In this document: positions 1-64,000 of the stretch, one piece after another
Numbering within the stretch: the stretch's first letter is position 1
How the letters are laid out: each line of letters begins with the position of its first letter
DNA from: Nitrospirota bacterium
GTDB lineage: Bacteria > Nitrospirota > Leptospirillia > Leptospirillales > Leptospirillaceae
DNA length: 64,000 nt
Direction: 5' to 3'
Assembly: GCA_027314645.1 (NCBI GenBank)
Contig: DAHVAL010000003.1
Coordinates: 62,001 to 126,000, forward strand
Program-made: the position numbers and the translations under genes
Notes under the pieces: model-generated
What the model saw: only the letters and a program-made list of their open reading frames with translations
Databases searched by the model: none
Told to the model about the DNA's origin: nothing

Positions 1-946
1 CCTTGGGAAGAGGAACCCGTTCTCCCGGAGGGGTCAGAGACGGCAGCCCAAAATTGCGGGTCACCGTTTCGAGGAGTGAATAATGGTTGCCAAAACAATT
101 CGATTGCCACTTTCGGGGATTACGGGAATCAAGCCAGAGAATCGGAATATGCCCCCCCGCATGCATTCTCTGTGGGTTCGACCCCGGGGGAGAAAGGACG
201 CTCTTCCCCCCGTGTCCTCCCTTTCCGCTGGATTCATCCCATACGACAAATATCCATACGTGGTGCGTTTTATAGAAATCCGATCGAAGAATCCGGGGAA
301 TCCAAGAAGCCAAAAACTGGTCGCCCTCCCGAATCAGTTCATGGGAATTATGGAAATGGCATCCAAAAGCCCCGTGCATGTCGTGGCAAAGATCGGGAAC
401 GATGAGGGAGAAATTTGGCAGACGATGTTCCTTAAGGTCTGCAGGCAGTTTGGCGAGTGGAACCACGGTGTTCCTGAGCGGACTTTCCCGAATCCGGGAG
501 AAAAGGAGGAAAGGATCATGCTTCAGAACATAACGCCCGAATATCCTCGGATAACTTCTCCCCCCATAGCCCACCCGGGGAAGGCCCTGCATGTAGGATC
601 CCGCCGACAGATGGTGCAGACTCAATTCTTCCGGGAGGCTATCCCCCTGAATCCGAATCCGGGGATCGTCCGAATTTGGAAGTGGGGGCCAAGCGCCTAT
701 CATGCCAACATAATTCGGAAGACTTGGATGGGCCAGCCCCCAGTAGTTTGTCAGCCGCCCTCCTCTGAGTCCGTTGAAATAGGGCGCATCGGACCCTTTG
801 ACGATCTCCCCGATATTCTTGTTTTCCATGACAATGACCAGGATATGGTCGGCGCTCGACGATGCACCCCCGGAAAAGGCCGCGAAAGACGCCGGAGCCC
901 AGCAAACGAGCCCGAAGAGAAAAAAGAGCAAAGAACGTCCCCTCAT
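1..946 (-). CDS. Secreted phosphoesterase (acid phosphatase/phospholipase C superfamily), partial at left edge
   Basis: The frame is open from an ATG at 946 to base 1, giving 315 visible codons; the C-terminus lies outside the window. AGGAT upstream of the ATG is a plausible ribosome site. Residues 1-23 form a signal peptide (hydrophobic core LLFFLFGLVCWA, then ASFAA), so the protein is probably exported. Family hallmarks of the PF04185 phosphoesterases follow: ILVIVMENKNIGEI (Glu/Asn metal ligands, residues about 35-48), HPSLPNY (73-79), WDESSGKGGHGG (about 236-247), HIPILW, and NHYSLLETV followed by FGLP. These enzymes hydrolyse phosphate mono- or diesters; the substrate cannot be told. It starts 13 nt after the stop of the upstream gene, so it is probably co-transcribed with it. 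Confidence 0.85.
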   Translation of the reverse strand, partial: MRGRSLLFFLFGLVCWAPASFAAFSGGASSSADHILVIVMENKNIGEIVKGSDAPYFNGLRGGRLTNYWGLAHPSLPNYVGMIGAWPPLPNSDDPRIRIQGDSLPEELSLHHLSAGSYMQGLPRVGYGGRSYPRIFGRYVLKHDPFLLFSRIRESPLRNTVVPLAKLPADLKEHRLPNFSLIVPDLCHDMHGAFGCHFHNSHELIREGDQFLASWIPRILRSDFYKTHHVWIFVVWDESSGKGGHGGKSVLSPPGSNPQRMHAGGHIPILWLDSRNPRKWQSNCFGNHYSLLETVTRNFGLPSLTPPGERVPLPK

Positions 947-959
947 GCGTTTGCATCCT

Positions 960-2345
960 TTATTCCCAATCCTTAAGCAAAATAAATCGCTTGAGCCATT
1001 CATCAAATCTTTTCTCCGATCCGGAATCACCAGCTTTCGGCTCGATCTGGATCTTCGGCCGTTGGCACAAGGCCTCGATCAATTCCGTCGGGGACCATGC
1101 GGTGGAAGGAAACCAATAGACAGAAATGGCGATTTTGCGTGAGGGGGAGTCCGCCACCCACTGTTCCAGGATCTCCCGATACCGATCCTCAAATCCCTTG
1201 GCCCTTGAAATGTCCTGGTCGGGCAAAAGGATCACGAGATCCTCCCCCACCTCTGCCAGGACATCGGACGGGCGCTTGGACTGATCGAGCACCTCTTGTA
1301 ACGACTGGCGAACCTTCATGTCGCACTCCAACAGAATAACGACAAAAGGGCGGGGCGGGTGGTGAAGCATCATGCCTTCGATCATTAGCAGGAAGCTCTT
1401 CTCCTCCACGAGACCACGATGAACATTATATTTTGGAAGGAGCCCCAGCGCAGCGCGCTCCTCTCCAAGGTCATCCCCCAAGTTTCGGACGATCTCTTCG
1501 TAGTTGTAGCGCACCTGCTTCGCCCAAAGTTCCAGCTGGGGAAAGGGAATTCCGATCCATCCCATGATATGGACATGCCAGGTAAGAGGCAGCATGATTT
1601 CATAGCGGTACTTTTTCTCGGTATGCTCGATCAGAGCCGGCCTCGCCCCGAATTCAGAAATCCTCTTAAAAAAATGAATATCGGATCCGGAAACGGGTTC
1701 CTGGCTCATCTGGAGTGCATCTTCCGAGCCATCGAATTGCAAATACACCGGCCTCTGGCTTTCGTCAAGGGTCACCCCATCGACGAGCAGAACCCGATTC
1801 GTCTTGAATCCTTCCGCTTCCCATTCCATTAATTCTTCGACCTTTTCGTGAAGCACCCGATGATCGGATTCTTCAAGAAGATGGTGCGCCACAGCGGTCT
1901 CGATCTTGTTTTTCATGTGGAGAATTTCTGGATAATCGATGGTCTCGATCTGCTTTTCCGACGCTTTTTCGAGGAAGAGCTTCAAAAAATAAATCCCCCC
2001 CGGGGGGGGCATCGTCCCGAGGGGGAATCCCCACCATATCAACGTTCCCTGATCATTTTGAGGGGGAAAGTCCTTGCGGGAATACAGATCGTCCGACCCG
2101 GGCTTTTCCTTGGACGGGGGGATTCCTCCTTGGGACAAATGGGACAACAGATCCCTGACCGGCATCATGGAAAGTGTCTGAACCGGAAGCTTCACCTTAT
2201 GCGTCAGCGATTTCTCGAATAAGACGATCCGCCCTGTCGCGTTGGTTGCAAAACAGCTGACGATGTTGGAGTTGATGCCAAAGTCAAGAATTTTTTTCCA
2301 GGAACTCAGATCCCGCATGGGGTTGACGAGAGAGATGAATCCCAT
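960..2345 (-). CDS. Hypothetical protein with degenerate GGDEF-like C-terminal domain
   Basis: The gene encodes 461 aa. The ATG at 2345 is chosen because it has AGAGGAG about 8 nt upstream; a longer reading frame runs back into lpdA but lacks a matching site. No signal peptide or membrane segment is evident. The last third has the pattern of a diguanylate cyclase fold: a PFVVILLECD strand, RPSDVLAEVGEDLVILLP where active enzymes have a GGDEF motif (here VGEDL, residues about 366-370), then a helix and KIAISVYWFP. The metal- and GTP-binding residues are missing, so cyclase activity is unlikely. The N-terminal 300 residues match nothing I recognise, perhaps a sensory region. It starts 37 nt after lpdA and precedes the secreted phosphoesterase. 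The GGDEF relationship is an inference from pattern only. Confidence 0.7.
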   Translation of the reverse strand: MGFISLVNPMRDLSSWKKILDFGINSNIVSCFATNATGRIVLFEKSLTHKVKLPVQTLSMMPVRDLLSHLSQGGIPPSKEKPGSDDLYSRKDFPPQNDQGTLIWWGFPLGTMPPPGGIYFLKLFLEKASEKQIETIDYPEILHMKNKIETAVAHHLLEESDHRVLHEKVEELMEWEAEGFKTNRVLLVDGVTLDESQRPVYLQFDGSEDALQMSQEPVSGSDIHFFKRISEFGARPALIEHTEKKYRYEIMLPLTWHVHIMGWIGIPFPQLELWAKQVRYNYEEIVRNLGDDLGEERAALGLLPKYNVHRGLVEEKSFLLMIEGMMLHHPPRPFVVILLECDMKVRQSLQEVLDQSKRPSDVLAEVGEDLVILLPDQDISRAKGFEDRYREILEQWVADSPSRKIAISVYWFPSTAWSPTELIEALCQRPKIQIEPKAGDSGSEKRFDEWLKRFILLKDWE

Positions 2346-2382
2346 GGTGGTGAACTCCTCTAAATTGAGATATATGGAGACC

Positions 2383-3777
2383 TCATCGGTGAATGGCGTG
2401 GCCGGTGAGATCGAGAAAAGCTTCGTGAATGGCTTCGCTGACGGATGGGTGGGGGAATATCGCCTCCGACACAGCCTTGACCCCCTCCTTACCGGCCATG
2501 GCTGCCGCAACCGTTGCGATCATTTCCGAGACATGGGGACCGATTCCATGGAAGCCCAGGATCCGCCCCGACGCCCGATCGGAGATGACTTTGAAAAACC
2601 CTCTTCTGTTTCCCTCAATCAGGGATCGCCCATTCGCCATCAGGGGAAACCGCCCCTCGGAAATCGAGAAACCTTGTTGCTCCGCCTCCTCTTTCACCCA
2701 TCCGATAGACACCACTTCAGGGTGGGTGTAAACAACCCGTGGAACGAGATGCGGGTCCAAGGGACGCGGATCCAACCCTGCCATCGTTTCAACTGCGACA
2801 ACCGCCTCATGACTGGCCTTATGGGCAAGCTGATAGCTCCCGGCGAGATCGCCGGCCACGTAAACCCCAGGTGCCTCGGTTTCTCCGCGGGGTCCGACCG
2901 TCAAGTTCTCTCCTTTTCGGTGAGAAAGTCCGACGCTTTCAAGCCCTAACCCTTCCGAAACCGGCGCTCTCCCAATGGCCACGAGAACTCGCTCAACCCG
3001 AGCTTCCTCCTTCTTTCCTCCAGGATTTCCAAAGGAAATCGAGACCCCTGAGGGATCAGGCGAGATCGATAGGGCGAGGATTCCTGTGCGCACTTCCACA
3101 CCCATTCCGGAGATCTCTTTTTCCAACACCATGCCGAGCTCGCGGTCCTCCGAAGGGAGAAGACGGGATTCTCGCTCCAGAAGAAGCACATTGGACCCGA
3201 AGGAGGAAAGAATATCTGCGAACTCGCAGCCGATGGCCCCCCCTCCCACGATCGCGAGGCGGCCTCCGAATTCCTTTATCGCAAGCAAATCCGTGCTGCT
3301 GACAATCCTGTGACCGTCAAAAGGGACTCCGGGAAGGGATCTGGGGCGAGATCCCGTGGCTAAAAGAACAAACCGGGTCCTGAATTCCTGAGAATTTTCC
3401 TCCAAGGTCCGGACGAGTCCAGGTCCGCACAAGGCTCCTCGGGAGCGGAGGTGGAGAATCCCATGTTTTTTAAAAAGGGACTCGATTCCGCGCGTGAGAC
3501 GATCATGGATTCCTCCGCGAAAGGAAAACAGCTTCTCCCCATCGATTGTGAAGGAGGGAACGGACACTCCAAAGCGCTCCGCCTCGTTGAGCGACCTCAG
3601 AAACCCCGAGACCTCGAGGAGGGCCTTTGTCGGGATGCAGCCGTTATGGAGGCATGTCCCCCCCGGCGGTTCCGGGTCCAGAACCAACACCTTCATTCCC
3701 AATTGTGCCGCCCTTATCGCCCCCACATACCCGGCAGATCCGGCACCCAAGATCACAAGATCAAATTCGCCGCCCAT
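2383..3777 (-). CDS. lpdA: Dihydrolipoamide dehydrogenase
   Basis: A 464-aa class I flavoprotein disulfide reductase that reoxidises dihydrolipoyl groups of 2-oxoacid dehydrogenase or glycine cleavage complexes with NAD+. Visible features are the FAD-binding GAGSAG (residues 11-16), the redox disulfide in GGTCLHNGCIPTK (Cys42 and Cys47), the NAD-binding IVGGGAIGCEFA (about 178-190), the second FAD motif VYVAGDLAG, and the C-terminal PHPSVSE containing the catalytic His443 and Glu448. Length is normal for the family. The start ATG has GGAGAG upstream. No E1/E2 genes are nearby; the neighbours downstream are a degenerate GGDEF-like protein and a phosphoesterase, so the partner complex must be encoded elsewhere. 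Confidence 0.95.
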   Translation of the reverse strand: MGGEFDLVILGAGSAGYVGAIRAAQLGMKVLVLDPEPPGGTCLHNGCIPTKALLEVSGFLRSLNEAERFGVSVPSFTIDGEKLFSFRGGIHDRLTRGIESLFKKHGILHLRSRGALCGPGLVRTLEENSQEFRTRFVLLATGSRPRSLPGVPFDGHRIVSSTDLLAIKEFGGRLAIVGGGAIGCEFADILSSFGSNVLLLERESRLLPSEDRELGMVLEKEISGMGVEVRTGILALSISPDPSGVSISFGNPGGKKEEARVERVLVAIGRAPVSEGLGLESVGLSHRKGENLTVGPRGETEAPGVYVAGDLAGSYQLAHKASHEAVVAVETMAGLDPRPLDPHLVPRVVYTHPEVVSIGWVKEEAEQQGFSISEGRFPLMANGRSLIEGNRRGFFKVISDRASGRILGFHGIGPHVSEMIATVAAAMAGKEGVKAVSEAIFPHPSVSEAIHEAFLDLTGHAIHR

Positions 3778-3997
3778 GGTTCTAGCGTCTCTCCACTGGA
3801 GATCTTATTCGTTTTCATCGAAGGATTCTTTGACAGGTCCGTCAACACCGGACTAGGTCCGAACAGGTCCCTTGACCCAAAAGGGAAAAGATGTTCTCAC
3901 AGCTTAACAGATTGCAAATCACTTTGGCCAATACTCTTATTATTTTTTACCGGATTCGCTATTCCTGAGGACCGCCTTTCCCTTCGCCGTGTCAATC

Positions 3998-4027
3998 TTG
4001 ACAGGACGACCCTCAATTTCTTATAGT
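3998..4027 (+). promoter_or_regulatory. Promoter of initiator tRNA
   Basis: TTGACA at 3998-4003 and TATAGT at 4022-4027 are separated by 18 nt. The -10 box ends only 5 nt before the first base of the mature tRNA, so the predicted start of transcription coincides with, or lies within a base or two of, tRNA position 1. Confidence 0.7.
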
Positions 4028-4032
4028 TTTCT

Positions 4033-4109
<77 letters not shown>

Positions 4110-4678
4110 TTGCTCTCACACATCTAGAGGCCTTTATTCTTTTGCTTTACTTCTCCAGTGTCCTTTTGAGTGTCTCTTCCGTCTAAAAATTCCTTCCATT
4201 GAAATCCGATACCCTGTCTGACTGAGATGATCACCGGACAGGTGACCATTCCTATTGGTCATCACACGTGTCTTATGTTCAATCTCTCCTGTCCCATTCG
4301 AATATCAATTCCGGCCATTTCAGGGAGAGCGGCTGTCGAATCTCGGAAATATGCAGGCCCACACCCCGAATTTCCCACACACTCGCATCCCAAATGTCCG
4401 AGAAATGTGTAGGGGTCCGTGAGAGGATGTGGAAACCGCCTCAACCACACCTTTCATTTGTCGATCTTTGACCGGGAGATTCCCCCATTTGACTGTTCTT
4501 GGGAGCCCCTCAGCGTCCTATGGCGGGAACTGACCTGTCGGGGAGACATGAAACCCCTCTCATGTAGATTTTTCATGAGTTATGATTGAAAGTAGTGTGT
4601 TAGGGGTACGAAAGAGAGCGGCATGCCCTGTTCGGAAATGGGGGCCCTCTAACAATTCAGCACAGGAGACACTCCCGA
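4110..4678. other. Intergenic region, no gene recognised
   Basis: These 569 bases between the initiator tRNA and the DUF2892 gene contain no convincing reading frame. There is an imperfect inverted repeat around 4232-4264 (GACCA...TGGTC core inside TGATCACC/GGTCATCA) and a small hairpin ACATGA-8 nt-TCATGT followed by a short T-run near 4546-4572 that could be a weak terminator. I see no clear promoter for the following gene. Confidence 0.5.
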
Positions 4679-4900
4679 ATGAAAACCAACGAAGGGACCT
4701 TGGATAGAACAATTCGGATTGTTGCGGGTCTTGCCCTGATCTCCCTCGTCTTTGTGGGTCCCAAGACCCCATGGGGCTGGCTCGGGCTTCTTCCCCTTGC
4801 CTCTGGCCTGATTGGGTTCTGCTCACTCTACTATTTTCTGGGAATCACTACGTGTCCGGCAGGAAAGAAGCAGGAGACCGGATCGTCCCAAGGGTCGTAG
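4679..4900 (+). CDS. DUF2892 (YgaP-type transmembrane) small membrane protein
   Basis: A 73-aa protein that opens with the family signature NEGTLDRTIRIVAG followed by two hydrophobic helices (about residues 13-28 and 35-56), ending in a short polar tail with one Cys (TTCPAGKK). This matches DUF2892, the inner-membrane segment found alone or fused to rhodanese domains as in YgaP. Function is unknown in the stand-alone form. The ATG has CAGGAGAC about 10 nt upstream. It is flanked by long non-coding DNA and a stem-loop just after the stop, so it is probably monocistronic. Confidence 0.85.
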   Translation: MKTNEGTLDRTIRIVAGLALISLVFVGPKTPWGWLGLLPLASGLIGFCSLYYFLGITTCPAGKKQETGSSQGS

Positions 4901-4904
4901 GAGC

Positions 4905-4928
4905 CCTGTGCCTCCTCTGAGGCGCAGG
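4905..4928 (+). terminator. Stem-loop after DUF2892 gene
   Basis: CCTGTGCCTC and GAGGCGCAGG pair over 10 positions (one G-U wobble) with a CTCT loop, 4 nt after the stop codon. There is no T-tract, so it may be an RNA-stabilising hairpin more than an intrinsic terminator. Confidence 0.4.
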
Positions 4929-5188
4929 TGATTCCATGAGGGGGAGAGAGGAGGTGAACCCGGAACTCTCCCGAATTCCCGACCTGCCTCCCCCTGTCTG
5001 ATTGCGTCTCCATTTTCCCATAAGACCTGTGGGGCCTCTCCTTTCTGAGAAGTTGGAATGAAGAGAGAAAATTACCATCCTTCGAAAGCGTGGTTGAACG
5101 GAAGTTCCAGGCCCCTACATCATGGTCCCGTGGAGGTGCCGGAGCAGGGAGAAGGACGTTGGAACATCGGATTCGGCTCAGAAGATCG

Positions 5189-6373
5189 ATGAGAGAAACG
5201 GGGGGACACGCCTTCCTTGCGGGAATCGTTATCATTGGTGCGCTCACGGCTCCCTCCTCCTGGGCGCTCCCGAGCCGACATGGAAATGGCTCTGCGGAAA
5301 ATGTGGGGGCGGAACAGGGATATCCGGGGGATCGGAACCGATTGGGGTACCTCAATAAGGAGGACCAAGGAGTCCTGAGGCTCTTTGGAAAGGCCTCCTA
5401 CCGGGGTCAAAAGGCGACCGACCTGGCAAGCCCCGCTGACCAATACAATCGCGGGCGCCTCTTTGAATATGGCCTGGGAGTCCCGAAGGATTACAAAAAA
5501 GCGGTCTCATGGTATCGGAAGGCGGCAGACCGGGGAGATGCTCTGGCGCAGGACCGATTGGGATTCCTCTTTGAAAATGGCCTGGGAGTCCGGAAAAATT
5601 TCGGAAAGGCGGTCTATTGGTACCAAAAAGCCGCAGACCAGGGAGATCCCGCCGGCCAAATCAATTTGGGATACCTTTACGGGAATGGCCTGGGGGTCCC
5701 AAGAGATTATTCCAAGGCCGCCTATTGGTACCGAAAAGCCGCGGACCACGGAGATCCAGGCGCCCAGATCAATATGGGGAACCTCTATGAGTATGGCCGG
5801 GGGGTCCCAAGAGATTATCCCAAGGCCGCCTCCTGGTTCCGGAAAGCGGCGGACCAGGGGTTCCCAGAGGCCCAGTACAATCTGGGAGGACTCTATTTAA
5901 CCGGCCAGGGGGTCCAAAAGGATGATGCGAAGGCTGTCTTCTGGTACCGGAAGGCCTTGAACGCGTCTCTGAAAACCGCGGATAAAGGGGACGCCAATGC
6001 CCAGTTCACTTTGGGGGCGCTCTATTACAATGGACACGGAGTCCCGAAGGATTACGCAAAGGCCGCCTATTGGTACCGAAAAGCCGCGGACCACGGCAAT
6101 CCAGTTGCACAGAGTGCCCTTGGGGACCTGTACTACAAGGGAGATGGAGTCCCGAGGGATTTTGCGAAGGCCGCCTCCTGGTACCGAAAGGCCGCAGACC
6201 AGGGAAATTCATTCGCGCAAAGCAATCTTGGGGTTCTCTATGCAAATGGTCAAGGGGTCTTGAGGAATTACAAAAAAGCCGCGGACTGGTGGCGGAGAGC
6301 CGCGGACCAGGGAGATGTGAAAGCCAAATCCAATCTTGAAAAACTCGACGCGATCATTCATGGGGGCAAGTAG
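5189..6373 (+). CDS. Exported Sel1-repeat (SLR) protein
   Basis: From the ATG at 5189 the product is 394 aa, starting with a signal peptide (MRETGGHAFLAGIVIIGAL, then SSWA). A longer frame from a GTG at 5090 would bury that signal, so the internal start is preferred although its ribosome site is weak. After a linker of about 80 residues come eight Sel1-like TPR-related repeats with the consensus A..NLG.LY.NG.GVP.DY.KAA.WYRKAADQGD, 36 residues each except one with a 6-residue insertion (LNASLK). SLR proteins are alpha-solenoid scaffolds in the periplasm that usually bind partner proteins in envelope assembly or signalling. The partner is unknown; neighbours give no hint. Confidence 0.9.
   Translation: MRETGGHAFLAGIVIIGALTAPSSWALPSRHGNGSAENVGAEQGYPGDRNRLGYLNKEDQGVLRLFGKASYRGQKATDLASPADQYNRGRLFEYGLGVPKDYKKAVSWYRKAADRGDALAQDRLGFLFENGLGVRKNFGKAVYWYQKAADQGDPAGQINLGYLYGNGLGVPRDYSKAAYWYRKAADHGDPGAQINMGNLYEYGRGVPRDYPKAASWFRKAADQGFPEAQYNLGGLYLTGQGVQKDDAKAVFWYRKALNASLKTADKGDANAQFTLGALYYNGHGVPKDYAKAAYWYRKAADHGNPVAQSALGDLYYKGDGVPRDFAKAASWYRKAADQGNSFAQSNLGVLYANGQGVLRNYKKAADWWRRAADQGDVKAKSNLEKLDAIIHGGK
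5440..6330 (+). repeat. DNA-level tandem repeat within the Sel1 gene
   Basis: About eight units with a 108-bp period (units begin near 5449, 5557, 5665, 5773, 5881, then 6007, 6115 and 6223; one interval is 126 bp). Near-identical stretches such as GCCTATTGGTACCGAAAAGC recur at 5720 and 6065, showing recent duplication or conversion within the gene. Confidence 0.85.
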
Positions 6374-6823
6374 TGTCCAGAAGGATTCTTCTGATCCCAA
6401 GCCCATCAAAGAACCGGAATTCCCGGATTCAAGTCCCACGCGCTCGCCACTCCTAATGACCTGTGAATTTCATCCTGGACGGTGTGCAAAATGGGACCTT
6501 TTGAGTCTCCGATCGGTCTGATCAAGCCCGAATGGGAGGACCCTGTCGTGTTCCCAGGGAGAGCCCCCACAGGGGAGGGTCTCATCTGATGGAGACCATT
6601 TTGAGCCATTCAGGATTTATGTGGCCTCCCTCTTTATGGCTGACGCGACTTGGAATTAAAAGAATGTGCAAAATTTTCCACATTCCTTCTCTGCCCACCC
6701 GTTTTCTCAGAGGTTCGTATTCTTTCTTCCGGAAGACTCAGGTACAATCAGGGAGCGGAAGCGTCCACCGGCCTTTTCAAGGACCACCCACATTTCCTGT
6801 AAAATAATCACGGAGAGTCCTCA
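6374..6823. other. Intergenic region with weak terminator
   Basis: No gene is recognised in these 450 bases. GGTCTC-8 nt-GAGACC followed by ATTTT at 6578-6602 is a possible weak terminator. A TAAAAT element near 6799 could be the -10 box for the small membrane ORF that follows; no good -35 is seen. Confidence 0.45.
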
Positions 6824-6955
6824 ATGCTTCGAAAATTCATCGATACCTACCCAATCCTGGCGGGCTCCCTCATCCTCGTCTCCATCGTCCTTTCGATTTT
6901 CGGCGTTACGGCATTGCTGGTCGTCCTCGCCAATTCATTTCTCGTAAAATCCTGA
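6824..6955 (+). CDS. 43-aa single-pass membrane peptide
   Basis: ATG at 6824 to TGA at 6953-6955, with GGAGAG 6 nt upstream of the start. The sequence begins MLRKFIDTYPILAG, followed by one long hydrophobic helix (about residues 10-40) and a short C-terminal LVKS. The positive N-terminus suggests N-in orientation. No family is recognised; peptides of this shape are often accessory subunits of respiratory or transport complexes, but no partner gene is adjacent (EttA follows 193 bp later). The ribosome site, clean start and codon quality support a real gene. Confidence 0.65.
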   Translation: MLRKFIDTYPILAGSLILVSIVLSIFGVTALLVVLANSFLVKS

Positions 6956-7148
6956 GGCTCATAGGCCGTCATCAAAGAATCCGGGGAGATCCTTCCATCG
7001 CGATCCGGTCATGGCCTTCCTGTTCAGGCGTTTGAAGCGGCACCAGGGGTTCGGAAGATTTCTCCCTGAAAACCGATTATCATAGACATCCGTGGGCAGC
7101 CCGCCGTTTTTGTGGAATTGAACCGAGTGTATTTTCGATTGGAGCTTC

Positions 7149-8816
7149 ATGGCACAGTACGTTTTCACGATGAATCGTGTCGGAAAGGTCGTCCCTCCCA
7201 AAAGGCAGATCCTTAAAGACATTTCCCTCAGTTTTCTTCCCGGAGCGAAGATCGGGGTCCTCGGACTCAACGGGTCGGGAAAGTCCACCCTCCTTCGCAT
7301 CATGGCGGGCGTGGATACCGATATTTTGGGAGAGGCGATCCCCATGCCGGGGATCCGGATCGGATATCTCCCCCAGGAGCCCGAAATCGATCCGAACGTC
7401 ACCGTTCGTTCCGCCGTGGAGGAAGGACTCGGGGAACTGTTCGACGCCCATAAAAAGCTCGAGGAAGTGTACGCCGCCTATGCCGACCCGGAGGCCGACT
7501 TCGACGCCCTGGCCAAGGAACAGGCCCGCCTTGAGGCCGTCATCGCCACTGGGGATGGCCATAATATGGAGCAGAAGATGGAAGTGGCCGCTGACGCTCT
7601 TCGGCTTCCTCCCTGGGACTCCCGGATCGCCACCCTCTCGGGAGGCGAAAAACGTCGCGTGGCCCTCTGCCGGCTTCTTCTTTCGAACCCGGACATGCTC
7701 CTTCTCGATGAACCCACCAACCACCTTGACGCCGAATCGGTGGAATGGCTGGAACAGTTTCTCCAAAAGTTTCCCGGAACGGTGGTGGCCGTCACCCACG
7801 ACAGGTATTTTTTGGACAACGCGGCGGAGTGGATTCTGGAACTTGACCGGGGAACCGGAATCCCCTGGAAGGGCAACTACAGCTCCTGGCTTGAGCAGAA
7901 GGAAGCTCGACTCGAGATTGAAGCCCGCCAGGAATCGGCCCGGATCAAAGCGATGAAACAGGAACTCGAATGGGTCCGGCAAAACCCGAAAGGCCGCCAG
8001 GCGAAATCGAAGGCCCGCATGTCCCGGTTCGACGAACTGTCTTCCCAGGAGTATCAAAAAAGAAACGAAACCCAGGAGATCTTCATTCCTGTCGCCGAAC
8101 GCCTCGGGGGCCAGGTCATCGAATTCAAGGAGGTGACGAAAGGCTACGGGGAGCGTCTTCTGATCGATCGACTGTCCTTCACCATCCCTCCCGGAGCCAT
8201 CGTGGGCATCATCGGTCCCAATGGCGCCGGAAAGTCCACCCTCTTCCGGATGATTATCGGAACGGACTCCCCCGATTCGGGGGAAATCCGTGTCGGTCAG
8301 TCGGTCCGGCTGTCCTATGTCGACCAGTCGCGGGACGCCCTTTCCAAAGACAAATCCGTCTTCGAGGAGATTTCGGGAGGGTCGGAGGTTTTGACCGTTG
8401 GACGGTTCGAAACCCCGGCCCGCGCCTATATCGGCCGGTTCAACTTCAAGGGGCCGGACCAACAGAAGATTGTGGGAACCCTCTCAGGGGGAGAGCGTGG
8501 CCGCCTTCATCTGGCCAAGACCCTCATTTCGGGGGGAAATGTGCTTCTTCTCGACGAGCCCTCGAACGACCTCGACGTGGAAACGCTGAGAGCTCTTGAA
8601 GATGCCCTCCTCGAATTTGCCGGGTGCGTTCTCGTGATCTCCCATGACCGGTGGTTCCTGGACCGGGTCGCCACGCACATCCTCTCGTTCGAAGGGGACT
8701 CGAGCATCACGTTCTTTGCCGGAAACTACCAGGAATACGAAACGGACAAGCGAAAGCGGCTTGGGGCGGAAGCGGCCAAACCCCACCGGCTCCGCTTCAA
8801 GCCGATCTCGCGGTGA
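7149..8816 (+). CDS. ettA: Energy-dependent translational throttle protein EttA (ABC-F)
   Basis: 555 aa, exactly the usual EttA length. Two ABC ATPase domains are present: Walker A GLNGSGKST (39-47) with LSGGEKRRVAL and DEPTNHLD, and Walker A GPNGAGKST (about 356-364) with LSGGERGRLHL and DEPSNDLD. Between the signature sequences lies the EttA arm (residues about 95-140) that contacts the ribosomal E site, and the linker KQELEWVRQNPKGRQAKSKAR is typical. EttA gates entry into elongation according to the ATP/ADP ratio. The start has GGAG 6 nt upstream. Its stop overlaps the GTG start of the amidotransferase gene, so the two are translationally coupled. Confidence 0.96.
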   Translation: MAQYVFTMNRVGKVVPPKRQILKDISLSFLPGAKIGVLGLNGSGKSTLLRIMAGVDTDILGEAIPMPGIRIGYLPQEPEIDPNVTVRSAVEEGLGELFDAHKKLEEVYAAYADPEADFDALAKEQARLEAVIATGDGHNMEQKMEVAADALRLPPWDSRIATLSGGEKRRVALCRLLLSNPDMLLLDEPTNHLDAESVEWLEQFLQKFPGTVVAVTHDRYFLDNAAEWILELDRGTGIPWKGNYSSWLEQKEARLEIEARQESARIKAMKQELEWVRQNPKGRQAKSKARMSRFDELSSQEYQKRNETQEIFIPVAERLGGQVIEFKEVTKGYGERLLIDRLSFTIPPGAIVGIIGPNGAGKSTLFRMIIGTDSPDSGEIRVGQSVRLSYVDQSRDALSKDKSVFEEISGGSEVLTVGRFETPARAYIGRFNFKGPDQQKIVGTLSGGERGRLHLAKTLISGGNVLLLDEPSNDLDVETLRALEDALLEFAGCVLVISHDRWFLDRVATHILSFEGDSSITFFAGNYQEYETDKRKRLGAEAAKPHRLRFKPISR

Positions 8817-9529
8817 AATCCCCTTCTCCCTCCGCCCTGGTCCTTTCCCATGTGTCCTTCGAAGACACCGGAACCTTGGGCCGCCTCCTGGAGACGCGCG
8901 GATTTCGGATCCAACCCATTGAGCCGGGCCTCTCGGCCGGAGCCGTTCCCGACCCGAAAGCCCCCGACCTCGTGGTGGTCCTGGGGGGACCGATTGGAGT
9001 CTATGAGGAGGCGCGATTCCCATTCCTTAAACAGGAAATCGACTTTGTCGAACGGAGACTGTCCTCGAAAAAACCGATCGTCGGGATCTGTCTGGGAGCT
9101 CAATTGATCGCGAAGGCATTGGGAGCGCGCGTCTATCCCTCCAAAACCACGGAAATCGGGTGGTTTCCCCTCCACCTGACCGATGCCGGGCGTGACTCCC
9201 CCTTAGCCTTGCTTGGCGACGGGGCTCCCATGCTTCATTGGCATGAAGACACCTTCGATCTTCCGGAGGGGACGTCCAATCTTGCCTGGTCGGACCGGGT
9301 TTCCCACCAGGCGTTCATGGTGGATCAGTCTGCCCTGGCCCTCCAGTTCCACCCGGAGATCCGGGGAGAGTCCCTTGAACGGTGGTTGATCGGCCATGCC
9401 TTTGAACTCGCCTCCCGCAACATCGATCTTTCCATTTTGAGACGGCAGACAAAAGAATACGCAATGGATCTCGAAAGAAGGGCCGAAGCCTTCTTCTCCC
9501 GCTGGCTCTCCGACGCAGGGCTCCTCTGA
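8813..9529 (+). CDS. Class I glutamine amidotransferase-like protein
   Basis: 238 aa from the GTG at 8813, which overlaps the ettA stop by 4 nt; an upstream extension in the same frame merely shadows ettA. The nucleophile elbow GICLGAQL, an upstream VVLGGPIGVYEE strand, and LQFHPEIRGE supply the Cys-His-Glu triad of class I amidotransferases. It resembles the GuaA-N-like group (YfeJ/YfdC type) that stand alone; the last 50 residues are a helical tail. The substrate is unknown: such proteins hydrolyse gamma-glutamyl amides, so a role in glutamine or glutathione-type metabolism is possible. An RecD-like helicase gene follows after 11 nt. Confidence 0.85.
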   Translation: MKSPSPSALVLSHVSFEDTGTLGRLLETRGFRIQPIEPGLSAGAVPDPKAPDLVVVLGGPIGVYEEARFPFLKQEIDFVERRLSSKKPIVGICLGAQLIAKALGARVYPSKTTEIGWFPLHLTDAGRDSPLALLGDGAPMLHWHEDTFDLPEGTSNLAWSDRVSHQAFMVDQSALALQFHPEIRGESLERWLIGHAFELASRNIDLSILRRQTKEYAMDLERRAEAFFSRWLSDAGLL

Positions 9530-9540
9530 CGAGGCACACG

Positions 9541-10920
9541 ATGGTCTTCCGCCCCCCGGCCTTCCCATGGACACCGGATCCGACCGATCCATCGGCCTCC
9601 CTGGCCTCCCTCCTGGACCATCCGGAGGTCTCCTCAGCCATCCTTTCGGGGCCTGCCGGATCCGGAAAAACGACATTGACGGCAGGATTTCTACGCAAGG
9701 CGGTCAGCAGAGGGCTGTCCCTCGCGATCGCCGCCCCGACCCATAAGGCGGTCCGCGTTCTCAGAGAAACTTTGGGACAGGAGGACCTGGTCGCCCGGCA
9801 CCTTCTGTTCACCACATTGCACTCGCTTCTTGGGCTCAAGCTCTCGGAAAACGAGGACGGCTCGTTTTCCATCAAGCCGGGGCCGGCGCCGGAACTCTCC
9901 TTGTTCGATTGGATTATCGTCGACGAATGTTCCCTTGTCGGGCAGGATCTTCTCGAGGCCCTTGAACGCGCCCGAGGAACCGCCCGAATTCTTTATGTTG
10001 GTGATCCTTACCAGTTGCCTCCGGTGGAAGCCCTCCACCTTGAAACCCCGCCGGTGTTTGCTCTTCCTGTCCCCCGCCTCGCCTTGGCACAGGTTCATCG
10101 CCAACGCGAAGACCATCCCATTCACCTTCTCACGCGGACCCTTCTTTCCTGGAACATCGAGGAGGGCCGGCCGACGCCCAAAGCGCTCTTCCCGGAGCTG
10201 GAGAGCCTCGTGCCGGAAGACCTCTCCCACACCGGTCAGCTCCTCTGGATTCCGGGAGGCAGCAAGGAAGCGGTCCGATGGTCGGCCCACCTGTCAGACG
10301 CGGGAAGCAACATCCGGATTCTGGCGTATACGAACCGGCGGGTCGAGCAGTACAACCGCGAGCTTTTTCGAAGGCATTACGGGGTACTCGCAACCCCCTT
10401 CGCGCGTCATGAACGGGTCCTGCTTCACGAAACAATCGGAGTCAAAACCGAGGAAGGAGAGTTGCGGGTTCTCCCGGCCGGCGAGGAATGGACCGTTCTC
10501 GAAATTGTCCCTGAGCGGAATCCCGAATACCCCGACATCCCTGCCCACCGTGTGTATCTTGAAGACGATTCCGGAGACACTGTGTCCGTCCTCGTGTGCG
10601 ACGACTCCGCGACTCATCAGAAGAGAATTGACGAACTATTCAAGGAAATCCGAGATCTTCGGGACAGGACCCCCGGGGCCCGAAAGGAAATCGGGCCCCT
10701 CTCGAAAAAAGCCTGGGGCCTGAAGCGGGCCTTTGCCCCCTTGCGCCATGGATATGCGACCACGGTCTTCAAGGCCCAAGGGAGCACCTTCGATTCGGTG
10801 ATTGTCGACTGGCGGGACATGAATCTTTTCCGTGAGGACCGAGCCTTCCTGAGAGCCCTCTATGTGGCGGGGACGCGTCCCCGCCACAGGCTTCTTTTCT
10901 CGGCCTCGTCCGTGCTCTGA
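9541..10920 (+). CDS. RecD/Dda-like superfamily 1 helicase
   Basis: 459 aa. Motif I is GPAGSGKTTL (about 37-46), followed by AAPTHKAV (motif Ia), the Walker B strand IIVDECSLV, GDPYQLPPV (motif III) and, near the C-terminus, FKAQGSTFDSVIVD and the motif VI region LYVAGTRPRHRLLF. The order and spacing match SF1B helicases of the RecD2/Dda type, which move 5'-3' on single-stranded DNA. It lacks the N-terminal domains of RecD2, hence is closer to the compact Dda-like form. It sits 11 nt after the amidotransferase gene and converges with sat, separated by 57 bp. A stem-loop GAG-CGGG-GATT-CCCG-CTC lies in that gap. Confidence 0.85.
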   Translation: MVFRPPAFPWTPDPTDPSASLASLLDHPEVSSAILSGPAGSGKTTLTAGFLRKAVSRGLSLAIAAPTHKAVRVLRETLGQEDLVARHLLFTTLHSLLGLKLSENEDGSFSIKPGPAPELSLFDWIIVDECSLVGQDLLEALERARGTARILYVGDPYQLPPVEALHLETPPVFALPVPRLALAQVHRQREDHPIHLLTRTLLSWNIEEGRPTPKALFPELESLVPEDLSHTGQLLWIPGGSKEAVRWSAHLSDAGSNIRILAYTNRRVEQYNRELFRRHYGVLATPFARHERVLLHETIGVKTEEGELRVLPAGEEWTVLEIVPERNPEYPDIPAHRVYLEDDSGDTVSVLVCDDSATHQKRIDELFKEIRDLRDRTPGARKEIGPLSKKAWGLKRAFAPLRHGYATTVFKAQGSTFDSVIVDWRDMNLFREDRAFLRALYVAGTRPRHRLLFSASSVL

Positions 10921-10977
10921 CCTCTTGAGCCGGGGATTCCCGCTCCGCTTCGTTCGATGGGGGCAAAAACGCCGGAA

Positions 10978-12171
10978 TTACGCCGAATCCGAGGTGACGG
11001 GGACCTGTTCTTCCTTCGTGCGGTAATGCCCGATCAGCACAGCGGCAACTTCCGGGCGCGTCATCTCCGGTGGGGGCGGGAGACCGTCGCGCAGCATCTG
11101 GCGGACTTTGGTGCCCGAAAGCAGAACATGGGAGTTTTCGTCATGGCCGCAGGTCTTGTGGGAGACCATTCCTTCGCAGGTCCGGCAATAATAGGCCGTA
11201 TCGAAGAAGATGGGGATGATTCCGAGTTCGTCGAAGGAAAATTGCCGGAGCAGGGCATGGGCCTCGAACGGTCCATAAAAACTTCCAACCCCCGCGTGGT
11301 CCCGGCCGATGATGAAATGAGTGCATCCGTAGTTCTTCCGAACGAGGGCATGAAACAGGGCTTCCCTTGGCCCGGCATACCGCATCGACCCCGGGAAAAC
11401 CCCCAGAATGACCCGGGTCTTTGGGTAATAGCGCTCAAGAAGAACCTGATAGCAATCCATCCGGACCCGGGCCGGAACGTCGTCTTCCTTGGTTTCACCG
11501 ACAAGGGGGTGAAGGAAAAGCCCGTCCACCACCTCGAGTGAGCACTTCTGGATATACTCGTGAGCCCGGTGAATCGGATTCCTGGTCTGAAATCCGACGA
11601 CCGTCTGCCAACCCAGCTGCTCGAAGAGTGACCGCGAGGCGGTGGGTGTGAGATGAAACTCGGAAAACGGTCCATCCGACCAGTCCTCGATGACGGAAAC
11701 CTTTCCTCCTGCGGCATAGGGCGTTCCAAGCCGCTCGAGAGCCGCCACACCTGGATGGGCCGGATCATTCGTCTTGTAGACTTCCTTGGCTTCCCAGACC
11801 AGATCCCGTTTAAAGAGGTCGGAGACGGTCAGAATCCCCAGGAGCTTGTCCGATTGATCGACCAGCCTGACAACCTCCCCGATACGAAGCGACCGGAACT
11901 CCTTTTCGAGGATCGGCAGGACGATCGGAAGGGGAAAAACGAGCCCGTCGGGGAGCCGCATGCGTTGAACCACCGACCGGTAGCTTTGTTCGTCCATGAA
12001 TCCGTCGAGAGGGCTCACCGCCCCGACGGCGATCAGCCCAAGATCCGAAATTTCACGCGCAGAGAGGCGAATTTCCGGATGGTTTGCATAGGCCCTCTGC
12101 ATTTCAGGCCGGGCGTTTTTGGAAATGGTTGCACTCACAAGACGGCCACCGTGGGGGACTGAGAGGAACAT
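10978..12171 (-). CDS. sat: Sulfate adenylyltransferase
   Basis: 397-aa homo-oligomeric ATP sulfurylase, which interconverts sulfate + ATP and adenylylsulfate (APS) + pyrophosphate. Visible motifs are QTRNPIHRAHEY (about 194-205, the HxxH-type nucleotide-binding motif), GRDHAGVG (about 287-294), and a Cys/His-containing segment CRTCEGMVSHKTCGHD near the C-terminus, a zinc site common in the Sat forms paired with APS reductase. It is the last gene of a three-gene unit with aprA and aprB; 24 bp separate it from aprB. With AprBA it could either activate sulfate for reduction or release ATP from APS during sulfite oxidation. Confidence 0.95.
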   Translation of the reverse strand: MFLSVPHGGRLVSATISKNARPEMQRAYANHPEIRLSAREISDLGLIAVGAVSPLDGFMDEQSYRSVVQRMRLPDGLVFPLPIVLPILEKEFRSLRIGEVVRLVDQSDKLLGILTVSDLFKRDLVWEAKEVYKTNDPAHPGVAALERLGTPYAAGGKVSVIEDWSDGPFSEFHLTPTASRSLFEQLGWQTVVGFQTRNPIHRAHEYIQKCSLEVVDGLFLHPLVGETKEDDVPARVRMDCYQVLLERYYPKTRVILGVFPGSMRYAGPREALFHALVRKNYGCTHFIIGRDHAGVGSFYGPFEAHALLRQFSFDELGIIPIFFDTAYYCRTCEGMVSHKTCGHDENSHVLLSGTKVRQMLRDGLPPPPEMTRPEVAAVLIGHYRTKEEQVPVTSDSA

Positions 12172-12195
12172 CGGGTCTCCTTATTGAGGATAGGT

Positions 12196-12543
12196 CTATT
12201 GTTCGTTTTCGAGAAGGTCTTCGGGAACACGCGTGGCCAATTCAAACACCTGCTCAGGGTCTCCGTCCACGAAAAGGGTCCATCGGATCGACTCCTTTTT
12301 GAGCTTCGGGACGAGCCGGGCGTCCCGTCCCGCCAACTCGTAGGGAAGGACCACGTCGATCGCACCCACCGGACACATTTTTACGCAGGCGAAGCAATCC
12401 CAGCAGTCGGCTTGCTCCCTCATCACCGCCAGATTCCCGCCGTCCTTCATCCGGATCAGATTTCCCGGGCAGGCGACCACGCATCGGGCTTCCGGCAACT
12501 TTTTGCATCCGTGGCAAAGACCTTCATTGATCGAAATTCCCAT
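12196..12543 (-). CDS. aprB: Adenylylsulfate reductase, beta subunit (two [4Fe-4S])
   Basis: 115 aa. Eight cysteines form two [4Fe-4S] clusters: C10-x2-C13-x7-C21-x3-C25 and C47-x2-C50-x2-C53-x3-C57, with the CWDCFACVKMCP block characteristic of AprB. Electrons pass from these clusters to the FAD of AprA. The start has GGAAGG upstream. Classical AprB of sulfate reducers carries a longer C-terminal tail wrapping AprA; this one stops about 35-45 residues earlier. It lies between aprA and sat on the same transcript. Confidence 0.9.
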   Translation of the reverse strand: MGISINEGLCHGCKKLPEARCVVACPGNLIRMKDGGNLAVMREQADCWDCFACVKMCPVGAIDVVLPYELAGRDARLVPKLKKESIRWTLFVDGDPEQVFELATRVPEDLLENEQ

Positions 12544-12582
12544 CCTTCCCCCTTCCTCTCCTGATTCTCGGCGCCCTCTGGA

Positions 12583-14328
12583 TCAGGCCTTTTGGAGAAC
12601 GGCTTCGCCTTCAGAGACCGAAACGTTCCAGGACAATTCCTCGCCTTCGAGCGTCCGGTGGACGATACGAATCTCTCCCGAGGGCAAGACGACGGAATTG
12701 ATGAAATGTTCATATTTCATATCACTTTCCGGATAATCCATGCGGGTTTGGAATCCCGGCCACCGGGTCTCCCTCCGGGCCAGAAGGTGCGCCACCAAAA
12801 CACGTGCGACATCCACCCGGTCCGCCACTTCATGGGCCAGCATCAGAGCGTAGTCGTCCTCCGAATAAATCCTGGAGAGATCCCCCGAAAGTTCCTCAAT
12901 CTTTTTCCGGGCCATCAAGAGACCCGCCTCGTTCATCGCATAGGATGTCCGGATGCCGCCGGCATATTCATCCATGATTTTCTGAAGACGCGCTTCCGCC
13001 TCCTCCGGCCGAATCCTTTCCTCGGGGGGCGCTGGGGAATCCTTCCAGACCATTGTCCGGCCCCTTTCCGCGGCGACCTCTTCCGGGGACGGAGAGACCA
13101 GGCGCCTCCCTCCGGACGTGATTTCCTTTGATGCCGCGCGCGCGGCAATGGCCCCTTCTGCGAAGCACCCGCTGACGAATTTGTATGGGGCGCCTCCGGC
13201 GACGTCTCCGGCCGCGAATAGATTTGTGAGGGTTGTCCGGCGGTCGACATCCACCCAATAGCCCGCCTGGCAATGGCCTCCGACCAGGTAAGGCTCGGTC
13301 CCGCAAATTTCAACGGGAGATTCGGTCAGGTCGATCCGGTTCGAGGCCCAGTAAAGGACCGTATTGGGATACATGTCGAGATAGGCTTCGTACAATCGCT
13401 TCAGATCGTCCTTCGTCAGGTGCCGCGTATCCATAAAGCAGGGACCGTTTCCGGCGGCCATTTCCCGGAGGGGGCCTTCGAGGCGCAGGGGAGTCGGTGC
13501 CCCCTCCCCCCCGGCATGCGACCACCGGATCTTCATGAATTCTTCCCCCTTGGAGTTGACTTGGGGGGCACGAAAACCCAGGGCCAGTGTTCCGGTGGGA
13601 GCGATCGTGTCCTTGGTCCTGAGCGCGATGAACCGGTGCTCGAAGCTCGTCATTTCGGCCCCCGCTCTGATTCCGATCGCGTATCCCGCCCCTGTATTGA
13701 AGGGCGAATACCACATCTTGTGACGGGCCAGCCCTTCGTTGTTCGGACGGTAGAGGCCCGACGCCCCTCCCGTGGCGACCACCGTCTTAAGGGCCGAAAG
13801 GACATAAAAGGTGCCGTCGGAAATCCCGAATCCGTAGGCTCCATGGACGGTGCCGTCTTGTACGATGAGATTGGTGATCACCACGCGATTCAACACCTCT
13901 GCTCCCGATTTCCGGACTTCCCGCGCCAGGATCGGCTTGAGCGACTCTCCATGGATTTTGATGTTCCAGCGGCCTCGGGGAGAGTAGCTTCCGTCGGCAT
14001 CCTTCACAATCGGAAGTCCCATGGCCTCGACGGTTTCGACCACCTCCTTGAAGAGGGCCGCCTGGGACCTGACAAGGTCTTCCCTCAGAATCCCCATCGC
14101 ATCCATGCGGACATAATCCACGAAGGAATCGATCGTTTCTCCCGGATTGATGTAGGCATTGATCGCATTCATTCCTCCGGCGAGACATCCCGACCGGTCG
14201 ATATGCGCCTTATCCACGACAAGGACGGACAGGTCCGGATTTTCGCGCCGGGCAATGATCGCTGCGTAGCAGCCCGCCGTTCCGCCGCCGATGATCAGCA
14301 GATCGGTTTCAAGGAATTTGGTGTCCAT
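12583..14328 (-). CDS. aprA: Adenylylsulfate reductase, alpha (FAD) subunit
   Basis: 581 aa from the ATG at 14328, which sits 4 nt after GGAGGT; an ATG one codon earlier is too close to that site. FAD-binding GGGTAG is at 14-19. MTSFEHRF, EPYLVGGHCQAGYW and YKFVSGCFAEGAIAAR correspond to conserved AprA segments around the FAD and substrate, and LQKIMDEYAGGI and RRETRWPGF match the AprA C-terminal domain. AprA reduces APS to sulfite and AMP, or the reverse. It is about 60 residues shorter than the dissimilatory enzyme of Archaeoglobus. No qmo or dsr genes are adjacent, so the electron donor and physiological direction stay open. Confidence 0.92.
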   Translation of the reverse strand: MDTKFLETDLLIIGGGTAGCYAAIIARRENPDLSVLVVDKAHIDRSGCLAGGMNAINAYINPGETIDSFVDYVRMDAMGILREDLVRSQAALFKEVVETVEAMGLPIVKDADGSYSPRGRWNIKIHGESLKPILAREVRKSGAEVLNRVVITNLIVQDGTVHGAYGFGISDGTFYVLSALKTVVATGGASGLYRPNNEGLARHKMWYSPFNTGAGYAIGIRAGAEMTSFEHRFIALRTKDTIAPTGTLALGFRAPQVNSKGEEFMKIRWSHAGGEGAPTPLRLEGPLREMAAGNGPCFMDTRHLTKDDLKRLYEAYLDMYPNTVLYWASNRIDLTESPVEICGTEPYLVGGHCQAGYWVDVDRRTTLTNLFAAGDVAGGAPYKFVSGCFAEGAIAARAASKEITSGGRRLVSPSPEEVAAERGRTMVWKDSPAPPEERIRPEEAEARLQKIMDEYAGGIRTSYAMNEAGLLMARKKIEELSGDLSRIYSEDDYALMLAHEVADRVDVARVLVAHLLARRETRWPGFQTRMDYPESDMKYEHFINSVVLPSGEIRIVHRTLEGEELSWNVSVSEGEAVLQKA

Positions 14329-14365
14329 CATGACCTCCAATGTTATAAAAGATTACTAACAAAAT

Positions 14366-14394
14366 AACATATATAGTTCCGAACGCCGTGTCAA
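14366..14394 (-). promoter_or_regulatory. Promoter of aprA-aprB-sat
   Basis: On the minus strand TTGACA (14394-14389), a 17-nt spacer and TATGTT (14371-14366) lie about 38 nt upstream of the aprA start. An exact -35 with ideal spacing suggests strong constitutive sigma70-type expression. Confidence 0.75.
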
Positions 14395-14489
14395 GGGGGT
14401 GACCCAGAAAATTGACCAAAACGGAGGAGGAATTCGAAAAACACAGATCAGCGGGGAAATGGAACGCCGGGGAGAAGGGGACGGGTGGC

Positions 14490-14531
14490 AAAAAAAAAGC
14501 CCGAAGCCGGATTACACCGGCTTCAGGCTAA
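14490..14531 (-). terminator. Rho-independent terminator of the 38-aa gene
   Basis: On the minus strand AGCC-(T)-GAAGCCGG, a TGTAAT loop and CCGGCTTC-(G)-GGCT form a long GC-rich stem followed by a run of nine T. It lies about 20 nt after the stop of the 38-aa membrane peptide gene and insulates it from the aprA promoter. Confidence 0.9.
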
Positions 14532-14551
14532 TCAATCGAGATAGGAAAGCC

Positions 14552-14668
14552 CTAATTCTTCGAGGAGGTGGCGTATCCCCATGCAAAAATGAAGGCGATG
14601 ATTGCAAGGAAACTCATCCAGCCTAAAAAGCTCGGGTTTTCACCCACCAATCTGTGAGCGTCGTACAT
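14552..14668 (-). CDS. 38-aa single-pass membrane peptide
   Basis: ATG at 14668, TAG at 14554-14552, with a GGGGGG purine run about 4 nt upstream. The peptide starts MYDAHRLVGENPSFLGWM, continues with one helix (LAIIAFIFAWGYA, about residues 20-33) and ends TSSKN. The layout resembles small subunits of haem-copper oxidases and other respiratory complexes, but no partner gene is adjacent and the family is not recognised. It has its own near-consensus promoter and a strong terminator, which argues for an abundant, independently expressed small protein. Confidence 0.75.
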   Translation of the reverse strand: MYDAHRLVGENPSFLGWMSFLAIIAFIFAWGYATSSKN

Positions 14669-14728
14669 TTGACCCCCCTTGCTCCGTTCCAGGAATATAG
14701 TTTATGATGAGAACGTCAACGCCTACCC

Positions 14729-14757
14729 AATATAGGCAGTGTGCGTCCACTTGTCAA
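14729..14757 (-). promoter_or_regulatory. Near-consensus promoter of the 38-aa gene
   Basis: On the minus strand TTGACA (14757-14752), 17 nt, TATATT (14734-14729). The start codon is about 61 nt downstream of the -10 box. The rest of the gap up to 14983 shows no gene and no clear promoter for the divergent CNNM/CorC gene. Confidence 0.8.
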
Positions 14758-14983
14758 GGCCGATTCTTCCCCATTCCCAGGACCATCGTTAACTATGCAG
14801 GACGCACGATGGATGCTGTTTTTTCGATGCGAGAACCCCTAAGGCAAGGACGGAAGAGGGGGTCCGTCGACGGGGACAACCATAGGAGTCCTGAATTAGT
14901 ACCATCCGGCCATTCCCAGGGTCCGACACTCTAACGGTCCCCCTTCCCTCTGATCGCTTTCTTCTTCCCTGGAGCCTCGGACG

Positions 14984-16342
14984 ATGACCCCGGTCTGGAT
15001 AGATGCCCTTGCCATCGTGGTTCTCGTCCTCTTCAATGCCGTCCTTGCGGCCGCGGAGCTTTCCATTATTTCGCTCAGGCTTTCCAAGGTGCAGCAGCTC
15101 GCCGGAACAGGATCGCCTGAAAGCCGGGCTCTTTTAAAGCTTCGGAAGGATCCGGAACGTTTCGTCGCCACGATCCAGGTCATGATGACGCTGACCACCG
15201 GACTCGCGTCCGGCGCCACCGGCACGGTCTCCTACGAGAAGCTGAAGCCGATCCTTGCGGTGGCCGTCGACCTGCATGCGCACCCTGTCCTCCTTCCCCT
15301 CACCGTTTTTGCCGTCATCCTGCTCCAGGTTTTCGGAATGCTCGTGCTGGGAGAGATCGTTCCCAAAACCCTCGCGATCCAGAACAACGAACGAATCGCC
15401 TTAAGGCTTGCCAGACCGGTCCTGCTCCTGTCGGAACTGATCAAAATTCCAGTCCATGTCGTCACGTTGACAAGCCGCATCGTCCTGAAGCTCTTCCGCG
15501 TCGCCCCCGGACCCTCCTCCTATCCGATCAGTCCCGAGGAGCTGGAGCTTCTTCTGAAAGAAGGCAGCCAGCACGGGATCATCAACAGGACCGAACAGGA
15601 CCTCATTCAAAGCGTATTCAAGTTCACGGATATTTCCGTCCGGGAGGTCATGGTTCCCCGGGTCCGCATGGTGACCATCCGGACGACCATGGGGCTCCCG
15701 GAAATACAGGGGATCTTCTCCGAGCATCGCTATTCCCGCTATCCCGTCCTCCGTGGAGAGACGGAAGAAGTGGTGGGGATCCTCTACTACAAGGATCTTG
15801 CGGATATCCTGACAGAACAGACCCCTTTCCAGATCGAGCGCATCCTCCATGCGCCCTACTTCGTTCCCGAGTCCATGAAGGTCCCCCATATTCTAAAAGA
15901 GATGCAGAAACGGAGAACCCAGATGGCCCTGGTTCTCAACGAATACGGCTCCCTCGACGGACTCGTGACGATGGAGGACCTCCTTGAAGAAATCGTGGGG
16001 GAAATTGAAGACGAATCGGACGAACTCACCAAACCGGTGGAGAGGCTCCGGGACGGCTCATACATTGTGGATGCCTCTCTTTCGGTCCGGGATCTCTCGG
16101 AAGACTATGGAATCCCCATTCCGGAAGGGGAAGACTATGAGACCCTGGCGGGATTTGTGCTTTCCCAGCTTCAGACCATCCCTCGCGGAGGGGAGTTTTT
16201 CTTTGCGAACAACATGAAGCTGACAGTGGTCGAAATCGACCGCCAGCGGGTTTCCAGGGTCAGAGTGGAGTTCCTCGACATGGCGAAGGCGGGCTCAGAG
16301 AAAAAACATATCGTCAAAACTGAAACCGGAGAAACGCGTTGA
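14984..16342 (+). CDS. CNNM/CorC-type membrane protein (HlyC/CorC family, CBS domains)
   Basis: 452 aa. The N-terminal 190 residues are a CNNM (DUF21) membrane domain with four hydrophobic segments, starting VWIDALAIVVLVLFNAVLAAAELS, where the small-residue AELS motif is typical. Two CBS domains follow (about 207-270, with REVMVPRVRM and GILYYKDLADIL, and about 280-335, with NEYGSLDGLVTMEDLLEEIVG), then a CorC/HlyC domain (about 350-430). Members are implicated in Mg2+ or Co2+ efflux or its regulation; the CBS pair usually binds adenine nucleotide. The next gene overlaps its stop codon, and a third overlaps that, making a three-gene membrane operon. Confidence 0.92.
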   Translation: MTPVWIDALAIVVLVLFNAVLAAAELSIISLRLSKVQQLAGTGSPESRALLKLRKDPERFVATIQVMMTLTTGLASGATGTVSYEKLKPILAVAVDLHAHPVLLPLTVFAVILLQVFGMLVLGEIVPKTLAIQNNERIALRLARPVLLLSELIKIPVHVVTLTSRIVLKLFRVAPGPSSYPISPEELELLLKEGSQHGIINRTEQDLIQSVFKFTDISVREVMVPRVRMVTIRTTMGLPEIQGIFSEHRYSRYPVLRGETEEVVGILYYKDLADILTEQTPFQIERILHAPYFVPESMKVPHILKEMQKRRTQMALVLNEYGSLDGLVTMEDLLEEIVGEIEDESDELTKPVERLRDGSYIVDASLSVRDLSEDYGIPIPEGEDYETLAGFVLSQLQTIPRGGEFFFANNMKLTVVEIDRQRVSRVRVEFLDMAKAGSEKKHIVKTETGETR

Positions 16343-16917
16343 AGAAACTGTCCAATTCGCCCCTCGTCAAACTTCTTCTTTCTCCTATCGGACTTTTCAT
16401 CGTGATCGGCTTGGTCGGTGGACTCTTCGTCGCGGATCTGTTCCGCGGGATCGCCGAACGGCAAGCCGCCCAACCGCAGGTTCAGACAGGGCCGCTCAAC
16501 ACCTCCCAAGCGCCTCTCGCCTATTCGGAAACCTATGCTCCCGTCTCCGATAACGGGATTGTCGGATTCAAGGCGGAAAAGCTTCTTGAAAAAGACGGCA
16601 AAACGTATGTCGAAATCACGGTTCACTTTCACAGGCATCCCAATTACGTCGATTATGAAGTCGGTGTCTATGAACCCCCGACCCTCGTGGACAAAAACTC
16701 GAATCTCCTTTTGGGAACCGTCGATTTCCCGGCAAACCGCCATTTTCTGGGAGGGGAGACTTACCGCACCATTTTATCTTTTCCCGGACGTCCCGCCTCC
16801 TACCCGGTCACCCTCTCCCTGTTCATGGGGGAACGCTTCGCAGGCCAATACCACATGCTCACCATTTCGCTCACGGGACTTTCTCCCGCGCCAAACAAAA
16901 GGAACAATCGAACGTGA
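16339..16917 (+). CDS. Hypothetical protein with N-terminal membrane anchor
   Basis: 192 aa, TTG start at 16339 overlapping the stop of the CorC-like gene by 4 nt, with GGAGAA about 6 nt upstream. One membrane helix occupies about residues 10-32 (SPIGLFIVIGLVGGLFVADL). The rest is a soluble region of predicted beta character (VEITVHFHRHPNYVDYEVGVY, YRTILSFPG), presumably outside the cytoplasm. No family recognised. The overlaps on both sides suggest that it works with the CorC-like transporter and the following membrane protein. Confidence 0.75.
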   Translation: MKKLSNSPLVKLLLSPIGLFIVIGLVGGLFVADLFRGIAERQAAQPQVQTGPLNTSQAPLAYSETYAPVSDNGIVGFKAEKLLEKDGKTYVEITVHFHRHPNYVDYEVGVYEPPTLVDKNSNLLLGTVDFPANRHFLGGETYRTILSFPGRPASYPVTLSLFMGERFAGQYHMLTISLTGLSPAPNKRNNRT

Positions 16918-17909
16918 CCCATGATCAAACCGTCCGCATCATCGATCCGGAGGAAGAGGACAGGAACGAAAAATTTTCTTCTGCCATGATGGGAGCGGCC
17001 TCCGGACAAATTTTCGGCCTGATGGCCTTTTTCATCGGACTCGTCAACGGGGTGATGTCGGACCAGCAGGGGGGATTGATCAACATTGGATGGGGAATGG
17101 GCCTCTTCACGTTCTTTACCCTCCTTCATTTCGGGATCTCCCGGAAATGGGTGGGCTCCCCCCAAAAGCCCCTCCTTCAGGAAAGCCTCGGTTTTTTTGG
17201 GCCGGCCTTCCTCGGGGCGCTCCTGTACTTTTACGCCTCCTTCGCCAATACGGATTGGCTTATTTTGGGATATGCGGGCGGACTTCTCTACGTCATCCTC
17301 CTTGGCAAAGGTGTCCTGTTTATCGAGGCGCTCCCTCCCCGGTCGAGAAAAACGACCTATATTTTTTCTCCCTTTGACAAGGAGGGCCTTCTGATCGTGG
17401 TCCTGATCGGATCCGTTCTCGGTGTGGGCGTCGGCATGGCCTCCCATGGGCAGCGGGGGATCGGGAGAGGCCCTTTTGCACGCACCTATCTCTCTGAAAA
17501 AATTAAGAACTCCCGATTTCAAGTCGATCTGCTTCTTTTTGGAATGCCCCACTCTTACCGTTTGATCCAGGCGCTCAAGGGAGCACAGGAGAAAGGGGTC
17601 CCTGTCAGGGTCCTCCTCACCCGGGACGCCGCTTCCCATTATTCGCGCCAGCTCGACTCCATCGAATCCCTGCACGTTCCGATCCGGATTCTCCCTTCCG
17701 CCCTCCCAACCTATGTCCATCCGATGGCCCTGTTCGATCGTCGCATCCTCCTCTACGGATCGGGCGGGTGGGGCGCCCTTGAGCCAGGCGGCGGGAACCA
17801 AATGAAGATGGTGGCCAATATCCTCTCAATCGGAAAGATCCGAAACTCCCAGAAAACCTTTGACTCTCTCTGGGGACGGTCCCACACCGTCTCCGCGTCT
17901 CCTCCATAA
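16914..17909 (+). CDS. Membrane protein with degenerate phospholipase D-like domain
   Basis: 331 aa, GTG start overlapping the previous stop by 4 nt. An acidic N-terminus precedes four or five hydrophobic segments in the first 180 residues (for example IFGLMAFFIGLVNGV and LLIVVLIGSVLGVGVGMA). The soluble C-terminal part starts with FARTYLSEKIKNSRFQVDLLLFG and contains GVPVRVLLTRD and YVHPMALFDRRILLYGSGGW, which follow the phospholipase D/Cls fold. However, the HxK(x)4D motif is replaced by HPMALFD, so the catalytic lysine is absent. Probably a non-enzymatic PLD-like membrane protein; the assignment is by pattern and tentative. Confidence 0.7.
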   Translation: MTHDQTVRIIDPEEEDRNEKFSSAMMGAASGQIFGLMAFFIGLVNGVMSDQQGGLINIGWGMGLFTFFTLLHFGISRKWVGSPQKPLLQESLGFFGPAFLGALLYFYASFANTDWLILGYAGGLLYVILLGKGVLFIEALPPRSRKTTYIFSPFDKEGLLIVVLIGSVLGVGVGMASHGQRGIGRGPFARTYLSEKIKNSRFQVDLLLFGMPHSYRLIQALKGAQEKGVPVRVLLTRDAASHYSRQLDSIESLHVPIRILPSALPTYVHPMALFDRRILLYGSGGWGALEPGGGNQMKMVANILSIGKIRNSQKTFDSLWGRSHTVSASPP

Positions 17910-17921
17910 CTCAACTCTCCC

Positions 17922-17950
17922 TTGACCTTTGAGATCGGTCTTGGTATAGT
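17922..17950 (+). promoter_or_regulatory. Promoter of the rrf2-isc operon
   Basis: TTGACC (17922-17927), 17 nt, TATAGT (17945-17950), about 47 nt before the rrf2 start codon. The operator palindrome begins at the last base of the -10 box. Confidence 0.8.
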
Positions 17951-17978
17951 TATCACAGACCAAAATGATCTGCGATAA
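17950..17978 (+). promoter_or_regulatory. Palindromic operator, probable Rrf2/IscR-type binding site
   Basis: TTATCACAGACC-AAAAT-GATCTGCGATAA: two 12-nt arms matching at 10 of 12 positions around a 5-nt centre. It covers the transcription start just after the -10 box, the ideal position for repression, and lies directly upstream of a gene for an Rrf2-family regulator. Autoregulation is inferred from position and symmetry. Confidence 0.7.
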
Positions 17979-17996
17979 TTCAGGTCGGAGAACTCA

Positions 17997-18470
17997 ATGC
18001 TTAAACTGACGAAAAAAGTGGACTATGCCCTTTTGGCCCTGAACCTGATGGCCAAGAGCGGAGAAGATGGAATCTCGAATGTTCGTGACATCGCCTCCTT
18101 ATACAGCATTCCTCCGGAGATCCTGGCCAAGGTCATGCAGAAGCTTTCGAAGGCCGGGCTGATTCAGAGTCACAATGCACCCAAAGGAGGCTATTCGCTG
18201 AAGGTGCAGGCCGAAGAGATTTCCGTCCTGAAGGTTCTGACTGCCGTCGAAGGGCCGGTCGGAATCGTCAGTTGTTCGGATGGAACGGATCGAACATGCC
18301 AGCAACATGACCAATGCGATATCCGGTCTCCGCTGGAAAGATTGCAAAACAATATCCTCTGGTTTCTTGAAGCTCTTTCTATCAGGGAACTGGGCCAGGA
18401 ACCTGCCGTTTTGAAAGGAGTAACTGATGGATCCAGTGTATTTGGACAACCACTCCACCACAAGGGTTGA
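17997..18470 (+). CDS. Rrf2-family transcriptional regulator (IscR-like)
   Basis: 157 aa. The N-terminal winged helix (MLKLTKKVDYALLALNLMA, then NVRDIASLYSIPPEILAKVMQKL and APKGGYSL) is typical of Rrf2 proteins. A cysteine cluster SCSDGTDRTCQQHDQC (C-x8-C-x5-C) lies where IscR holds its [2Fe-2S] cluster; the IscR histidine ligand two residues after the last Cys is not present (CDIR here), so the fourth ligand may differ. As first gene of the ISC operon it probably senses Fe-S status and controls its own promoter through the palindrome upstream. Its 3' end overlaps iscS by 44 nt, an unusually long overlap. Confidence 0.9.
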   Translation: MLKLTKKVDYALLALNLMAKSGEDGISNVRDIASLYSIPPEILAKVMQKLSKAGLIQSHNAPKGGYSLKVQAEEISVLKVLTAVEGPVGIVSCSDGTDRTCQQHDQCDIRSPLERLQNNILWFLEALSIRELGQEPAVLKGVTDGSSVFGQPLHHKG

Positions 18471-19635
18471 TCCCCGCGTCGTCGAGGCCATGCTTCCGGC
18501 TTTTACCGAATATTATGGAAATGCGAGTTCCCGGAATCATTCGTTCGGATGGAAGGCCGAGGAACTGTCAGAAAAAGGTCGGGAAGAGGTGGCGGCCCTG
18601 ATTGGCGCCGACTCGAAGGAAATCATCTTCACCTCTGGCATGACCGAATCGGACAACCTTGCCATCAAGGGGGTTGCCGCCATGTACCGGGAAAAGGGGA
18701 ATCATATCATTACCATCGAGACGGAGATCCGCTCCGTTCTCGACCCCATCCACTCTCTTGAGTCGGAAGGGTTTGTGGTGACAGTTCTCCCGGTCGACAG
18801 CAGCGGTCGCGTGGATCCGGAAGCGGTTCGCCGGGCGATCCGGCCGGAGACGATCCTTGTGTCGCTCATGATGGTCAACCATGAAATCGGCACCCTCCAG
18901 CCAATCTCGGAAATCGGAGCCATCACCCGGGAAAAGGGTGTCCTGCTCCATACCAACGCCGCCTATGCGGCCGGGGTGGTTCCGATCGACGTCAACGCCA
19001 TGAATGTGGATCTTCTCTCTTTCAATGCCCACCTGATCCATGGACCGAAAGGGATCGGCGCCCTGTATGTCCGCAGGAAGCCCCGGGTGAGACTTGCCGC
19101 CCAGATTGAAGGGGGAGGTCATGAACGCGGTTTCCGCTCCGGAACGCTCAATACCCCCGGGATCGTCGGTTTTGGAATGGCCTGCCGGCTCCTCCGGGAA
19201 AACTTCGAAGCGGAGATCGCCCACAAGAAAGCCCTTCGCGACCGGCTCGAAAATGGGATCCTGGAGGCGATCGAGTATGTGGAGGTCAATGGACACCGTG
19301 ATCACCGCAGTTCGGCAGTCAGCAATCTTTCCTTTTCCTTCGTTGAAGGCGAAGCCCTTTTGATGGGCCTGCGCGAGATTGCCCTGTCTTCAGGTTCGGC
19401 CTGCACGTCGGCCACCCTGGAACCCTCCTACGTCCTTAAGGCGCTGGGCGTGGGAACGGACCTGGCCCACTCTTCCATCCGATTTTCGGTGGGGAGGTTC
19501 AACACCATGGAAGAGATCGAGACCGTGATTCAGCGGGTCCGGCAAGCCGTCGACAAGCTCCGGGAAATGTCCCCCCTGTATGAAATGGCCAAGGAGGGCA
19601 TTGATCTCAAGACGGTTCAGTGGAGCCCGCATTGA
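18427..19635 (+). CDS. iscS: IscS-like protein lacking the PLP lysine (predicted desulfurase-dead)
   Basis: 402 aa, colinear with E. coli IscS from end to end; the ATG has AAAGGAG about 7 nt upstream. The mobile catalytic loop SSGSACTSATLEPSYVL (Cys326), the arginine motif IRFSVGRF, RRKPRVRL and the C-terminal IDLKTVQW tail that meets IscU are all kept. Residues that bind PLP are not: at E. coli positions His104, Asn155, Asp180, Gln183, Ser203 and Lys206 this protein has Ile101, His152, Asn177, Tyr180, Asn200 and Leu203 (HTNAAY, FNAHLIHGPKG). Without Lys206 no Schiff base can form, so cysteine desulfurase activity is not expected. No frameshift or stop is present and flanking sequence is well conserved, so it is a maintained pseudoenzyme and not decay. 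It lies between rrf2 and iscU. Confidence 0.95.
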   Translation: MDPVYLDNHSTTRVDPRVVEAMLPAFTEYYGNASSRNHSFGWKAEELSEKGREEVAALIGADSKEIIFTSGMTESDNLAIKGVAAMYREKGNHIITIETEIRSVLDPIHSLESEGFVVTVLPVDSSGRVDPEAVRRAIRPETILVSLMMVNHEIGTLQPISEIGAITREKGVLLHTNAAYAAGVVPIDVNAMNVDLLSFNAHLIHGPKGIGALYVRRKPRVRLAAQIEGGGHERGFRSGTLNTPGIVGFGMACRLLRENFEAEIAHKKALRDRLENGILEAIEYVEVNGHRDHRSSAVSNLSFSFVEGEALLMGLREIALSSGSACTSATLEPSYVLKALGVGTDLAHSSIRFSVGRFNTMEEIETVIQRVRQAVDKLREMSPLYEMAKEGIDLKTVQWSPH

Positions 19636-19710
19636 TCATGATCTCTCTTGAACGTCCCCGGCACGGGGACCAGAATGACCATTCCGACAACAAACAAATG
19701 GAGCAATCAC

Positions 19711-20100
19711 ATGGCATATAGCGATAAAGTGATCGATCATTACAACAACCCACGGAACATGGGATCGTTTGAAAAAACCGAAGAAAATGTCGGGACAGGG
19801 ATCGTTGGAGCCCCCGAATGCGGAGACGTCATGAAGCTTCAACTCAAGATCAATGACAACGGCGTCATCGAGGAAGCCCGCTTCAAGACATTCGGGTGCG
19901 GCTCGGCGATTGCTTCAAGTTCCCTTGCGACAGAGTGGGTGAAAGGAAAGACCGTGGAGGATGCCCTCAAGATCAAAAATACCGAGATCGCCAAGGAACT
20001 CAATCTTCCTCCTGTCAAGCTCCACTGCTCCGTCCTGGCGGAAGATGCGATCAAGGGGGCTATTACCGACTACCAGAAAAAAAAGACACAAGAATCTTGA
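19711..20100 (+). CDS. iscU: Iron-sulfur cluster assembly scaffold IscU
   Basis: 129 aa, very similar to proteobacterial IscU. The three cluster cysteines (Cys37 in APECGD, Cys63 in FGCGSA, Cys106 in LHCSVL), Asp39 and His105 are all present, as is the LPPVK motif (99-103) bound by the HscA chaperone. It builds [2Fe-2S] and [4Fe-4S] clusters in complex with IscS. The start ATG at 19711 has GGAG about 9 nt upstream; the 75-bp gap from iscS contains no gene. Intact IscU next to a PLP-less IscS is notable. Confidence 0.97.
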   Translation: MAYSDKVIDHYNNPRNMGSFEKTEENVGTGIVGAPECGDVMKLQLKINDNGVIEEARFKTFGCGSAIASSSLATEWVKGKTVEDALKIKNTEIAKELNLPPVKLHCSVLAEDAIKGAITDYQKKKTQES

Positions 20101-20110
20101 GGAGGAGATG

Positions 20111-20440
20111 ATGATCCAATTGACCGAAGCGGCTGCCAGCGAGGTGAACCGCCTGAAGAAAGTTCAAAACAAGGATACCCATTTTCTTCGTCTGGGAATC
20201 GAGGGCGGGGGATGTTCCGGGCTTTCCTATCTCATCAAACTCGAGGCAACTCCGCAGGAATTCGACGAGGTTATTGACGGCCCGGAGGAAATCCGCATTG
20301 TGATCGATCCTAAAAGCAAGGTTTACCTCGACGGATCCACTCTAGACTATGTCGGAGGAGGATTGATGGGAGGCGGATTCAAGTTTGAAAACCCCAACGC
20401 CACTCATAGCTGCGGATGCGGATCCTCATTTTCAGCCTGA
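20111..20440 (+). CDS. iscA: A-type Fe-S carrier IscA
   Basis: 109 aa from the second of two tandem ATGs (20111), 4 nt after GGAGGA; the first would be too close. The three conserved cysteines are Cys35 (GGGCSGLSY) and Cys101 and Cys103 (SCGCGSSF). A-type carriers receive clusters from IscU and pass them, especially [4Fe-4S], to target proteins. The start lies 10 nt after the iscU stop. Confidence 0.95.
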   Translation: MIQLTEAAASEVNRLKKVQNKDTHFLRLGIEGGGCSGLSYLIKLEATPQEFDEVIDGPEEIRIVIDPKSKVYLDGSTLDYVGGGLMGGGFKFENPNATHSCGCGSSFSA

Positions 20441-20540
20441 CACTATTGCCACAGGAACACCCGACCAATAAAACGATCCATGCTATCTGCCGGGATGGGA
20501 GCGACATTTTCGCTTCTATCGTCGGCAGGGGAGTTTCTTA

Positions 20541-21239
20541 ATGCCAAAAACAGGCGCTGCGACAAACAGGCCGGAAGGGACAAGCCTTCCAACTGGAACA
20601 AGGGCCAACGACCCATCCGTCTGCTGGAATTGCGAAAAAACGCTTGCCGACGAAGACGTGTGTCCGTCGTGCGTCAAGGTTCAGCCCTTCGGACAGGAAC
20701 GCGACTACTACAGCATTCTGGGACTTCCTGGACGGCTTGCGTTGGATCCAACCCTTCTTGTGAGCGCTTATCATGAAAAAAGCAGGACGTTTCATCCGGA
20801 TCACCATGTAGAGGATTCCGAAAAGGTGCAGTCAATCACCCTGTCCAACGCCTCCCTGGTCAATCTCGCCTTCAGGACTCTGAGAGATCCGTTTCAACGC
20901 GCCCAATATTTCATCGGGCACATCAAGGGAGAACCGGCCCGTCCCAACCGGAAGGCCACGCTTCCCCCCCATGTCCTGATGGAAATCATGGAGCTCAAGG
21001 AAGAACTGGAAGTACTTTCCTCCGGAAAGAGCTCAGAGAAGGCGGAACAACGGATCCGGGCGATCATCGAGCCCCTCGAACAGGAGATCTTCAACTCCTT
21101 TTCCACCATCGATAGCCTTCTGGAGCATGAAGGACCTTCTTCCCAGAACCTTTCCCAAGCCCTTGGGCTCCTTTCGGAGCGTCTCGAAAAGAGGTCCTAC
21201 CTTCAGAACCTCTTTAGAGAAGTAAAGGAGATTTCGTGA
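20541..21239 (+). CDS. hscB: Co-chaperone HscB with N-terminal zinc-finger
   Basis: 232 aa. A J domain (about 55-120) carries the HPD motif (85-87) that stimulates HscA ATPase, and the C-terminal helical bundle (about 140-230) binds IscU. Ahead of it stands a tetracysteine element CWNC...CPSC (Cys28, 31, 41, 44), lacking in E. coli HscB but like the zinc-finger of human HSCB. GGGGAG precedes the ATG by 8 nt. The stop overlaps the hscA start. Confidence 0.93.
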
Positions 21240-23068
21240 AAAAGATCGTTGTGGGAATCGACCTGGGAACGACCCATTCCCTCGTGGCGTATCGACGAGA
21301 GGACGGGCATGTCGAGGTGATTCCGGATCGCGATGGGCGGGTGCTTCTCCCATCGGTCGTCGCTCTCTCCAAGGATGGGGTGCGGGTAGGGTGGAGCGCC
21401 AGAGAGCGGATCAACGATCCCGAAACGACGGTGATCTATGCGGCCAAGCGGCTCATGGGCCGCTCCTTCGAGGAAACGGAAAATGATCGCAGCCACGTGT
21501 CTTACCCCGTGGTGGATTGGAACGGCTCTCCGGCAATTCCGGATCCTTCCCGCAATCGCGCCTTGACTCCTCCCGAAGTGGGGGCATTGATTCTCAAAGA
21601 ACTTCGGACGCGCGCCGAAGAAGCCCTGGGTCAATCTGTGTCCGACGCCGTCGTCACGGTCCCCGCTTACTTTAACGACGGGCAGCGCCAAGCGACCAAG
21701 GATGCCGGAACGCTCGCAGGACTCAATGTCCTAAGGATCATCAACGAACCCACCGCGGCCGCGCTGGCCTACGGGCTCGGTTCCGGCAAGGACGGACTGT
21801 TCGCCGTCTTCGATCTTGGAGGGGGAACATTCGATTTCTCTCTTCTCGACATCCGCAAAGGGATTTTCGAGGTGCGGGCCACGAACGGAGACACGCATCT
21901 CGGCGGGGAGGATTTCGACCGCGCCATCACTGAAGAATGGTTCCGGATAAGCCCCAAACTCGCTTCCCTCGCCAAGCGGCCCGAAGTAAGGGACCTTCTC
22001 CGAAAAGAAGCGGAGCGGGCCAAGATTGCCCTTTCCTCTAAAACGAAGGTGGAAGTCGCCCTTCCGGCGGCAGGTTTTCGAAGCACATTGACCAGGGACC
22101 GATTGAACGAACTGGTCGCCCCGTTCGTTGAACGAACGCTGGCGTGTGTCCGGAACGCCCTTTCCGACAGCGGATCAACCACCGGGGACGTGGACGGCGT
22201 CATCCTCGTCGGAGGATCCACCCGTTTCCCCCGCTTCAAGGAAGCGGTCGGAACCTTCTTTGGAAAGCCCCTTTTCGATACGGTCGATCCCGATCTCGTG
22301 GTGGCGGAGGGTGCGGCTGTCCAGGCGGACATCCTTTCCGGGAGACGGAAGGACCTGCTTCTTCTCGATGTCACCCCCCTTTCGCTCGGAATAGAAACCA
22401 TCGGAGGAGTGACCAGCACGCTGATTCCCCGGAATACCACCGTTCCGGCCCAGGCAAAGGAACTCTTCACCACCTATGTGGACGGCCAGACGAATGTCGA
22501 CATTCATGTCCTTCAGGGAGAAAGGGAAATGGCGAAGGACAACCGGAGCCTCGCCCGCTTCACCTTGGCGGGAATCCCCCCCCTTCCCGCCGGGACCCCC
22601 CGGATCGAGGTCACCTTCCAGATCGACGCCAACGGGATTCTCGAGGTGACGGCCCGGGAGCAGACCACCGGAAAGACATCCAATGTCGTGATCCACCCGT
22701 CCTATGGATTGGGTAAGGAGGATGTCCGGGATCTTCTCAAGGAGGCGTTCGCCCATGTCCAGGAAGACTTCGCGACCCGCCTTCTCGCGGATGCCCGCAC
22801 CGAGGCACAAACCGTCCTCAATGCGACCCTTCGCGCTCTCGGACGGGTCAAGGAAGACATCCTTCCCGAGACCGATCGAACGGCCATCCTTCATCAGGTC
22901 GACCTCATGAAAGCCGCGATGGAAGGGACGGATGGACGCAAAGTCCGGGATGAAACCCAAGCCTTGGACAAGCTGACCCAACCCCTGGCTGAACGGCTCA
23001 TGAATCAATCCATTTCCAATGCACTGGCGGGGATGGCCCTTCCCAAGGAGGACGATACGAATGCCTAA
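21236..23068 (+). CDS. hscA: Hsp70-type chaperone HscA
   Basis: 610-aa specialised DnaK homologue. GTG start overlapping hscB by 4 nt. The nucleotide-binding domain opens with [15 protein letters not shown] and includes [42 protein letters not shown] and [10 protein letters not shown]; the substrate-binding domain follows a hydrophobic linker ([15 protein letters not shown]) and holds a helical lid. HscA binds the LPPVK motif of IscU and drives cluster transfer. Length equals that of E. coli HscA (616), shorter than DnaK. Confidence 0.95.
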
Positions 23069-23396
23069 AGTGACCTTTCGTCCGGACGAGAGACTCCAGG
23101 AGCCCTTCCCACCCGTGACGGTCGAGGTGAACCAAGACACGACCATCCTCGAAGCGTCCAAACTGGCCCATGTCCCGCTCGAGCACAATTGCGGGGGCGT
23201 TTGCGCCTGTTCCACCTGCCACGTGATCGTCGACGACGGCTTTGAACGGCTTTCCCTTATGGAGGAAGACGAGGAAGACCAGCTCGACGAGGCCGAGGGT
23301 TTGACGCTCAAGTCCCGCCTCGGATGCCAGGCTCACATCAAGGGTGACATCACGGTCAGGATTCCTCCGTGCAGCAAGGGATCCCATGAACATTAA
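23061..23396 (+). CDS. fdx: ISC-type [2Fe-2S] ferredoxin
   Basis: 111 aa, ATG at 23061 overlapping the hscA stop by 8 nt. An adrenodoxin-type plant-like fold is indicated by Cys44, Cys50, Cys53 and Cys89 ([14 protein letters not shown]...RLGCQAHI), with the extra Cys48 also found in E. coli Fdx. The acidic [13 protein letters not shown] stretch is the partner-docking helix. It supplies electrons for cluster assembly, in other systems to reduce persulfide on IscS/IscU. Confidence 0.95.
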
Positions 23397-23408
23397 ACGA
23401 GGGCGGCC

Positions 23409-23612
23409 ATGAACTGGAACGAGCCATACGAAATCGGATATCTTCTCTACGAAAATCATCCCGAGATCGATCCGCTGACGGTCCGGTTCACCGATCTGCA
23501 CAAGTGGATTCTGGAGCTTCCCGGATTCAAGGGGGACCCCAAGTCCTCCAACGAAAAGATCCTGGAATCCATACAGATGGCGTGGCTGGAAGAATGGAAG
23601 GACAACCAGTAA
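23409..23612 (+). CDS. iscX: IscX (YfhJ) Fe-S assembly modulator
   Basis: 67-aa acidic winged-helix protein with the IscX signatures LTVRFTDLHKWI and SSNEKILESIQMAWLEEW. IscX binds IscS and iron and tunes the rate of cluster formation, competing with frataxin. GAGGG lies upstream of the ATG, 12 nt after fdx. Its retention with a PLP-less IscS suggests that the IscS surface for IscX is still used. Confidence 0.95.
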   Translation: MNWNEPYEIGYLLYENHPEIDPLTVRFTDLHKWILELPGFKGDPKSSNEKILESIQMAWLEEWKDNQ

Positions 23613-23623
23613 CATCGAACCGC

Positions 23624-24001
23624 ATGGTTCGAATCAGAATCCGGATCCCTTCCTCCTCCCTTTCCCCCGAAAGGCTCGTGGCCAGACTGTTATGGGCCAG
23701 ATCGGGAACAGAGACCCGCGTGACCTGGGAGGATTACAAGAAGGCCCGCGGAGGGCCGGAGACGTTGGATCTCGATCAGGAGTCTTTTCTGGAACTTTTG
23801 AGGACCACTCGCCCCGACCCGGGGTTCCTCTGGCGGGATCATCCATTCCGGCCGGGCTTTCGGGACGCCGATGGGCGGGAATATGAAATTCTTTCCTCTT
23901 CCCCCCGCCGAATCGACTTGGTTCGGGAGGACGGCGTCACCGGATACTCCTCTCCGGAGGAATTCGGGGATTTTTTTCAACCGATCATCCAGAAAGAATG
24001 A
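23624..24001 (+). CDS. Hypothetical protein of the isc operon
   Basis: 125 aa from the ATG at 23624, 11 nt after iscX. No signal peptide, membrane helix or cysteine is visible. The sequence is mixed charge with RIRIRIPSSSLSPERLVARLL at the start and a DADGREYEILSSSPRRIDLV segment that looks beta-rich. No family recognised. Position between iscX and apbC suggests a link to Fe-S assembly, but this is context only. No strong ribosome site precedes the ATG, so the start is uncertain. Confidence 0.65.
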   Translation: MVRIRIRIPSSSLSPERLVARLLWARSGTETRVTWEDYKKARGGPETLDLDQESFLELLRTTRPDPGFLWRDHPFRPGFRDADGREYEILSSSPRRIDLVREDGVTGYSSPEEFGDFFQPIIQKE

Positions 24002-24047
24002 ATAGACGGGATATCGTCAGAAGACCCTTAACCCAGCAGGAGTACCA

Positions 24048-25139
24048 ATGAGTCAGGAAAAGGACAAGGAAATCTCAGAGGCCGTCATGAAAGGGCTTGG
24101 CCGGGTCATCGAGCCGGACTTCAAGAAGGACCTCGTGACACTGAAAATGATCGAAGACCTGAGTGTCAAAGACGGGATCGTGACCTTCACGGTCATCCTC
24201 ACCACTCCCGCCTGCCCATTGAAGGAAGAAATCAAGAAGGCCTGTCTCGAGGCGCTCAAGCCCATCGAAGGAATCCGTCATGTGGACATTCATATGACGG
24301 CCCGCACCACCGGTGGAGGCGCCAAGGAAGGAAAGGCCGAGATCGAGGGCGTCAAGAATGTCATCGCCGTCTCGAGCGGAAAAGGCGGAGTGGGAAAATC
24401 CACAACATCGGTCAATCTGGCGATCGCCCTGACGGAACTGGGGGCCAAGGTCGGCATTTTGGACTCCGACGTCTACGGTCCCAACATCCCCCTGATGCTC
24501 GGGATCAACGCGTTGCCGAAACAGGTTAACAACCGCTGGTTTCCCCCGAAGGTCTACGAGATCCCTGTCATGTCCATGGCCTTCATGGCTCCTCCGGGAG
24601 CTCCGCTCATCTGGCGGGGGCCCATGCTTCACGGAATCATCACCCAGTTCATCCGCGACGTGGAATGGGGAGAACTCGACTATCTCGTGGTTGACATGCC
24701 CCCGGGCACGGGCGATGCCCAACTTTCGCTGGCCCAGCTCGTTCCGGTCACCGGAACGGTGATCGTCACCACGCCCCAGGAAGTGGCCCTGTCCGATGCA
24801 AGACGCGGGCTCGCCATGTTCCAGAAAGTGAATGTTCCGATCCTGGGGATCGTCGAAAACATGAGCACCTTTCACTGCCCCAACTGCAATCACGAAACTC
24901 CCATTTTTTCGCAGGGAGGGGGAGAAAAGGCGGCGATCGAACTCAAGGTTCCCTTTCTTGGAAGGATTCCGATCGACCTCTCCATCCGGGTGGCCGGAGA
25001 CGAAGGGCGCCCCATCGGCATCTCGCACCCGGAAAGTCCATTGTCGGCGGCCTATCTCAAGATTGCCGGCAACATCGCGTCGCGCATCAGCATCTTAAAT
25101 TCCGAATTTCAGCCGATCACGCTCGGCACCCTCGCCTGA
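24048..25139 (+). CDS. apbC: Mrp/ApbC/NBP35-family Fe-S carrier ATPase
   Basis: 363 aa. An N-terminal MIP18/DUF59 domain (about 8-90, with LVTLKMIEDLSVKDGIV and TTPACPLKEEI) is followed by a P-loop ATPase with the deviant Walker A SGKGGVGKST (about 111-120), a DSDVYGPN switch and DMPPGTGDAQLSL. The CPNC motif near residue 280 (STFHCPNCNHE) supplies the bridging cluster ligands of the dimer. These proteins bind and transfer [4Fe-4S] clusters. AGGAG precedes the ATG. It follows the isc genes in the same direction and is a natural end carrier for them. Confidence 0.95.
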   Translation: MSQEKDKEISEAVMKGLGRVIEPDFKKDLVTLKMIEDLSVKDGIVTFTVILTTPACPLKEEIKKACLEALKPIEGIRHVDIHMTARTTGGGAKEGKAEIEGVKNVIAVSSGKGGVGKSTTSVNLAIALTELGAKVGILDSDVYGPNIPLMLGINALPKQVNNRWFPPKVYEIPVMSMAFMAPPGAPLIWRGPMLHGIITQFIRDVEWGELDYLVVDMPPGTGDAQLSLAQLVPVTGTVIVTTPQEVALSDARRGLAMFQKVNVPILGIVENMSTFHCPNCNHETPIFSQGGGEKAAIELKVPFLGRIPIDLSIRVAGDEGRPIGISHPESPLSAAYLKIAGNIASRISILNSEFQPITLGTLA

Positions 25140-25221
25140 GCCCGGCAGCAGGGGAAGGGACGAACCCTTCCCCCCACAATCCAGAAACGGGCATTGTCAT
25201 CCACCCAGGAGACTGATTTTC

Positions 25222-25470
25222 ATGGATCCGCTCAAGGTACAACGATTGGCCGTCTTTGACGAGCGGCACCAGGAATATCGCAAGGCCCGGCTGCTCTCCG
25301 AAATGGCCTATCGGAAAACTCTCGGCGGAGAGGAAAATCCCTCACGCTCAGGATCCCTGGAGGACTGGAAAGGATGGGAGGAAGCCCTTTCGATGGAGCT
25401 CGAGGCCTTCCTGGATCTTAAAGAAGCCTGGGAAGCCCTTTATCGCAATGAACCTTGGAGTGCCCCCTGA
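25222..25470 (+). CDS. Small hypothetical protein, acidic and helical
   Basis: 82 aa, charge-rich, with no cysteine and no membrane segment: MDPLKVQRLAVFDERHQEY, then LEDWKGWEEALSMELEAFLDLKEAWEALY, clearly amphipathic helix. GGAG lies about 12 nt upstream. Its stop is 5 nt before the truA ATG. No family recognised; possibly a helical adaptor. Context (between apbC and truA) gives little guidance. Confidence 0.65.
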   Translation: MDPLKVQRLAVFDERHQEYRKARLLSEMAYRKTLGGEENPSRSGSLEDWKGWEEALSMELEAFLDLKEAWEALYRNEPWSAP

Positions 25471-25475
25471 CAGTC

Positions 25476-26324
25476 ATGGGTTTTCGCAGGATTGCCCTCC
25501 AAATTGCCTATGACGGGCGGGAATACTCCGGATGGCAGGCACAACCGGTTGACCGGACGATTCAGGGGACCATCGAGAAGTCTTTTGGCTCGCTTGTCGG
25601 CAACCAGGTCCGACTGACGGGGGCCGGCCGGACCGATGCGGGTGTCTCGGCCTGGGGCCAAGTGGCTCACGCCGACCTCTCCTGGGACTTTCCCATCCCG
25701 ATCGGACGTCTTCCTGGGATATTGAACACACGACTCCCCACCGACATCCGGTGCCTTTCAGCGAAAGAAGTGGCCAACGACTTCCACGCGCGCCACAGTG
25801 CTCTTGGAAAAATATACAAATACACCTTCCGGATTCTCCCGGACTTTCTCTTCCACCACCCGTTGGCAGATCCCCTGTCCGCCCCGATCCGATCGACCTT
25901 CAACTTTTCCAAAGCTTTCGAAGCGGGGAATTTTTTCCTGGGACGCCATGATTTCCGGAACTTTTCGGTGACCTCCTCCCTTCCGGACGATCCCGTGCGC
26001 CTCATCTCCGGCCTTTTTTGGGACTCCTTTCCCGGAGGCGTAGCGCTCTGGATCACCGGTCCGGGCTTCCTTCATCGCATGGTGCGCATGATCGGGGGGA
26101 TCTTGAAAGAGGTGGGGGAAGGACGGCGAAGCCCCTCCGAGATCCCGGACCTTCTGTTACCGGGAGCTCCTCCTCCGTTCCGCCCGATCGAACCCCTTCC
26201 CCCCGAGGGATTGGCGCTCGTCAGAGTCCTGTATGGAAAAAGAGACCCCTTCGACCCGCGAAGTCGAAACTGGTATGCTCTTCCGGAAGCAACGGACTCT
26301 TCATCGAACGAAAGGCTCTCATGA
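25476..26324 (+). CDS. truA: tRNA pseudouridine(38-40) synthase TruA
   Basis: 282 aa from the ATG at 25476; in-frame TTG at 25455 is a less likely start. The catalytic aspartate is in GAGRTDAGVSAWGQ (about 53-66), and the preceding YDGREYSGWQAQP and following HARHSALGKIYKYTF and GRHDFRNF are conserved TruA blocks. It converts U38-U40 of tRNA anticodon arms to pseudouridine. The stop overlaps the gpsA start by 4 nt. Confidence 0.93.
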   Translation: MGFRRIALQIAYDGREYSGWQAQPVDRTIQGTIEKSFGSLVGNQVRLTGAGRTDAGVSAWGQVAHADLSWDFPIPIGRLPGILNTRLPTDIRCLSAKEVANDFHARHSALGKIYKYTFRILPDFLFHHPLADPLSAPIRSTFNFSKAFEAGNFFLGRHDFRNFSVTSSLPDDPVRLISGLFWDSFPGGVALWITGPGFLHRMVRMIGGILKEVGEGRRSPSEIPDLLLPGAPPPFRPIEPLPPEGLALVRVLYGKRDPFDPRSRNWYALPEATDSSSNERLS

Positions 26325-27370
26325 TCCGCGAACACGCCGATTCTTTTGCCCGACTGGGAAAGGACCCTTCTCCCGTCGTTCTTGGAGGGGGATCATGGGG
26401 AACGGCCCTCGCCTCCCTCCTTGCCAATGAGGGGTGGTCGACCACCCTTTGGGTCCGGGACCCGATCTTGGCCCAGGACATTTTGAGGACACGGGAAAAC
26501 CGCGTGTACATGCCAGGAATCCGTCTTCCCGAGTCGTTGTCCGTGACTCCGGATCTGCCGGCGGCCCTTGAAACGGCTTCCCTTCTGGTGTTGGCCATCC
26601 CGTGCCAGTCCTCCCGGGAGGTATTGACCATGGTCCGCGCCCGCCTCTCCCATCCCCTGCCCGTGGTCGGGGCCGCAAAGGGAATCGAACAGGGAAATCT
26701 CTCGCTCGTTTCGGAAATTGTGGCCGAAGCCTATTCGCCCGAGGCCTCCAAGTACGCGATCCTTTCCGGTCCTTCTTTTGCGCGGGAGGTGATCAAGAAC
26801 CACCCTACCGCGGTGGTGGCCGCATCCTCGGACCCAAAGCTTGCCGACGACGTGCAGCGTCTGTTCAACACCCGCTGGTTCAAGGTGTACACCCGGAGGG
26901 ATGTCAGAGGAATCGAGGTTGCGGGGGCCCTCAAGAATGTCCTTGCCATCGCCGCCGGAATCGCCGATGGGATGGGCTTGGGCGACAATACCCGCGCCGC
27001 CCTGATCACTCGTGGACTCGCTGAAATGACAAGGCTGGGTCTTAAGATGGGAGCCGACCCCTTGACCTTTTCCGGATTGGCCGGCGTGGGAGACCTGTTG
27101 CTGACCGCGACCGGAGAGAAAAGCCGGAACAGAACGGTGGGATTCCGCCTGGGCCAGGGGGGAGAATTGACCAGGATCCTGACTGAACTCGCTCAGGTCG
27201 CAGAAGGTGTCACCACCACCGAATCGGCCTACGAACTTTCTCTTCGCCACCATGTCGACCTTCCCATTACGCGGGCCGTATACAAAATTCTCTACGAAAA
27301 AGCGGATCTGAAGGAGACACTGGTGGAATTGATGGGCCGCCCCCTCCGCTCGGAGGAGGAACTCTCCTGA
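26321..27370 (+). CDS. gpsA: Glycerol-3-phosphate dehydrogenase [NAD(P)+]
   Basis: 349 aa, ATG overlapping the truA stop (ATGA); the longer upstream frame is a shadow of truA. The Rossmann motif VLGGGSWGTALA is near residue 20; LSGPSFAREV, GALKNVLAIAAGIADGMGLGDNTRAAL (catalytic Lys) and LAGVGDLLLTATGEKSRNR are standard GpsA blocks. It makes sn-glycerol-3-phosphate for membrane lipids from dihydroxyacetone phosphate. Confidence 0.95.
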   Translation: MIREHADSFARLGKDPSPVVLGGGSWGTALASLLANEGWSTTLWVRDPILAQDILRTRENRVYMPGIRLPESLSVTPDLPAALETASLLVLAIPCQSSREVLTMVRARLSHPLPVVGAAKGIEQGNLSLVSEIVAEAYSPEASKYAILSGPSFAREVIKNHPTAVVAASSDPKLADDVQRLFNTRWFKVYTRRDVRGIEVAGALKNVLAIAAGIADGMGLGDNTRAALITRGLAEMTRLGLKMGADPLTFSGLAGVGDLLLTATGEKSRNRTVGFRLGQGGELTRILTELAQVAEGVTTTESAYELSLRHHVDLPITRAVYKILYEKADLKETLVELMGRPLRSEEELS

Positions 27371-27440
27371 AGCCCGGGAAAAGGGCTTGGACTCACCCCG
27401 ACACGAAACACCCGATTCCCCTGAGATGAAAGGATATGAC

Positions 27441-27764
27441 ATGCCCGCTCCCACTCCCCAATCCATTGACGCCCCCGATCGGCGACGCGTCCGCATCGTG
27501 TGGCGGGATGGCCACGAATCCATCTACGAAAACCGATATCTGCGTCTTTCCTGCCCTTGCGCCTCGTGCGTCAACGAGTGGACGGGAGAACGGACGCTCA
27601 GGGAAGCCGATATTCCAAAGGAGATCCGTCCCGCCTCCTGGCATCTGGTGGGACAATACGCTCTTTCCATCGAATTCTCCGACCATCACGATACGGGAAT
27701 CTATTCGTATGAGCTTCTCCGAAAGCTTTGCCCATGCCCTCTTTGTCATCCCGTCTCCGGGTGA
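27441..27764 (+). CDS. DUF971 (GBBH-like N-terminal domain) protein
   Basis: 107 aa, start at 27441 chosen for AAAGGA 6 nt upstream. The domain has RRVRIVWRDGHESIY, LRLSCPCASCVNEW and LLRKLCPCPLCHP, i.e. paired Cys motifs like those that bind zinc in gamma-butyrobetaine hydroxylase N-termini and in bacterial DUF971 proteins often encoded near mrp/apbC. This association, together with the cysteines, suggests a role in Fe-S protein maturation, by inference. gpmA follows after 81 bp. Confidence 0.85.
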   Translation: MPAPTPQSIDAPDRRRVRIVWRDGHESIYENRYLRLSCPCASCVNEWTGERTLREADIPKEIRPASWHLVGQYALSIEFSDHHDTGIYSYELLRKLCPCPLCHPVSG

Positions 27765-27845
27765 CACGATTCCTTCCGGCTTATGGTAGGATGAAGATAC
27801 AGACGACAGTCCTGCAGCAAACATCCTTTTTCATGGAGGCTTTTC

Positions 27846-28514
27846 TTGAGTAAGGAAGCGGTGCTTATTCTGGTAAGACACGGAGAAAGCGTATGGAACA
27901 AGGAAAACCGGTTCACCGGATGGGTCGATGTCGATCTTTCCCCTCTCGGGGAAGAGGAGGCCAGGAAGGCCGGAAAACGTCTTTCCGACTATCCCGTGTC
28001 ACGGGCTTTCACGTCGAACCTTCTCCGGGCCCAGCGGACCTTGGACCTCATTCTCGAGGTCTCACGCCACCTGGGCGTTCCAATCGAAATGTCGGAGGCG
28101 TTGAACGAACGCCACTATGGAGATCTCCAAGGGTTGAACAAGGACGAAACCGCCAAGAAGTTCGGGGCGGAGCAGGTCCATATTTGGCGCAGAAGCTATG
28201 ATGTCGCGCCGCCCGGAGGCGAAAGTCTCAAGATGACAAAGGACCGCGTGCTTCCGTATGTGCACAAAGCCATCCTCCCGGCTCTTCTCAAGGGGGAAAA
28301 TTGTCTTGTCGTGGCCCATGGGAACTCACTTCGCGCCATGGTGATGGAACTTGACCAAATGTCCCGGGAGCAGATTCTTGAACTCAATATCCCGACCGCC
28401 ACTCCGATCGTCTACCGCCTCTCAATCATGGCCCCGGACAAAGGTCTGCTGCCAGGGCTTCCGGGCATTTCAATCCTTGAGAAAAAGATTCTCGATGGAT
28501 CCCAATCATGCTGA
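27846..28514 (+). CDS. gpmA: 2,3-bisphosphoglycerate-dependent phosphoglycerate mutase
   Basis: 222 aa, TTG start with GGAGG 6 nt upstream. The RHGESVWNKENRFTGWVD block carries the phospho-accepting histidine, with LNERHYGDLQGLNK and VAHGNSLRAMVM completing the active site. It interconverts 3- and 2-phosphoglycerate in glycolysis and gluconeogenesis; enolase is encoded at 50.4 kb. The enzyme is somewhat shorter than the E. coli form (250). Confidence 0.93.
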   Translation: MSKEAVLILVRHGESVWNKENRFTGWVDVDLSPLGEEEARKAGKRLSDYPVSRAFTSNLLRAQRTLDLILEVSRHLGVPIEMSEALNERHYGDLQGLNKDETAKKFGAEQVHIWRRSYDVAPPGGESLKMTKDRVLPYVHKAILPALLKGENCLVVAHGNSLRAMVMELDQMSREQILELNIPTATPIVYRLSIMAPDKGLLPGLPGISILEKKILDGSQSC

Positions 28515-28629
28515 CGGCCGGGAAGACGCCCGGCATAGACGCCTCAAAATCCTGACACTCGTCATCAAGGCGGGATTCGGGATTCTTCTTTTTTACTCGA
28601 TTTGGTCCTATCTCCAATCCCCGACATGA
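28495..28629 (+). CDS. 44-aa single-pass membrane peptide
   Basis: ATG at 28495 overlapping the end of gpmA by 20 nt, TGA at 28627-28629. A charged N-terminal half (HADGREDARHRR) precedes one hydrophobic helix (ILTLVIKAGFGILLFYSIWSYL, about residues 19-40). Expression would depend on coupling to gpmA, since only a weak GAGAAA precedes it. The strong terminator that follows immediately ends the operon after it. No family recognised. Confidence 0.5.
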   Translation: MDPNHADGREDARHRRLKILTLVIKAGFGILLFYSIWSYLQSPT

Positions 28630-28634
28630 TAAAA

Positions 28635-28666
28635 AAAAGGCCAGGGTCTCATGACCCTGGCCTTTT
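28635..28666. terminator. Bidirectional rho-independent terminator
   Basis: A 14-bp perfect stem AAAAGGCCAGGGTC-TCAT-GACCCTGGCCTTTT with A-run on the left and T-run on the right. It serves the isc-truA-gpsA-gpmA run on the + strand and the membrane protein gene on the - strand. Confidence 0.95.
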
Positions 28667-28685
28667 CCTGACCGCTGGCAAAAGC

Positions 28686-29189
28686 TCAGTGCCCGATGAA
28701 AAGGGCTCCGCCATGGCTTGATGCTCCCATGAAGAAAAGCATCGGAATCGACAGCATGACATTGACGCGGCTGGCGAGAAACGCCACTCTCGCAGCCTTG
28801 GCTTTTTCGGCAGCTTCCGCCGGAACAAGTCCGATGACCTTTTTCTGATTCGGCCAAATCAGGACCCACACATTGAAGAGCATGATCGATCCGAGCCACG
28901 CTCCCATGCCGATCACCGCGGCGCTTCCCTGAAGAGAGAAGGCCTGGACGAAGATATGTCTCTGCGCGAGGATCGAAAGACCGAAGAGCACCGTCAAAAG
29001 GGCGGCCCACCTAAAAAACAGGAGCGCTCGGGGGACGAGATTCTTGAATGCATCCGCCTTGGCCTCGGGAGATGCGGCCTTGAGAAAGGCACCTTGGACG
29101 AAGTTGAAATAGTAGAGAAGACCGATCCACATGATGCCGGCCAAGAAGTGAAACCATCGCATGATCAATTCCGTTGACTGATGTTCCAT
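28686..29189 (-). CDS. Membrane protein, urate oxidase N-terminal-like (DUF989-type)
   Basis: 167 aa with four hydrophobic segments. ELIMRWFHFLAGIMWIGLLYYFNFVQ at the start (conserved His and Trp), ALLFFRWAALLTVLFGL, GMGAWLGSIMLFNVWVLIWPNQKKVIGL and the C-terminal helix VNVMLSIPMLFFMGAS match the Urate_ox_N membrane domain, here without the cytochrome c domain seen in longer relatives. Purine catabolism is not evident nearby, so the domain may be a general haem or quinone-linked membrane unit. AAGGAGT lies upstream of the ATG. A 32-aa membrane peptide gene precedes it on the same transcript. Confidence 0.8.
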   Translation of the reverse strand: MEHQSTELIMRWFHFLAGIMWIGLLYYFNFVQGAFLKAASPEAKADAFKNLVPRALLFFRWAALLTVLFGLSILAQRHIFVQAFSLQGSAAVIGMGAWLGSIMLFNVWVLIWPNQKKVIGLVPAEAAEKAKAARVAFLASRVNVMLSIPMLFFMGASSHGGALFIGH

Positions 29190-29228
29190 GTGATTGACTC
29201 CTTATGATTTTGAGGGAAAGGGTTCCGG

Positions 29229-29327
29229 TTAGTGGTTGACGAGTCCTTTGACGACAAAAAAGAGGATTCCCGTAAGCACGAAGCCAGAAATGACCGTTCC
29301 CCATAGGGAATCAAGTGGATTTTTCAT
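29229..29327 (-). CDS. 32-aa single-pass membrane peptide
   Basis: ATG at 29327 with GGAGGA 5 nt upstream, TAA at 29231-29229. MKNPLDSLWGTVISG is followed by a helix (FVLTGILFFVVKGL) and ends VNH. It is 39 nt upstream of the urate-oxidase-N-like membrane protein gene and surely co-transcribed. Its form is that of tiny respiratory subunits such as CcoQ or CydX; a structural subunit of the neighbouring membrane protein is a reasonable guess. Confidence 0.75.
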   Translation of the reverse strand: MKNPLDSLWGTVISGFVLTGILFFVVKGLVNH

Positions 29328-29423
29328 TTTTTCCTCCAGTTAAACGCACAGACACATGAAAGCTGCAAACTTTATTTGGCTGATCCCTCTCATCGATTTC
29401 GGAAGCGAAGCCAGCATCTTTTA

Positions 29424-29453
29424 AGGTTAGTTGGAATCAAACCGCCTTGTCAA
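29424..29453 (-). promoter_or_regulatory. Promoter of the 32-aa peptide and membrane protein unit
   Basis: On the minus strand TTGACA (29453-29448), 18 nt, TAACCT (29429-29424), about 97 nt before the first ATG. The -35 is perfect, the -10 moderate. Confidence 0.5.
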
Positions 29454-29510
29454 TTTACAGGAGGTGTTTTCCCGTGCTACCCTTCCGGAAATCACCCCCT
29501 TCCTCCCGAC

Positions 29511-29597
29511 GCCGGAGTGGCGAAATAGGCAGACGCAAGGGACTTAAAATCCCTCGACCGAAAGGTCATACCGGTTCGATCCCGGTCTCCGGCACCA
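29511..29597 (+). tRNA. tRNA-Leu (TAA)
   Basis: An 87-nt class II tRNA with encoded CCA. Acceptor GCCGGAG pairs with CTCCGGC, the anticodon TAA is at 29545-29547 in GGGA-CTTAAAA-TCCC, a long variable arm GACC-GAAA-GGTC follows, and the T arm is CCGGTTCGATCCCGG. It decodes UUA (and UUG by wobble). Confidence 0.97.
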
Positions 29598-29736
29598 ATG
29601 AATTTCCAAGAATTTCAGGATCACCTTAACGATAATTTGTCATTCGATCGCCAAATACGTAAAATCCTGCCATCACAATCAAATTTAGGCCGACTCCTTT
29701 TCAACACATTCAACAAAGAGTTGCATCGGGGGACTG

Positions 29737-30681
29737 ATGAATACCGGCATGACGATGAAACCCATTCTGAAAACGTCCCGAGGGGAACTGTTCGAATCAG
29801 ATTGTCTCAATCTGTTGGAGACCCTCGACCCCGACTCGGTGGACCTTGCCTTTGCGGATCCCCCTTTTAATCTAGGCAAGGAATACAGTTCAAATATCGA
29901 CGATTCGAAGTCGACCCAGGACTATCTGGGTTGGTGCCGATCCTGGCTTTCGGAAATGGCGCGGGTCCTAAAACCTGGAGGATCGCTTTTTCTCTGGAAC
30001 CTCCCCAAATGGAATCTTCCCCTGGGGGCTTTTCTGGGCGAACGTCTCACTTTCCGCCATTGGATCGCCGTCGATATGAAGTATTCCCTGCCGATCAATG
30101 GCCGCCTGTACCCGTCCCATTATTCCCTGCTGTATTTCGTGAAGGGAGAAAAGCCTGCGATCTTTCATCCGGACCGCTTGCCGGTTCCCTGCTGCAGACA
30201 TTGCGGGGGGGAGATTCGGGACTATGGCGGATACAAAAATAAAATGAATCCGAACGGCGTGAATATTTCCGACGTCTGGACCGACATTCCCCCGGTAAGA
30301 CATGCAAAATACAAGAAACGTCAGGCCAATGCTCTCCCCTTGAAACTGATGGACCGCATCCTCTCCATGTCGAGCGATCCGGGGTCATTGATCCTGGATC
30401 CTTTCGGCGGCTCGGGAACGACATATGTCTCCGCCGAACTCTCCAGACGACGGTGGGTGGGAAGCGAATTGAACTGCACGGATATCCTTGACCGCTTTGC
30501 CGACCTTGAACCGGATAAAGAACACTTTGCCCAAATCAAAGTAAACAAGAATACATTATTCAAGAGTGCCGATTTGGAAAAACGGCGGAAATCCGGTCGC
30601 CCCCTTTCAAAAAATTACCGCATTCCAAAAGTGGATGGGACCTGTGTGTGCATTGGACCCTGGAATACACACCCACTCTAG
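29737..30681 (+). CDS. Orphan beta-class DNA (N6-adenine or N4-cytosine) methyltransferase
   Basis: 314 aa. The catalytic motif IV DPPF (41-44, in LAFADPPFNLG) precedes motif I (LDPFGGSGTTYV, about 220), the order of beta-class amino-methyltransferases. LSEMARVLKPGGSLFLW is the following methyltransferase helix/strand. A CCRHCGGE segment near 152 looks like half of a zinc ribbon inside the target-recognition region. DVWTDIPPV is also typical of this class. No endonuclease or specificity gene is adjacent. It starts 139 bp after tRNA-Leu in DNA that is visibly more AT-rich than its surroundings, suggesting acquisition at a tRNA gene. The recognition sequence cannot be told. Confidence 0.9.
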   Translation: MNTGMTMKPILKTSRGELFESDCLNLLETLDPDSVDLAFADPPFNLGKEYSSNIDDSKSTQDYLGWCRSWLSEMARVLKPGGSLFLWNLPKWNLPLGAFLGERLTFRHWIAVDMKYSLPINGRLYPSHYSLLYFVKGEKPAIFHPDRLPVPCCRHCGGEIRDYGGYKNKMNPNGVNISDVWTDIPPVRHAKYKKRQANALPLKLMDRILSMSSDPGSLILDPFGGSGTTYVSAELSRRRWVGSELNCTDILDRFADLEPDKEHFAQIKVNKNTLFKSADLEKRRKSGRPLSKNYRIPKVDGTCVCIGPWNTHPL

Positions 30682-31162
30682 GCGAACTTCAGATCGGTCT
30701 CCTCGCTTTTCCTTCTCGCGCTCATCCGCCAAGATTGACGACCCGACCCTCCGCAAGATTCTTCTCGACCTGGATTTCGTCGAAGCTTCCCTGGTCCGAA
30801 GAAGACGGCGCTAACCACCCTCGAAAGCAAAAGAAATCAGCCGCCCCTGCCTCATTGTCCTGGGAACTCCCCTGATACCAGTTCCTTTACAAGGATTTTC
30901 AGAATCAGCCTCAAGATCAATGGACTGATCTCCCATTTCGGGGATTGGCGCGGAACAGTCAAATATGTTCTGGAATCCATCCATTTTAACGGGCTCCCAC
31001 CTCACTGACCGGGAATCGGGAGTCATTTTCCTTCTTTTATCCCGAAAAATTGCCTTTTTTCAGGGTAGGACTATAATTGAACTGTGGTGATTAGGCACTT
31101 GCCGCCTGTCGGTCACAAAGGATGCTTCAGATGCAAGGAACCAATCCAACGGGGGGTGCTTC
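30682..31162. other. Intergenic region with possible gene remnant
   Basis: These 481 bases hold no confident gene. At 30730-30814 a frame reading KIDDPTLRKILLDLDFVEAS and ending RRRRR-stop looks like the C-terminus of a real protein, but no start with a ribosome site is found; it could be a remnant or a tiny gene beginning near 30639 and overlapping the methyltransferase. The cytochrome c promoter lies at the right end. Confidence 0.4.
31050..31077 (+). promoter_or_regulatory. Promoter of cytochrome c gene
   Basis: TTGCCT (31050-31055), 16 nt, consensus TATAAT (31072-31077), about 85 nt before the cytochrome c start. Confidence 0.7.
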
Positions 31163-31492
31163 ATGAAAAGCCTCACGGTTTCGGTGGCTGGAGTTTCGAT
31201 TCTCGCCTTTTCCTCCCCTTCCTGGGCTGCCGATGTGCAAGCATTACTGAACTCGTCCGACTGCTACACCTGCCATGCCGTCGATCAAAAACTTGTCGGC
31301 CCTTCCTTCAAGATGGTGGCGGACCGGTATCGGGGACAAACGGGGGCGGAGGACATGCTCGCATCGAAGATCATTTCGGGAGGAACCGGGCATTGGGACA
31401 AGGACACGGGCGGAATGGCGATGCCTCCGCATCCAGGCTTTACCAATGCTCAGGCCAAGGAAGTGGCGAACTGGATTCTCTCCCTGAAGTAG
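31163..31492 (+). CDS. Periplasmic class I cytochrome c
   Basis: 109 aa. A signal peptide (hydrophobic residues 4-16, cleavage after SPSWA) precedes a small cytochrome c domain with the haem site CYTCH (34-38) and an axial methionine in GGMAMPPHP (about 84-92). LVGPSFKMVADRYRG is the loop typical of bacterial c551/c552 electron shuttles. In an iron oxidiser it would move electrons between outer-membrane iron oxidation and terminal oxidase. AAC-GGGGGG-TGC provides the ribosome site. A terminator follows. Confidence 0.95.
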   Translation: MKSLTVSVAGVSILAFSSPSWAADVQALLNSSDCYTCHAVDQKLVGPSFKMVADRYRGQTGAEDMLASKIISGGTGHWDKDTGGMAMPPHPGFTNAQAKEVANWILSLK

Positions 31493-31527
31493 TTCCAACC
31501 ATTCGCTTCGGCCCTTCCCGACTCTCG

Positions 31528-31554
31528 GCCAGGCCCTTGGGACCTGGCTTTTTT
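31528..31554 (+). terminator. Rho-independent terminator after cytochrome c
   Basis: GCCAGG, a 9-nt loop (itself CCC/GGG capable) and CCTGGC followed by TTTTTT, 36 nt after the stop codon. Confidence 0.85.
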
Positions 31555-31589
31555 GTACCCAATCCCCAACTCACCATGAGGAGATTCTG

Positions 31590-32081
31590 ATGACAAAAAA
31601 GTATACCGTTGCTCTCTCCTTGGCTATTGCTCTTCTTGTCTCTCTTCCGACGTTCTCGATGGCCAACGCCCTTCCTCCGCTGACCGGTCCTGAAACGGCA
31701 AACAAACTGAACCAGTTTCGGCAGTCGGCGGGCAAGGACTTTCTTTTGCCCCAAGTCTTCAAGACCCATCCGGGGATTACAGCGATGTTGGCGCACGCCC
31801 AGGACCTTGCCCTGACCGATAAGCAGATAAATAAGCTGAAAGGGATCCGTCGGGCGATGCTCAACCGCTCCCTGGCACAAATGAAGAAGATCGACGCCCT
31901 TCGGACGGCATACCTTGCGGCGGCGGAAAAGCCTGACGTCTCTCCCTTCAAGATCCACAAAGACCTTCATGCCATTGCCTGGCTGATGGCCCAGGCCACG
32001 GCAGACCATCTTGCCGGCCATCTGAAAGCGGCCAAAGTCTTGACGAAGGCCCAGTTTGCCAAACTTGCCACCCTTAAGTGA
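31590..32081 (+). CDS. Periplasmic Spy/CpxP-like (LTxxQ) protein
   Basis: 163 aa with a signal peptide (YTVALSLAIALLVSLPTFSMANA). The mature part is helical with two LTxxQ-type motifs, LALTDKQINKLKGI (about 73-86) and VLTKAQFAKLATL at the C-terminus, the arrangement of Spy/CpxP family proteins, which bind metals or unfolded proteins in the periplasm. Histidines cluster in the C-terminal half (IHKDLHAIAW, DHLAGHLK). AGGAG precedes the ATG. It lies directly after cytochrome c but beyond its terminator; a stress or metal-binding role near the iron-oxidising periplasm is an inference. Confidence 0.8.
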   Translation: MTKKYTVALSLAIALLVSLPTFSMANALPPLTGPETANKLNQFRQSAGKDFLLPQVFKTHPGITAMLAHAQDLALTDKQINKLKGIRRAMLNRSLAQMKKIDALRTAYLAAAEKPDVSPFKIHKDLHAIAWLMAQATADHLAGHLKAAKVLTKAQFAKLATLK

Positions 32082-32091
32082 TCAAACTCCT

Positions 32092-32122
32092 GGACCGGAC
32101 AAGCGCCGGTCCTTTCATTTTT
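32092..32122 (+). terminator. Rho-independent terminator
   Basis: GGACCGG-7 nt-CCGGTCC stem followed by TTTCATTTTTT, 11 nt after the stop of the Spy/CpxP-like gene. Confidence 0.8.
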
Positions 32123-32198
32123 TCCCTGGGGAAAGGGAAGAAAAGAAGGCCCCTCCCTTGCGGGAGACGTTTCTGGGTTTCAGAAAACGGCATCCCTC

Positions 32199-32227
32199 TT
32201 GACTTTCCAAAAAGAGGTGTTCATAAT
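32199..32227 (+). promoter_or_regulatory. Promoter of DEAD-box helicase gene
   Basis: TTGACT (32199-32204), 17 nt, CATAAT (32222-32227). Transcription from here gives a leader of almost 300 nt before the helicase start codon. Confidence 0.7.
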
Positions 32228-32530
32228 GGGTATCGTTACACGTCGGGCATCAAGGATTGAGTAACGCGTCGCATACATGCGCCGAATCAGCCGGAACCAA
32301 AGGAATTGACCCTGCCTGTTGGACAGTCGTCCCTCCGCTTGTTCAAGTCTCTTACATTTTCCCGGCCCTCTGTTGGAAAGAACAGGCTACTTCGGCGTCC
32401 GATTCAGAATCCACCCTGTCACGAGGGGGACGAGCGCGCCGCGGTGCCGAATGGTCGGCACAAACCAGCCTTTTCCACAACATGATTCCCGCCGTCATCA
32501 CAAATGACCGATTATAAACTAGGAGTGTCA
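32228..32530 (+). promoter_or_regulatory. Long untranslated leader of DEAD-box helicase gene
   Basis: About 300 nt without a convincing gene between the predicted promoter and the helicase start. Long leaders are common in cold-inducible RNA helicase and cold-shock genes, where leader structure controls translation; autoregulation by the helicase is possible. I see no known riboswitch signature. Confidence 0.4.
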
Positions 32531-33904
32531 ATGTCTTTTGAGTCCCTTGGTCTCAATCCGGACCTTTTGCGTGCCCTTTCCGATCTCAAACACAGTTCCC
32601 CCACCCCCATCCAGAAACAGACCATTCCCCCCATCATCGAAGGCCGAGACGTTTTGGGCGTAGCCCAAACTGGCTCCGGAAAAACCGGGGGATTTCTTCT
32701 TCCCTCCCTTCACCGGAACAAACGGGCCCATGGAACCCGGATTCGCCATCAGATTCTTGTGCTCTCACCCACCCGGGAACTCGCTGGACAGATAGAACGT
32801 TCAGCCCGGGAATACGGGAAATACCTCAGAAGCCGCACCGTCCTCCTGGTGGGCGGGACCGATATGCGCCGCCAAATGGACAACCTGAGACGTCCCTGGG
32901 ATCTCGCCATTGCCACCCCCGGGCGGCTCATCGACCACATGCAACGCGGGACGATTTCGCTTTCCCATGTGCATACCGTGGTTCTCGACGAAGCTGACCG
33001 CATGCTGGACATGGGCTTTCTCCCCGATGTGGAGACCATTCTGAAGGCGCTTCACCCCGACCGGCAAACCCTTCTTTTCACTGCGACCCTCCCTCCCCGC
33101 ATCCTGAGCCTGACAAAGACCTATCAGAAGGACCCCGTCCTGGTTCAGCTTGAATCCTCCGGATCTCCTCCCGTCTCGATCGATCAGGAGGTGGTGGCCA
33201 TCGGACATGGCTCCCAAAAGTTGGGTCTCCTCAAGACCATCCTGACCGAGCCACAGACCACTGAAGGTCAAACCCTGATCTTCACGCGCACGAAGCGGGG
33301 CGCGGAAGAATTGTCCGATTCACTCCTTCGGGATGGATTCCCGAGCGATGCCCTTCACGGCGACAAGAGCCAGTCCCAGAGAAACCGCGTTCTCGCCAGA
33401 TTCCGCGCCGGCCAGATCCGTATCCTTGTGGCGACCGATGTGGCTGCCCGCGGCCTCGATATCGACACGGTCACCTGCGTCGTCAACTTCGATCTTCCCC
33501 AGTCCCCCGAAGACTATATTCACCGGATCGGACGTACCGGAAGGGCCGGACGCTCCGGTCGCGCCATCTCCTTCTGCCATCCGGCGGATAGGCCGCTTCT
33601 CCGGGACATCGAACGGCTTCTCGGCGCAAACGTTCCCATTTCCTCGCTCTCTCCTCCTCCCTCCTCGAACCGTTTCAGAAATTCGGGGCCTCGGCAAGGA
33701 GTCCGGTCCGACCGACCTCATCGACAGGAGGAACGAGGAACGGAGAAACGATCGGGTCTTCGGCCCGCTCCCAAGTCCGATTCGGGATCCGATGGGCACA
33801 AGGACCGGTGGCGCGACCGTCCTTCCTCCGGTCGTCCTTCGTACGCCTCGGGAAACCGGCCATTTCGGAGGAACTCCCGCCCCGCATCAAACCAGGACGC
33901 ATAA
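32531..33904 (+). CDS. DEAD-box RNA helicase (RhlE-like)
   Basis: 457 aa from the ATG at 32531, which has AGGAG 7 nt upstream; a start nine codons earlier lacks one. All motifs are visible: Q motif region FESLGLNPDLLRAL...TPIQKQTIP, AQTGSGKT (45-52), PTRELAGQI, DEAD in VLDEADRMLDMGF, TAT in LLFTATLPP (SAT in most relatives), and HRIGRTGRAGR. The last 85 residues are a basic, Ser/Arg-rich disordered tail, like RhlE. It unwinds structured RNA in ribosome assembly or mRNA decay, often in the cold. Confidence 0.93.
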   Translation: MSFESLGLNPDLLRALSDLKHSSPTPIQKQTIPPIIEGRDVLGVAQTGSGKTGGFLLPSLHRNKRAHGTRIRHQILVLSPTRELAGQIERSAREYGKYLRSRTVLLVGGTDMRRQMDNLRRPWDLAIATPGRLIDHMQRGTISLSHVHTVVLDEADRMLDMGFLPDVETILKALHPDRQTLLFTATLPPRILSLTKTYQKDPVLVQLESSGSPPVSIDQEVVAIGHGSQKLGLLKTILTEPQTTEGQTLIFTRTKRGAEELSDSLLRDGFPSDALHGDKSQSQRNRVLARFRAGQIRILVATDVAARGLDIDTVTCVVNFDLPQSPEDYIHRIGRTGRAGRSGRAISFCHPADRPLLRDIERLLGANVPISSLSPPPSSNRFRNSGPRQGVRSDRPHRQEERGTEKRSGLRPAPKSDSGSDGHKDRWRDRPSSGRPSYASGNRPFRRNSRPASNQDA

Positions 33905-33919
33905 AGGAGCGATCCATCG

Positions 33920-34651
33920 ATGGGTTCGCTTATTATCGGCATCACGACCGATTATTCCCCCGGTGAACCCGGACGTGACCCGCGATTTTTTCTCAAGACT
34001 TCGTACGTCCATTACTTCAGAGAGGGGGGAGCCCGTGTGGTTCTCCTCCCCTTCACCCCCCCCTTGGACGCCGCCGAATGGGACTTCCTGGACGGATTGG
34101 TGATTTCCGGGTCCGGCTCGGACATCGAGCCACATTTCTACAAAGAAGCGAAGACATTTATTCCAGGAGACTGGATGCCGGACGAGCGGGTCGATTTCGA
34201 ATTCTCCCTGCTCGCACGATCAGAAGAGAAGGGGATTCCGGTGTTCGGAATCTGTGGGGGATTCCAGGCGATGAACGTCTTTCGAGGAGGGTCGTTGGTC
34301 CAGGATCTCCCGTCCATGAGAAACAGGGGCCTTGGCCATCAAGAAACGCTGCACACGGTGGAGCTAGGATCAAACTTCAGAGATTTGGCTGAAAAGGTCG
34401 GAAGGCACGATCCCCCAAAGGTTACCGTGAACAGCTTCCACCACCAGGGCGTCAATCGGCTGGGATCACGCCTTGACATCGAGGCCGTGTCCGAGGATGG
34501 CCTCATCGAAGGGTTCAGGGATCCGGCCCACCCTTACTTCGTCGGCGTCCAGTGGCATCCTGAGCGGATGCCGGAAAATGACCCCTTCAGCCTGCTCCTT
34601 CGGGAGGCTTTTCTCGACGCATGCCGGACCTTCCGGTCAAGCCGCCCCTGA
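33920..34651 (+). CDS. Gamma-glutamyl-gamma-aminobutyrate hydrolase-family protein (peptidase C26)
   Basis: 243 aa. The nucleophile Cys is in FGICGGFQAMNV (about 111-122), with VISGSGSDIEPHFY and, near the C-terminus, FVGVQWHPERM giving the His and Glu. NSFHHQGVNRLG is the conserved loop of PuuD-type hydrolases. They cleave gamma-glutamyl amides such as gamma-glutamyl-GABA in polyamine or glutamate metabolism. It follows the helicase by 15 nt. Its stop codon abuts the stop of the opposing gene at 34652 with no base between. Confidence 0.9.
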   Translation: MGSLIIGITTDYSPGEPGRDPRFFLKTSYVHYFREGGARVVLLPFTPPLDAAEWDFLDGLVISGSGSDIEPHFYKEAKTFIPGDWMPDERVDFEFSLLARSEEKGIPVFGICGGFQAMNVFRGGSLVQDLPSMRNRGLGHQETLHTVELGSNFRDLAEKVGRHDPPKVTVNSFHHQGVNRLGSRLDIEAVSEDGLIEGFRDPAHPYFVGVQWHPERMPENDPFSLLLREAFLDACRTFRSSRP

Positions 34652-35593
34652 TCAATCCGTGGGGGGCCCGGACTTGGGTCCGCGCCCGGTCCTGGGCTGG
34701 GAGCGGCCTCCCTCAATTCGGCCCGGGCGGCCCTGACGGGTCCGGGGACCCGGATGCTTCCTCCACCGATTGATGGTCGAGGGAGCGATCTTCAGCACGG
34801 TTTCCGGATCAAACAGGCGCTTTTCCCGTATCCGCCCATTCCGGAGCGATTCGATTCTTAGCACCACCGGAATCCGGCCTCTTGCGACAAAATCTTCAAA
34901 CTCGGATGGACGAAGGCCGAGTTCCCGCCGCACATCCCGATCGGTCCAAAGCGTCCGAACCCAGGCATGAAAATGCTGTTCCCTCTGACGTTCCTTCGCG
35001 GAGACAGCGCGAATCCGCTTTTTCTCCTCCCTCAAAACGGTCCGGGCTTTTTTAAAAGCGGCAAGAATGTCCTTTCTGGGGAAAGACTGACCATGGTCAG
35101 CCATCATTCGTTCCACTCCCATTGCAATCGGACGGTCGAGGGCAGATGGAGGACCTTCCGGAATTTTCCCTTGGCCGGAGAGGGCCATTGCGTAGACACT
35201 CCAAGGCTCCCTAGTCAGAAGGGTGAAAAGAACGACGGGATCCCTTTCCTCCCCCAGCTCTTCAAAAAGACATCGCGACAAAAGATTTCTCAGAATCTCC
35301 GGAAGGTCGTTGGACGAACGGCCTATGATTTCTCCCCCCGTCCTTGACACGAGATCGGATAGCTGCGAAGAGGTCAGCCGCTTGCGGTCGATTCCGAGAA
35401 GAGGAAGGCCCGTCAGAAGAACCTCCCGTTTCAATTGCCCATACACGGTTTCGAGCAACAGATCGTCGGTGGTGGATCGTGACACCCATTCCATGATCTT
35501 CGAAGAGGCAGGAGGGGACAGACCTCGACTGCGGAAGACCTCCCTGATCCAATTGCGGGTGGACGTCAAAGACCTACTTTTCAGGTGCTCCAT
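34652..35593 (-). CDS. Hypothetical protein, possible nucleic-acid-binding
   Basis: 313 aa from the ATG at 35593, sharing one base with the nagZ stop (TGATG). No signal peptide or membrane segment. The N-terminal 110 residues are helical; the C-terminal part has DRDVRRELGLRPSEFEDFVARGRIPVVL, resembling a helix-turn-helix, APSTINRWRKHP, a second one, and a basic tail rich in Arg/Gly/Pro (last 35 residues). I do not recognise a family; binding to DNA or RNA is inferred from these features. It ends a run of overlapping genes with recJ-like DHH, rdgB and nagZ. Confidence 0.7.
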   Translation of the reverse strand: MEHLKSRSLTSTRNWIREVFRSRGLSPPASSKIMEWVSRSTTDDLLLETVYGQLKREVLLTGLPLLGIDRKRLTSSQLSDLVSRTGGEIIGRSSNDLPEILRNLLSRCLFEELGEERDPVVLFTLLTREPWSVYAMALSGQGKIPEGPPSALDRPIAMGVERMMADHGQSFPRKDILAAFKKARTVLREEKKRIRAVSAKERQREQHFHAWVRTLWTDRDVRRELGLRPSEFEDFVARGRIPVVLRIESLRNGRIREKRLFDPETVLKIAPSTINRWRKHPGPRTRQGRPGRIEGGRSQPRTGRGPKSGPPTD

Positions 35594-36576
35594 CAATCCG
35601 GCCTCCAGGCCAATGCGGGTCGCGTCCAGGCGGCGACCCTCTTCGCCGCCTGGCACACCCGCTCGTTTCCATCGTCCGCCATTCTCGAAAGGGCCTCAAA
35701 AACCTTGAGGGCCGCCTGGGTATTCCGAAGCACCAGGAGGCCGTCGCACCCTGCCTCGAGCGAAAGAAGCGCCGCATTCACCACGCCAAGTTTCGCCACC
35801 GCCTCCATCAGAAGATCGTCGGTCAATGTCAGTCCCTTAAATCCCAGTCTCTCCCGGAGAAGCCCGGTCACGATGCGGCGGGATAGCGTTGCCGGCACAT
35901 CATCCCAAGCCGGATAGACGACATGAGCGGTCATCATGAAGGGGATCCCTTCCGCGATGGCGGCTCGGAAGGGAACAAGCTCCCGATTTTCAAGTGTTTC
36001 CCGATCCGCCTCCACGACAGGAAGGGCAAGGTGCGAATCGAGGTCGGTCGCCCCATGGCCGGGAAAATGTTTCCCGCAGGGGAGAATCCCTTCTTCCAAA
36101 AGACCTTTGGCAAAAGCCATGGCCAAGGGACCCACCTTCTCCGGATCCCCGGAAAAGGCGCGGTCCCCGATGATCGGATTCTTCGGATTCGAATCCACAT
36201 CAAGCACAGGGGCGAAATCGATATCGAAGCCGAGGGTCCGGAGAGCCTTTCCCAGCTCGCGCCCCGCCGTCCTGATCTTTGCGACCTCTCCGGTCGCGGC
36301 CAGGGAGCGCATGGGTCCGAGGGGAGGAACACCCTCACGCAGGCGGGCGACACGCCCCCCCTCCTGATCCACGGCGATCATCACGCGACCCGAGGGACAG
36401 GCCGCTCTAATCGCCTCGTTCAACTCCATAACCTGTCGGGGATCGAGGATATTTTCACGGAAGATCACCACGCCCATGGGATCGATCCGACGGAGGTAGT
36501 CTTGATCCTCACGGGTCAGGTGAGGTCCCGGGAGGCTGACCCACAAGAGAGAACCTGGGCGCGGGGTCATGCTCAT
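35593..36576 (-). CDS. nagZ: Beta-N-acetylhexosaminidase NagZ
   Basis: 327 aa from an ATG at 36576 that forms an ATGA overlap with the rdgB stop. Glycoside hydrolase family 3: VMIAVDQEGGRVARL, GRELGKALRTLGFDIDFAPVLD, KHFPGHGATDLDSH (the His/Asp dyad loop) and LTLTDDLLMEA (catalytic Asp) are present. It removes N-acetylglucosamine from anhydro-muropeptides during peptidoglycan recycling. Cell-wall context is reinforced by murI in the same run. Confidence 0.93.
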   Translation of the reverse strand: MSMTPRPGSLLWVSLPGPHLTREDQDYLRRIDPMGVVIFRENILDPRQVMELNEAIRAACPSGRVMIAVDQEGGRVARLREGVPPLGPMRSLAATGEVAKIRTAGRELGKALRTLGFDIDFAPVLDVDSNPKNPIIGDRAFSGDPEKVGPLAMAFAKGLLEEGILPCGKHFPGHGATDLDSHLALPVVEADRETLENRELVPFRAAIAEGIPFMMTAHVVYPAWDDVPATLSRRIVTGLLRERLGFKGLTLTDDLLMEAVAKLGVVNAALLSLEAGCDGLLVLRNTQAALKVFEALSRMADDGNERVCQAAKRVAAWTRPALAWRPD

Positions 36577-37193
36577 CTCGCCCCCATCGCCTGACATAGA
36601 TTCCTAAATGCCCGTAACCGGTGGGAGATCCTGTTCTTTTCAGAAGAAGCCATGATCCCGAAGCTCGCATGATACCCTTCGGGAACAAACACGGGATCGT
36701 ATCCGAATCCCCCCTCCCCCATGAGACCTTTGGTGATTCGGCCGAACACCTTCCCGGAAGCTGCGGCCCTCAGTCCCCCACTGGCGATGTCGACAGCCAC
36801 GAGAACGCACACAAAAAAGGCCTGTCTCTGGTCGCCGGACAACCCCTTCATGTTGCCAAGGAGCCGTTCCCTGTTTTGTTCATCGGTCGCATTCTCCCCG
36901 GCGTACCGGGCCGATCGGATTCCTGGCTCCCCGGAAAGCGCGGGGACCACAAGTCCTGAGTCATCGGCGAAGACCACCCCTGCCGCTTTTCCTCTCAAAG
37001 CCCGGGCAAAGGCCTCCGCCTTCGCCCACGCATTGGTAAAAAAACTCTCGCCTGATTCCTTTACGTCAGGCGCGGGGAACTCCCTGGAAAAGGCGGGACG
37101 AACAGTCACCCCTGCGGGAGCCATCTCGGAAAACTCCTTAACCTTGTGAGCGTTCCCCGTTCCGACAAAGAGGACGAGGACCCCATCAGCCAT
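36573..37193 (-). CDS. rdgB: Non-canonical purine NTP pyrophosphatase (RdgB/HAM1)
   Basis: 206 aa, ATG at 37193 overlapping the preceding gene by 8 nt. FVGTGNAHKVKEF, FADDSGLVVPALSGEPGIRSARYAG and GFGYDPVFVPEGY are the standard RdgB blocks. It hydrolyses dITP, XTP and related nucleotides to keep them out of DNA and RNA. Frequently linked with rph, which is also nearby here. Confidence 0.94.
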   Translation of the reverse strand: MADGVLVLFVGTGNAHKVKEFSEMAPAGVTVRPAFSREFPAPDVKESGESFFTNAWAKAEAFARALRGKAAGVVFADDSGLVVPALSGEPGIRSARYAGENATDEQNRERLLGNMKGLSGDQRQAFFVCVLVAVDIASGGLRAAASGKVFGRITKGLMGEGGFGYDPVFVPEGYHASFGIMASSEKNRISHRLRAFRNLCQAMGAR

Positions 37194-38142
37194 TCCGGCT
37201 CTCTCCCTGCAACGCATCATCGATCATAACAGGCCGGAGCGTCCCATCGGGTCCCTCGACCTGGTGGACCGGAGAGTCCGTCAGGAACCCTGCCGCCTTC
37301 GCATGGCCGCCGCCCCCGAACCGGGACGCGATCTTCGAAAGGTCGGGACCATCTTCGCCCGCCCGAAGGCTGTAGGAGATCCGCCCGTCCTTTCTGAGTG
37401 ACCATATCACGACGAAGGGGGTGTCCGACTTCATCGCTCCTCCGATTTCGGAGGTCAAAATGGGAGAGTTTACAAAGAACGCCCGTTCCCCCGTGACGAA
37501 GCGCCCCCATACCCCCGTCTCCCGGATGGCGATTTTTAGCAGGATGGATTGATACCGGAGAATTGATCGCCCTTCGATCACCAAGGCGTTGTTTTCTGAA
37601 AGAGGCGCATATCCGAGGGTTTGATAAAGCTGATCCCACACGTCAAAGTCGAACGCGTAGGACGCCATGGCGGTGGTGATCTCAAGGGAAAGAGGGAGGG
37701 TCCACCTCCAAAGATCCCGATCCTCCACGTAGCGGATCAGATTCGGCACAGGCTCTCCCGGGAAGAAGGTTTCCCATGCGATCATCGCCCCCGAGCGCGT
37801 CATGTCGAATACCACATTCGGATCATCGGGGTAGAGCGGCTGGAGTTTTTCCATGGCACTCTTATGGTGATCCAGAAGGACGACCGTTCGCGCCTTTTTC
37901 CGAAGCTCCGAGAAGTAGTCGGGGTCAAAAGAAAGATCGAGGATATACACCGTATGACCTTCGGGGATGGCAGGAAGAGGGTCTCCGTAATTGAACGGAA
38001 CGAAATTGAGGGGACCTTTTCCGGAAAATCGCTTCCATGCGGCCCAGGCCGCCCCGAATCCATCGGAACAGTTCCGATGGTAGAACACTGTCACCGGAAG
38101 GGTCGTGTTCTGAGGGATGGGATCGATCTTGGCAGAGTTCAT
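37186..38142 (-). CDS. DHH/DHHA1-family phosphoesterase
   Basis: 318 aa. Metal-binding motifs of the DHH superfamily are FYHRNCSDGFGAAW (about 20-33), YILDLSFD, LLDHHKSAM (about 88-96) and the DHHA1 glycine motif SRFGGGGHAKAAGF near residue 285. Closest in layout to the small stand-alone DHH proteins (NrnA/oligoribonuclease-like or exopolyphosphatase-like); the exact substrate (short RNAs, pAp, cyclic dinucleotides or polyphosphate) cannot be told. It begins a tight run with rdgB and nagZ and follows an ABC-F gene by 46 bp. Confidence 0.85.
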   Translation of the reverse strand: MNSAKIDPIPQNTTLPVTVFYHRNCSDGFGAAWAAWKRFSGKGPLNFVPFNYGDPLPAIPEGHTVYILDLSFDPDYFSELRKKARTVVLLDHHKSAMEKLQPLYPDDPNVVFDMTRSGAMIAWETFFPGEPVPNLIRYVEDRDLWRWTLPLSLEITTAMASYAFDFDVWDQLYQTLGYAPLSENNALVIEGRSILRYQSILLKIAIRETGVWGRFVTGERAFFVNSPILTSEIGGAMKSDTPFVVIWSLRKDGRISYSLRAGEDGPDLSKIASRFGGGGHAKAAGFLTDSPVHQVEGPDGTLRPVMIDDALQGESRNG

Positions 38143-38188
38143 TTCTCAATATTCTCCCTGCCATTCCCGAGCCCCCTCAGGAGACGGA

Positions 38189-40096
38189 TCAGGAATGGCG
38201 TTGAACGGTACGTTCGAGGAGGGTCCCAAGGCGCTCCCACTCGGAGGTCCGGTCTTGTAGTTTTTTCCTTGCGACAGAAAGCTTCGATGAGGCCCTGCGG
38301 GCTTCGGACCCGTTTCCCGAGGCCGCCTGGGTCAGACGCTCCACTTCCTCTTCCAGATCCAGGACTTCCTTCTCCACCCATGCAAGCCGTTTTCCGATGA
38401 TTTCCGGATCGTCCCCCGGCTCCTGGCGTGGGGTGGGTCCGGAAGAATAATCGGCCCCGCCGCCGGATTGTCCCTTTTCCGTGGATGGCGAGGCGAGGGT
38501 CAGGACCGCGTTGCGCTTGGCGCGATAGGTTTCAAACCGGTGGTTCATGAACAGCCGGATCGATCCTGGGTGCACTTCGATGATATCGGTTGAAATTTTT
38601 TCGATGACATAGCGGTCATGGGTAATGAAGACCATGGTCCCGCTGTAGGCTTCGAGAGCAGCAACCAGGGCTTCCCTGGACGGGAGGTCGAGGTGGTTGG
38701 TCGGCTCGTCGAGAAGAAGGAGATTGGCCGGGGCAAGAAGCATCCTTGCGAGGGAGAGGCGGCTTTTTTCACCGCCGGAGAGCACCTTGACCTTCTTGAA
38801 GACATCCTCTTGCCGGAAAAGGAAGGCTCCCAGCAAACCCCGGATGCGCGTCTGCGACTCGGAGTCCGGAGCCACCGAATCCATGCTGGCAAGGACCGTG
38901 TGGGAAGGGTCGAGAATTTCGAGCTGATGCTGGGAATAATAGGCGGTGCTGACATTCGTCCCGGTCGTATAGGACCCGGCCTCCGGCTTCACCGCCCCGG
39001 CCATGATCTTGAGGAGGGTGGACTTGCCGGCTCCATTGGGCCCGACGAGGGCGACCTTCATTCCCCTTCGCAATATCCAGTTGAAGGGTTGAATGATCTT
39101 CCGGCCATCATAGGATTTCTCGATGTCGGACAATGTCGCGACAACTTCCCCCGACCGGATGGGGGTCGGAAAGGTGAAGCGGACGGTCTTCTGGGTCTGC
39201 TCCTTTTCCAGGACATCAATCTTCTCCAGCGCCTTGATGCGACTCTGCACCTGCGTGGCCTTGGTCGCCTTCGCCCGGAACCGGTCGATAAAATCCTGAG
39301 TTTTTGCGATTTCCTCTTGCTGGCGTGCGATGGCTGCGTCGAGCGCCAGCGAGCGGCGTTCCTTCTCCTCTAAGTAGGCATCATAGTTTCCCGTGTAGAC
39401 CGTGGCCTTTCCGCCTGAAAGTTCGATCACCCCTCCCACGACCCCGTTCATGAACGAACGGTCGTGAGAAATGAGGAGGACCGCTCCGGGAAAGTCCAGG
39501 AGAAAGGATTCCAGCCACTCGATGGAGGGAATGTCGAGGTGGTTGGTGGGCTCATCGAGGAGAAGGAGGTCGGGATTGGTGACCAGGGTTCTGGCCAAGG
39601 CCACGCGCATTCTCCATCCTCCCGAAAGGTCGGAGACATGGGCGTCCATCCTGGCCTGATCGAATCCGAGACCTGCCAGCACTTTGCGGGCGGTGGTCTC
39701 CTGCTCGAATCCCCCAAGAAGGCCGAACCGGGTCTGAACCTCTCCGTACCGATTGAGAACGCCCGTATCGCCTGCCGCAAGTTTCCCTTCAAGATCCCGC
39801 ATCTCCCGTTCGAGACGGATGAGTTCCTCGTCGCCGCTCATCACACAAGCGACGGCGGTCATCTCTCCCTCGACCACCACCTCCTGGGGGAGATACCCGA
39901 CCCGGTATCCGGGAGGCATGCTGACCATTCCATCGTCAGGCTCGAGAGCCCCCGCGAGAATTTTCATGAGCGAGGACTTGCCGGCGCCGTTCGGACCAAC
40001 AAGGGCCATTCTCTCCCTCAAGGAGATCCGGAGGGAAAGATCGGAAAACAGGGTCTTGGTCGGGTAGTGTTTCGAAATTCCTGAAAGGGTGATCAT
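38189..40096 (-). CDS. ABC-F ATPase (Uup/YheS type)
   Basis: 635 aa. Two ABC domains: GPNGAGKSS with LSGGWRMRVALA and DEPTNHLD, and GPNGAGKST with LSGGEKSRLSLA and DEPTNHLD. The linker QQEEIAKTQDFIDRFRAKATKATQVQSR is the ABC-F interdomain P-site tip motif. A charged coiled coil fills the last 80 residues (VEKEVLDLEEEVERLTQ...), as in Uup or YheS. ABC-F proteins act on ribosomes, resolving stalls or assembly problems. It is the second ABC-F gene in this window, distinct from EttA. Confidence 0.93.
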   Translation of the reverse strand: MITLSGISKHYPTKTLFSDLSLRISLRERMALVGPNGAGKSSLMKILAGALEPDDGMVSMPPGYRVGYLPQEVVVEGEMTAVACVMSGDEELIRLEREMRDLEGKLAAGDTGVLNRYGEVQTRFGLLGGFEQETTARKVLAGLGFDQARMDAHVSDLSGGWRMRVALARTLVTNPDLLLLDEPTNHLDIPSIEWLESFLLDFPGAVLLISHDRSFMNGVVGGVIELSGGKATVYTGNYDAYLEEKERRSLALDAAIARQQEEIAKTQDFIDRFRAKATKATQVQSRIKALEKIDVLEKEQTQKTVRFTFPTPIRSGEVVATLSDIEKSYDGRKIIQPFNWILRRGMKVALVGPNGAGKSTLLKIMAGAVKPEAGSYTTGTNVSTAYYSQHQLEILDPSHTVLASMDSVAPDSESQTRIRGLLGAFLFRQEDVFKKVKVLSGGEKSRLSLARMLLAPANLLLLDEPTNHLDLPSREALVAALEAYSGTMVFITHDRYVIEKISTDIIEVHPGSIRLFMNHRFETYRAKRNAVLTLASPSTEKGQSGGGADYSSGPTPRQEPGDDPEIIGKRLAWVEKEVLDLEEEVERLTQAASGNGSEARRASSKLSVARKKLQDRTSEWERLGTLLERTVQRHS

Positions 40097-40317
40097 CGTG
40101 GGTCCAGGCTGGTCCGGACAATGCTCGCCGGCTCACCCTTCAGGAGAATCCTTGAACAGGACTGTGGCATTTCAGCGGTCCCCTTTAATCTCTTCGGATA
40201 TCCGAGGTGCGTTCTATGGAAAAGATCATCGGGCGGTGTATGCGAATAGAGGAGGTTTTCTTGCATTAAAGAAAATCATACCGGACATTTCTTCCGGGAA
40301 CAAGCCCTTTCAGGAAA

Positions 40318-40782
40318 TCACTGCGGACACCCTTCCCTCATCCCGCTCCCCCATTCGTTTTCGGGCCGCCCGGGGTCCTTGCGGGATTTCGTCTGGGGAA
40401 AGTTCTCCGGGGGCCGTCGACCAAGACCGAGCCGGTACCGGGGCAGCCGCTGGTCCACCCTTTGGGCATAGGCATCGATCCCTCCGTCAAGGTTCAAGAC
40501 GTTTTTGTATCCGTTCTGGCAGAGGAAATAACAGGCGAGGATCGATCGTACCCCAGTATGGCAGTACACGATGACAGGAAGGTCCCGGGGAATTTCCCCC
40601 ATGTTTTCTGGAAGCCGGGAGAGCGGAATGAGAAGAGAATGAGGAAACCGGACGTAATGATGTTCCCACTCTTCCCTCACGTCAAGAAGAGTCAGCGGAG
40701 GCCGGTCCATGGTCCTCCGTTTCGCCGAAAAAATGAAATCCTTCAAGCTCTCGCAGGAGATTCTCTTCGCATGAGGGCCCAA
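40318..40782 (-). CDS. Rhodanese-domain protein
   Basis: About 154 aa from a TTG at 40782 with GAGGG 4 nt upstream; the longer frame back into rph has no better start, so the N-terminus is uncertain. A single rhodanese domain is shown by TLLDVREEWEHHYV, LPVIVYCHTGVRS with the active Cys (loop CHTGVRS) and NVLNLDGGIDAYAQ. It transfers sulfane sulfur to acceptors such as cyanide or thiols. A basic tail of about 35 residues follows. It is 37 nt downstream of rph. A sulfur-carrier rhodanese is of interest given the desulfurase-dead IscS in this window, but the link is speculative. The following 221 bp to the ABC-F gene show no gene. Confidence 0.85.
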   Translation of the reverse strand: MGPHAKRISCESLKDFIFSAKRRTMDRPPLTLLDVREEWEHHYVRFPHSLLIPLSRLPENMGEIPRDLPVIVYCHTGVRSILACYFLCQNGYKNVLNLDGGIDAYAQRVDQRLPRYRLGLGRRPPENFPQTKSRKDPGRPENEWGSGMREGCPQ

Positions 40783-40819
40783 AAGTCCCTCAAAATCGCG
40801 TATCCGATTCTGTGATTCC

Positions 40820-41539
40820 TCATTCGAGGGAGACGAGTCGTTTCTGAAGGTCGACAATTTCGGAAATTCCCTTCCAGGCCAAATCCAGAAGACGGTCCGT
40901 ATCCTTCCTTGAAAAGGACCGATGTTCGGCTGTCCCCTGGATCTCCACAAGGTCACCCCGTCCGGTCATCACCACATTCATGTCCACATCGGCCGTGGAG
41001 TCTTCCGTATAGCACAGGTCGAGACAGGGTTCTCCCTCCAGCATTCCCACCGATACTGCGGCCAGGTAATCCCGGAGGGGCATTTTCTCGATCAGACCGG
41101 TTTTTCTCAAGTTGGCAAAGGCTAAGGCCAATGCAACGAAGGCTCCTCCGATCGCGGCGCATCGCGTTCCCCCATCCGCCTGGATCACGTCGCAATCGAC
41201 AGTCGCCGTCCGCACTCCCATCCCTTCAAAATTCACCATCGAACGGAGGCTGCGTCCTATGAGCCGTTGTATTTCCTGGGTTCTCCCGGTCTGCTTTCCC
41301 CTCGCCGCCTCGCGGGGCGACCTTTCATGGGTCGACCGGGGAAGCATCCCGTATTCGGCCGTGACCCAGCCTCGTCCCTGATCCTTCAGGAACGGGGGAA
41401 CCTTTTCTTCCATGCTCACAGTGGCCAATACATGGGTATACCCCATTTTTATGAGGGCTGAGCCTTCCGCATACCGATTGGGCGAAGGGTCGATCATCAA
41501 GCTCCTCAATTCGTCCGGTTTTCGTCCATCGCCCCTCAT
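40820..41539 (-). CDS. rph: Ribonuclease PH
   Basis: 239 aa. [61 protein letters not shown] and [16 protein letters not shown] are the conserved blocks of this phosphate-dependent 3'-5' exoribonuclease, which trims tRNA 3' ends. The ATG overlaps the murI stop (ATGA). Length is normal. Confidence 0.96.
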
Positions 41540-42411
41540 TCTTCGATCCTCCCCGCTTTTTCACGCATGAACAGATCCCAGGGTGGAACCGAAACCTCCC
41601 GAACCCCTTCGATCGCCCTTCCCAGGAGATGTTGACCCACTCGACGGAAGCGCTCCGTCCCATCGGTCACCAAGTAGGCGATATGCCCGTCCCCTTTTCG
41701 TTCTTGAATCGTGTTCGATCGCAACTCCGACTTCGCAAGCTCCAGCCCGGGATCGATAAAAAGGATCTCGGGAAAGACCCGCCGGAGAAGGGGAAGAAGG
41801 GGGGGATAATGGGTGCACCCAAGGATGACGGTATCGACCCCGGTGTTTCTTGAATCGAACAACACCGACAAGTATTCCCGCACAACACGCTCGGGAATTT
41901 CCCCATCGATCCAGCCTTCTTCGACCATGGGAGCAAAGAGAGGACAGGCGACGCCCACCACCTGTGTCTCCTTTCCTGAAAGCCGCCGGAGGAGCGAAGG
42001 ATACGCCCCGCTTTGAATGGTTCCCTCTGTCCCGAGAACCCCCAGGCATCCGCTCCGCGTCCTTTGAAGAGCCGCCTTGGCCCCCTCTTCCAGCATACCG
42101 ACAACGCGCACGGGGGAACAGAACTGAATGAGATCATCAAGGGCCTGGCTCGATACGGTAAAACAGGCCGCCACTATTGTCCCAGGGTGGAACCCCAGGA
42201 GCGAAGAGGCATTTTCCAAGGCAAACCGACGGATCGTGTCCCGCGATTTTGAACCATAAGGGAATCGGGCCATATCGCCAAGGTAGACGAAATCTTCCTG
42301 GGGAAACTGTTCAAGGAAATGACGGAGGACCGACAACCCCCCCATTCCGGAATCAAAAAAGGCAAAACCGGGGGATGATGAAACCGCATTCCACGAAGAA
42401 AAATCGGACAA
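41536..42411 (-). CDS. murI: Glutamate racemase with unusual CFT active-site motif
   Basis: 291 aa from a TTG at 42411 (GAGG 7 nt upstream); longer frames run into a terminator, so a start further up is unlikely. [26 protein letters not shown] and [13 protein letters not shown] are normal for MurI. The first catalytic cysteine is in [12 protein letters not shown] where nearly all racemases have CNT: the Asn that binds substrate is Phe. It makes D-glutamate for peptidoglycan. The remaining active site seems intact, so the enzyme may still work. Confidence 0.85.
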
Positions 42412-42497
42412 GAAGGACCTCGATTTATTTTGCGGACATTCATCTTTCAGAGGGATGCCATTCGGGGTGATTATTGCATAAGAGAGGAAATTTCCCA

Positions 42498-42525
42498 ACA
42501 AAAAAAGGGGACCCGAGGGTCCCCT
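42498..42525 (-). terminator. Rho-independent terminator of hsp20
   Basis: A 10-bp stem AAAGGGGACC-CGAG-GGTCCCCTTT; on the minus strand it is followed by a T-run. It separates hsp20 from murI. Confidence 0.9.
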
Positions 42526-42619
42526 TTCACAAAGGTGTTGATGGTCCCTCCAAAAAGGGATCAATTACGGGTTTAAATCCGGATCGAGGATTTCATCCCC
42601 CCCATCCATCAACGCCGAT

Positions 42620-43072
42620 TTATTCGACATTGATCTCGACGGCAAGGGGTTTTGCCTCCGCCAGCTTCTCGATCCGAACTGTTAAAACCCCGTCCTTCAT
42701 GTTGGCGGAGATCTTTTTCGGGTCGGCGTCTTCGGGAAGCGTGAATGAGCGCAGGAACGCACCGTACTCCCGCTCTACCCTGTGATACCGGATCCCCGTT
42801 TTTTCCGTGTTTCTGGTTCGTTCACCGGAAATGGACAGAATCCCATTTTCTACAAGGACTTTTACGGCCTCTCTCTGGACTTCCGGGAGCTCGGCTTTCA
42901 CCACATACGCTCCTTCTTCCTCGGAGATGTCGACACTCGGTGCCCACTCCACCATTTTTCTTCCTTGCCCTTCGTCCTGTCGCACTTCCGGGGTACGGAG
43001 CACAAAGGGGGTAAAACGGCGTGCAAGCTCATCAAACTCCTTGACGGGATCCCACCGTAGCAGACTGGCCAT
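42620..43072 (-). CDS. Small heat-shock protein (Hsp20 family)
   Basis: 150 aa from the ATG at 43072, with AAAGGAGAG about 5 nt upstream. The alpha-crystallin domain (about 43-140) contains WAPSVDISEEEGAYVVKAELP, VLVENGILSISGERT, YGAFLRSFTLPEDAD and the closing strand MKDGVLTVRIEK. The IXI motif region is VEINVE. It is an ATP-independent holdase that binds unfolding proteins. Its own promoter and terminator show that it is monocistronic. Confidence 0.94.
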   Translation of the reverse strand: MASLLRWDPVKEFDELARRFTPFVLRTPEVRQDEGQGRKMVEWAPSVDISEEEGAYVVKAELPEVQREAVKVLVENGILSISGERTRNTEKTGIRYHRVEREYGAFLRSFTLPEDADPKKISANMKDGVLTVRIEKLAEAKPLAVEINVE

Positions 43073-43159
43073 ACGTCTCTCCTTTTTAGAGGCCGGGAAG
43101 AATCCCGGCGAAAGTGATTGTTTGTGATATCTCATGATTCGTTGTTCCTTTCTAATTCA

Positions 43160-43187
43160 AATATATCCTGAAATCCCCTTCTGTCAA
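43160..43187 (-). promoter_or_regulatory. Promoter of hsp20
   Basis: On the minus strand TTGACA (43187-43182), 16 nt, TATATT (43165-43160), about 88 nt before the start codon; it is of the vegetative type. No CIRCE-type repeat was seen. The DNA from 43188 to 43451 shows no gene. Confidence 0.7.
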
Positions 43188-43451
43188 GACCAACGGAGGT
43201 TTTCACGACCCGCGATCGATCGATGGGAAGGAGGAGCGGTTGAGGGGGAACCCCCCGTTATTTAAGACAAAATCGGAGCGTTCGAAAAACTGCCACCTCC
43301 CCAGCGCAAGGACCGATCGAACCGGGTCCGGTCATCCTCCTGTCTCAAAGGAAATTGGAACGACCCCCCGGGGTCCTATCAGGCCCGTCGATAGTGACTA
43401 TGGGTGGGTCTCCCAGCCCTCGTTCAGAAATGACTCTAAAGGGAGGTGCGT

Positions 43452-44237
43452 TCATTTCGTCGGCACCCATTTCGTCCATCGGGTTCCTGCTTCGCCGACC
43501 CTATCGGTGATGTCGAGAAAATCCCCCGGAGGCAGGTCTCCCAGAGAAAACGGGCCGAAGGACGTCCGAATCAGGTGCAAGACCCGGTATCCATACCACC
43601 CCAGGAAGTTCCTGATTTCACGATTGCGCCCCTCCGCAAGCCTCACCACGATCCACTCCTTCTTCGAAGAACGCCGCTCGGAGGTCACCTCGATCACTCC
43701 ATACCCCGCAGGGCCTCCGGCCGTTCCCGAATAAAAAAGGTCCCGGTCCTTCTTTCTGATGGGCGGAGCGATCTGGACGCGATAGGTCCGGAGAGTCCCC
43801 GCCGAAGGCTCGAGAAAATCGCTGAAGATCTCCGGATAGTTCGTCAACAGGAGGAGTCCGGCGGAGGCCTGGTCGAGCCTTCCCAGCGGACGCACGGCCC
43901 CGAATGCCGCTTGCCCCCATGATGAACGGGCCAGGAGATCCCCCACCACCGGTCGACCTTGGGGATCCCGGAGGCTTACGAGAACTCCGCGCGGTTTGTT
44001 GAGCAGGAGGAACAGGGGAGGGGGCGGCTTGAGGAGAATCCCGTCCAGGCAAAACGGAGGAAGGATGGCCGTCCCGGGAGCGCAGTCGGGGGCGGCAATG
44101 GCCCGATCAGGATCGACCAACCGTCCTGAAAGGGAGAGCCGCCCGGCCCCGATCCATTCAAGAACATCCTTGCGGGAAGCCACCCCTGCCTTCGACAACC
44201 ATCTGTCGGGAGTATGAATCAATGAAGTATCCTTCAT
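43452..44237 (-). CDS. RsuA/RluB-family pseudouridine synthase
   Basis: 261 aa. An N-terminal S4-like RNA-binding domain (PDRWLSKAGVASRKDVLEWIGAGRLSLSG) precedes the catalytic domain, whose motif VRPLGRLDQASAGLLLLTN holds the nucleophilic Asp. LLLNKPRGVLVS and EGRNREIRNFLGWYGYRVLHLIR are the other conserved blocks. It isomerises a uridine in 16S or 23S rRNA; which one cannot be assigned from sequence alone. Confidence 0.92.
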   Translation of the reverse strand: MKDTSLIHTPDRWLSKAGVASRKDVLEWIGAGRLSLSGRLVDPDRAIAAPDCAPGTAILPPFCLDGILLKPPPPLFLLLNKPRGVLVSLRDPQGRPVVGDLLARSSWGQAAFGAVRPLGRLDQASAGLLLLTNYPEIFSDFLEPSAGTLRTYRVQIAPPIRKKDRDLFYSGTAGGPAGYGVIEVTSERRSSKKEWIVVRLAEGRNREIRNFLGWYGYRVLHLIRTSFGPFSLGDLPPGDFLDITDRVGEAGTRWTKWVPTK

Positions 44238-44340
44238 ATCTTAATAAAATTAACTATTTCTCCAGAATGTGACGTCCATCACAGTACGAAATCAAACATT
44301 TCTTTCTATATCAATATGTTAGCATCAGATATCATTTTTA

Positions 44341-44369
44341 TTGACCTCAGGCCATCTTTCCAATATAAT
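44341..44369 (+). promoter_or_regulatory. Strong promoter of lytic transglycosylase gene
   Basis: TTGACC (44341-44346), 17 nt, consensus TATAAT (44364-44369). The start codon is about 190 nt downstream. The AT-rich 44238-44340 region between the two divergent genes shows no gene. Confidence 0.8.
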
Positions 44370-44375
44370 TTGCTT

Positions 44376-44550
44376 ATAAGAGGCCCCACAATCGTCCCGA
44401 CATTTACCATCACTCCACAGGGCCCATGCACCCCGTGTGGGGCGTCGGCATCCTGGGGATCGCCGGCAAGAACGGATGACAGAGCCTTTCAGTCCGCTTC
44501 CAAGGGGGAAGGAAAACGCTCTGGGGCTATCAGGAACCCGTATCAGGAGG
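44376..44550 (+). promoter_or_regulatory. Structured leader, candidate riboregulator, of lytic transglycosylase gene
   Basis: About 175 nt that contrast with the AT-rich DNA before it. GCCCCACA (44383-44390) can pair with TGTGGGGC (44436-44443), while CCACA-GGG...CCC-TGTGG (44415-44440) and CCCC-GTGT-GGGG (44431-44442) are alternatives using the same 3' strand, and GGCG/CGCC (near 44441-44465) adds another stem. Mutually exclusive pairings are what a riboswitch needs, but I do not recognise a known class. Confidence 0.45.
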
Positions 44551-44557
44551 TTTGGCA

Positions 44558-45178
44558 TTGAACTGGATGATTCATCACTCTGTCGCATGGTGTCTGAGCG
44601 CCCATCTTCTCTCCCCGACTGTTCCCTTTTCGCAGCTCATCACGGAAATCTCCTGCCGACATCATATCAATCCCGTTCTCGTCGCCGGGATCGTCGCACA
44701 AGAAACCTATTTCGACCCTGGAAAAAGACGGGTGGAAGAGCGAATTCACGATATCTCGAGGGGATTGATGCAGATCACGACACGAACAGCGCGCTGGATG
44801 GGCCTGCAAGGTTCAATTCAAAAACTCTACGATCCAACGGTCAATCTGACTCTCGGAGTCCGATATCTTTCCTGGTTGCTCAAGAAACACCCCTATGGGG
44901 CCGATGCCGTTGCGGCATATAATGCGGGACGGGCACGGTGGAGACACGGGGGGTATGTCAACAGCCGAGGCTCCCACTCCGTCGAGCACTATGTCGTCCG
45001 CGTCATCAACTGGTCCCGACTCTTCCAACGCCAATCCCAGCGCGAGTCCCAAACGATTGTCGCCCTCCGAAAGAGCAAACAAGGGCGACCTTTATCGTCC
45101 CTGGACAACCGGCTTCTGGCTTGGTTTGACTGGGCCCCCGGAACCCTTTACCCGAATGTTGGCCGGGCGGGTCGATAG
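44558..45178 (+). CDS. Lytic transglycosylase (SLT domain)
   Basis: 206 aa from the TTG at 44558, 7 nt after AGGAGG; a TTG six nt earlier would be too close. The SLT fold shows LITEISCRHHINPVLVAGIVAQETYFDPG (catalytic Glu in QETYF), ISRGLMQITTRTARWMGL and VAAYNAGRARW. It cleaves the glycan strands of peptidoglycan to anhydro-muropeptides, which NagZ (35.6 kb) would then process. A short hydrophobic N-terminus (SVAWCLSAHLLS) could act as export signal, though it is not a classical one. The 3' end overlaps an opposing ORF by 87 nt. Confidence 0.88.
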   Translation: MNWMIHHSVAWCLSAHLLSPTVPFSQLITEISCRHHINPVLVAGIVAQETYFDPGKRRVEERIHDISRGLMQITTRTARWMGLQGSIQKLYDPTVNLTLGVRYLSWLLKKHPYGADAVAAYNAGRARWRHGGYVNSRGSHSVEHYVVRVINWSRLFQRQSQRESQTIVALRKSKQGRPLSSLDNRLLAWFDWAPGTLYPNVGRAGR

Positions 45179-45421
45179 GTGCCTGTTGCGGAAGGTCAAG
45201 AAATGCTCTGCGTTGATAATGACGTTGTCGGCACGACTGGCAAGGGTTTTATGTTGAAGGGACTTGTACATCAGAGTCATCCCCGCCAGAACGACGAGAA
45301 CGCCGATGGTCAGCGCCACAGCCCCGCGAATTGGATGCCTAATCCCCAGACCTAGGGAGATCGACACCCCTCCCAGGGCGATCACAATCGTCGACAACAA
45401 TACCAATACCAGAAGTGTCAA
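45092..45421 (-). CDS. Small hypothetical membrane protein
   Basis: 109 aa from a TTG with AGGGG about 9 nt upstream. Two hydrophobic helices (TLLVLVLLSTIVIALGGVSISLGLG and GAVALTIGVLVVLAGMTLMY) precede a basic tail of 50 residues. The reading frame is well formed, but the last 87 nt overlap the transglycosylase gene on the other strand, so either the tail is real overlap or the gene is spurious at its end. No family recognised. Confidence 0.5.
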   Translation of the reverse strand: MTLLVLVLLSTIVIALGGVSISLGLGIRHPIRGAVALTIGVLVVLAGMTLMYKSLQHKTLASRADNVIINAEHFLTFRNRHLSTRPANIRVKGSGGPVKPSQKPVVQGR

Positions 45422-45731
45422 GGCACAACCCCTTTTGATTACGTTGACGTGGCAAGGGGTTCGACTGATCCAGGCTCACGTGTGCACCCGGGATCCGAAC
45501 CCGCCTTTCAGAATAGACGGAAATCTTTAAAAGGGCAATTCACTCCAACAGAGTGAAGACCCTCTCTGGCCGCCCCTCGTGCTGCCCTGATCGTGGACCG
45601 TGGCGTTACTCTTCGCCCGCTCACTTTTCCCGATTGGCCTCCTGTGTTATCCTCGAAAAACAAATGCCTCCCTTCGCCGTCCGCGAAGGCCCGGATGAAG
45701 CCCGCACCTTCGAAATTCAAGGAGGAGTTCC
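45422..45731. other. Intergenic region, nothing recognised
   Basis: About 310 bases between the small membrane protein gene and the DUF5069 gene. No gene, no clear promoter and no stem-loop that I would defend. Confidence 0.4.
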
Positions 45732-46172
45732 ATGGATCTGACGAAACACTTTCCCAGAAGCCCGATCGACCGGCTCCACGGAGTCGATCATCTCAAGCGG
45801 ATGATCGACAAAGCCCGGGCCTCGAATGTAGGAACTCTGGGAGAATACCGGTACAACTGCCCCCTCGACCAGATCCTGCTGGGACACTTCGGGATCACCG
45901 CTGAAGACTTTGCCCGTATCGTCCAAACGCATGCGACGGACGAAACGATTTATGCCGCGCTTTGGAAACGCTTTCCAAAAGCGCTCATGCCCGAAGCCGT
46001 CGAAGCCTTCAACAGGCGATATGAGGCCGCAGGTCCCGACACCCCTGAAAAACAGGCCTGGTTCGATTCGGTCCTGCAGGCCCTTGACCCTTCACGAACC
46101 GACATAAAAACTTATCATAGACTGATCGACCTTGAGGAAAAGCGCCAAGTTCCCATTCTCAAGGGGAATTGA
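45732..46172 (+). CDS. DUF5069-domain protein
   Basis: 146 aa, AAGGAGGA 7 nt upstream of the ATG. MDLTKHFPRSPIDRLHGVDHL at the start, then IDKARASNVGTLGEYRYNCPLDQILLGHFGI are the signatures of DUF5069, a small helical family widespread in Verrucomicrobia, Nitrospirota and others; function unknown. The protein is cytoplasmic (no signal). The M16 peptidase pair follows, in the same direction. Confidence 0.85.
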   Translation: MDLTKHFPRSPIDRLHGVDHLKRMIDKARASNVGTLGEYRYNCPLDQILLGHFGITAEDFARIVQTHATDETIYAALWKRFPKALMPEAVEAFNRRYEAAGPDTPEKQAWFDSVLQALDPSRTDIKTYHRLIDLEEKRQVPILKGN

Positions 46173-46243
46173 CGGGGATGTCATTTTCCCCAGCCTCTGC
46201 ACCTTCAATATCGCATCTCACACCATCAATGGGAGCCTGCCCG

Positions 46244-47671
46244 ATGAACCTCGTTGTCCCTCGGTCCTTTTTTGTGGCGATTTCGACCTTTGCCGTGTTC
46301 GTTTTTCTTCTGGTGTCGAACCCTCGTCCATCCCCTGCCGCCACACCCACCACAGAGGGAAATACCCCGTCGATCAGGCTGGCTCTCTCTCCCCATGTTC
46401 ATCATTTCAAGAACGGGTTAACCCTTGTGATGGTCAATAATCCCTACAGTCCGACCTTGACCTTCCAGGTCTGGTACCGTGTGGGCTCCCGGAATGAACA
46501 AAAGGGCCGAACAGGCATTTCCCATTTCAATGAACACATGATGTTCACCGGGACCAAAAAATTCCCTCACGGATCGCTTGATACTCTGATCAACGGCGTG
46601 GGAGGACAACTCAATGCCTTCACCGACTATGATTTCACGGCCTATTTCGAAAACGTCGCCCCCGACAAGATCGGCCTTCCTCTGGCGATCGAATCGGACC
46701 GAATGACCAATCTCCTCCTGGACCCGGCCCAAGTGGAACGGGAACGGAACATCGTCCTCGAGGAACGGAGAAACGACTACGATGATCCGACCCAAAAGCT
46801 GATCGAACGGGTCTATGCCACGGCCTACTCTGTTCATCCCTACCACAACCCGGTCATCGGGTGGGAAAAGGACATCCAGCACACCACACGCACCAACATT
46901 CGGGACTACTACCGGGCCCATTACATGCCCAACAACGCCACGATCGTGGTGGTGGGACCCATTCATGAACAATCCCTCATTCATAAGGTCCGGTCTTACT
47001 TCGGAAGCATTCCCCCAGGCCGTCTCCCACATACCCGTCTCCCCGCCGAGCCCCCCCAGAGGAGTCTTCGGATGACGGTGGTCAGGAAACCGGCCATGCT
47101 TCCGATCACGATGATGGCGTTCCATGCTCCCAATTTCCGGAGTCGGGACGCCATGGCTCTCGTCGTTCTGGCCCAGGTTCTTTCAGGAGGTCGAACCTCC
47201 CTTCTTTACCAGGATATGATCTATCGCCATCCCGTGGCCGTCGACGCCGAAGGATCCTACGATCCGATGACCGCCGATCCCGGCCTGTTCTACTTTTACG
47301 CCCAGGGACTTCCCACGTCGAATCCCCCCATCCTGAGAAAGCGCCTTGACGCCGTGATTCGGCAAATCAAGCGCACCCGGGTCACCGACGAACTGCTCGA
47401 GTCTTCGAAAAAGCAGATCCTTACGCAGTTTGTCATAGATCAGGAGTCGGCTTTCGGGATGGGCATGATGTACGGCATGATGTCGGCCGACCGCATCCCC
47501 ATGAGCTATCTCACCAACTACGTTCGAAACATTCAGAATGTCACCGCCATGGATCTTCGCCGGGTGGCCAGAACATACCTTCGTTCCTCGAACGAGACCG
47601 TCGGATATCTTTTCCCGACCGGCAAGGTTGGGACACCCTCGTTCAGCAAGCCCGGACGCATTGTCAGATAG
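46244..47671 (+). CDS. M16-family zinc peptidase, active subunit, exported
   Basis: 475 aa from the ATG at 46244, with GGGAG 7 nt upstream; longer frames have no site. An N-terminal signal peptide (FFVAISTFAVFVFLLVS) is followed by the inverted zinc motif HFNEH (in GISHFNEHMMFTG) and the third ligand in RNIVLEERRNDYDDP. C-terminal M16 domain covers about residues 220-460. M16B peptidases work as heterodimers of an active and an inactive subunit; the next gene is the partner. Confidence 0.92.
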   Translation: MNLVVPRSFFVAISTFAVFVFLLVSNPRPSPAATPTTEGNTPSIRLALSPHVHHFKNGLTLVMVNNPYSPTLTFQVWYRVGSRNEQKGRTGISHFNEHMMFTGTKKFPHGSLDTLINGVGGQLNAFTDYDFTAYFENVAPDKIGLPLAIESDRMTNLLLDPAQVERERNIVLEERRNDYDDPTQKLIERVYATAYSVHPYHNPVIGWEKDIQHTTRTNIRDYYRAHYMPNNATIVVVGPIHEQSLIHKVRSYFGSIPPGRLPHTRLPAEPPQRSLRMTVVRKPAMLPITMMAFHAPNFRSRDAMALVVLAQVLSGGRTSLLYQDMIYRHPVAVDAEGSYDPMTADPGLFYFYAQGLPTSNPPILRKRLDAVIRQIKRTRVTDELLESSKKQILTQFVIDQESAFGMGMMYGMMSADRIPMSYLTNYVRNIQNVTAMDLRRVARTYLRSSNETVGYLFPTGKVGTPSFSKPGRIVR

Positions 47672-47730
47672 ACACCAGACCAGGGCGAACACCCCCCTTC
47701 AGGGGGGCGTCCCCTTAGCAGGAGATCGAC

Positions 47731-49194
47731 ATGACCCATCGAACGTCCACGCCGACCCACCGATCCGTATCCCGAATCGTTCTCCCGTTCCTGATCGCCC
47801 TTGCGTCCTGCGCCCAAGTGCCGACATCGACGACCTCCGCTCCTCCTCCATCGGGAAAAAAGATAACCCCGGGACCGGCGGTCGTCAAATTTCCGGTTCC
47901 GGCGATGCATACGGACATTTATTCCAAAACTTTGCCAAACGGTCTCATTGTCTACGTTGTTCCCCGGCCGGATCTCCCACTGATTTCCTTTCGTATCGGG
48001 ATCCGGGCAGGATCGGCGGAGGATCCTGTCGGCAAGGGGGGAACCGCATCGCTCGCCGCAAGCCTGCTTGTCAGGGGAACGAAAAATCATGATGCCCCTT
48101 CCATCTTCCGGATCATTGACGCCTCCGGGGGCTCCTTGTCTGCTTCGGCCGATCGTGACATGACCGTCCTTTCGGGAAATAGTCTTTCCAGCGAAACACC
48201 GACCCTTCTTTCTCTTGCATCGGAGATGGTCTCATCGCCCACCTTTCCGCCCCAAGAATTTGCCCAAAAAAAGAATAATTACACCGCCTCGCTCATCGAC
48301 TCCGAAAACCACCCGGGGCCCAAGGGCGCAAACGCCTTTTTCCGGCTTCTTTTCGGCCACGGCCCTTATGGGCATCCGGCTTCCGGAACCTCGGAGTCCC
48401 TCAAGGGGATCACCCGCGAGGACCTCGTCGACTTCGTGAGAAGTCAGTATCGACCTGAACGTTCCGTTCTTGTGTTGGCTGGCGATTTGACTCCCGAGGA
48501 AGGTTTCCGGTTGGCCCAACACTCTCTCGGGTCCTGGTCGTCCTCGGCCCCGGCCCCGGCGTCCTCCAGGAAGGCCACGGAGAAGCTCACCCCCGGGGTT
48601 TTCCTCATCGACAAACCCGAATTGGAGCAATCCACCGTTTTCTATGGGACTCCCGGCATCGCCCGAAAGGATCCGTCGTTTTATAACAGCCTTGTCTTCA
48701 ACATGGTCTTGGGAGCCTCCAATACCTCCACGCTAAACCGCGTCATCAGGCAGAAAATGGGATTGGTCTACTACATTCATTCGGGACTTATGGCCGAACG
48801 CCACCCCGGTCCCTTCCTTGTCAATTTCCAAACTCACGCCCCCAACACCAAAAAGGTCCTCCTTGCCATGGATAAAGTGTTGGACCAGTCCTTGGCCTCT
48901 CCTCCCTCCGCCAAGGACGTCACGGCCGTCAAGGATCAGCTAATAGGGGGATTCCCCTTTCTGATGAACACCACCTCGAAGCTTGCCTCCCTCCTTCTGG
49001 TCATCTGGAAAGACCAGTTGGGATTGGCGTACTTCACCGATTATCCGAAGCAGGTCCGACAGGTCACTCCGGAATCCGCCCTCAAGGCAGGACAGGCCCT
49101 TCTCCGGGGGAAACACTTTGTCACGGTGATCATTGGACCGCTCAAAGCCTTAAAGAAAGTGGGGGTCCAAGGAGTTCCGCCTCCCTCGCTCTGA
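47731..49194 (+). CDS. M16-family peptidase-like lipoprotein, inactive subunit
   Basis: 487 aa. A lipobox LIALASCAQV (Cys about 27) marks it as lipoprotein. The first M16 domain has SAEDPVGKGGTASLAASLL where active subunits have HxxEH, so it has no zinc site. The second domain carries IRQKMGLVYYIHSGL, the R/Y motif that binds the substrate in inactive subunits. It pairs with the preceding active subunit to form a periplasmic oligopeptidase (PqqL/YmxG-like). AGGAG precedes the ATG; a gap of 59 nt separates the genes. Confidence 0.9.
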   Translation: MTHRTSTPTHRSVSRIVLPFLIALASCAQVPTSTTSAPPPSGKKITPGPAVVKFPVPAMHTDIYSKTLPNGLIVYVVPRPDLPLISFRIGIRAGSAEDPVGKGGTASLAASLLVRGTKNHDAPSIFRIIDASGGSLSASADRDMTVLSGNSLSSETPTLLSLASEMVSSPTFPPQEFAQKKNNYTASLIDSENHPGPKGANAFFRLLFGHGPYGHPASGTSESLKGITREDLVDFVRSQYRPERSVLVLAGDLTPEEGFRLAQHSLGSWSSSAPAPASSRKATEKLTPGVFLIDKPELEQSTVFYGTPGIARKDPSFYNSLVFNMVLGASNTSTLNRVIRQKMGLVYYIHSGLMAERHPGPFLVNFQTHAPNTKKVLLAMDKVLDQSLASPPSAKDVTAVKDQLIGGFPFLMNTTSKLASLLLVIWKDQLGLAYFTDYPKQVRQVTPESALKAGQALLRGKHFVTVIIGPLKALKKVGVQGVPPPSL

Positions 49195-49200
49195 CTTCAC

Positions 49201-49228
49201 GGGAAGGGCTCTGACCCGGGCCCTTCCC
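49201..49228 (+). terminator. Stem-loop after the M16 pair
   Basis: GGGAAGGGC and GCCCTTCCC form a 9-bp stem with a 10-nt loop, 7 nt after the stop. T-rich DNA comes only 20 nt later, so it is a partial match to a rho-independent terminator. Confidence 0.5.
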
Positions 49229-49379
49229 CTTCCAAAAAAATCATTTGCGCTTATTTTTTTTCCCGGCTCCGCTTCTTGGGCGTGTCCCGCATCCGTGACA
49301 TTCGGGGGACACATCTTCACGCGCAAGAATTCGTTCTTTTCATGGAGCGATGGAAGAGACCATTGACGGGAAGAGGGTG

Positions 49380-49835
49380 TTAACGGGAATTAAACGAATA
49401 GAGATACCGCCAAGTGACGGAAGTCAGCGGATCCTCGACGTTGAAAAGAACCGGTATAGCATGACCCTGTTGGTCTTGGAGTTCGAAGACGACGAGATGG
49501 TAGGCCACGAATCGGACTTGGAGACGGTGAGTCAGGTGCAAAAGGCGACCCTGGGACACCATGGGCGGGAGAAGTGGGGAGAAGTCCTTGATTCCCATGG
49601 CAGTACTGACAGTATCCGATTCGAAGCTGGTCGTTCCCGTGATCGCCGAACCGGACGGCCCGGAGGGAGTGGGAGGCAGGGATGGGACGGAATGCACCCC
49701 GGCCTGCATCAGGATTTTCATGTGACGAAGTTGACCCTTGAGATTTCCGATCTGGATCTGCTCGTAAGTGACAATTCCCGAAGACACCAGGAATAGAAAA
49801 AACGTCCCGCCGATCACCAGCCTTCGTTCGTTCAC
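49380..49835 (-). CDS. Hypothetical membrane-anchored protein
   Basis: 151 aa, GTG start with GGGAGGGG about 8 nt upstream. One N-terminal membrane helix (RLVIGGTFFLFLVSSGIVTY, residues 5-24) is followed by a short coiled coil, a Pro/Ser/Gly-rich linker (about 50-68) and a C-terminal part of predicted beta strands. An overlapping plus-strand frame of similar size is rejected because it lacks any protein-like features. No family recognised. It ends the long minus-strand run that includes eno and ftsB. Confidence 0.65.
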   Translation of the reverse strand: MNERRLVIGGTFFLFLVSSGIVTYEQIQIGNLKGQLRHMKILMQAGVHSVPSLPPTPSGPSGSAITGTTSFESDTVSTAMGIKDFSPLLPPMVSQGRLLHLTHRLQVRFVAYHLVVFELQDQQGHAIPVLFNVEDPLTSVTWRYLYSFNSR

Positions 49836-49866
49836 GACCTATCCCCTCCCGCCGTTTCCCGGGCCT

Positions 49867-49956
49867 CTACTTCTTCTTGTGGCGGGATTGCTTTCGCAGC
49901 TTTTTGTATTTATGCTTTCGGATCTTCTTGCGTCGCTTCTTAATGACACTTGACAT
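49867..49956 (-). CDS. Small basic ribosomal-type protein (bS22 / AURKAIP1-COX24 domain)
   Basis: A 29-aa peptide, ATG at 49956 and TAG at 49869-49867, with GGGAGA 10 nt upstream. It starts SSVIKKRRKKIRKHKYKKLR and continues with KQSRHKKK: almost all Lys/Arg/His. The MxSVIKKRRKxxxKHKxKKL pattern is that of the AURKAIP1/COX24 domain, the bacterial form of mitochondrial mS38, known as bS22 on the mycobacterial 30S subunit. It probably sits near the decoding centre. It lies between ftsB and the gene for the membrane-anchored 151-aa protein. The gene is too short for normal gene calling. Confidence 0.85.
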   Translation of the reverse strand: MSSVIKKRRKKIRKHKYKKLRKQSRHKKK

Positions 49957-50094
49957 GCGCTAACATTCTCCCACGAAGGCGATCCAGACATTTCCAGACC
50001 GGCTCAAAAGATTGACCCAAGCGACACCCGTCGCAAATTCATGCCCTTACGAACAAGCAACAAGGGTTGATCCTAACGGATTTACAGAGGGGAA

Positions 50095-50433
50095 TCAATG
50101 TCCTGCTCCTTCTTTCGTTTCCCGGGGCAGGACGAGGATCTCTCCAGGCCTGAGCCTATGCTCTCTCTCTCTCGCTTGGCGCTCCATGGCGAACGGATCG
50201 GATCGGAGAGCGGCCACGCGCTTTTCCAGAACACCCACTCGTTCCTTTATCCGGACAAGTGTGTGCTTCGATTCCCTTTCCTTGAAAAGATAGGTCACCA
50301 GCGGACGGACCCCCGTCGTTCCGGAAAGGAGCGCCGACACCGTCCAAATCCAGAGGCCGGCCCCGGCCACCCAATAAACCAGGAGCTGACCCGGTCCCTT
50401 TTCCGGAATGTCCTTTTTTTCGGCCTTCCCCAC
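50095..50433 (-). CDS. FtsB/DivIC-family septum formation protein
   Basis: 112 aa, GTG start with GGAG upstream, 10 nt after eno. One membrane helix (LLVYWVAGAGLWIWTVSALLSG, about 17-38) leads into a coiled coil (ERESKHTLVRIKERVGVLEKRVAAL) and the family motif DPFAMERQAREREHRLRPGEILVL. FtsB binds FtsL and FtsQ in the divisome. The location directly after enolase is the classic eno-ftsB order of many bacteria, which supports the call. Confidence 0.9.
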   Translation of the reverse strand: MGKAEKKDIPEKGPGQLLVYWVAGAGLWIWTVSALLSGTTGVRPLVTYLFKERESKHTLVRIKERVGVLEKRVAALRSDPFAMERQAREREHRLRPGEILVLPRETKEGAGH

Positions 50434-50443
50434 CCTGGCTCCT

Positions 50444-52217
<1,774 letters not shown>

Positions 52218-52244
52218 GGCATTCCCGCTCCTTCGGACTTCGTT

Positions 52245-52907
52245 CTAACGGCTCACCCCTGCCGGCTGACCCGATCCCATCTTGTAGGAAAGGAGCTTTT
52301 TCGACCAGTGCCATTTCCCTGTCGAGGACCAGCCCCCTTCCCCCACAAATCCTATATCTTTTGCGTAATATTCATAGAGAAATTGTGTGGACCGGCGGCT
52401 GATCAAATCATAGGTGAGTTTCCGCCGGATAACCCAGCAAAGGAAGGTCCCGGCAGGTAGCGTGATTCGGACCTGCCCCCACACCTGGTCGACGATGGTG
52501 TTCTGGCCATCCTCTCCTTCCCATTTGTCTCCCTTCCGAAATGGGAGATGGACCCGGACAAGCGGCGGGTGGTAACGGTACAAAGACTTTGAAAACGCAG
52601 AGGTGCTTGATTCCTTGGAATAATTTCCAGTCGCCGGGTCATAGGAGTAGGTGGAGGTAATCGATTTTGCGGGGAAATTCAGATAGACGATCTTTCGAAC
52701 CATTTCCACCCTCTGGCGAGATCCTTCCGGAGGGAGGGGCCGCATCGTTTCCCGAATCTGGACCTTCCCTCCCAGACCGGAATAATTTTTTTCCGATGGA
52801 ACAAGGGGAAGATAATCAAACGGGTCTTCGGCCGCACGGGCCGACCCACCCATGAGAAGGACCCCCAACAGGACCGTCAGGAAAATCTTGCCCATCCTTT
52901 TATCCAT
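52245..52907 (-). CDS. Secreted hypothetical protein (DUF3108-like pattern)
   Basis: 220 aa with signal peptide (KIFLTVLLGVLLMGGSARAA). The ATG at 52907 overlaps the gatB stop by 8 nt; an ATG four codons on is an alternative. The mature part is all-beta by pattern (VRITLPAGTFLCWVIRRKLTYD, FLYEYYAKDIGFV), which recalls periplasmic DUF3108-type proteins, but I would not assert the family. It stands between gatB and the tetraheme cytochrome, 27 bp before the latter, so a periplasmic role alongside that cytochrome is possible. Confidence 0.75.
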   Translation of the reverse strand: MDKRMGKIFLTVLLGVLLMGGSARAAEDPFDYLPLVPSEKNYSGLGGKVQIRETMRPLPPEGSRQRVEMVRKIVYLNFPAKSITSTYSYDPATGNYSKESSTSAFSKSLYRYHPPLVRVHLPFRKGDKWEGEDGQNTIVDQVWGQVRITLPAGTFLCWVIRRKLTYDLISRRSTQFLYEYYAKDIGFVGEGGWSSTGKWHWSKKLLSYKMGSGQPAGVSR

Positions 52908-54396
52908 TCAGCTTTGCCTTGAGGATGTCATTGACCTTTTCAGGATTTGCCTTGCCATTGGATTTTTTCATCACCGATCCCACAAAGAAGCCGAACAAAC
53001 GTTCCTTCCCTCCCCGGTATGCCGCCACCTCTCCGGGATTGTCCGACAGGACCGCCTCGACAAGTGCCAGAAGTTCATCTTCTCCGGACATCTGAACCAA
53101 CCCCGATTCTTCCACCAAATCCAGGGGAGTCTTTTTTTCCTCGATCGCCCTCGCATAGACCTCCTTGGCCTGAGAGAAGGAAAGGGACCCCGAGAGGACC
53201 CGGTCGATCAGCCCCACGGCATGTTCGACGGACGTGGGCCCCGACAGCACATCGGCCCCCCGACGGTTTGTTTCCCGAAGAACCTCCGAAAGGATGAAGG
53301 ATGTCCAGCGGTCACGGGCTTTTTTGAAGGACTCTTCCCCCTTGGAGGTCGAACGAAACCGCTCCATTCCCTCCTCAAAATAATGGGCAAGCTCTTCTTC
53401 GGCGACCAGAACTTCCGCATCCGCCCTCTGAACCCCGAGTGCGGCGCAGTACCGGTCGGCGCGCTGTTCCGGAAGTTCGGGAAGCGCTCTCCTTTGGGAG
53501 TCGATCATGGAGTCGCTGACCACCAGCAACGGGATGTCCGGCTCCGGAAAATACCGGTAATCCAATGCCTCCTCTTTGCTTCTCATGGCCTTGGTGCGGC
53601 CGGAGGAGGGGTCGAAGAGGCGGGTCTCCAGGAGCACTTTTTCCCCCGCCTCAATCGCATCGATTTGCCGATCGATCTCGAAGACCATCGCCTTGTGGAC
53701 AAACCGGAAGGAATTCACATTCTTGATTTCCACCCGGGTTCCAAAGACGGTGCTTCCAGGCTTCCGAATCGATAGATTAATGTCGCAGCGGAACGATCCC
53801 TCTTCCATGTTTCCATCCGAGACCCTCGTGGTTCTGAGCAAAAGTCTGAGACGCTTTAAGTAGTCCACCGCCTCGTCAGGACTGTGAATGTCGGGGTCAG
53901 AAACAATTTCAAGGAGGGGGACTCCCGCCCTGTTGAGATCCACATGGCTGCTGTCGGGAATTCCCGCATGAAGGTTCTTTCCGGCGTCCTCCTCCAGATG
54001 CATCCGATGGATACTGATCTCCCTCTCTCCGGCGTCCGTCCTGATCTTGAGGGACCCTCCGGTCAAAAGCGGCTGAGCGTACTGAGAAATCTGGTACCCT
54101 TTGGGAAGATCCGGATAAAAGTAATGCTTCCGCTCAAAGGTGCTGACCGGGGAAATCCGGCAGCCGGCGGCAAGGCCGGCGCGAATGCCCAATCGGACCG
54201 CCTCTTCGTTGAGGACAGGAAGGGTGCCTGGATGTCCCAGGCACACCGGACACACCAATGTATTGGGAGGGGCTCCAAATCGATTGTCACAACGGCAGAA
54301 GAGCTTCGTACGGGTCAGCAGCTGGGTATGCACCTCAAGCCCGACAACCACTTCCCACCCTCTGAAAAGGGGCCGTTTGTGAATGGACGTGCTCAT
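52900..54396 (-). CDS. gatB: Aspartyl/glutamyl-tRNA amidotransferase subunit B
   Basis: 498 aa from the ATG at 54396, overlapping the gatA stop (ATGA); the longer frame shadows gatA. VVVGLEVHTQLLTRTKLFCRC, CPVCLGHPGTLPVLN and the YYFPDLPKGYQISQY-type segment (HYFYPDLPKGYQISQYAQP) are conserved, and the C-terminal YqeY-like tail is present (KSNGKANPEKVNDILKAKL). It binds the mischarged tRNA and, with GatA and GatC, forms Gln-tRNA(Gln) or Asn-tRNA(Asn). Confidence 0.96.
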   Translation of the reverse strand: MSTSIHKRPLFRGWEVVVGLEVHTQLLTRTKLFCRCDNRFGAPPNTLVCPVCLGHPGTLPVLNEEAVRLGIRAGLAAGCRISPVSTFERKHYFYPDLPKGYQISQYAQPLLTGGSLKIRTDAGEREISIHRMHLEEDAGKNLHAGIPDSSHVDLNRAGVPLLEIVSDPDIHSPDEAVDYLKRLRLLLRTTRVSDGNMEEGSFRCDINLSIRKPGSTVFGTRVEIKNVNSFRFVHKAMVFEIDRQIDAIEAGEKVLLETRLFDPSSGRTKAMRSKEEALDYRYFPEPDIPLLVVSDSMIDSQRRALPELPEQRADRYCAALGVQRADAEVLVAEEELAHYFEEGMERFRSTSKGEESFKKARDRWTSFILSEVLRETNRRGADVLSGPTSVEHAVGLIDRVLSGSLSFSQAKEVYARAIEEKKTPLDLVEESGLVQMSGEDELLALVEAVLSDNPGEVAAYRGGKERLFGFFVGSVMKKSNGKANPEKVNDILKAKLNG

Positions 54397-55892
54397 CCTC
54401 GGTCTCCAGGCCCTTTGACGGTGGGATGCCCGGCATGAACCTCCGGAAGCGGCATCGGATAGAGGGCAGAAATGAACTCCGCCAGTTTCAGGAGACGCCC
54501 CTCCGACCAAGGAGGGCCGATCAGATGCGCCCCTACCGGGAGTCCCTGGCCGTCGAGACCGACGGGGACCGAGAGAGCGGGCAGCCCGGCAAGATTGGCC
54601 GTAATGGTGTACACATCAGAGAGATACATGGATAGAGGATCTCCGGTCTTTTCTCCGAATGCGAAGGGCGGGGTTGGCGATGTGGGCGTCAGAATCGCAT
54701 CGCAATGCTGGAACGCCTCCATGAAATCCTTGCGGATCAGGCTCTGGACCTTACGGGCCTTTCTGTAGAAGGCCTCCTGATAGCCTGCGGACAAGGCGAA
54801 GGTTCCCAGGAGGATGCGCCGTTTGACTTCGTCCCCGAATCCCGCGTCCCGTGTCTCCTCATACATGGTCCGAAGATCCGCGGGATTCTTGACCCTGAAC
54901 CCATACCTGACGCCGTCGAATCGGGAGAGGTTGGAGGACGCTTCGGAGGTGGCGACGAGATAATAGACATTGATCCCGTAGGCGGAATGGGGAAGGGTGA
55001 CGGGAACTTCACGGGCCCCTTTTCCTCCAAGGGCCTCCCTAAGCTCAAGGAGGCGCTTTCGGATCGAGGGATCGAGCCCTTCTCCGAAGAGGACCTCAGG
55101 AATCCCGATCTGGGTTTCTTCCATTCTTGTTGCAGCAAAATCCCTCCGCATCTCTCCCGGATCACGCTCAGTCGTGGTCATGTCCAAGGAATCCCGGCCC
55201 CCCATCGCCACCAGCGCTTCAAGAGCGTCGGACGCGGATCCGGAAAAAGGACCGATCTGGTCAAGCGAAGACGAGAAAGCCACCAATCCCGACCGCGAAA
55301 TCCGACCATAGGTCGGTTTGATTCCCAAGACCCCGCAAAAAGCCGCCGGCTGTCTGATCGACCCTCCGGTATCAGAACCCAGGGAAAGCGGAGCCAGCCC
55401 TGCCGCCACCGCTGCAGCCGACCCGCCCGACGACCCGCCGGGAACCCGGGTGGGATTCCAGGGATTTTTGGAGGGTCCAAAGGCGGAGTTTTCGGTGGAG
55501 GATCCCATGGCGAACTCGTCGAGATTGGTCTTTCCAAGGACAATCGCCCCCAAGGACAAAAGGCGGGCGACCGAAGTCGCGGTGCGCCGGGAAATATATC
55601 CTTCAAGGATTTTAGAGGCGCAGGTGGTCGGGAATCCCTCCATCTCAAGGTTGTCCTTGATCATGATGGGATATCCGAAAAATGGGGAATCGGCCCCATT
55701 CCGTGCCAAACGGGCATCGAGCTGGCGGGCCCGGTTGATCGCGTTCTCATTCAACGATAAACAGACATTGAGAGAAGGGTTGAGTTGCTCTGTCCGGGAC
55801 ATGAAATAGCGGGCCACCTCCTCGATCGTGAATTTCCGTGAATCGCGGCCCTTGGCGAATTCCGCCAGGGAGGAGAAAAATGGATTGCTCAT
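54393..55892 (-). CDS. gatA: Aspartyl/glutamyl-tRNA amidotransferase subunit A
   Basis: 499 aa. The amidase signature is complete: catalytic Lys in GYPIMIKDNLEMEG (about 79), and the two serines in PGGSSGGSAAAVAAG and LGSDTGGSIRQPAAFCG. It releases ammonia from glutamine for GatB. Its ATG overlaps the panD stop, so gatA is coupled to panD. Confidence 0.96.
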   Translation of the reverse strand: MSNPFFSSLAEFAKGRDSRKFTIEEVARYFMSRTEQLNPSLNVCLSLNENAINRARQLDARLARNGADSPFFGYPIMIKDNLEMEGFPTTCASKILEGYISRRTATSVARLLSLGAIVLGKTNLDEFAMGSSTENSAFGPSKNPWNPTRVPGGSSGGSAAAVAAGLAPLSLGSDTGGSIRQPAAFCGVLGIKPTYGRISRSGLVAFSSSLDQIGPFSGSASDALEALVAMGGRDSLDMTTTERDPGEMRRDFAATRMEETQIGIPEVLFGEGLDPSIRKRLLELREALGGKGAREVPVTLPHSAYGINVYYLVATSEASSNLSRFDGVRYGFRVKNPADLRTMYEETRDAGFGDEVKRRILLGTFALSAGYQEAFYRKARKVQSLIRKDFMEAFQHCDAILTPTSPTPPFAFGEKTGDPLSMYLSDVYTITANLAGLPALSVPVGLDGQGLPVGAHLIGPPWSEGRLLKLAEFISALYPMPLPEVHAGHPTVKGPGDRG

Positions 55893-56275
55893 TTTCCCCC
55901 CCCGGGGGCTGTATTCGCCATCTTCCGGCTAGTAATGGCATTTTTTCCGTCCACTCTCACGATGATGGGCTGAAGGTGCGGAATTTCTTCCGGGGAAACC
56001 AATGCGTAGGAAAAGATGATGATCCGGTCCCCCACCATCCCCTTCCGGGCTGTCGGGCCGTTCAGGCAGATCGTTCCCGACCCTTTCGCACCCTCGATGA
56101 CATAGGTCGAGAAACGTTCTCCATTATTGAGATTGCTGATGACCACTTCCTCGAAGGGCAGGAGTCCTGCGGCTTCCATCAGATCGGTATCAAGCGTCAG
56201 GCTTCCTTCATAGTCGAGTTCGGATTGGGTCACGGTAGCCCGGTGGATCTTGGAGCGCAGGAAAGATCTCAGCAT
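55889..56275 (-). CDS. panD: Aspartate 1-decarboxylase
   Basis: 128 aa pyruvoyl enzyme that makes beta-alanine for pantothenate and CoA. The self-cleavage site is Gly24-Ser25 in LDYEGSLTLD; KIHRATVTQSEL, NGERFSTYVIEGAKGSGTICLNG and the C-terminal residues are conserved. It starts 4 nt after gatC and ends overlapping gatA, i.e. it is inserted inside the gatCAB operon. Confidence 0.95.
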   Translation of the reverse strand: MLRSFLRSKIHRATVTQSELDYEGSLTLDTDLMEAAGLLPFEEVVISNLNNGERFSTYVIEGAKGSGTICLNGPTARKGMVGDRIIIFSYALVSPEEIPHLQPIIVRVDGKNAITSRKMANTAPGGGK

Positions 56276-56278
56276 GGC

Positions 56279-56572
56279 TTACCGACCCTCTTCAAGAATA
56301 CGTGGAACCTGAAAAAAAGGCCCGGAACGATCCGGAGCGCCCGCCAGGGCCCAGTCCGTGGAAAGAGACTGGACCGGCAGATCTTCGGCAAGGGCGGTCG
56401 GAAGACGCGATCCCTCTTCAGCCGGAATGCCTGAAAGATCCACAGAGGACAAGCCCTCCACATAGTTGAGGATCGCGGAAAGCTCGCCCGCTATTCGGTC
56501 CACCTCGGCCTCCGACAATGCAAGAGCGGAAAGCCTTGCAACATGGAGGACATCGGATTTGGAAAGATTCAC
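56279..56572 (-). CDS. gatC: Aspartyl/glutamyl-tRNA amidotransferase subunit C
   Basis: 97 aa, GTG start with GGAAGT upstream. DVLHVARLSALALSEAEVDRIAGELSAILNYVEGL is the typical GatC helical hairpin, and LAEDLPVQSLS resembles the conserved LREDxV stretch. It stabilises GatA on GatB. First gene of gatC-panD-gatA-gatB; 107 bp after uvrD/pcrA. Confidence 0.9.
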   Translation of the reverse strand: MNLSKSDVLHVARLSALALSEAEVDRIAGELSAILNYVEGLSSVDLSGIPAEEGSRLPTALAEDLPVQSLSTDWALAGAPDRSGPFFQVPRILEEGR

Positions 56573-56679
56573 AACTCACTTCCTTTCAGATTCTTGGCAT
56601 CGACCGAGCACGCCGCTCAGGGTTACTTTCCAATTATAGCAATAATTCTGGCTCTTGAGAGGGACCCCGCCTTTCCTGG

Positions 56680-59004
56680 TCAGGGAATCTTCCCATCGAG
56701 GACGGTCAAGTTGGCGACTCGCGCCAGCAGGGTTCGCCGGGACCCATCCGAAAAACGGATCACCACCTCCAGATCCGGGTCCGGGGAAAAGGCATCGGTG
56801 ATCTCTCCCTCTCCGAAGCGGGGATGCCGGACTTTCCGGCCGATCCATTCGGGACGCCGGTCCCGGACATTTACGCTCTCCCGGCGGAGACTCCCCCCCG
56901 GGGAAGGCGCCTCCCCCAAGCGCTCCCCAGAATCCGGGACGGTCCCGCGAATGGGCCGTGAAAGACCGTCTCTCCGACCCGCCGGGACCCACCCGTTCGT
57001 CGGGGCGGGGTGTCGCCGAAGCTCCCAGGGACCTCTCGAAGGCTGAACGGGACTTCTAAGACGGCGTTCCGGCCGGTCACCTTCGAAAAGATGGTCGGGA
57101 ATATCCTTGAGAAAAGGAGACGGGGGATTCGACATGGTGCGTCCGTAAAGGCGTCGGGTCTGAGACCAGGAGAGATGAAGCCTGAGGCGCGCACGGGTCA
57201 TCGCAACATACAGGAGCCGCCGTTCTTCCTCGATGTCCGTGGGCGTTTTCCCCCGGAGAGGAAGAATCTGGTCCTCGACACCCACAACGAAGACCTGGTC
57301 GAACTCCAGTCCTTTCGACTGATGGATGGTCATCAGGGCCACCCGGCCTCCCTCATCCTCCGCTCCCGTCTCTTGCTGAGCCAAGGCCAATCCCTCCAGA
57401 AAACAGGGCACGGGAAGGCGTCTGTCCAAAATTTCAGGGGAAAAATCCCTCGCCAGCCGGAGAAGCTCCGAGACCGCCCCGATTCTCCGCTCGGCTTCGA
57501 CAGGGGCCTTCGCTGTGCGGGTGACCCATTCCTGATAGGAGGTTCTCCGGAGGATCTCTTCAAGCAACGCGAGAGGAGAGTCTCCGTTTCGCACCGCCTC
57601 CTCTCCTTCGCGAAGGAGTGCCGAGAGCTCTGGTAATTTCTCCGCCGATCTTCGAAAGTTCAGCCCCAACCGGTCAAGAAGGTCCCAGGCGGGGGAATCC
57701 GGCTGAGAGGCCCCAAGTCCAGCCAGTTCTTCCAGCGCCTTCTCGCCGAGCCCACGGGAGGGAACATTGAGCAGGCGGGAGAGGCTCACCCGATCGAAGG
57801 GATTGGCCATGACCCGAAGGTACGCCAGGAGATCTTTGACCTCCCGCCCTTCAAGAAATCCTCCGCCCCCCTTCCGGTAAAAAGGGATGCCCGCGAGCGC
57901 CAGCGCCTTCTCAAACGGAAGCGCCTGGGCGTGGGTTCGAAAGAGAATGGCCGTGTCTCCATATCGGCCGCCTCCGCGCATCCCTTCCCGGATTTTTCCG
58001 CACACGTGGGTGGCCTCTTCCTCCTCCGAAGAAACCTCCTTCAGGAAGAGGAGAACCCCGGACTCCCGAACCGCCCTGACCTGCTTTTCGTATCTTCGGC
58101 CGTTTTTTTCGATGACAGAGGCGGCGGCCTCCACGATTGGAGGAGTGGAGCGGTAATTGCGCGTCAGTAGAACCTTTCTGGCCCCGGGATAATGGTCGCC
58201 GAAAGAACGGATATGGGAAACATCCGCGCCGCGAAACTGATAAATGCTTTGGTCATCGTCTCCCACCACCGTCACATTGGTGCGATTTCTGGAGACCAGG
58301 CGGATCAGTTCCTCCTGCAGCGGGTTGGTGTCCTGGTATTCGTCCACCAGGATGTGGTGGAACTGTTCCCGAAGCTCCATGGCCACATCAGGAGACGCCT
58401 CTAGAAGTCCCACCAGGCGGAGGAGAAGATCGTCATAATCGAGCGCACGACTTGACCTCAGGCCATGTTCATACTCTTCGTAGCAGGTGGCGAGCCAGCG
58501 ATTCTTCCCGAACAGACGCCGGGCGAGATCCGGCCCGGGATGCTGGCGCGCGTTCTTCCACCGGCCGATCTGCCGAAGGACGTCTTGGGGATTCATGTCC
58601 TCTTCTGCAATGCGATGGCGTTTCATGATCTCCCGGACAAGCACCTTTTGATCGCCCGCGTCAAAAATGGTGAAATCCGGGGAAATTCCCGCCTTCTCGG
58701 AAAAACGTCGCAAGAGCCTGGCGGAAAGGGAATGAAAGGTCCCAACCCATGGGAGGTTCGTTCCAGGAAGCTTTTTGGCAATCCGGTCCGCCAGCTCGCC
58801 GGCGGCCTTGCGCGTGAAGGTGGCCACGAAAAAACGCTCTCCCCCCTCCCCTGTCCGGGAGATGAGGGCCAGGAGGCGGTCGATGACAACCCGCGTCTTT
58901 CCCGATCCGGCGGGGGCAAGGACAAGCAAAGGGCCCCCGTCATGATGGATGGCGGCCATCTGTTCCTGATTCAGAGGACCCTCGTGAGAACTGGCATCGC
59001 TCAA
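56680..59004 (-). CDS. UvrD/PcrA-type 3'-5' DNA helicase
   Basis: 774 aa, TTG start overlapping the preceding stop by 4 nt. SF1A motifs: LAPAGSGKTRVV (motif I), TFTRKAAGEL (Ia), ILVDEYQDTN (II), VVGDDDQSIYQFRGAD (III), LLTRNYRSTPPI (IV), MTIHQSKGLEFDQVFVVG (V) and EERRLLYVAMTRARLRLHLS (VI). The C-terminus has a Tudor-like element (IGRKVRHPRFGEGEI) as in PcrA, where it contacts RNA polymerase. It functions in nucleotide excision repair and removal of protein barriers. Confidence 0.95.
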   Translation of the reverse strand: MSDASSHEGPLNQEQMAAIHHDGGPLLVLAPAGSGKTRVVIDRLLALISRTGEGGERFFVATFTRKAAGELADRIAKKLPGTNLPWVGTFHSLSARLLRRFSEKAGISPDFTIFDAGDQKVLVREIMKRHRIAEEDMNPQDVLRQIGRWKNARQHPGPDLARRLFGKNRWLATCYEEYEHGLRSSRALDYDDLLLRLVGLLEASPDVAMELREQFHHILVDEYQDTNPLQEELIRLVSRNRTNVTVVGDDDQSIYQFRGADVSHIRSFGDHYPGARKVLLTRNYRSTPPIVEAAASVIEKNGRRYEKQVRAVRESGVLLFLKEVSSEEEEATHVCGKIREGMRGGGRYGDTAILFRTHAQALPFEKALALAGIPFYRKGGGGFLEGREVKDLLAYLRVMANPFDRVSLSRLLNVPSRGLGEKALEELAGLGASQPDSPAWDLLDRLGLNFRRSAEKLPELSALLREGEEAVRNGDSPLALLEEILRRTSYQEWVTRTAKAPVEAERRIGAVSELLRLARDFSPEILDRRLPVPCFLEGLALAQQETGAEDEGGRVALMTIHQSKGLEFDQVFVVGVEDQILPLRGKTPTDIEEERRLLYVAMTRARLRLHLSWSQTRRLYGRTMSNPPSPFLKDIPDHLFEGDRPERRLRSPVQPSRGPWELRRHPAPTNGWVPAGRRDGLSRPIRGTVPDSGERLGEAPSPGGSLRRESVNVRDRRPEWIGRKVRHPRFGEGEITDAFSPDPDLEVVIRFSDGSRRTLLARVANLTVLDGKIP

Positions 59005-60332
59005 GTGGGCGGAGCTCCTCCAGACTCGAGAACCCTGGATAGCCAGAGACCGGCAAAACGGTCCGGTGTTTCTTCCGCTTCATCCTTGGCCACAAACAGA
59101 ATCTCCCGTCCGGAGGGCGAAAAAGCCGGACGGCAGTTCACCAGCTTTGCAGTGGCGTCAACCGGAAGGACGCGATTCGGGGTGCCTCCCGATACTTTCT
59201 GAAGGAACGGTTCGGTCGGCCACGTCCAGAAGGGTTTCGAATCCGGCTTGGTTCTGAGATAGAGGAAGGATTCTCCCGTCGGGGACCAAAGCGGATAGAG
59301 GCTGTATCCCGTTTTGACCACCGGAACCACCTTGTCGTCTTCCGGGTGATAAAGAGCCAATCCGCGCCCTCCTCCCTCGAGTTGCATTTCCATGAGGACG
59401 GAGGTCCCCGAGCCTGCGAGGAGGGGATAGAAAAACTCGCGGTGCTCCATGATCACATGATCTTCCCCGGAAGCCAAGTCAAGGCGATGGATGGTATTGC
59501 GTTTTTGGGGATTTTCGATCCGCCGGTCACGGGTATGAAACCAAAGCGTGGTTCCATCGGGCGAAAATGAAAAATGGTCCAGGTGTTCCGGCGTCCGGAA
59601 CAATTCGCGGGACCCCGTTCCCGGCTCCCAGAGGAAAAGGAGGCATTCTTCCCGGAAACGGCCGATTTTGAACCGGACGATATAGGCGAGAGAGTCCCTC
59701 TTCGGAGACCAGTGAAAGTCTCCCAGGGCCTCTTCGTGCGAATAACGTTCAGGGGGCCATGCGATCAGATTGACCGGATTTTCCCCAAGAGGTCCGCACA
59801 CCAATAGCTGATCGCCAAGGACCACGTGTTTCGTTGTCTTCCATAAGACCTTGCGGGTATAGGGCTTCCATCGCTGGCGGGTATGGATCGCCAACAGATT
59901 CCCGGTTGGAGAAGGGAGAAGGGCATGGGGACGAATTTGATCGGAGTCGAACGGGAAAGCCTCAACCTGCCCCGTCCTGGTGTCCAGTCTCTGAAGGGAC
60001 CACCGTGCGCCGTGATGCTCCCAGCTTGGACGATCCATATGGAACGTGATGTATCGGCTGTCCGGAGACCACACATAAATCAGCTCATCGGTTCCGCGCC
60101 CCCGTTCCCGGTAATTGACGGCAACGAGATTTTTCCCAACATCGTGCAGCGTTTCCCGGGTCTTTGAATCCAGAACAGTCAGACACCCCAGGTCACGGGT
60201 TTCATGAATGGTATCGGGATCCGTCAGACGCACGAAGGCAACCTTGGATCCGTCGGGAGAAAAGGACGGGACGACCACCTCGACTTTTCCGGGAACGAGC
60301 ATTTCTGTCTCAATTGTCCATTCATGCGCCAT
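59001..60332 (-). CDS. TolB/WD40-like beta-propeller protein (PD40 repeats)
   Basis: 443 aa. Repeats of the PD40 kind (FSPDGSKVAFVR, WSPDSRYITFHM, WSPKRDSLAYIV, FSPDGTTLWFHT, WSPTGESFLYLR and FSPSGREILFVA) form a propeller of about six blades, the WxPDG signature occurring at regular 60-70-residue spacing. There is no signal peptide, so it should be cytoplasmic, unlike TolB. No peptidase domain follows. GAGGAG precedes the ATG. Coupled to uvrD; role unknown. Confidence 0.8.
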   Translation of the reverse strand: MAHEWTIETEMLVPGKVEVVVPSFSPDGSKVAFVRLTDPDTIHETRDLGCLTVLDSKTRETLHDVGKNLVAVNYRERGRGTDELIYVWSPDSRYITFHMDRPSWEHHGARWSLQRLDTRTGQVEAFPFDSDQIRPHALLPSPTGNLLAIHTRQRWKPYTRKVLWKTTKHVVLGDQLLVCGPLGENPVNLIAWPPERYSHEEALGDFHWSPKRDSLAYIVRFKIGRFREECLLFLWEPGTGSRELFRTPEHLDHFSFSPDGTTLWFHTRDRRIENPQKRNTIHRLDLASGEDHVIMEHREFFYPLLAGSGTSVLMEMQLEGGGRGLALYHPEDDKVVPVVKTGYSLYPLWSPTGESFLYLRTKPDSKPFWTWPTEPFLQKVSGGTPNRVLPVDATAKLVNCRPAFSPSGREILFVAKDEAEETPDRFAGLWLSRVLESGGAPPT

Positions 60333-60358
60333 GCGTCAACACTCCTCAGCAATCATTT

Positions 60359-62170
60359 TCATTCGACAGTCACCGATTTGGCCAGGTTTCGAGGCTGATC
60401 CACGTCCGTGCCCGCCAGGTTCGCCGCGTGGTAGGCAAGAAGCTGAAGGACTGAACTGGCGGAGAAAACTCCTTCCCAGCCTATGCAATCAGGGAGTGGA
60501 AAGGAAGGGCTGAATTCCTTCGAGGCTCTGGCAGGCCCGATCGTCAGAACCGTCCCTCCGCGAGCTTCTATTTCCCGAATGTTCGATAATTCCTTTGGCC
60601 GCAGATCGGGGTCGATCAACGGCGCAATCACAAGGACTCCCGGCTCAACGAGCGCGATGGGACCGTGCTTGAGCTCTCCTCCCGGATACCCGTCGGCGGG
60701 CCGGTAGGTGATCTCCTTGAGTTTCAAGGCACCCTCGATGGCCAAAGGATAGTCCAGGCCTCTTCCGATAAAGATTACGAAACGGGAGTCCAGGATTTTC
60801 CGGGCCATAAGAGAGATGGCGTCGGAATCAAACGATCCCAGGAAGCCTTCCAACCGGGCCGGGGCTCTTACGAGCCCCGACAAAGACTCCTTCACCTCCC
60901 GGGACTCCCGTCGGCCAAGATAAAGGGCGATCAGCCAGACGAGGGTCACTTGGGCCATGAAGGCTTTGGTGGAAGCAACTCCGATCTCCGGTCCGGCGCG
61001 CGTCAGGAGAACCGCCTCCGTGTCCCGTGTAATCGACGACCCGGCGACATTGGTCATGCCGATCGTCAGGAACCCTTCCCTTCGGGCGAGATCCAACGCA
61101 CCCAATGTATCCGCAGTCTCTCCCGACTGACTGATTCCGATCACCCAGGCCCCTTTTCGGTAGCGCAGGGGACGGTACCGGAATTCCGAGGAAATTTCCA
61201 CATGGACAGACACGGGGGACAAGGATTCGATCATTCTACGACCCAGGAGGGCGGCGTGGTAGGAGGTCCCGCAGGCGACAAAGACGATTTCCGGGGGATT
61301 CGGACCAAGGCGGACGAGTTCCGGGAGGAACACCCGCGTATTGTCCTCTCCAAGACGCCCCTCAAGCGTATCCATGATCGCCCGGGGACCTTCGAAAATC
61401 TCTTTTTCCATGTAATGGCGGAACGCCCCTTTTTCGGCCTGAACCGGATCCCAGGGAACTTCCTCAAACCTGGGGGACACGGTCCTTCCATCCTTAGATC
61501 CTTGAAGTGTCAGCCCGGATGGGGAAATCGTCGCCACGACCTCAGGGGGGAGCGGCATCACCTTCCGCGTCCACTTTAGAAACGCCGGCACGTCCGAGGC
61601 GATAAAAAACTCCCCTCCCGCCTCTCCCAGAACCAACGGCGCCCCTTTTCTGACCGCCACCAGCTCCCCGGGACGAGCCTCGCACATCACCGCGATGGCA
61701 TAACTTCCCTCAACCTTCTCGAGACCCTTCCGGACGGCGTCGGTCAGATTTCCCGACTCCAGGAAGGCCTTCAGAACAAGATGCGCCAGAACCTCGGTGT
61801 CGGTCTCCGACGTAAAGGTAAATCCTTCTTCCTCCAGATCTAGCCGAAGTTCTTTTTCATTTTCGATGATTCCATTGTGGACAAGGACAATCGGCCCTGA
61901 CCGATGGGGGTGCGCATTTTCTTCGGTCGGGGCTCCGTGCGTGGCCCATCGAATATGACCGATCGCCGACCCCGCCAAACCTGAAATCCCTTCAAGCGCC
62001 TCCACGAGACGGGACAGCTTCCCGGAGGCCCGCGCAACCGCCACCTCCCCCTTGTCGCGGAAAAAAGCAATTCCCGAGGAGTCATACCCGCGGTATTCAA
62101 GCCGGGAAAGGGCCTCGAGAACCACCCCGACGGGCTCCCGCGGTCCGGTGTATCCAATGATTCCGCACAT
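60359..62170 (-). CDS. glmS: Glutamine-fructose-6-phosphate aminotransferase (isomerising)
   Basis: 603 aa. The nucleophile is Cys2 (MCGIIGYTG), glutaminase blocks YRGYDSSGIAF and GHIRWATHGAPTEENAHPH are present, and two SIS domains (ACGTSYHAALLGRRMIE and the second around FIGRGLDYPLAIEGALKLKE) end in PRNLAKSVTVE. It makes glucosamine-6-phosphate, the first step of UDP-GlcNAc. It is directly downstream of glmU, which acts later in the same pathway; the stop of glmU and the start of glmS overlap by one base. No glmS ribozyme is seen. Confidence 0.96.
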   Translation of the reverse strand: MCGIIGYTGPREPVGVVLEALSRLEYRGYDSSGIAFFRDKGEVAVARASGKLSRLVEALEGISGLAGSAIGHIRWATHGAPTEENAHPHRSGPIVLVHNGIIENEKELRLDLEEEGFTFTSETDTEVLAHLVLKAFLESGNLTDAVRKGLEKVEGSYAIAVMCEARPGELVAVRKGAPLVLGEAGGEFFIASDVPAFLKWTRKVMPLPPEVVATISPSGLTLQGSKDGRTVSPRFEEVPWDPVQAEKGAFRHYMEKEIFEGPRAIMDTLEGRLGEDNTRVFLPELVRLGPNPPEIVFVACGTSYHAALLGRRMIESLSPVSVHVEISSEFRYRPLRYRKGAWVIGISQSGETADTLGALDLARREGFLTIGMTNVAGSSITRDTEAVLLTRAGPEIGVASTKAFMAQVTLVWLIALYLGRRESREVKESLSGLVRAPARLEGFLGSFDSDAISLMARKILDSRFVIFIGRGLDYPLAIEGALKLKEITYRPADGYPGGELKHGPIALVEPGVLVIAPLIDPDLRPKELSNIREIEARGGTVLTIGPARASKEFSPSFPLPDCIGWEGVFSASSVLQLLAYHAANLAGTDVDQPRNLAKSVTVE

Positions 62171-63624
62171 TATTCCTGTCCTTTGTTCGTGGGGGCCTTC
62201 GACCGCGATTTCCCTTTTTCTCGGTCCTTCCTCCGCCTGTGGTACCGGGTCCCCCCCTCCGGCCGGATCTCCTGGGTCGACCGAGAGATGAGCAGCCCGT
62301 CCTCCGGGACATCGGACACCACCGTCGAGCCAGCGGCGATGACAGAACGGTCTCCCACACGAACGGGGGCGACAATCTGGGTGTCGCTTCCGATAAAAAC
62401 ATCGGATCCGATCGTTGTCCGGAATTTCTCGTATCCGTCATAATTGCAAGTGATTGTTCCCGCGCCGATATTTGTCCTCTCCCCCACCTCGGCATCCCCG
62501 AGGTAGGACAGGTGATTCACCTTGGATTTTGCCCCCAATACAACCGCCTTTGTTTCGACGAAATTCCCGAGATGCGCGCCCTCCCCAAGGTCCGTCCCGG
62601 GACGAAGATGCGCAAACGGACCTGCAACCGATCCATCCCGCAGGATGGACGCCGAGGAAACGACATAATCGCGGAGGGTCACATTGTTTCCGACGATGGT
62701 GTCGGTCAAATGGACCCCCAACCCGATTCGGCAGGAATGCCCGATCCGCGTCTTCCCCTCAAGCACCGTCTGCGGCAAGACCACCGTCCCCGGACCGATC
62801 GTCACCCGAGGGCCGATATCCGTCCGGGTCGGATCCCACAGGGTGACTCCGCGCTCCATATGCCCCCGGTTGATGCGATCCCGAAGGAGGGCGGTCACCT
62901 CCGAAAGTTCTTCCTGGGTATTGACGCTCAGAATACATTCCGGAGCCATCGGGAGGGTTCGGATTTGTCCGCCTTCCCGAAGGACATGCGAGACGAGGGT
63001 GGTCAGAAACCGTTCGTTTTTGACCGGATCGGAAGGAATCCGGGAGACAGCGGATTGGAGAATGGATTTGGGAAGAAGATAGATTCCCGCATTTACCTCC
63101 GAAATTTTTTTTTCTTCCTCCGATGCGCGGCTCTCTTCACGAATGTCAACAACTTCCCCCGAACGGCTCCGTATGATTCGGCCATACCCCGACGGATCGG
63201 AAAGTTCAGAGGTCGCCAGGAGAAGTGTCGCGGGAGACTCTTTCGCGGACTCGACAAATCTTTCCAGAAGAGGAAGGTCAAGAAGCGGACCGTCTCCGTT
63301 GACGACGAGGAGGTGGGTGGATTTTCCGGAATGGAACGACGGATGGGTCGCCACCGCCTCCACCGCGCCCCAGGTTCCATCCATGACCGGCTGGACGACC
63401 AGGATCGGTTCTCTTCCCGAAGGATCGTCGAGACCCGGATTTCCCGAAAATCCTTCCGGGCGAACCACGATATGGATATTTCCAAGACGAGGGCCGAGCG
63501 AGAGCAAGGCCCTCCAGGGATAAGAGATCAGCGACTCGCCCAGGACGGCCGATTCGACCTTTGGAATCGGAGAGGCCATCCGGGTCCCTAACCCGGCCGC
63601 AAGGATCGCCCCGTCAATGATCAT
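62170..63624 (-). CDS. glmU: Bifunctional UDP-GlcNAc pyrophosphorylase / GlcN-1-P acetyltransferase
   Basis: 484 aa from the ATG at 63624, with GAGG about 9 nt upstream and overlapping the DUF502 gene. The uridylyltransferase domain opens with ILAAGLGTRMASPIPKV and VVNGDGPLLDLPLL (Asp of the usual GDxPLL); the acetyltransferase domain is a left-handed helix of hexapeptides (VTIGPGTVVLPQTVLEGKTRIG, GNFVETKAVVLGAKSKVNHLSYLGDAEVG, NIGAGTITCNYDG). A basic tail of about 25 residues is extra. Active residues appear intact, though the loop after PKV diverges from the usual LHPL. Confidence 0.93.
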   Translation of the reverse strand: MIIDGAILAAGLGTRMASPIPKVESAVLGESLISYPWRALLSLGPRLGNIHIVVRPEGFSGNPGLDDPSGREPILVVQPVMDGTWGAVEAVATHPSFHSGKSTHLLVVNGDGPLLDLPLLERFVESAKESPATLLLATSELSDPSGYGRIIRSRSGEVVDIREESRASEEEKKISEVNAGIYLLPKSILQSAVSRIPSDPVKNERFLTTLVSHVLREGGQIRTLPMAPECILSVNTQEELSEVTALLRDRINRGHMERGVTLWDPTRTDIGPRVTIGPGTVVLPQTVLEGKTRIGHSCRIGLGVHLTDTIVGNNVTLRDYVVSSASILRDGSVAGPFAHLRPGTDLGEGAHLGNFVETKAVVLGAKSKVNHLSYLGDAEVGERTNIGAGTITCNYDGYEKFRTTIGSDVFIGSDTQIVAPVRVGDRSVIAAGSTVVSDVPEDGLLISRSTQEIRPEGGTRYHRRRKDREKGKSRSKAPTNKGQE

Positions 63625-64000
63625 GAAAGACCTCGTCCGGGACACGGACAACCGGAAGCCGCGACGGAATGCCGAGTCCGCCGGAAAGAATCATTCGGAT
63701 CCCGTCCTCCACGGGAAGCTCTGTTTCGATCAGCATCGACTCGGGAATGAAGGCCTGGACCCCGATATAGAGATTGTTGCTGGGGAAAAAGACCGATGCA
63801 TAGCGGACAGGATCTCCTTCTAGGGTGACCCATCCTGTCATAAAGCCCATCGTATACGCCCCTTGGCGGGGGTATTCCGCCAGCACCACCTTCTTGAATC
63901 CCTTTCCGCCAGAAGGAGAAAAGGCATCGAGGATGGTCTTGATTGCGGAATACAGCTTCTTGAAAATGGGGATACGGCCGAGAATCTTCTCCACCAACTC
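63614..64000 (-). CDS. DUF502-family membrane protein, partial at right edge
   Basis: The last 128 codons of a DUF502 protein; the N-terminus lies to the right of the window, and the in-frame GTG at 63997 is probably internal. IPIFKKLYSAIKTILDAFS, VVLAEYPRQGAYTMGFMTG and VFFPSNNLYIGVQAFIPES are hallmark segments. DUF502 proteins normally have two N-terminal membrane helices and about 200 residues. Function unknown. Its stop overlaps glmU by 11 nt. Confidence 0.85.
   Translation of the reverse strand, partial: ELVEKILGRIPIFKKLYSAIKTILDAFSPSGGKGFKKVVLAEYPRQGAYTMGFMTGWVTLEGDPVRYASVFFPSNNLYIGVQAFIPESMLIETELPVEDGIRMILSGGLGIPSRLPVVRVPDEVFHDH

Follow-up and report, generated by a model that had tools for sequence, protein, structure and literature searches.

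Among described small membrane proteins that bear comparison with the locus analysed here, PetN of cytochrome b6f comprises about 30 aa in one helix, KdpF and MgtS are small peptides acting on transporters, and CcoM, of which the PDB contains a chain, is encoded apart from the genes of its complex. Leptospirillum-type bacteria are acid-loving and important in acid mine drainage and bioleaching, and the Leptospirillum family is known for iron oxidation. CcoM of the Pseudomonas stutzeri cbb3 oxidase is a 36-aa subunit (PMC10433244), and YohP of E. coli, a very small inner-membrane peptide of 27 aa, has been tied to starvation and the stationary phase (PMC12719787). The 64-kb window (the whole stretch of DNA that was analysed) encodes a 38-aa peptide that resembles CcoM in its similar size and its single membrane helix, but it displays no detectable sequence similarity to CcoM, and its profile gave no oxidase match in the PDB. 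CydX, the small subunit of cytochrome bd, is alike in size and in its single helix, and FixQ/CcoQ is likewise a single-helix small oxidase subunit, whereas the peptide matches neither PF08173 nor PF05545. With PetN the peptide shares a G-W near the helix start and a W-G near the helix end, but the spacing between the two W differs and no profile match was obtained, and the resemblance is likely a coincidence. YohP is comparable as a very small inner-membrane peptide, but no homology to it was detected in any search run. With fewer than 50 aa, one hydrophobic helix and coding selection, the peptide belongs to the class of single-pass small membrane proteins, among which it represents a new lineage-specific family.

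The small-peptide unit occupies 268 bp of the minus strand and contains promoter, leader, ribosome site, ORF and terminator, as shown in Table 1. This agrees with a preliminary description of the same DNA, which had reported a near-consensus promoter, a G-rich ribosome site, a 38-codon membrane ORF and a strong terminator within about 270 bp, and all of whose coordinates proved accurate. The promoter, TTGACA-17-TATATT, matches the consensus at 11 of 12 positions, and the window contains four promoter-like sites of at least 11/12, compared with an average of 0.07 per sequence among 60 Markov-1 sequences of equal length; the other three sites lie at 3998 (+), 44341 (+) and 43187 (-). An exact search of the entire 2.04-Mb genome for TTGACA-N17-TATATT returned two occurrences, and the one outside this unit adjoins a gene that looks hrcA-like by eye. 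Both hexamers are invariant across 11 species of the window's genus, where the identity in the genus alignment is 41% before the promoter and 32% from the stop codon to the terminator. The promoter type is also kept in the other four genera, with TTGACA found upstream of the peptide gene wherever the upstream sequence reached far enough, and with TATATT, or in one case AATATT, as the -10 box. The ribosome site is preserved as AAGGGGG(G) in every genus member. Nine of the 13 pairs of the terminator hairpin are GC, its loop comprises 6 nt and eight T follow, and most relatives carry a hairpin and a T-run of differing sequence 3' of the peptide stop codon, as judged by eye. The stand-alone character that had been claimed for the unit was also borne out, as was the membrane ORF; the unit has promoter-like and terminator-like sequences of its own, and the downstream aprA-like gene possesses a promoter-like site of its own (10/12) beyond the peptide terminator, so that nothing suggests read-through. 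The strong expression proposed earlier is inferred from the promoter only, and an abundant peptide is plausible.

Table 1. Positions of the peptide unit, its neighbours and the loci compared with it (window positions unless a contig is given).
Feature	Position	Strand	Remarks
Small-peptide unit	14757-14490	-	268 bp
Promoter TTGACA-17-TATATT	14757-14729	-	
-35 hexamer TTGACA	14752..14757	-	read in the window; identical in 10 other genus members aligned
-10 hexamer TATATT	14729..14734	-	17-nt spacer; 100% identical in the genus
Putative 5' leader, about 54 nt	14669..14722	-	contains GACGTTCTCATCATAAACTATWTTCC
Leader stretch GACGTTCTCATCATAAACTAT	14697-14717	-	invariant in the genus
G-rich ribosome site AAGGGGGG	14673..14680	-	4 nt before ATG
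38-codon ORF MYDAHRLVGENPSFLGWMSFLAIIAFIFAWGYATSSKN	14552..14668	-	short N-terminal segment and one helix
Intrinsic terminator	14490..14529	-	13-pair stem 14529-14498, then T8
Promoter-like site of aprA-like gene	14394-14366		10/12
AprA-like gene (FAD_binding_2)	12583-14340	-	next downstream of the peptide unit
AprA-like flavoprotein, small 4Fe-4S protein, ATP sulfurylase	10978-14340	-	beside the peptide
CNNM/CBS/CorC_HlyC protein gene	14984-16342	+	upstream, divergent from the peptide gene
192-aa protein	16339-16917	+	no Pfam match
PLD-like-domain protein	16914-17909	+	
CydX of the window's genome	G000:C20:18501-18581		PF08173 match
Unusual cbb3-like cluster	G000:C22:145000-161000, 6359-12032		

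Transcription would start about 7 nt past the -10 box, and the leader so delimited is more conserved within the genus than the coding sequence, with mean identities to the window of 85% and 76%, respectively. Within it, GACGTTCTCATCATAAACTATWTTCC hardly varies across the genus alignment, and a second genomic copy of the first 21 bases of this segment was not found with up to three mismatches allowed. Neither the sequence nor the length of the leader is kept in the other four genera, where 84-146 nt separate the -10 box from the start codon. A riboswitch or other structured leader was rejected, as the predicted fold was not better than that of shuffled sequences (z = +1.2), a consensus fold in the genus alignment showed no covariation, and an Rfam search returned chance-level matches only. 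The leader is constrained above the protein, for which an RNA or protein binding site, or optimised initial transcription or translation, are possibilities. It is distinctly improbable that the transcript is a dual-function RNA, in which GACGTTCTCATCATAAACTATWTTCC would act as a regulatory element of this genus by base-pairing or protein binding while the peptide would serve as a family-specific subunit of the iron-oxidising electron-transport chain.

The 38-codon ORF is almost certainly a real protein gene, because the frame is conserved in relatives, which was the check proposed in the preliminary description. Comparison of the window gene with 11 genus members gave pN/pS ratios of 0.18-0.25, with 84, 30 and 163 differences at the first, second and third codon positions, respectively. 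A profile of the peptide matched 20 of the 21 sampled genomes of the Leptospirillum family, which represent five genera, with E-values from 9e-26 to 6e-11; in one genome (G011) the contig end falls inside the gene. The sole family genome where no match was obtained (G001) is an assembly 66% complete, and the locus may therefore be absent from the assembly only. The gene is single-copy in the window's genome and holds the same chromosomal place in all five genera. Among the rest of the 396 sampled genomes of the phylum no relative was detected, the best match (1e-3) being a fragment inside a long unrelated frame. Weak matches in other families of the phylum, located within larger ORFs and in one case at 35% identity, were rejected as they are not conserved short frames, and those lying in frame resembled FtsW/RodA-type helices by eye. 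A scan of viral contigs did not reveal a relative either, and the peptide is not mentioned in the article text of the Leptospirillum omics papers searched.

When ORFs of 30-60 aa in the window were screened for 19-residue segments averaging 1.6 or more on the Kyte-Doolittle scale, 8 of 344 qualified, the peptide among them with 1.86. An AlphaFold2 model built from 13 sequences predicts a helix over residues 12-37, with a mean pLDDT of 79 that rises to 94 in residues 21-30. Residues M1, W17, F28, W30, G31, T34 and S35 are invariant across the genera, and V8, N11 and V24 are nearly so, the window's own copy having I at position 24. Conservation over columns 15-36 of the peptide alignment, expressed as genus-weighted entropy, shows a periodicity of 95-105 degrees (permutation p = 0.01), and W17, V24, F28, G31 and S35 share one face of the helix. 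That conservation is concentrated on one side of the helix makes a packing partner probable. The charges are positive at the C-terminus and mixed at the N-terminus, which makes a topology with the N-terminus outside and the C-terminus inside the likelier one.

Differential conservation was also observed on the two sides of the gene. The order peptide, CNNM/CorC, two genes, Rrf2-IscR, IscS, IscU and IscA recurs in every genus to the extent that the contigs cover it, and the two genes that always lie between corC and iscR, encoding the 192-aa protein and the PLD-like-domain protein, evolve faster than their neighbours. On the opposite side, an AprA-AprB-Sat-like set adjoins the peptide in genera g1, g2 (genome G018), g4 and g5, while different genes occur in g3, which includes a one-contig genome of 2.56 Mb (G015); the peptide gene is thus not tied to the sulfur genes. 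The set itself points to a possible sulfur metabolism in this family.

Whether queried with the profile or with individual sequences, Pfam, NCBIfam and the PDB gave chance matches only (TatA/E, DUFs and yfhH), and the PDB search yielded no chain of a solved small respiratory subunit up to E = 10. Neither role suggested in the preliminary description, a respiratory subunit or a membrane regulator, was backed by a match to a described family or solved chain. An NCBIfam model named 'cytochrome oxidase small assembly protein' matched one member at E = 0.26, which was not taken as evidence. The YbgT_YccB profile (PF08173) did not match the window peptide or its relatives, while CydX itself passed the Pfam cut-off in 16 of the 21 family genomes, the window's own included; the peptide is not CydX, because CydX is encoded at a separate locus in these genomes. 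FixQ/CcoQ (PF05545) gave no match above the cut-off in any of the 21 family genomes, the peptide included, though parts of cbb3-type oxidases are present in the family. The oxidases of this family may therefore use small subunits unrelated to FixQ/CcoQ, and a small subunit peculiar to the family is plausible, CcoM being a precedent for oxidase subunits of very small size (PMC10433244). An unusual cbb3-like cluster in the window's genome encodes two separate proteins of ~190 aa whose COX1 matches are limited to the final third of COX1 (positions ~305-432), and the gene of an FGE-sulfatase-domain protein lies between these two pieces. The cluster also holds FixO-like and FixS-like proteins, one weakly FixP_N-like protein and several small membrane ORFs.

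The favoured explanation, to which a probability of about 0.38 is assigned, is that the peptide serves as an accessory helix in a membrane complex that is abundant and probably respiratory. The separately transcribed gene would be copied from its strong, near-consensus promoter into a short RNA of about 230 nt ending at the hairpin, and translation from the G-rich ribosome site would yield a single-pass inner-membrane peptide specific to the Leptospirillum family, inserted as one helix in the orientation suggested by its charges. The conserved face would then pack against a larger membrane protein, with W30 and T34 joining it at the membrane end, and the likeliest partner would be an abundant electron-transport complex, stabilised or tuned by the peptide as by CcoM, CydX or PetN. 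Against a respiratory role stand the constant neighbours, which are the CNNM/CorC transporter and isc genes, the position of the peptide gene outside any respiratory operon, the small membrane proteins that the cbb3-like cluster encodes itself, and the lack of similarity to known small subunits in Pfam, NCBIfam and the PDB. If the peptide does belong to an oxidase, a bc1 or an iron-oxidation complex, it would fill a gap in that chain; a conserved membrane protein of 38 residues is easily overlooked by annotation and by ordinary proteomics. The present evidence describes a sound new small-protein family, not a surprising mechanism, and the exact coordinates of the gene make its role directly testable.

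Other roles for a conserved membrane helix were weighed against this accessory subunit. A peptide that acts in the membrane without a fixed partner, in stress or acid adaptation, by altering proton leak or the order of the lipids and possibly by forming homo-oligomers, is doubtful: one short hydrophobic helix under its own promoter in a family of acidophiles fits such a role, a single conserved face is also compatible with self-association, and YohP offers a precedent for this kind of action (PMC12719787), but the constraint on specific W, G, T and S residues exceeds what a generic hydrophobic peptide needs, and expression from a near-consensus promoter is more likely to be constitutive than induced by stress. 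It appears unlikely that the peptide regulates or assists a membrane transporter in the manner of KdpF or MgtS, for which the divergent CNNM/CorC protein would be the nearest candidate. The constancy of the corC adjacency forms the basis of this proposal, as the head-to-head arrangement is kept in five genera and the genes on the opposite side change in g3, but CNNM/CorC proteins are widespread while the peptide is limited to one family, the synteny may just track the isc cluster, and the peptide gene is driven by a strong promoter of its own.

Two further explanations were considered. The small hydrophobic peptide, the leader of about 55 nt and the strong promoter recall a toxin of a type I toxin-antitoxin system of the TisB or Ldr kind, which is nevertheless very improbable given a single copy whose location is shared by all genera, purifying selection, a leader no more structured than shuffled sequences and an antisense (plus) strand on which no promoter-like site above 8/12 was found within the unit. 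An expressed non-coding RNA carrying the ORF by chance is hardly credible; the higher conservation of the leader than of the ORF within the genus and the chance-level Rfam matches were counted in its favour, but it is already contradicted by the third-position bias, by a pN/pS of about 0.2 and by the conservation of the peptide across genera whose leader is not conserved.
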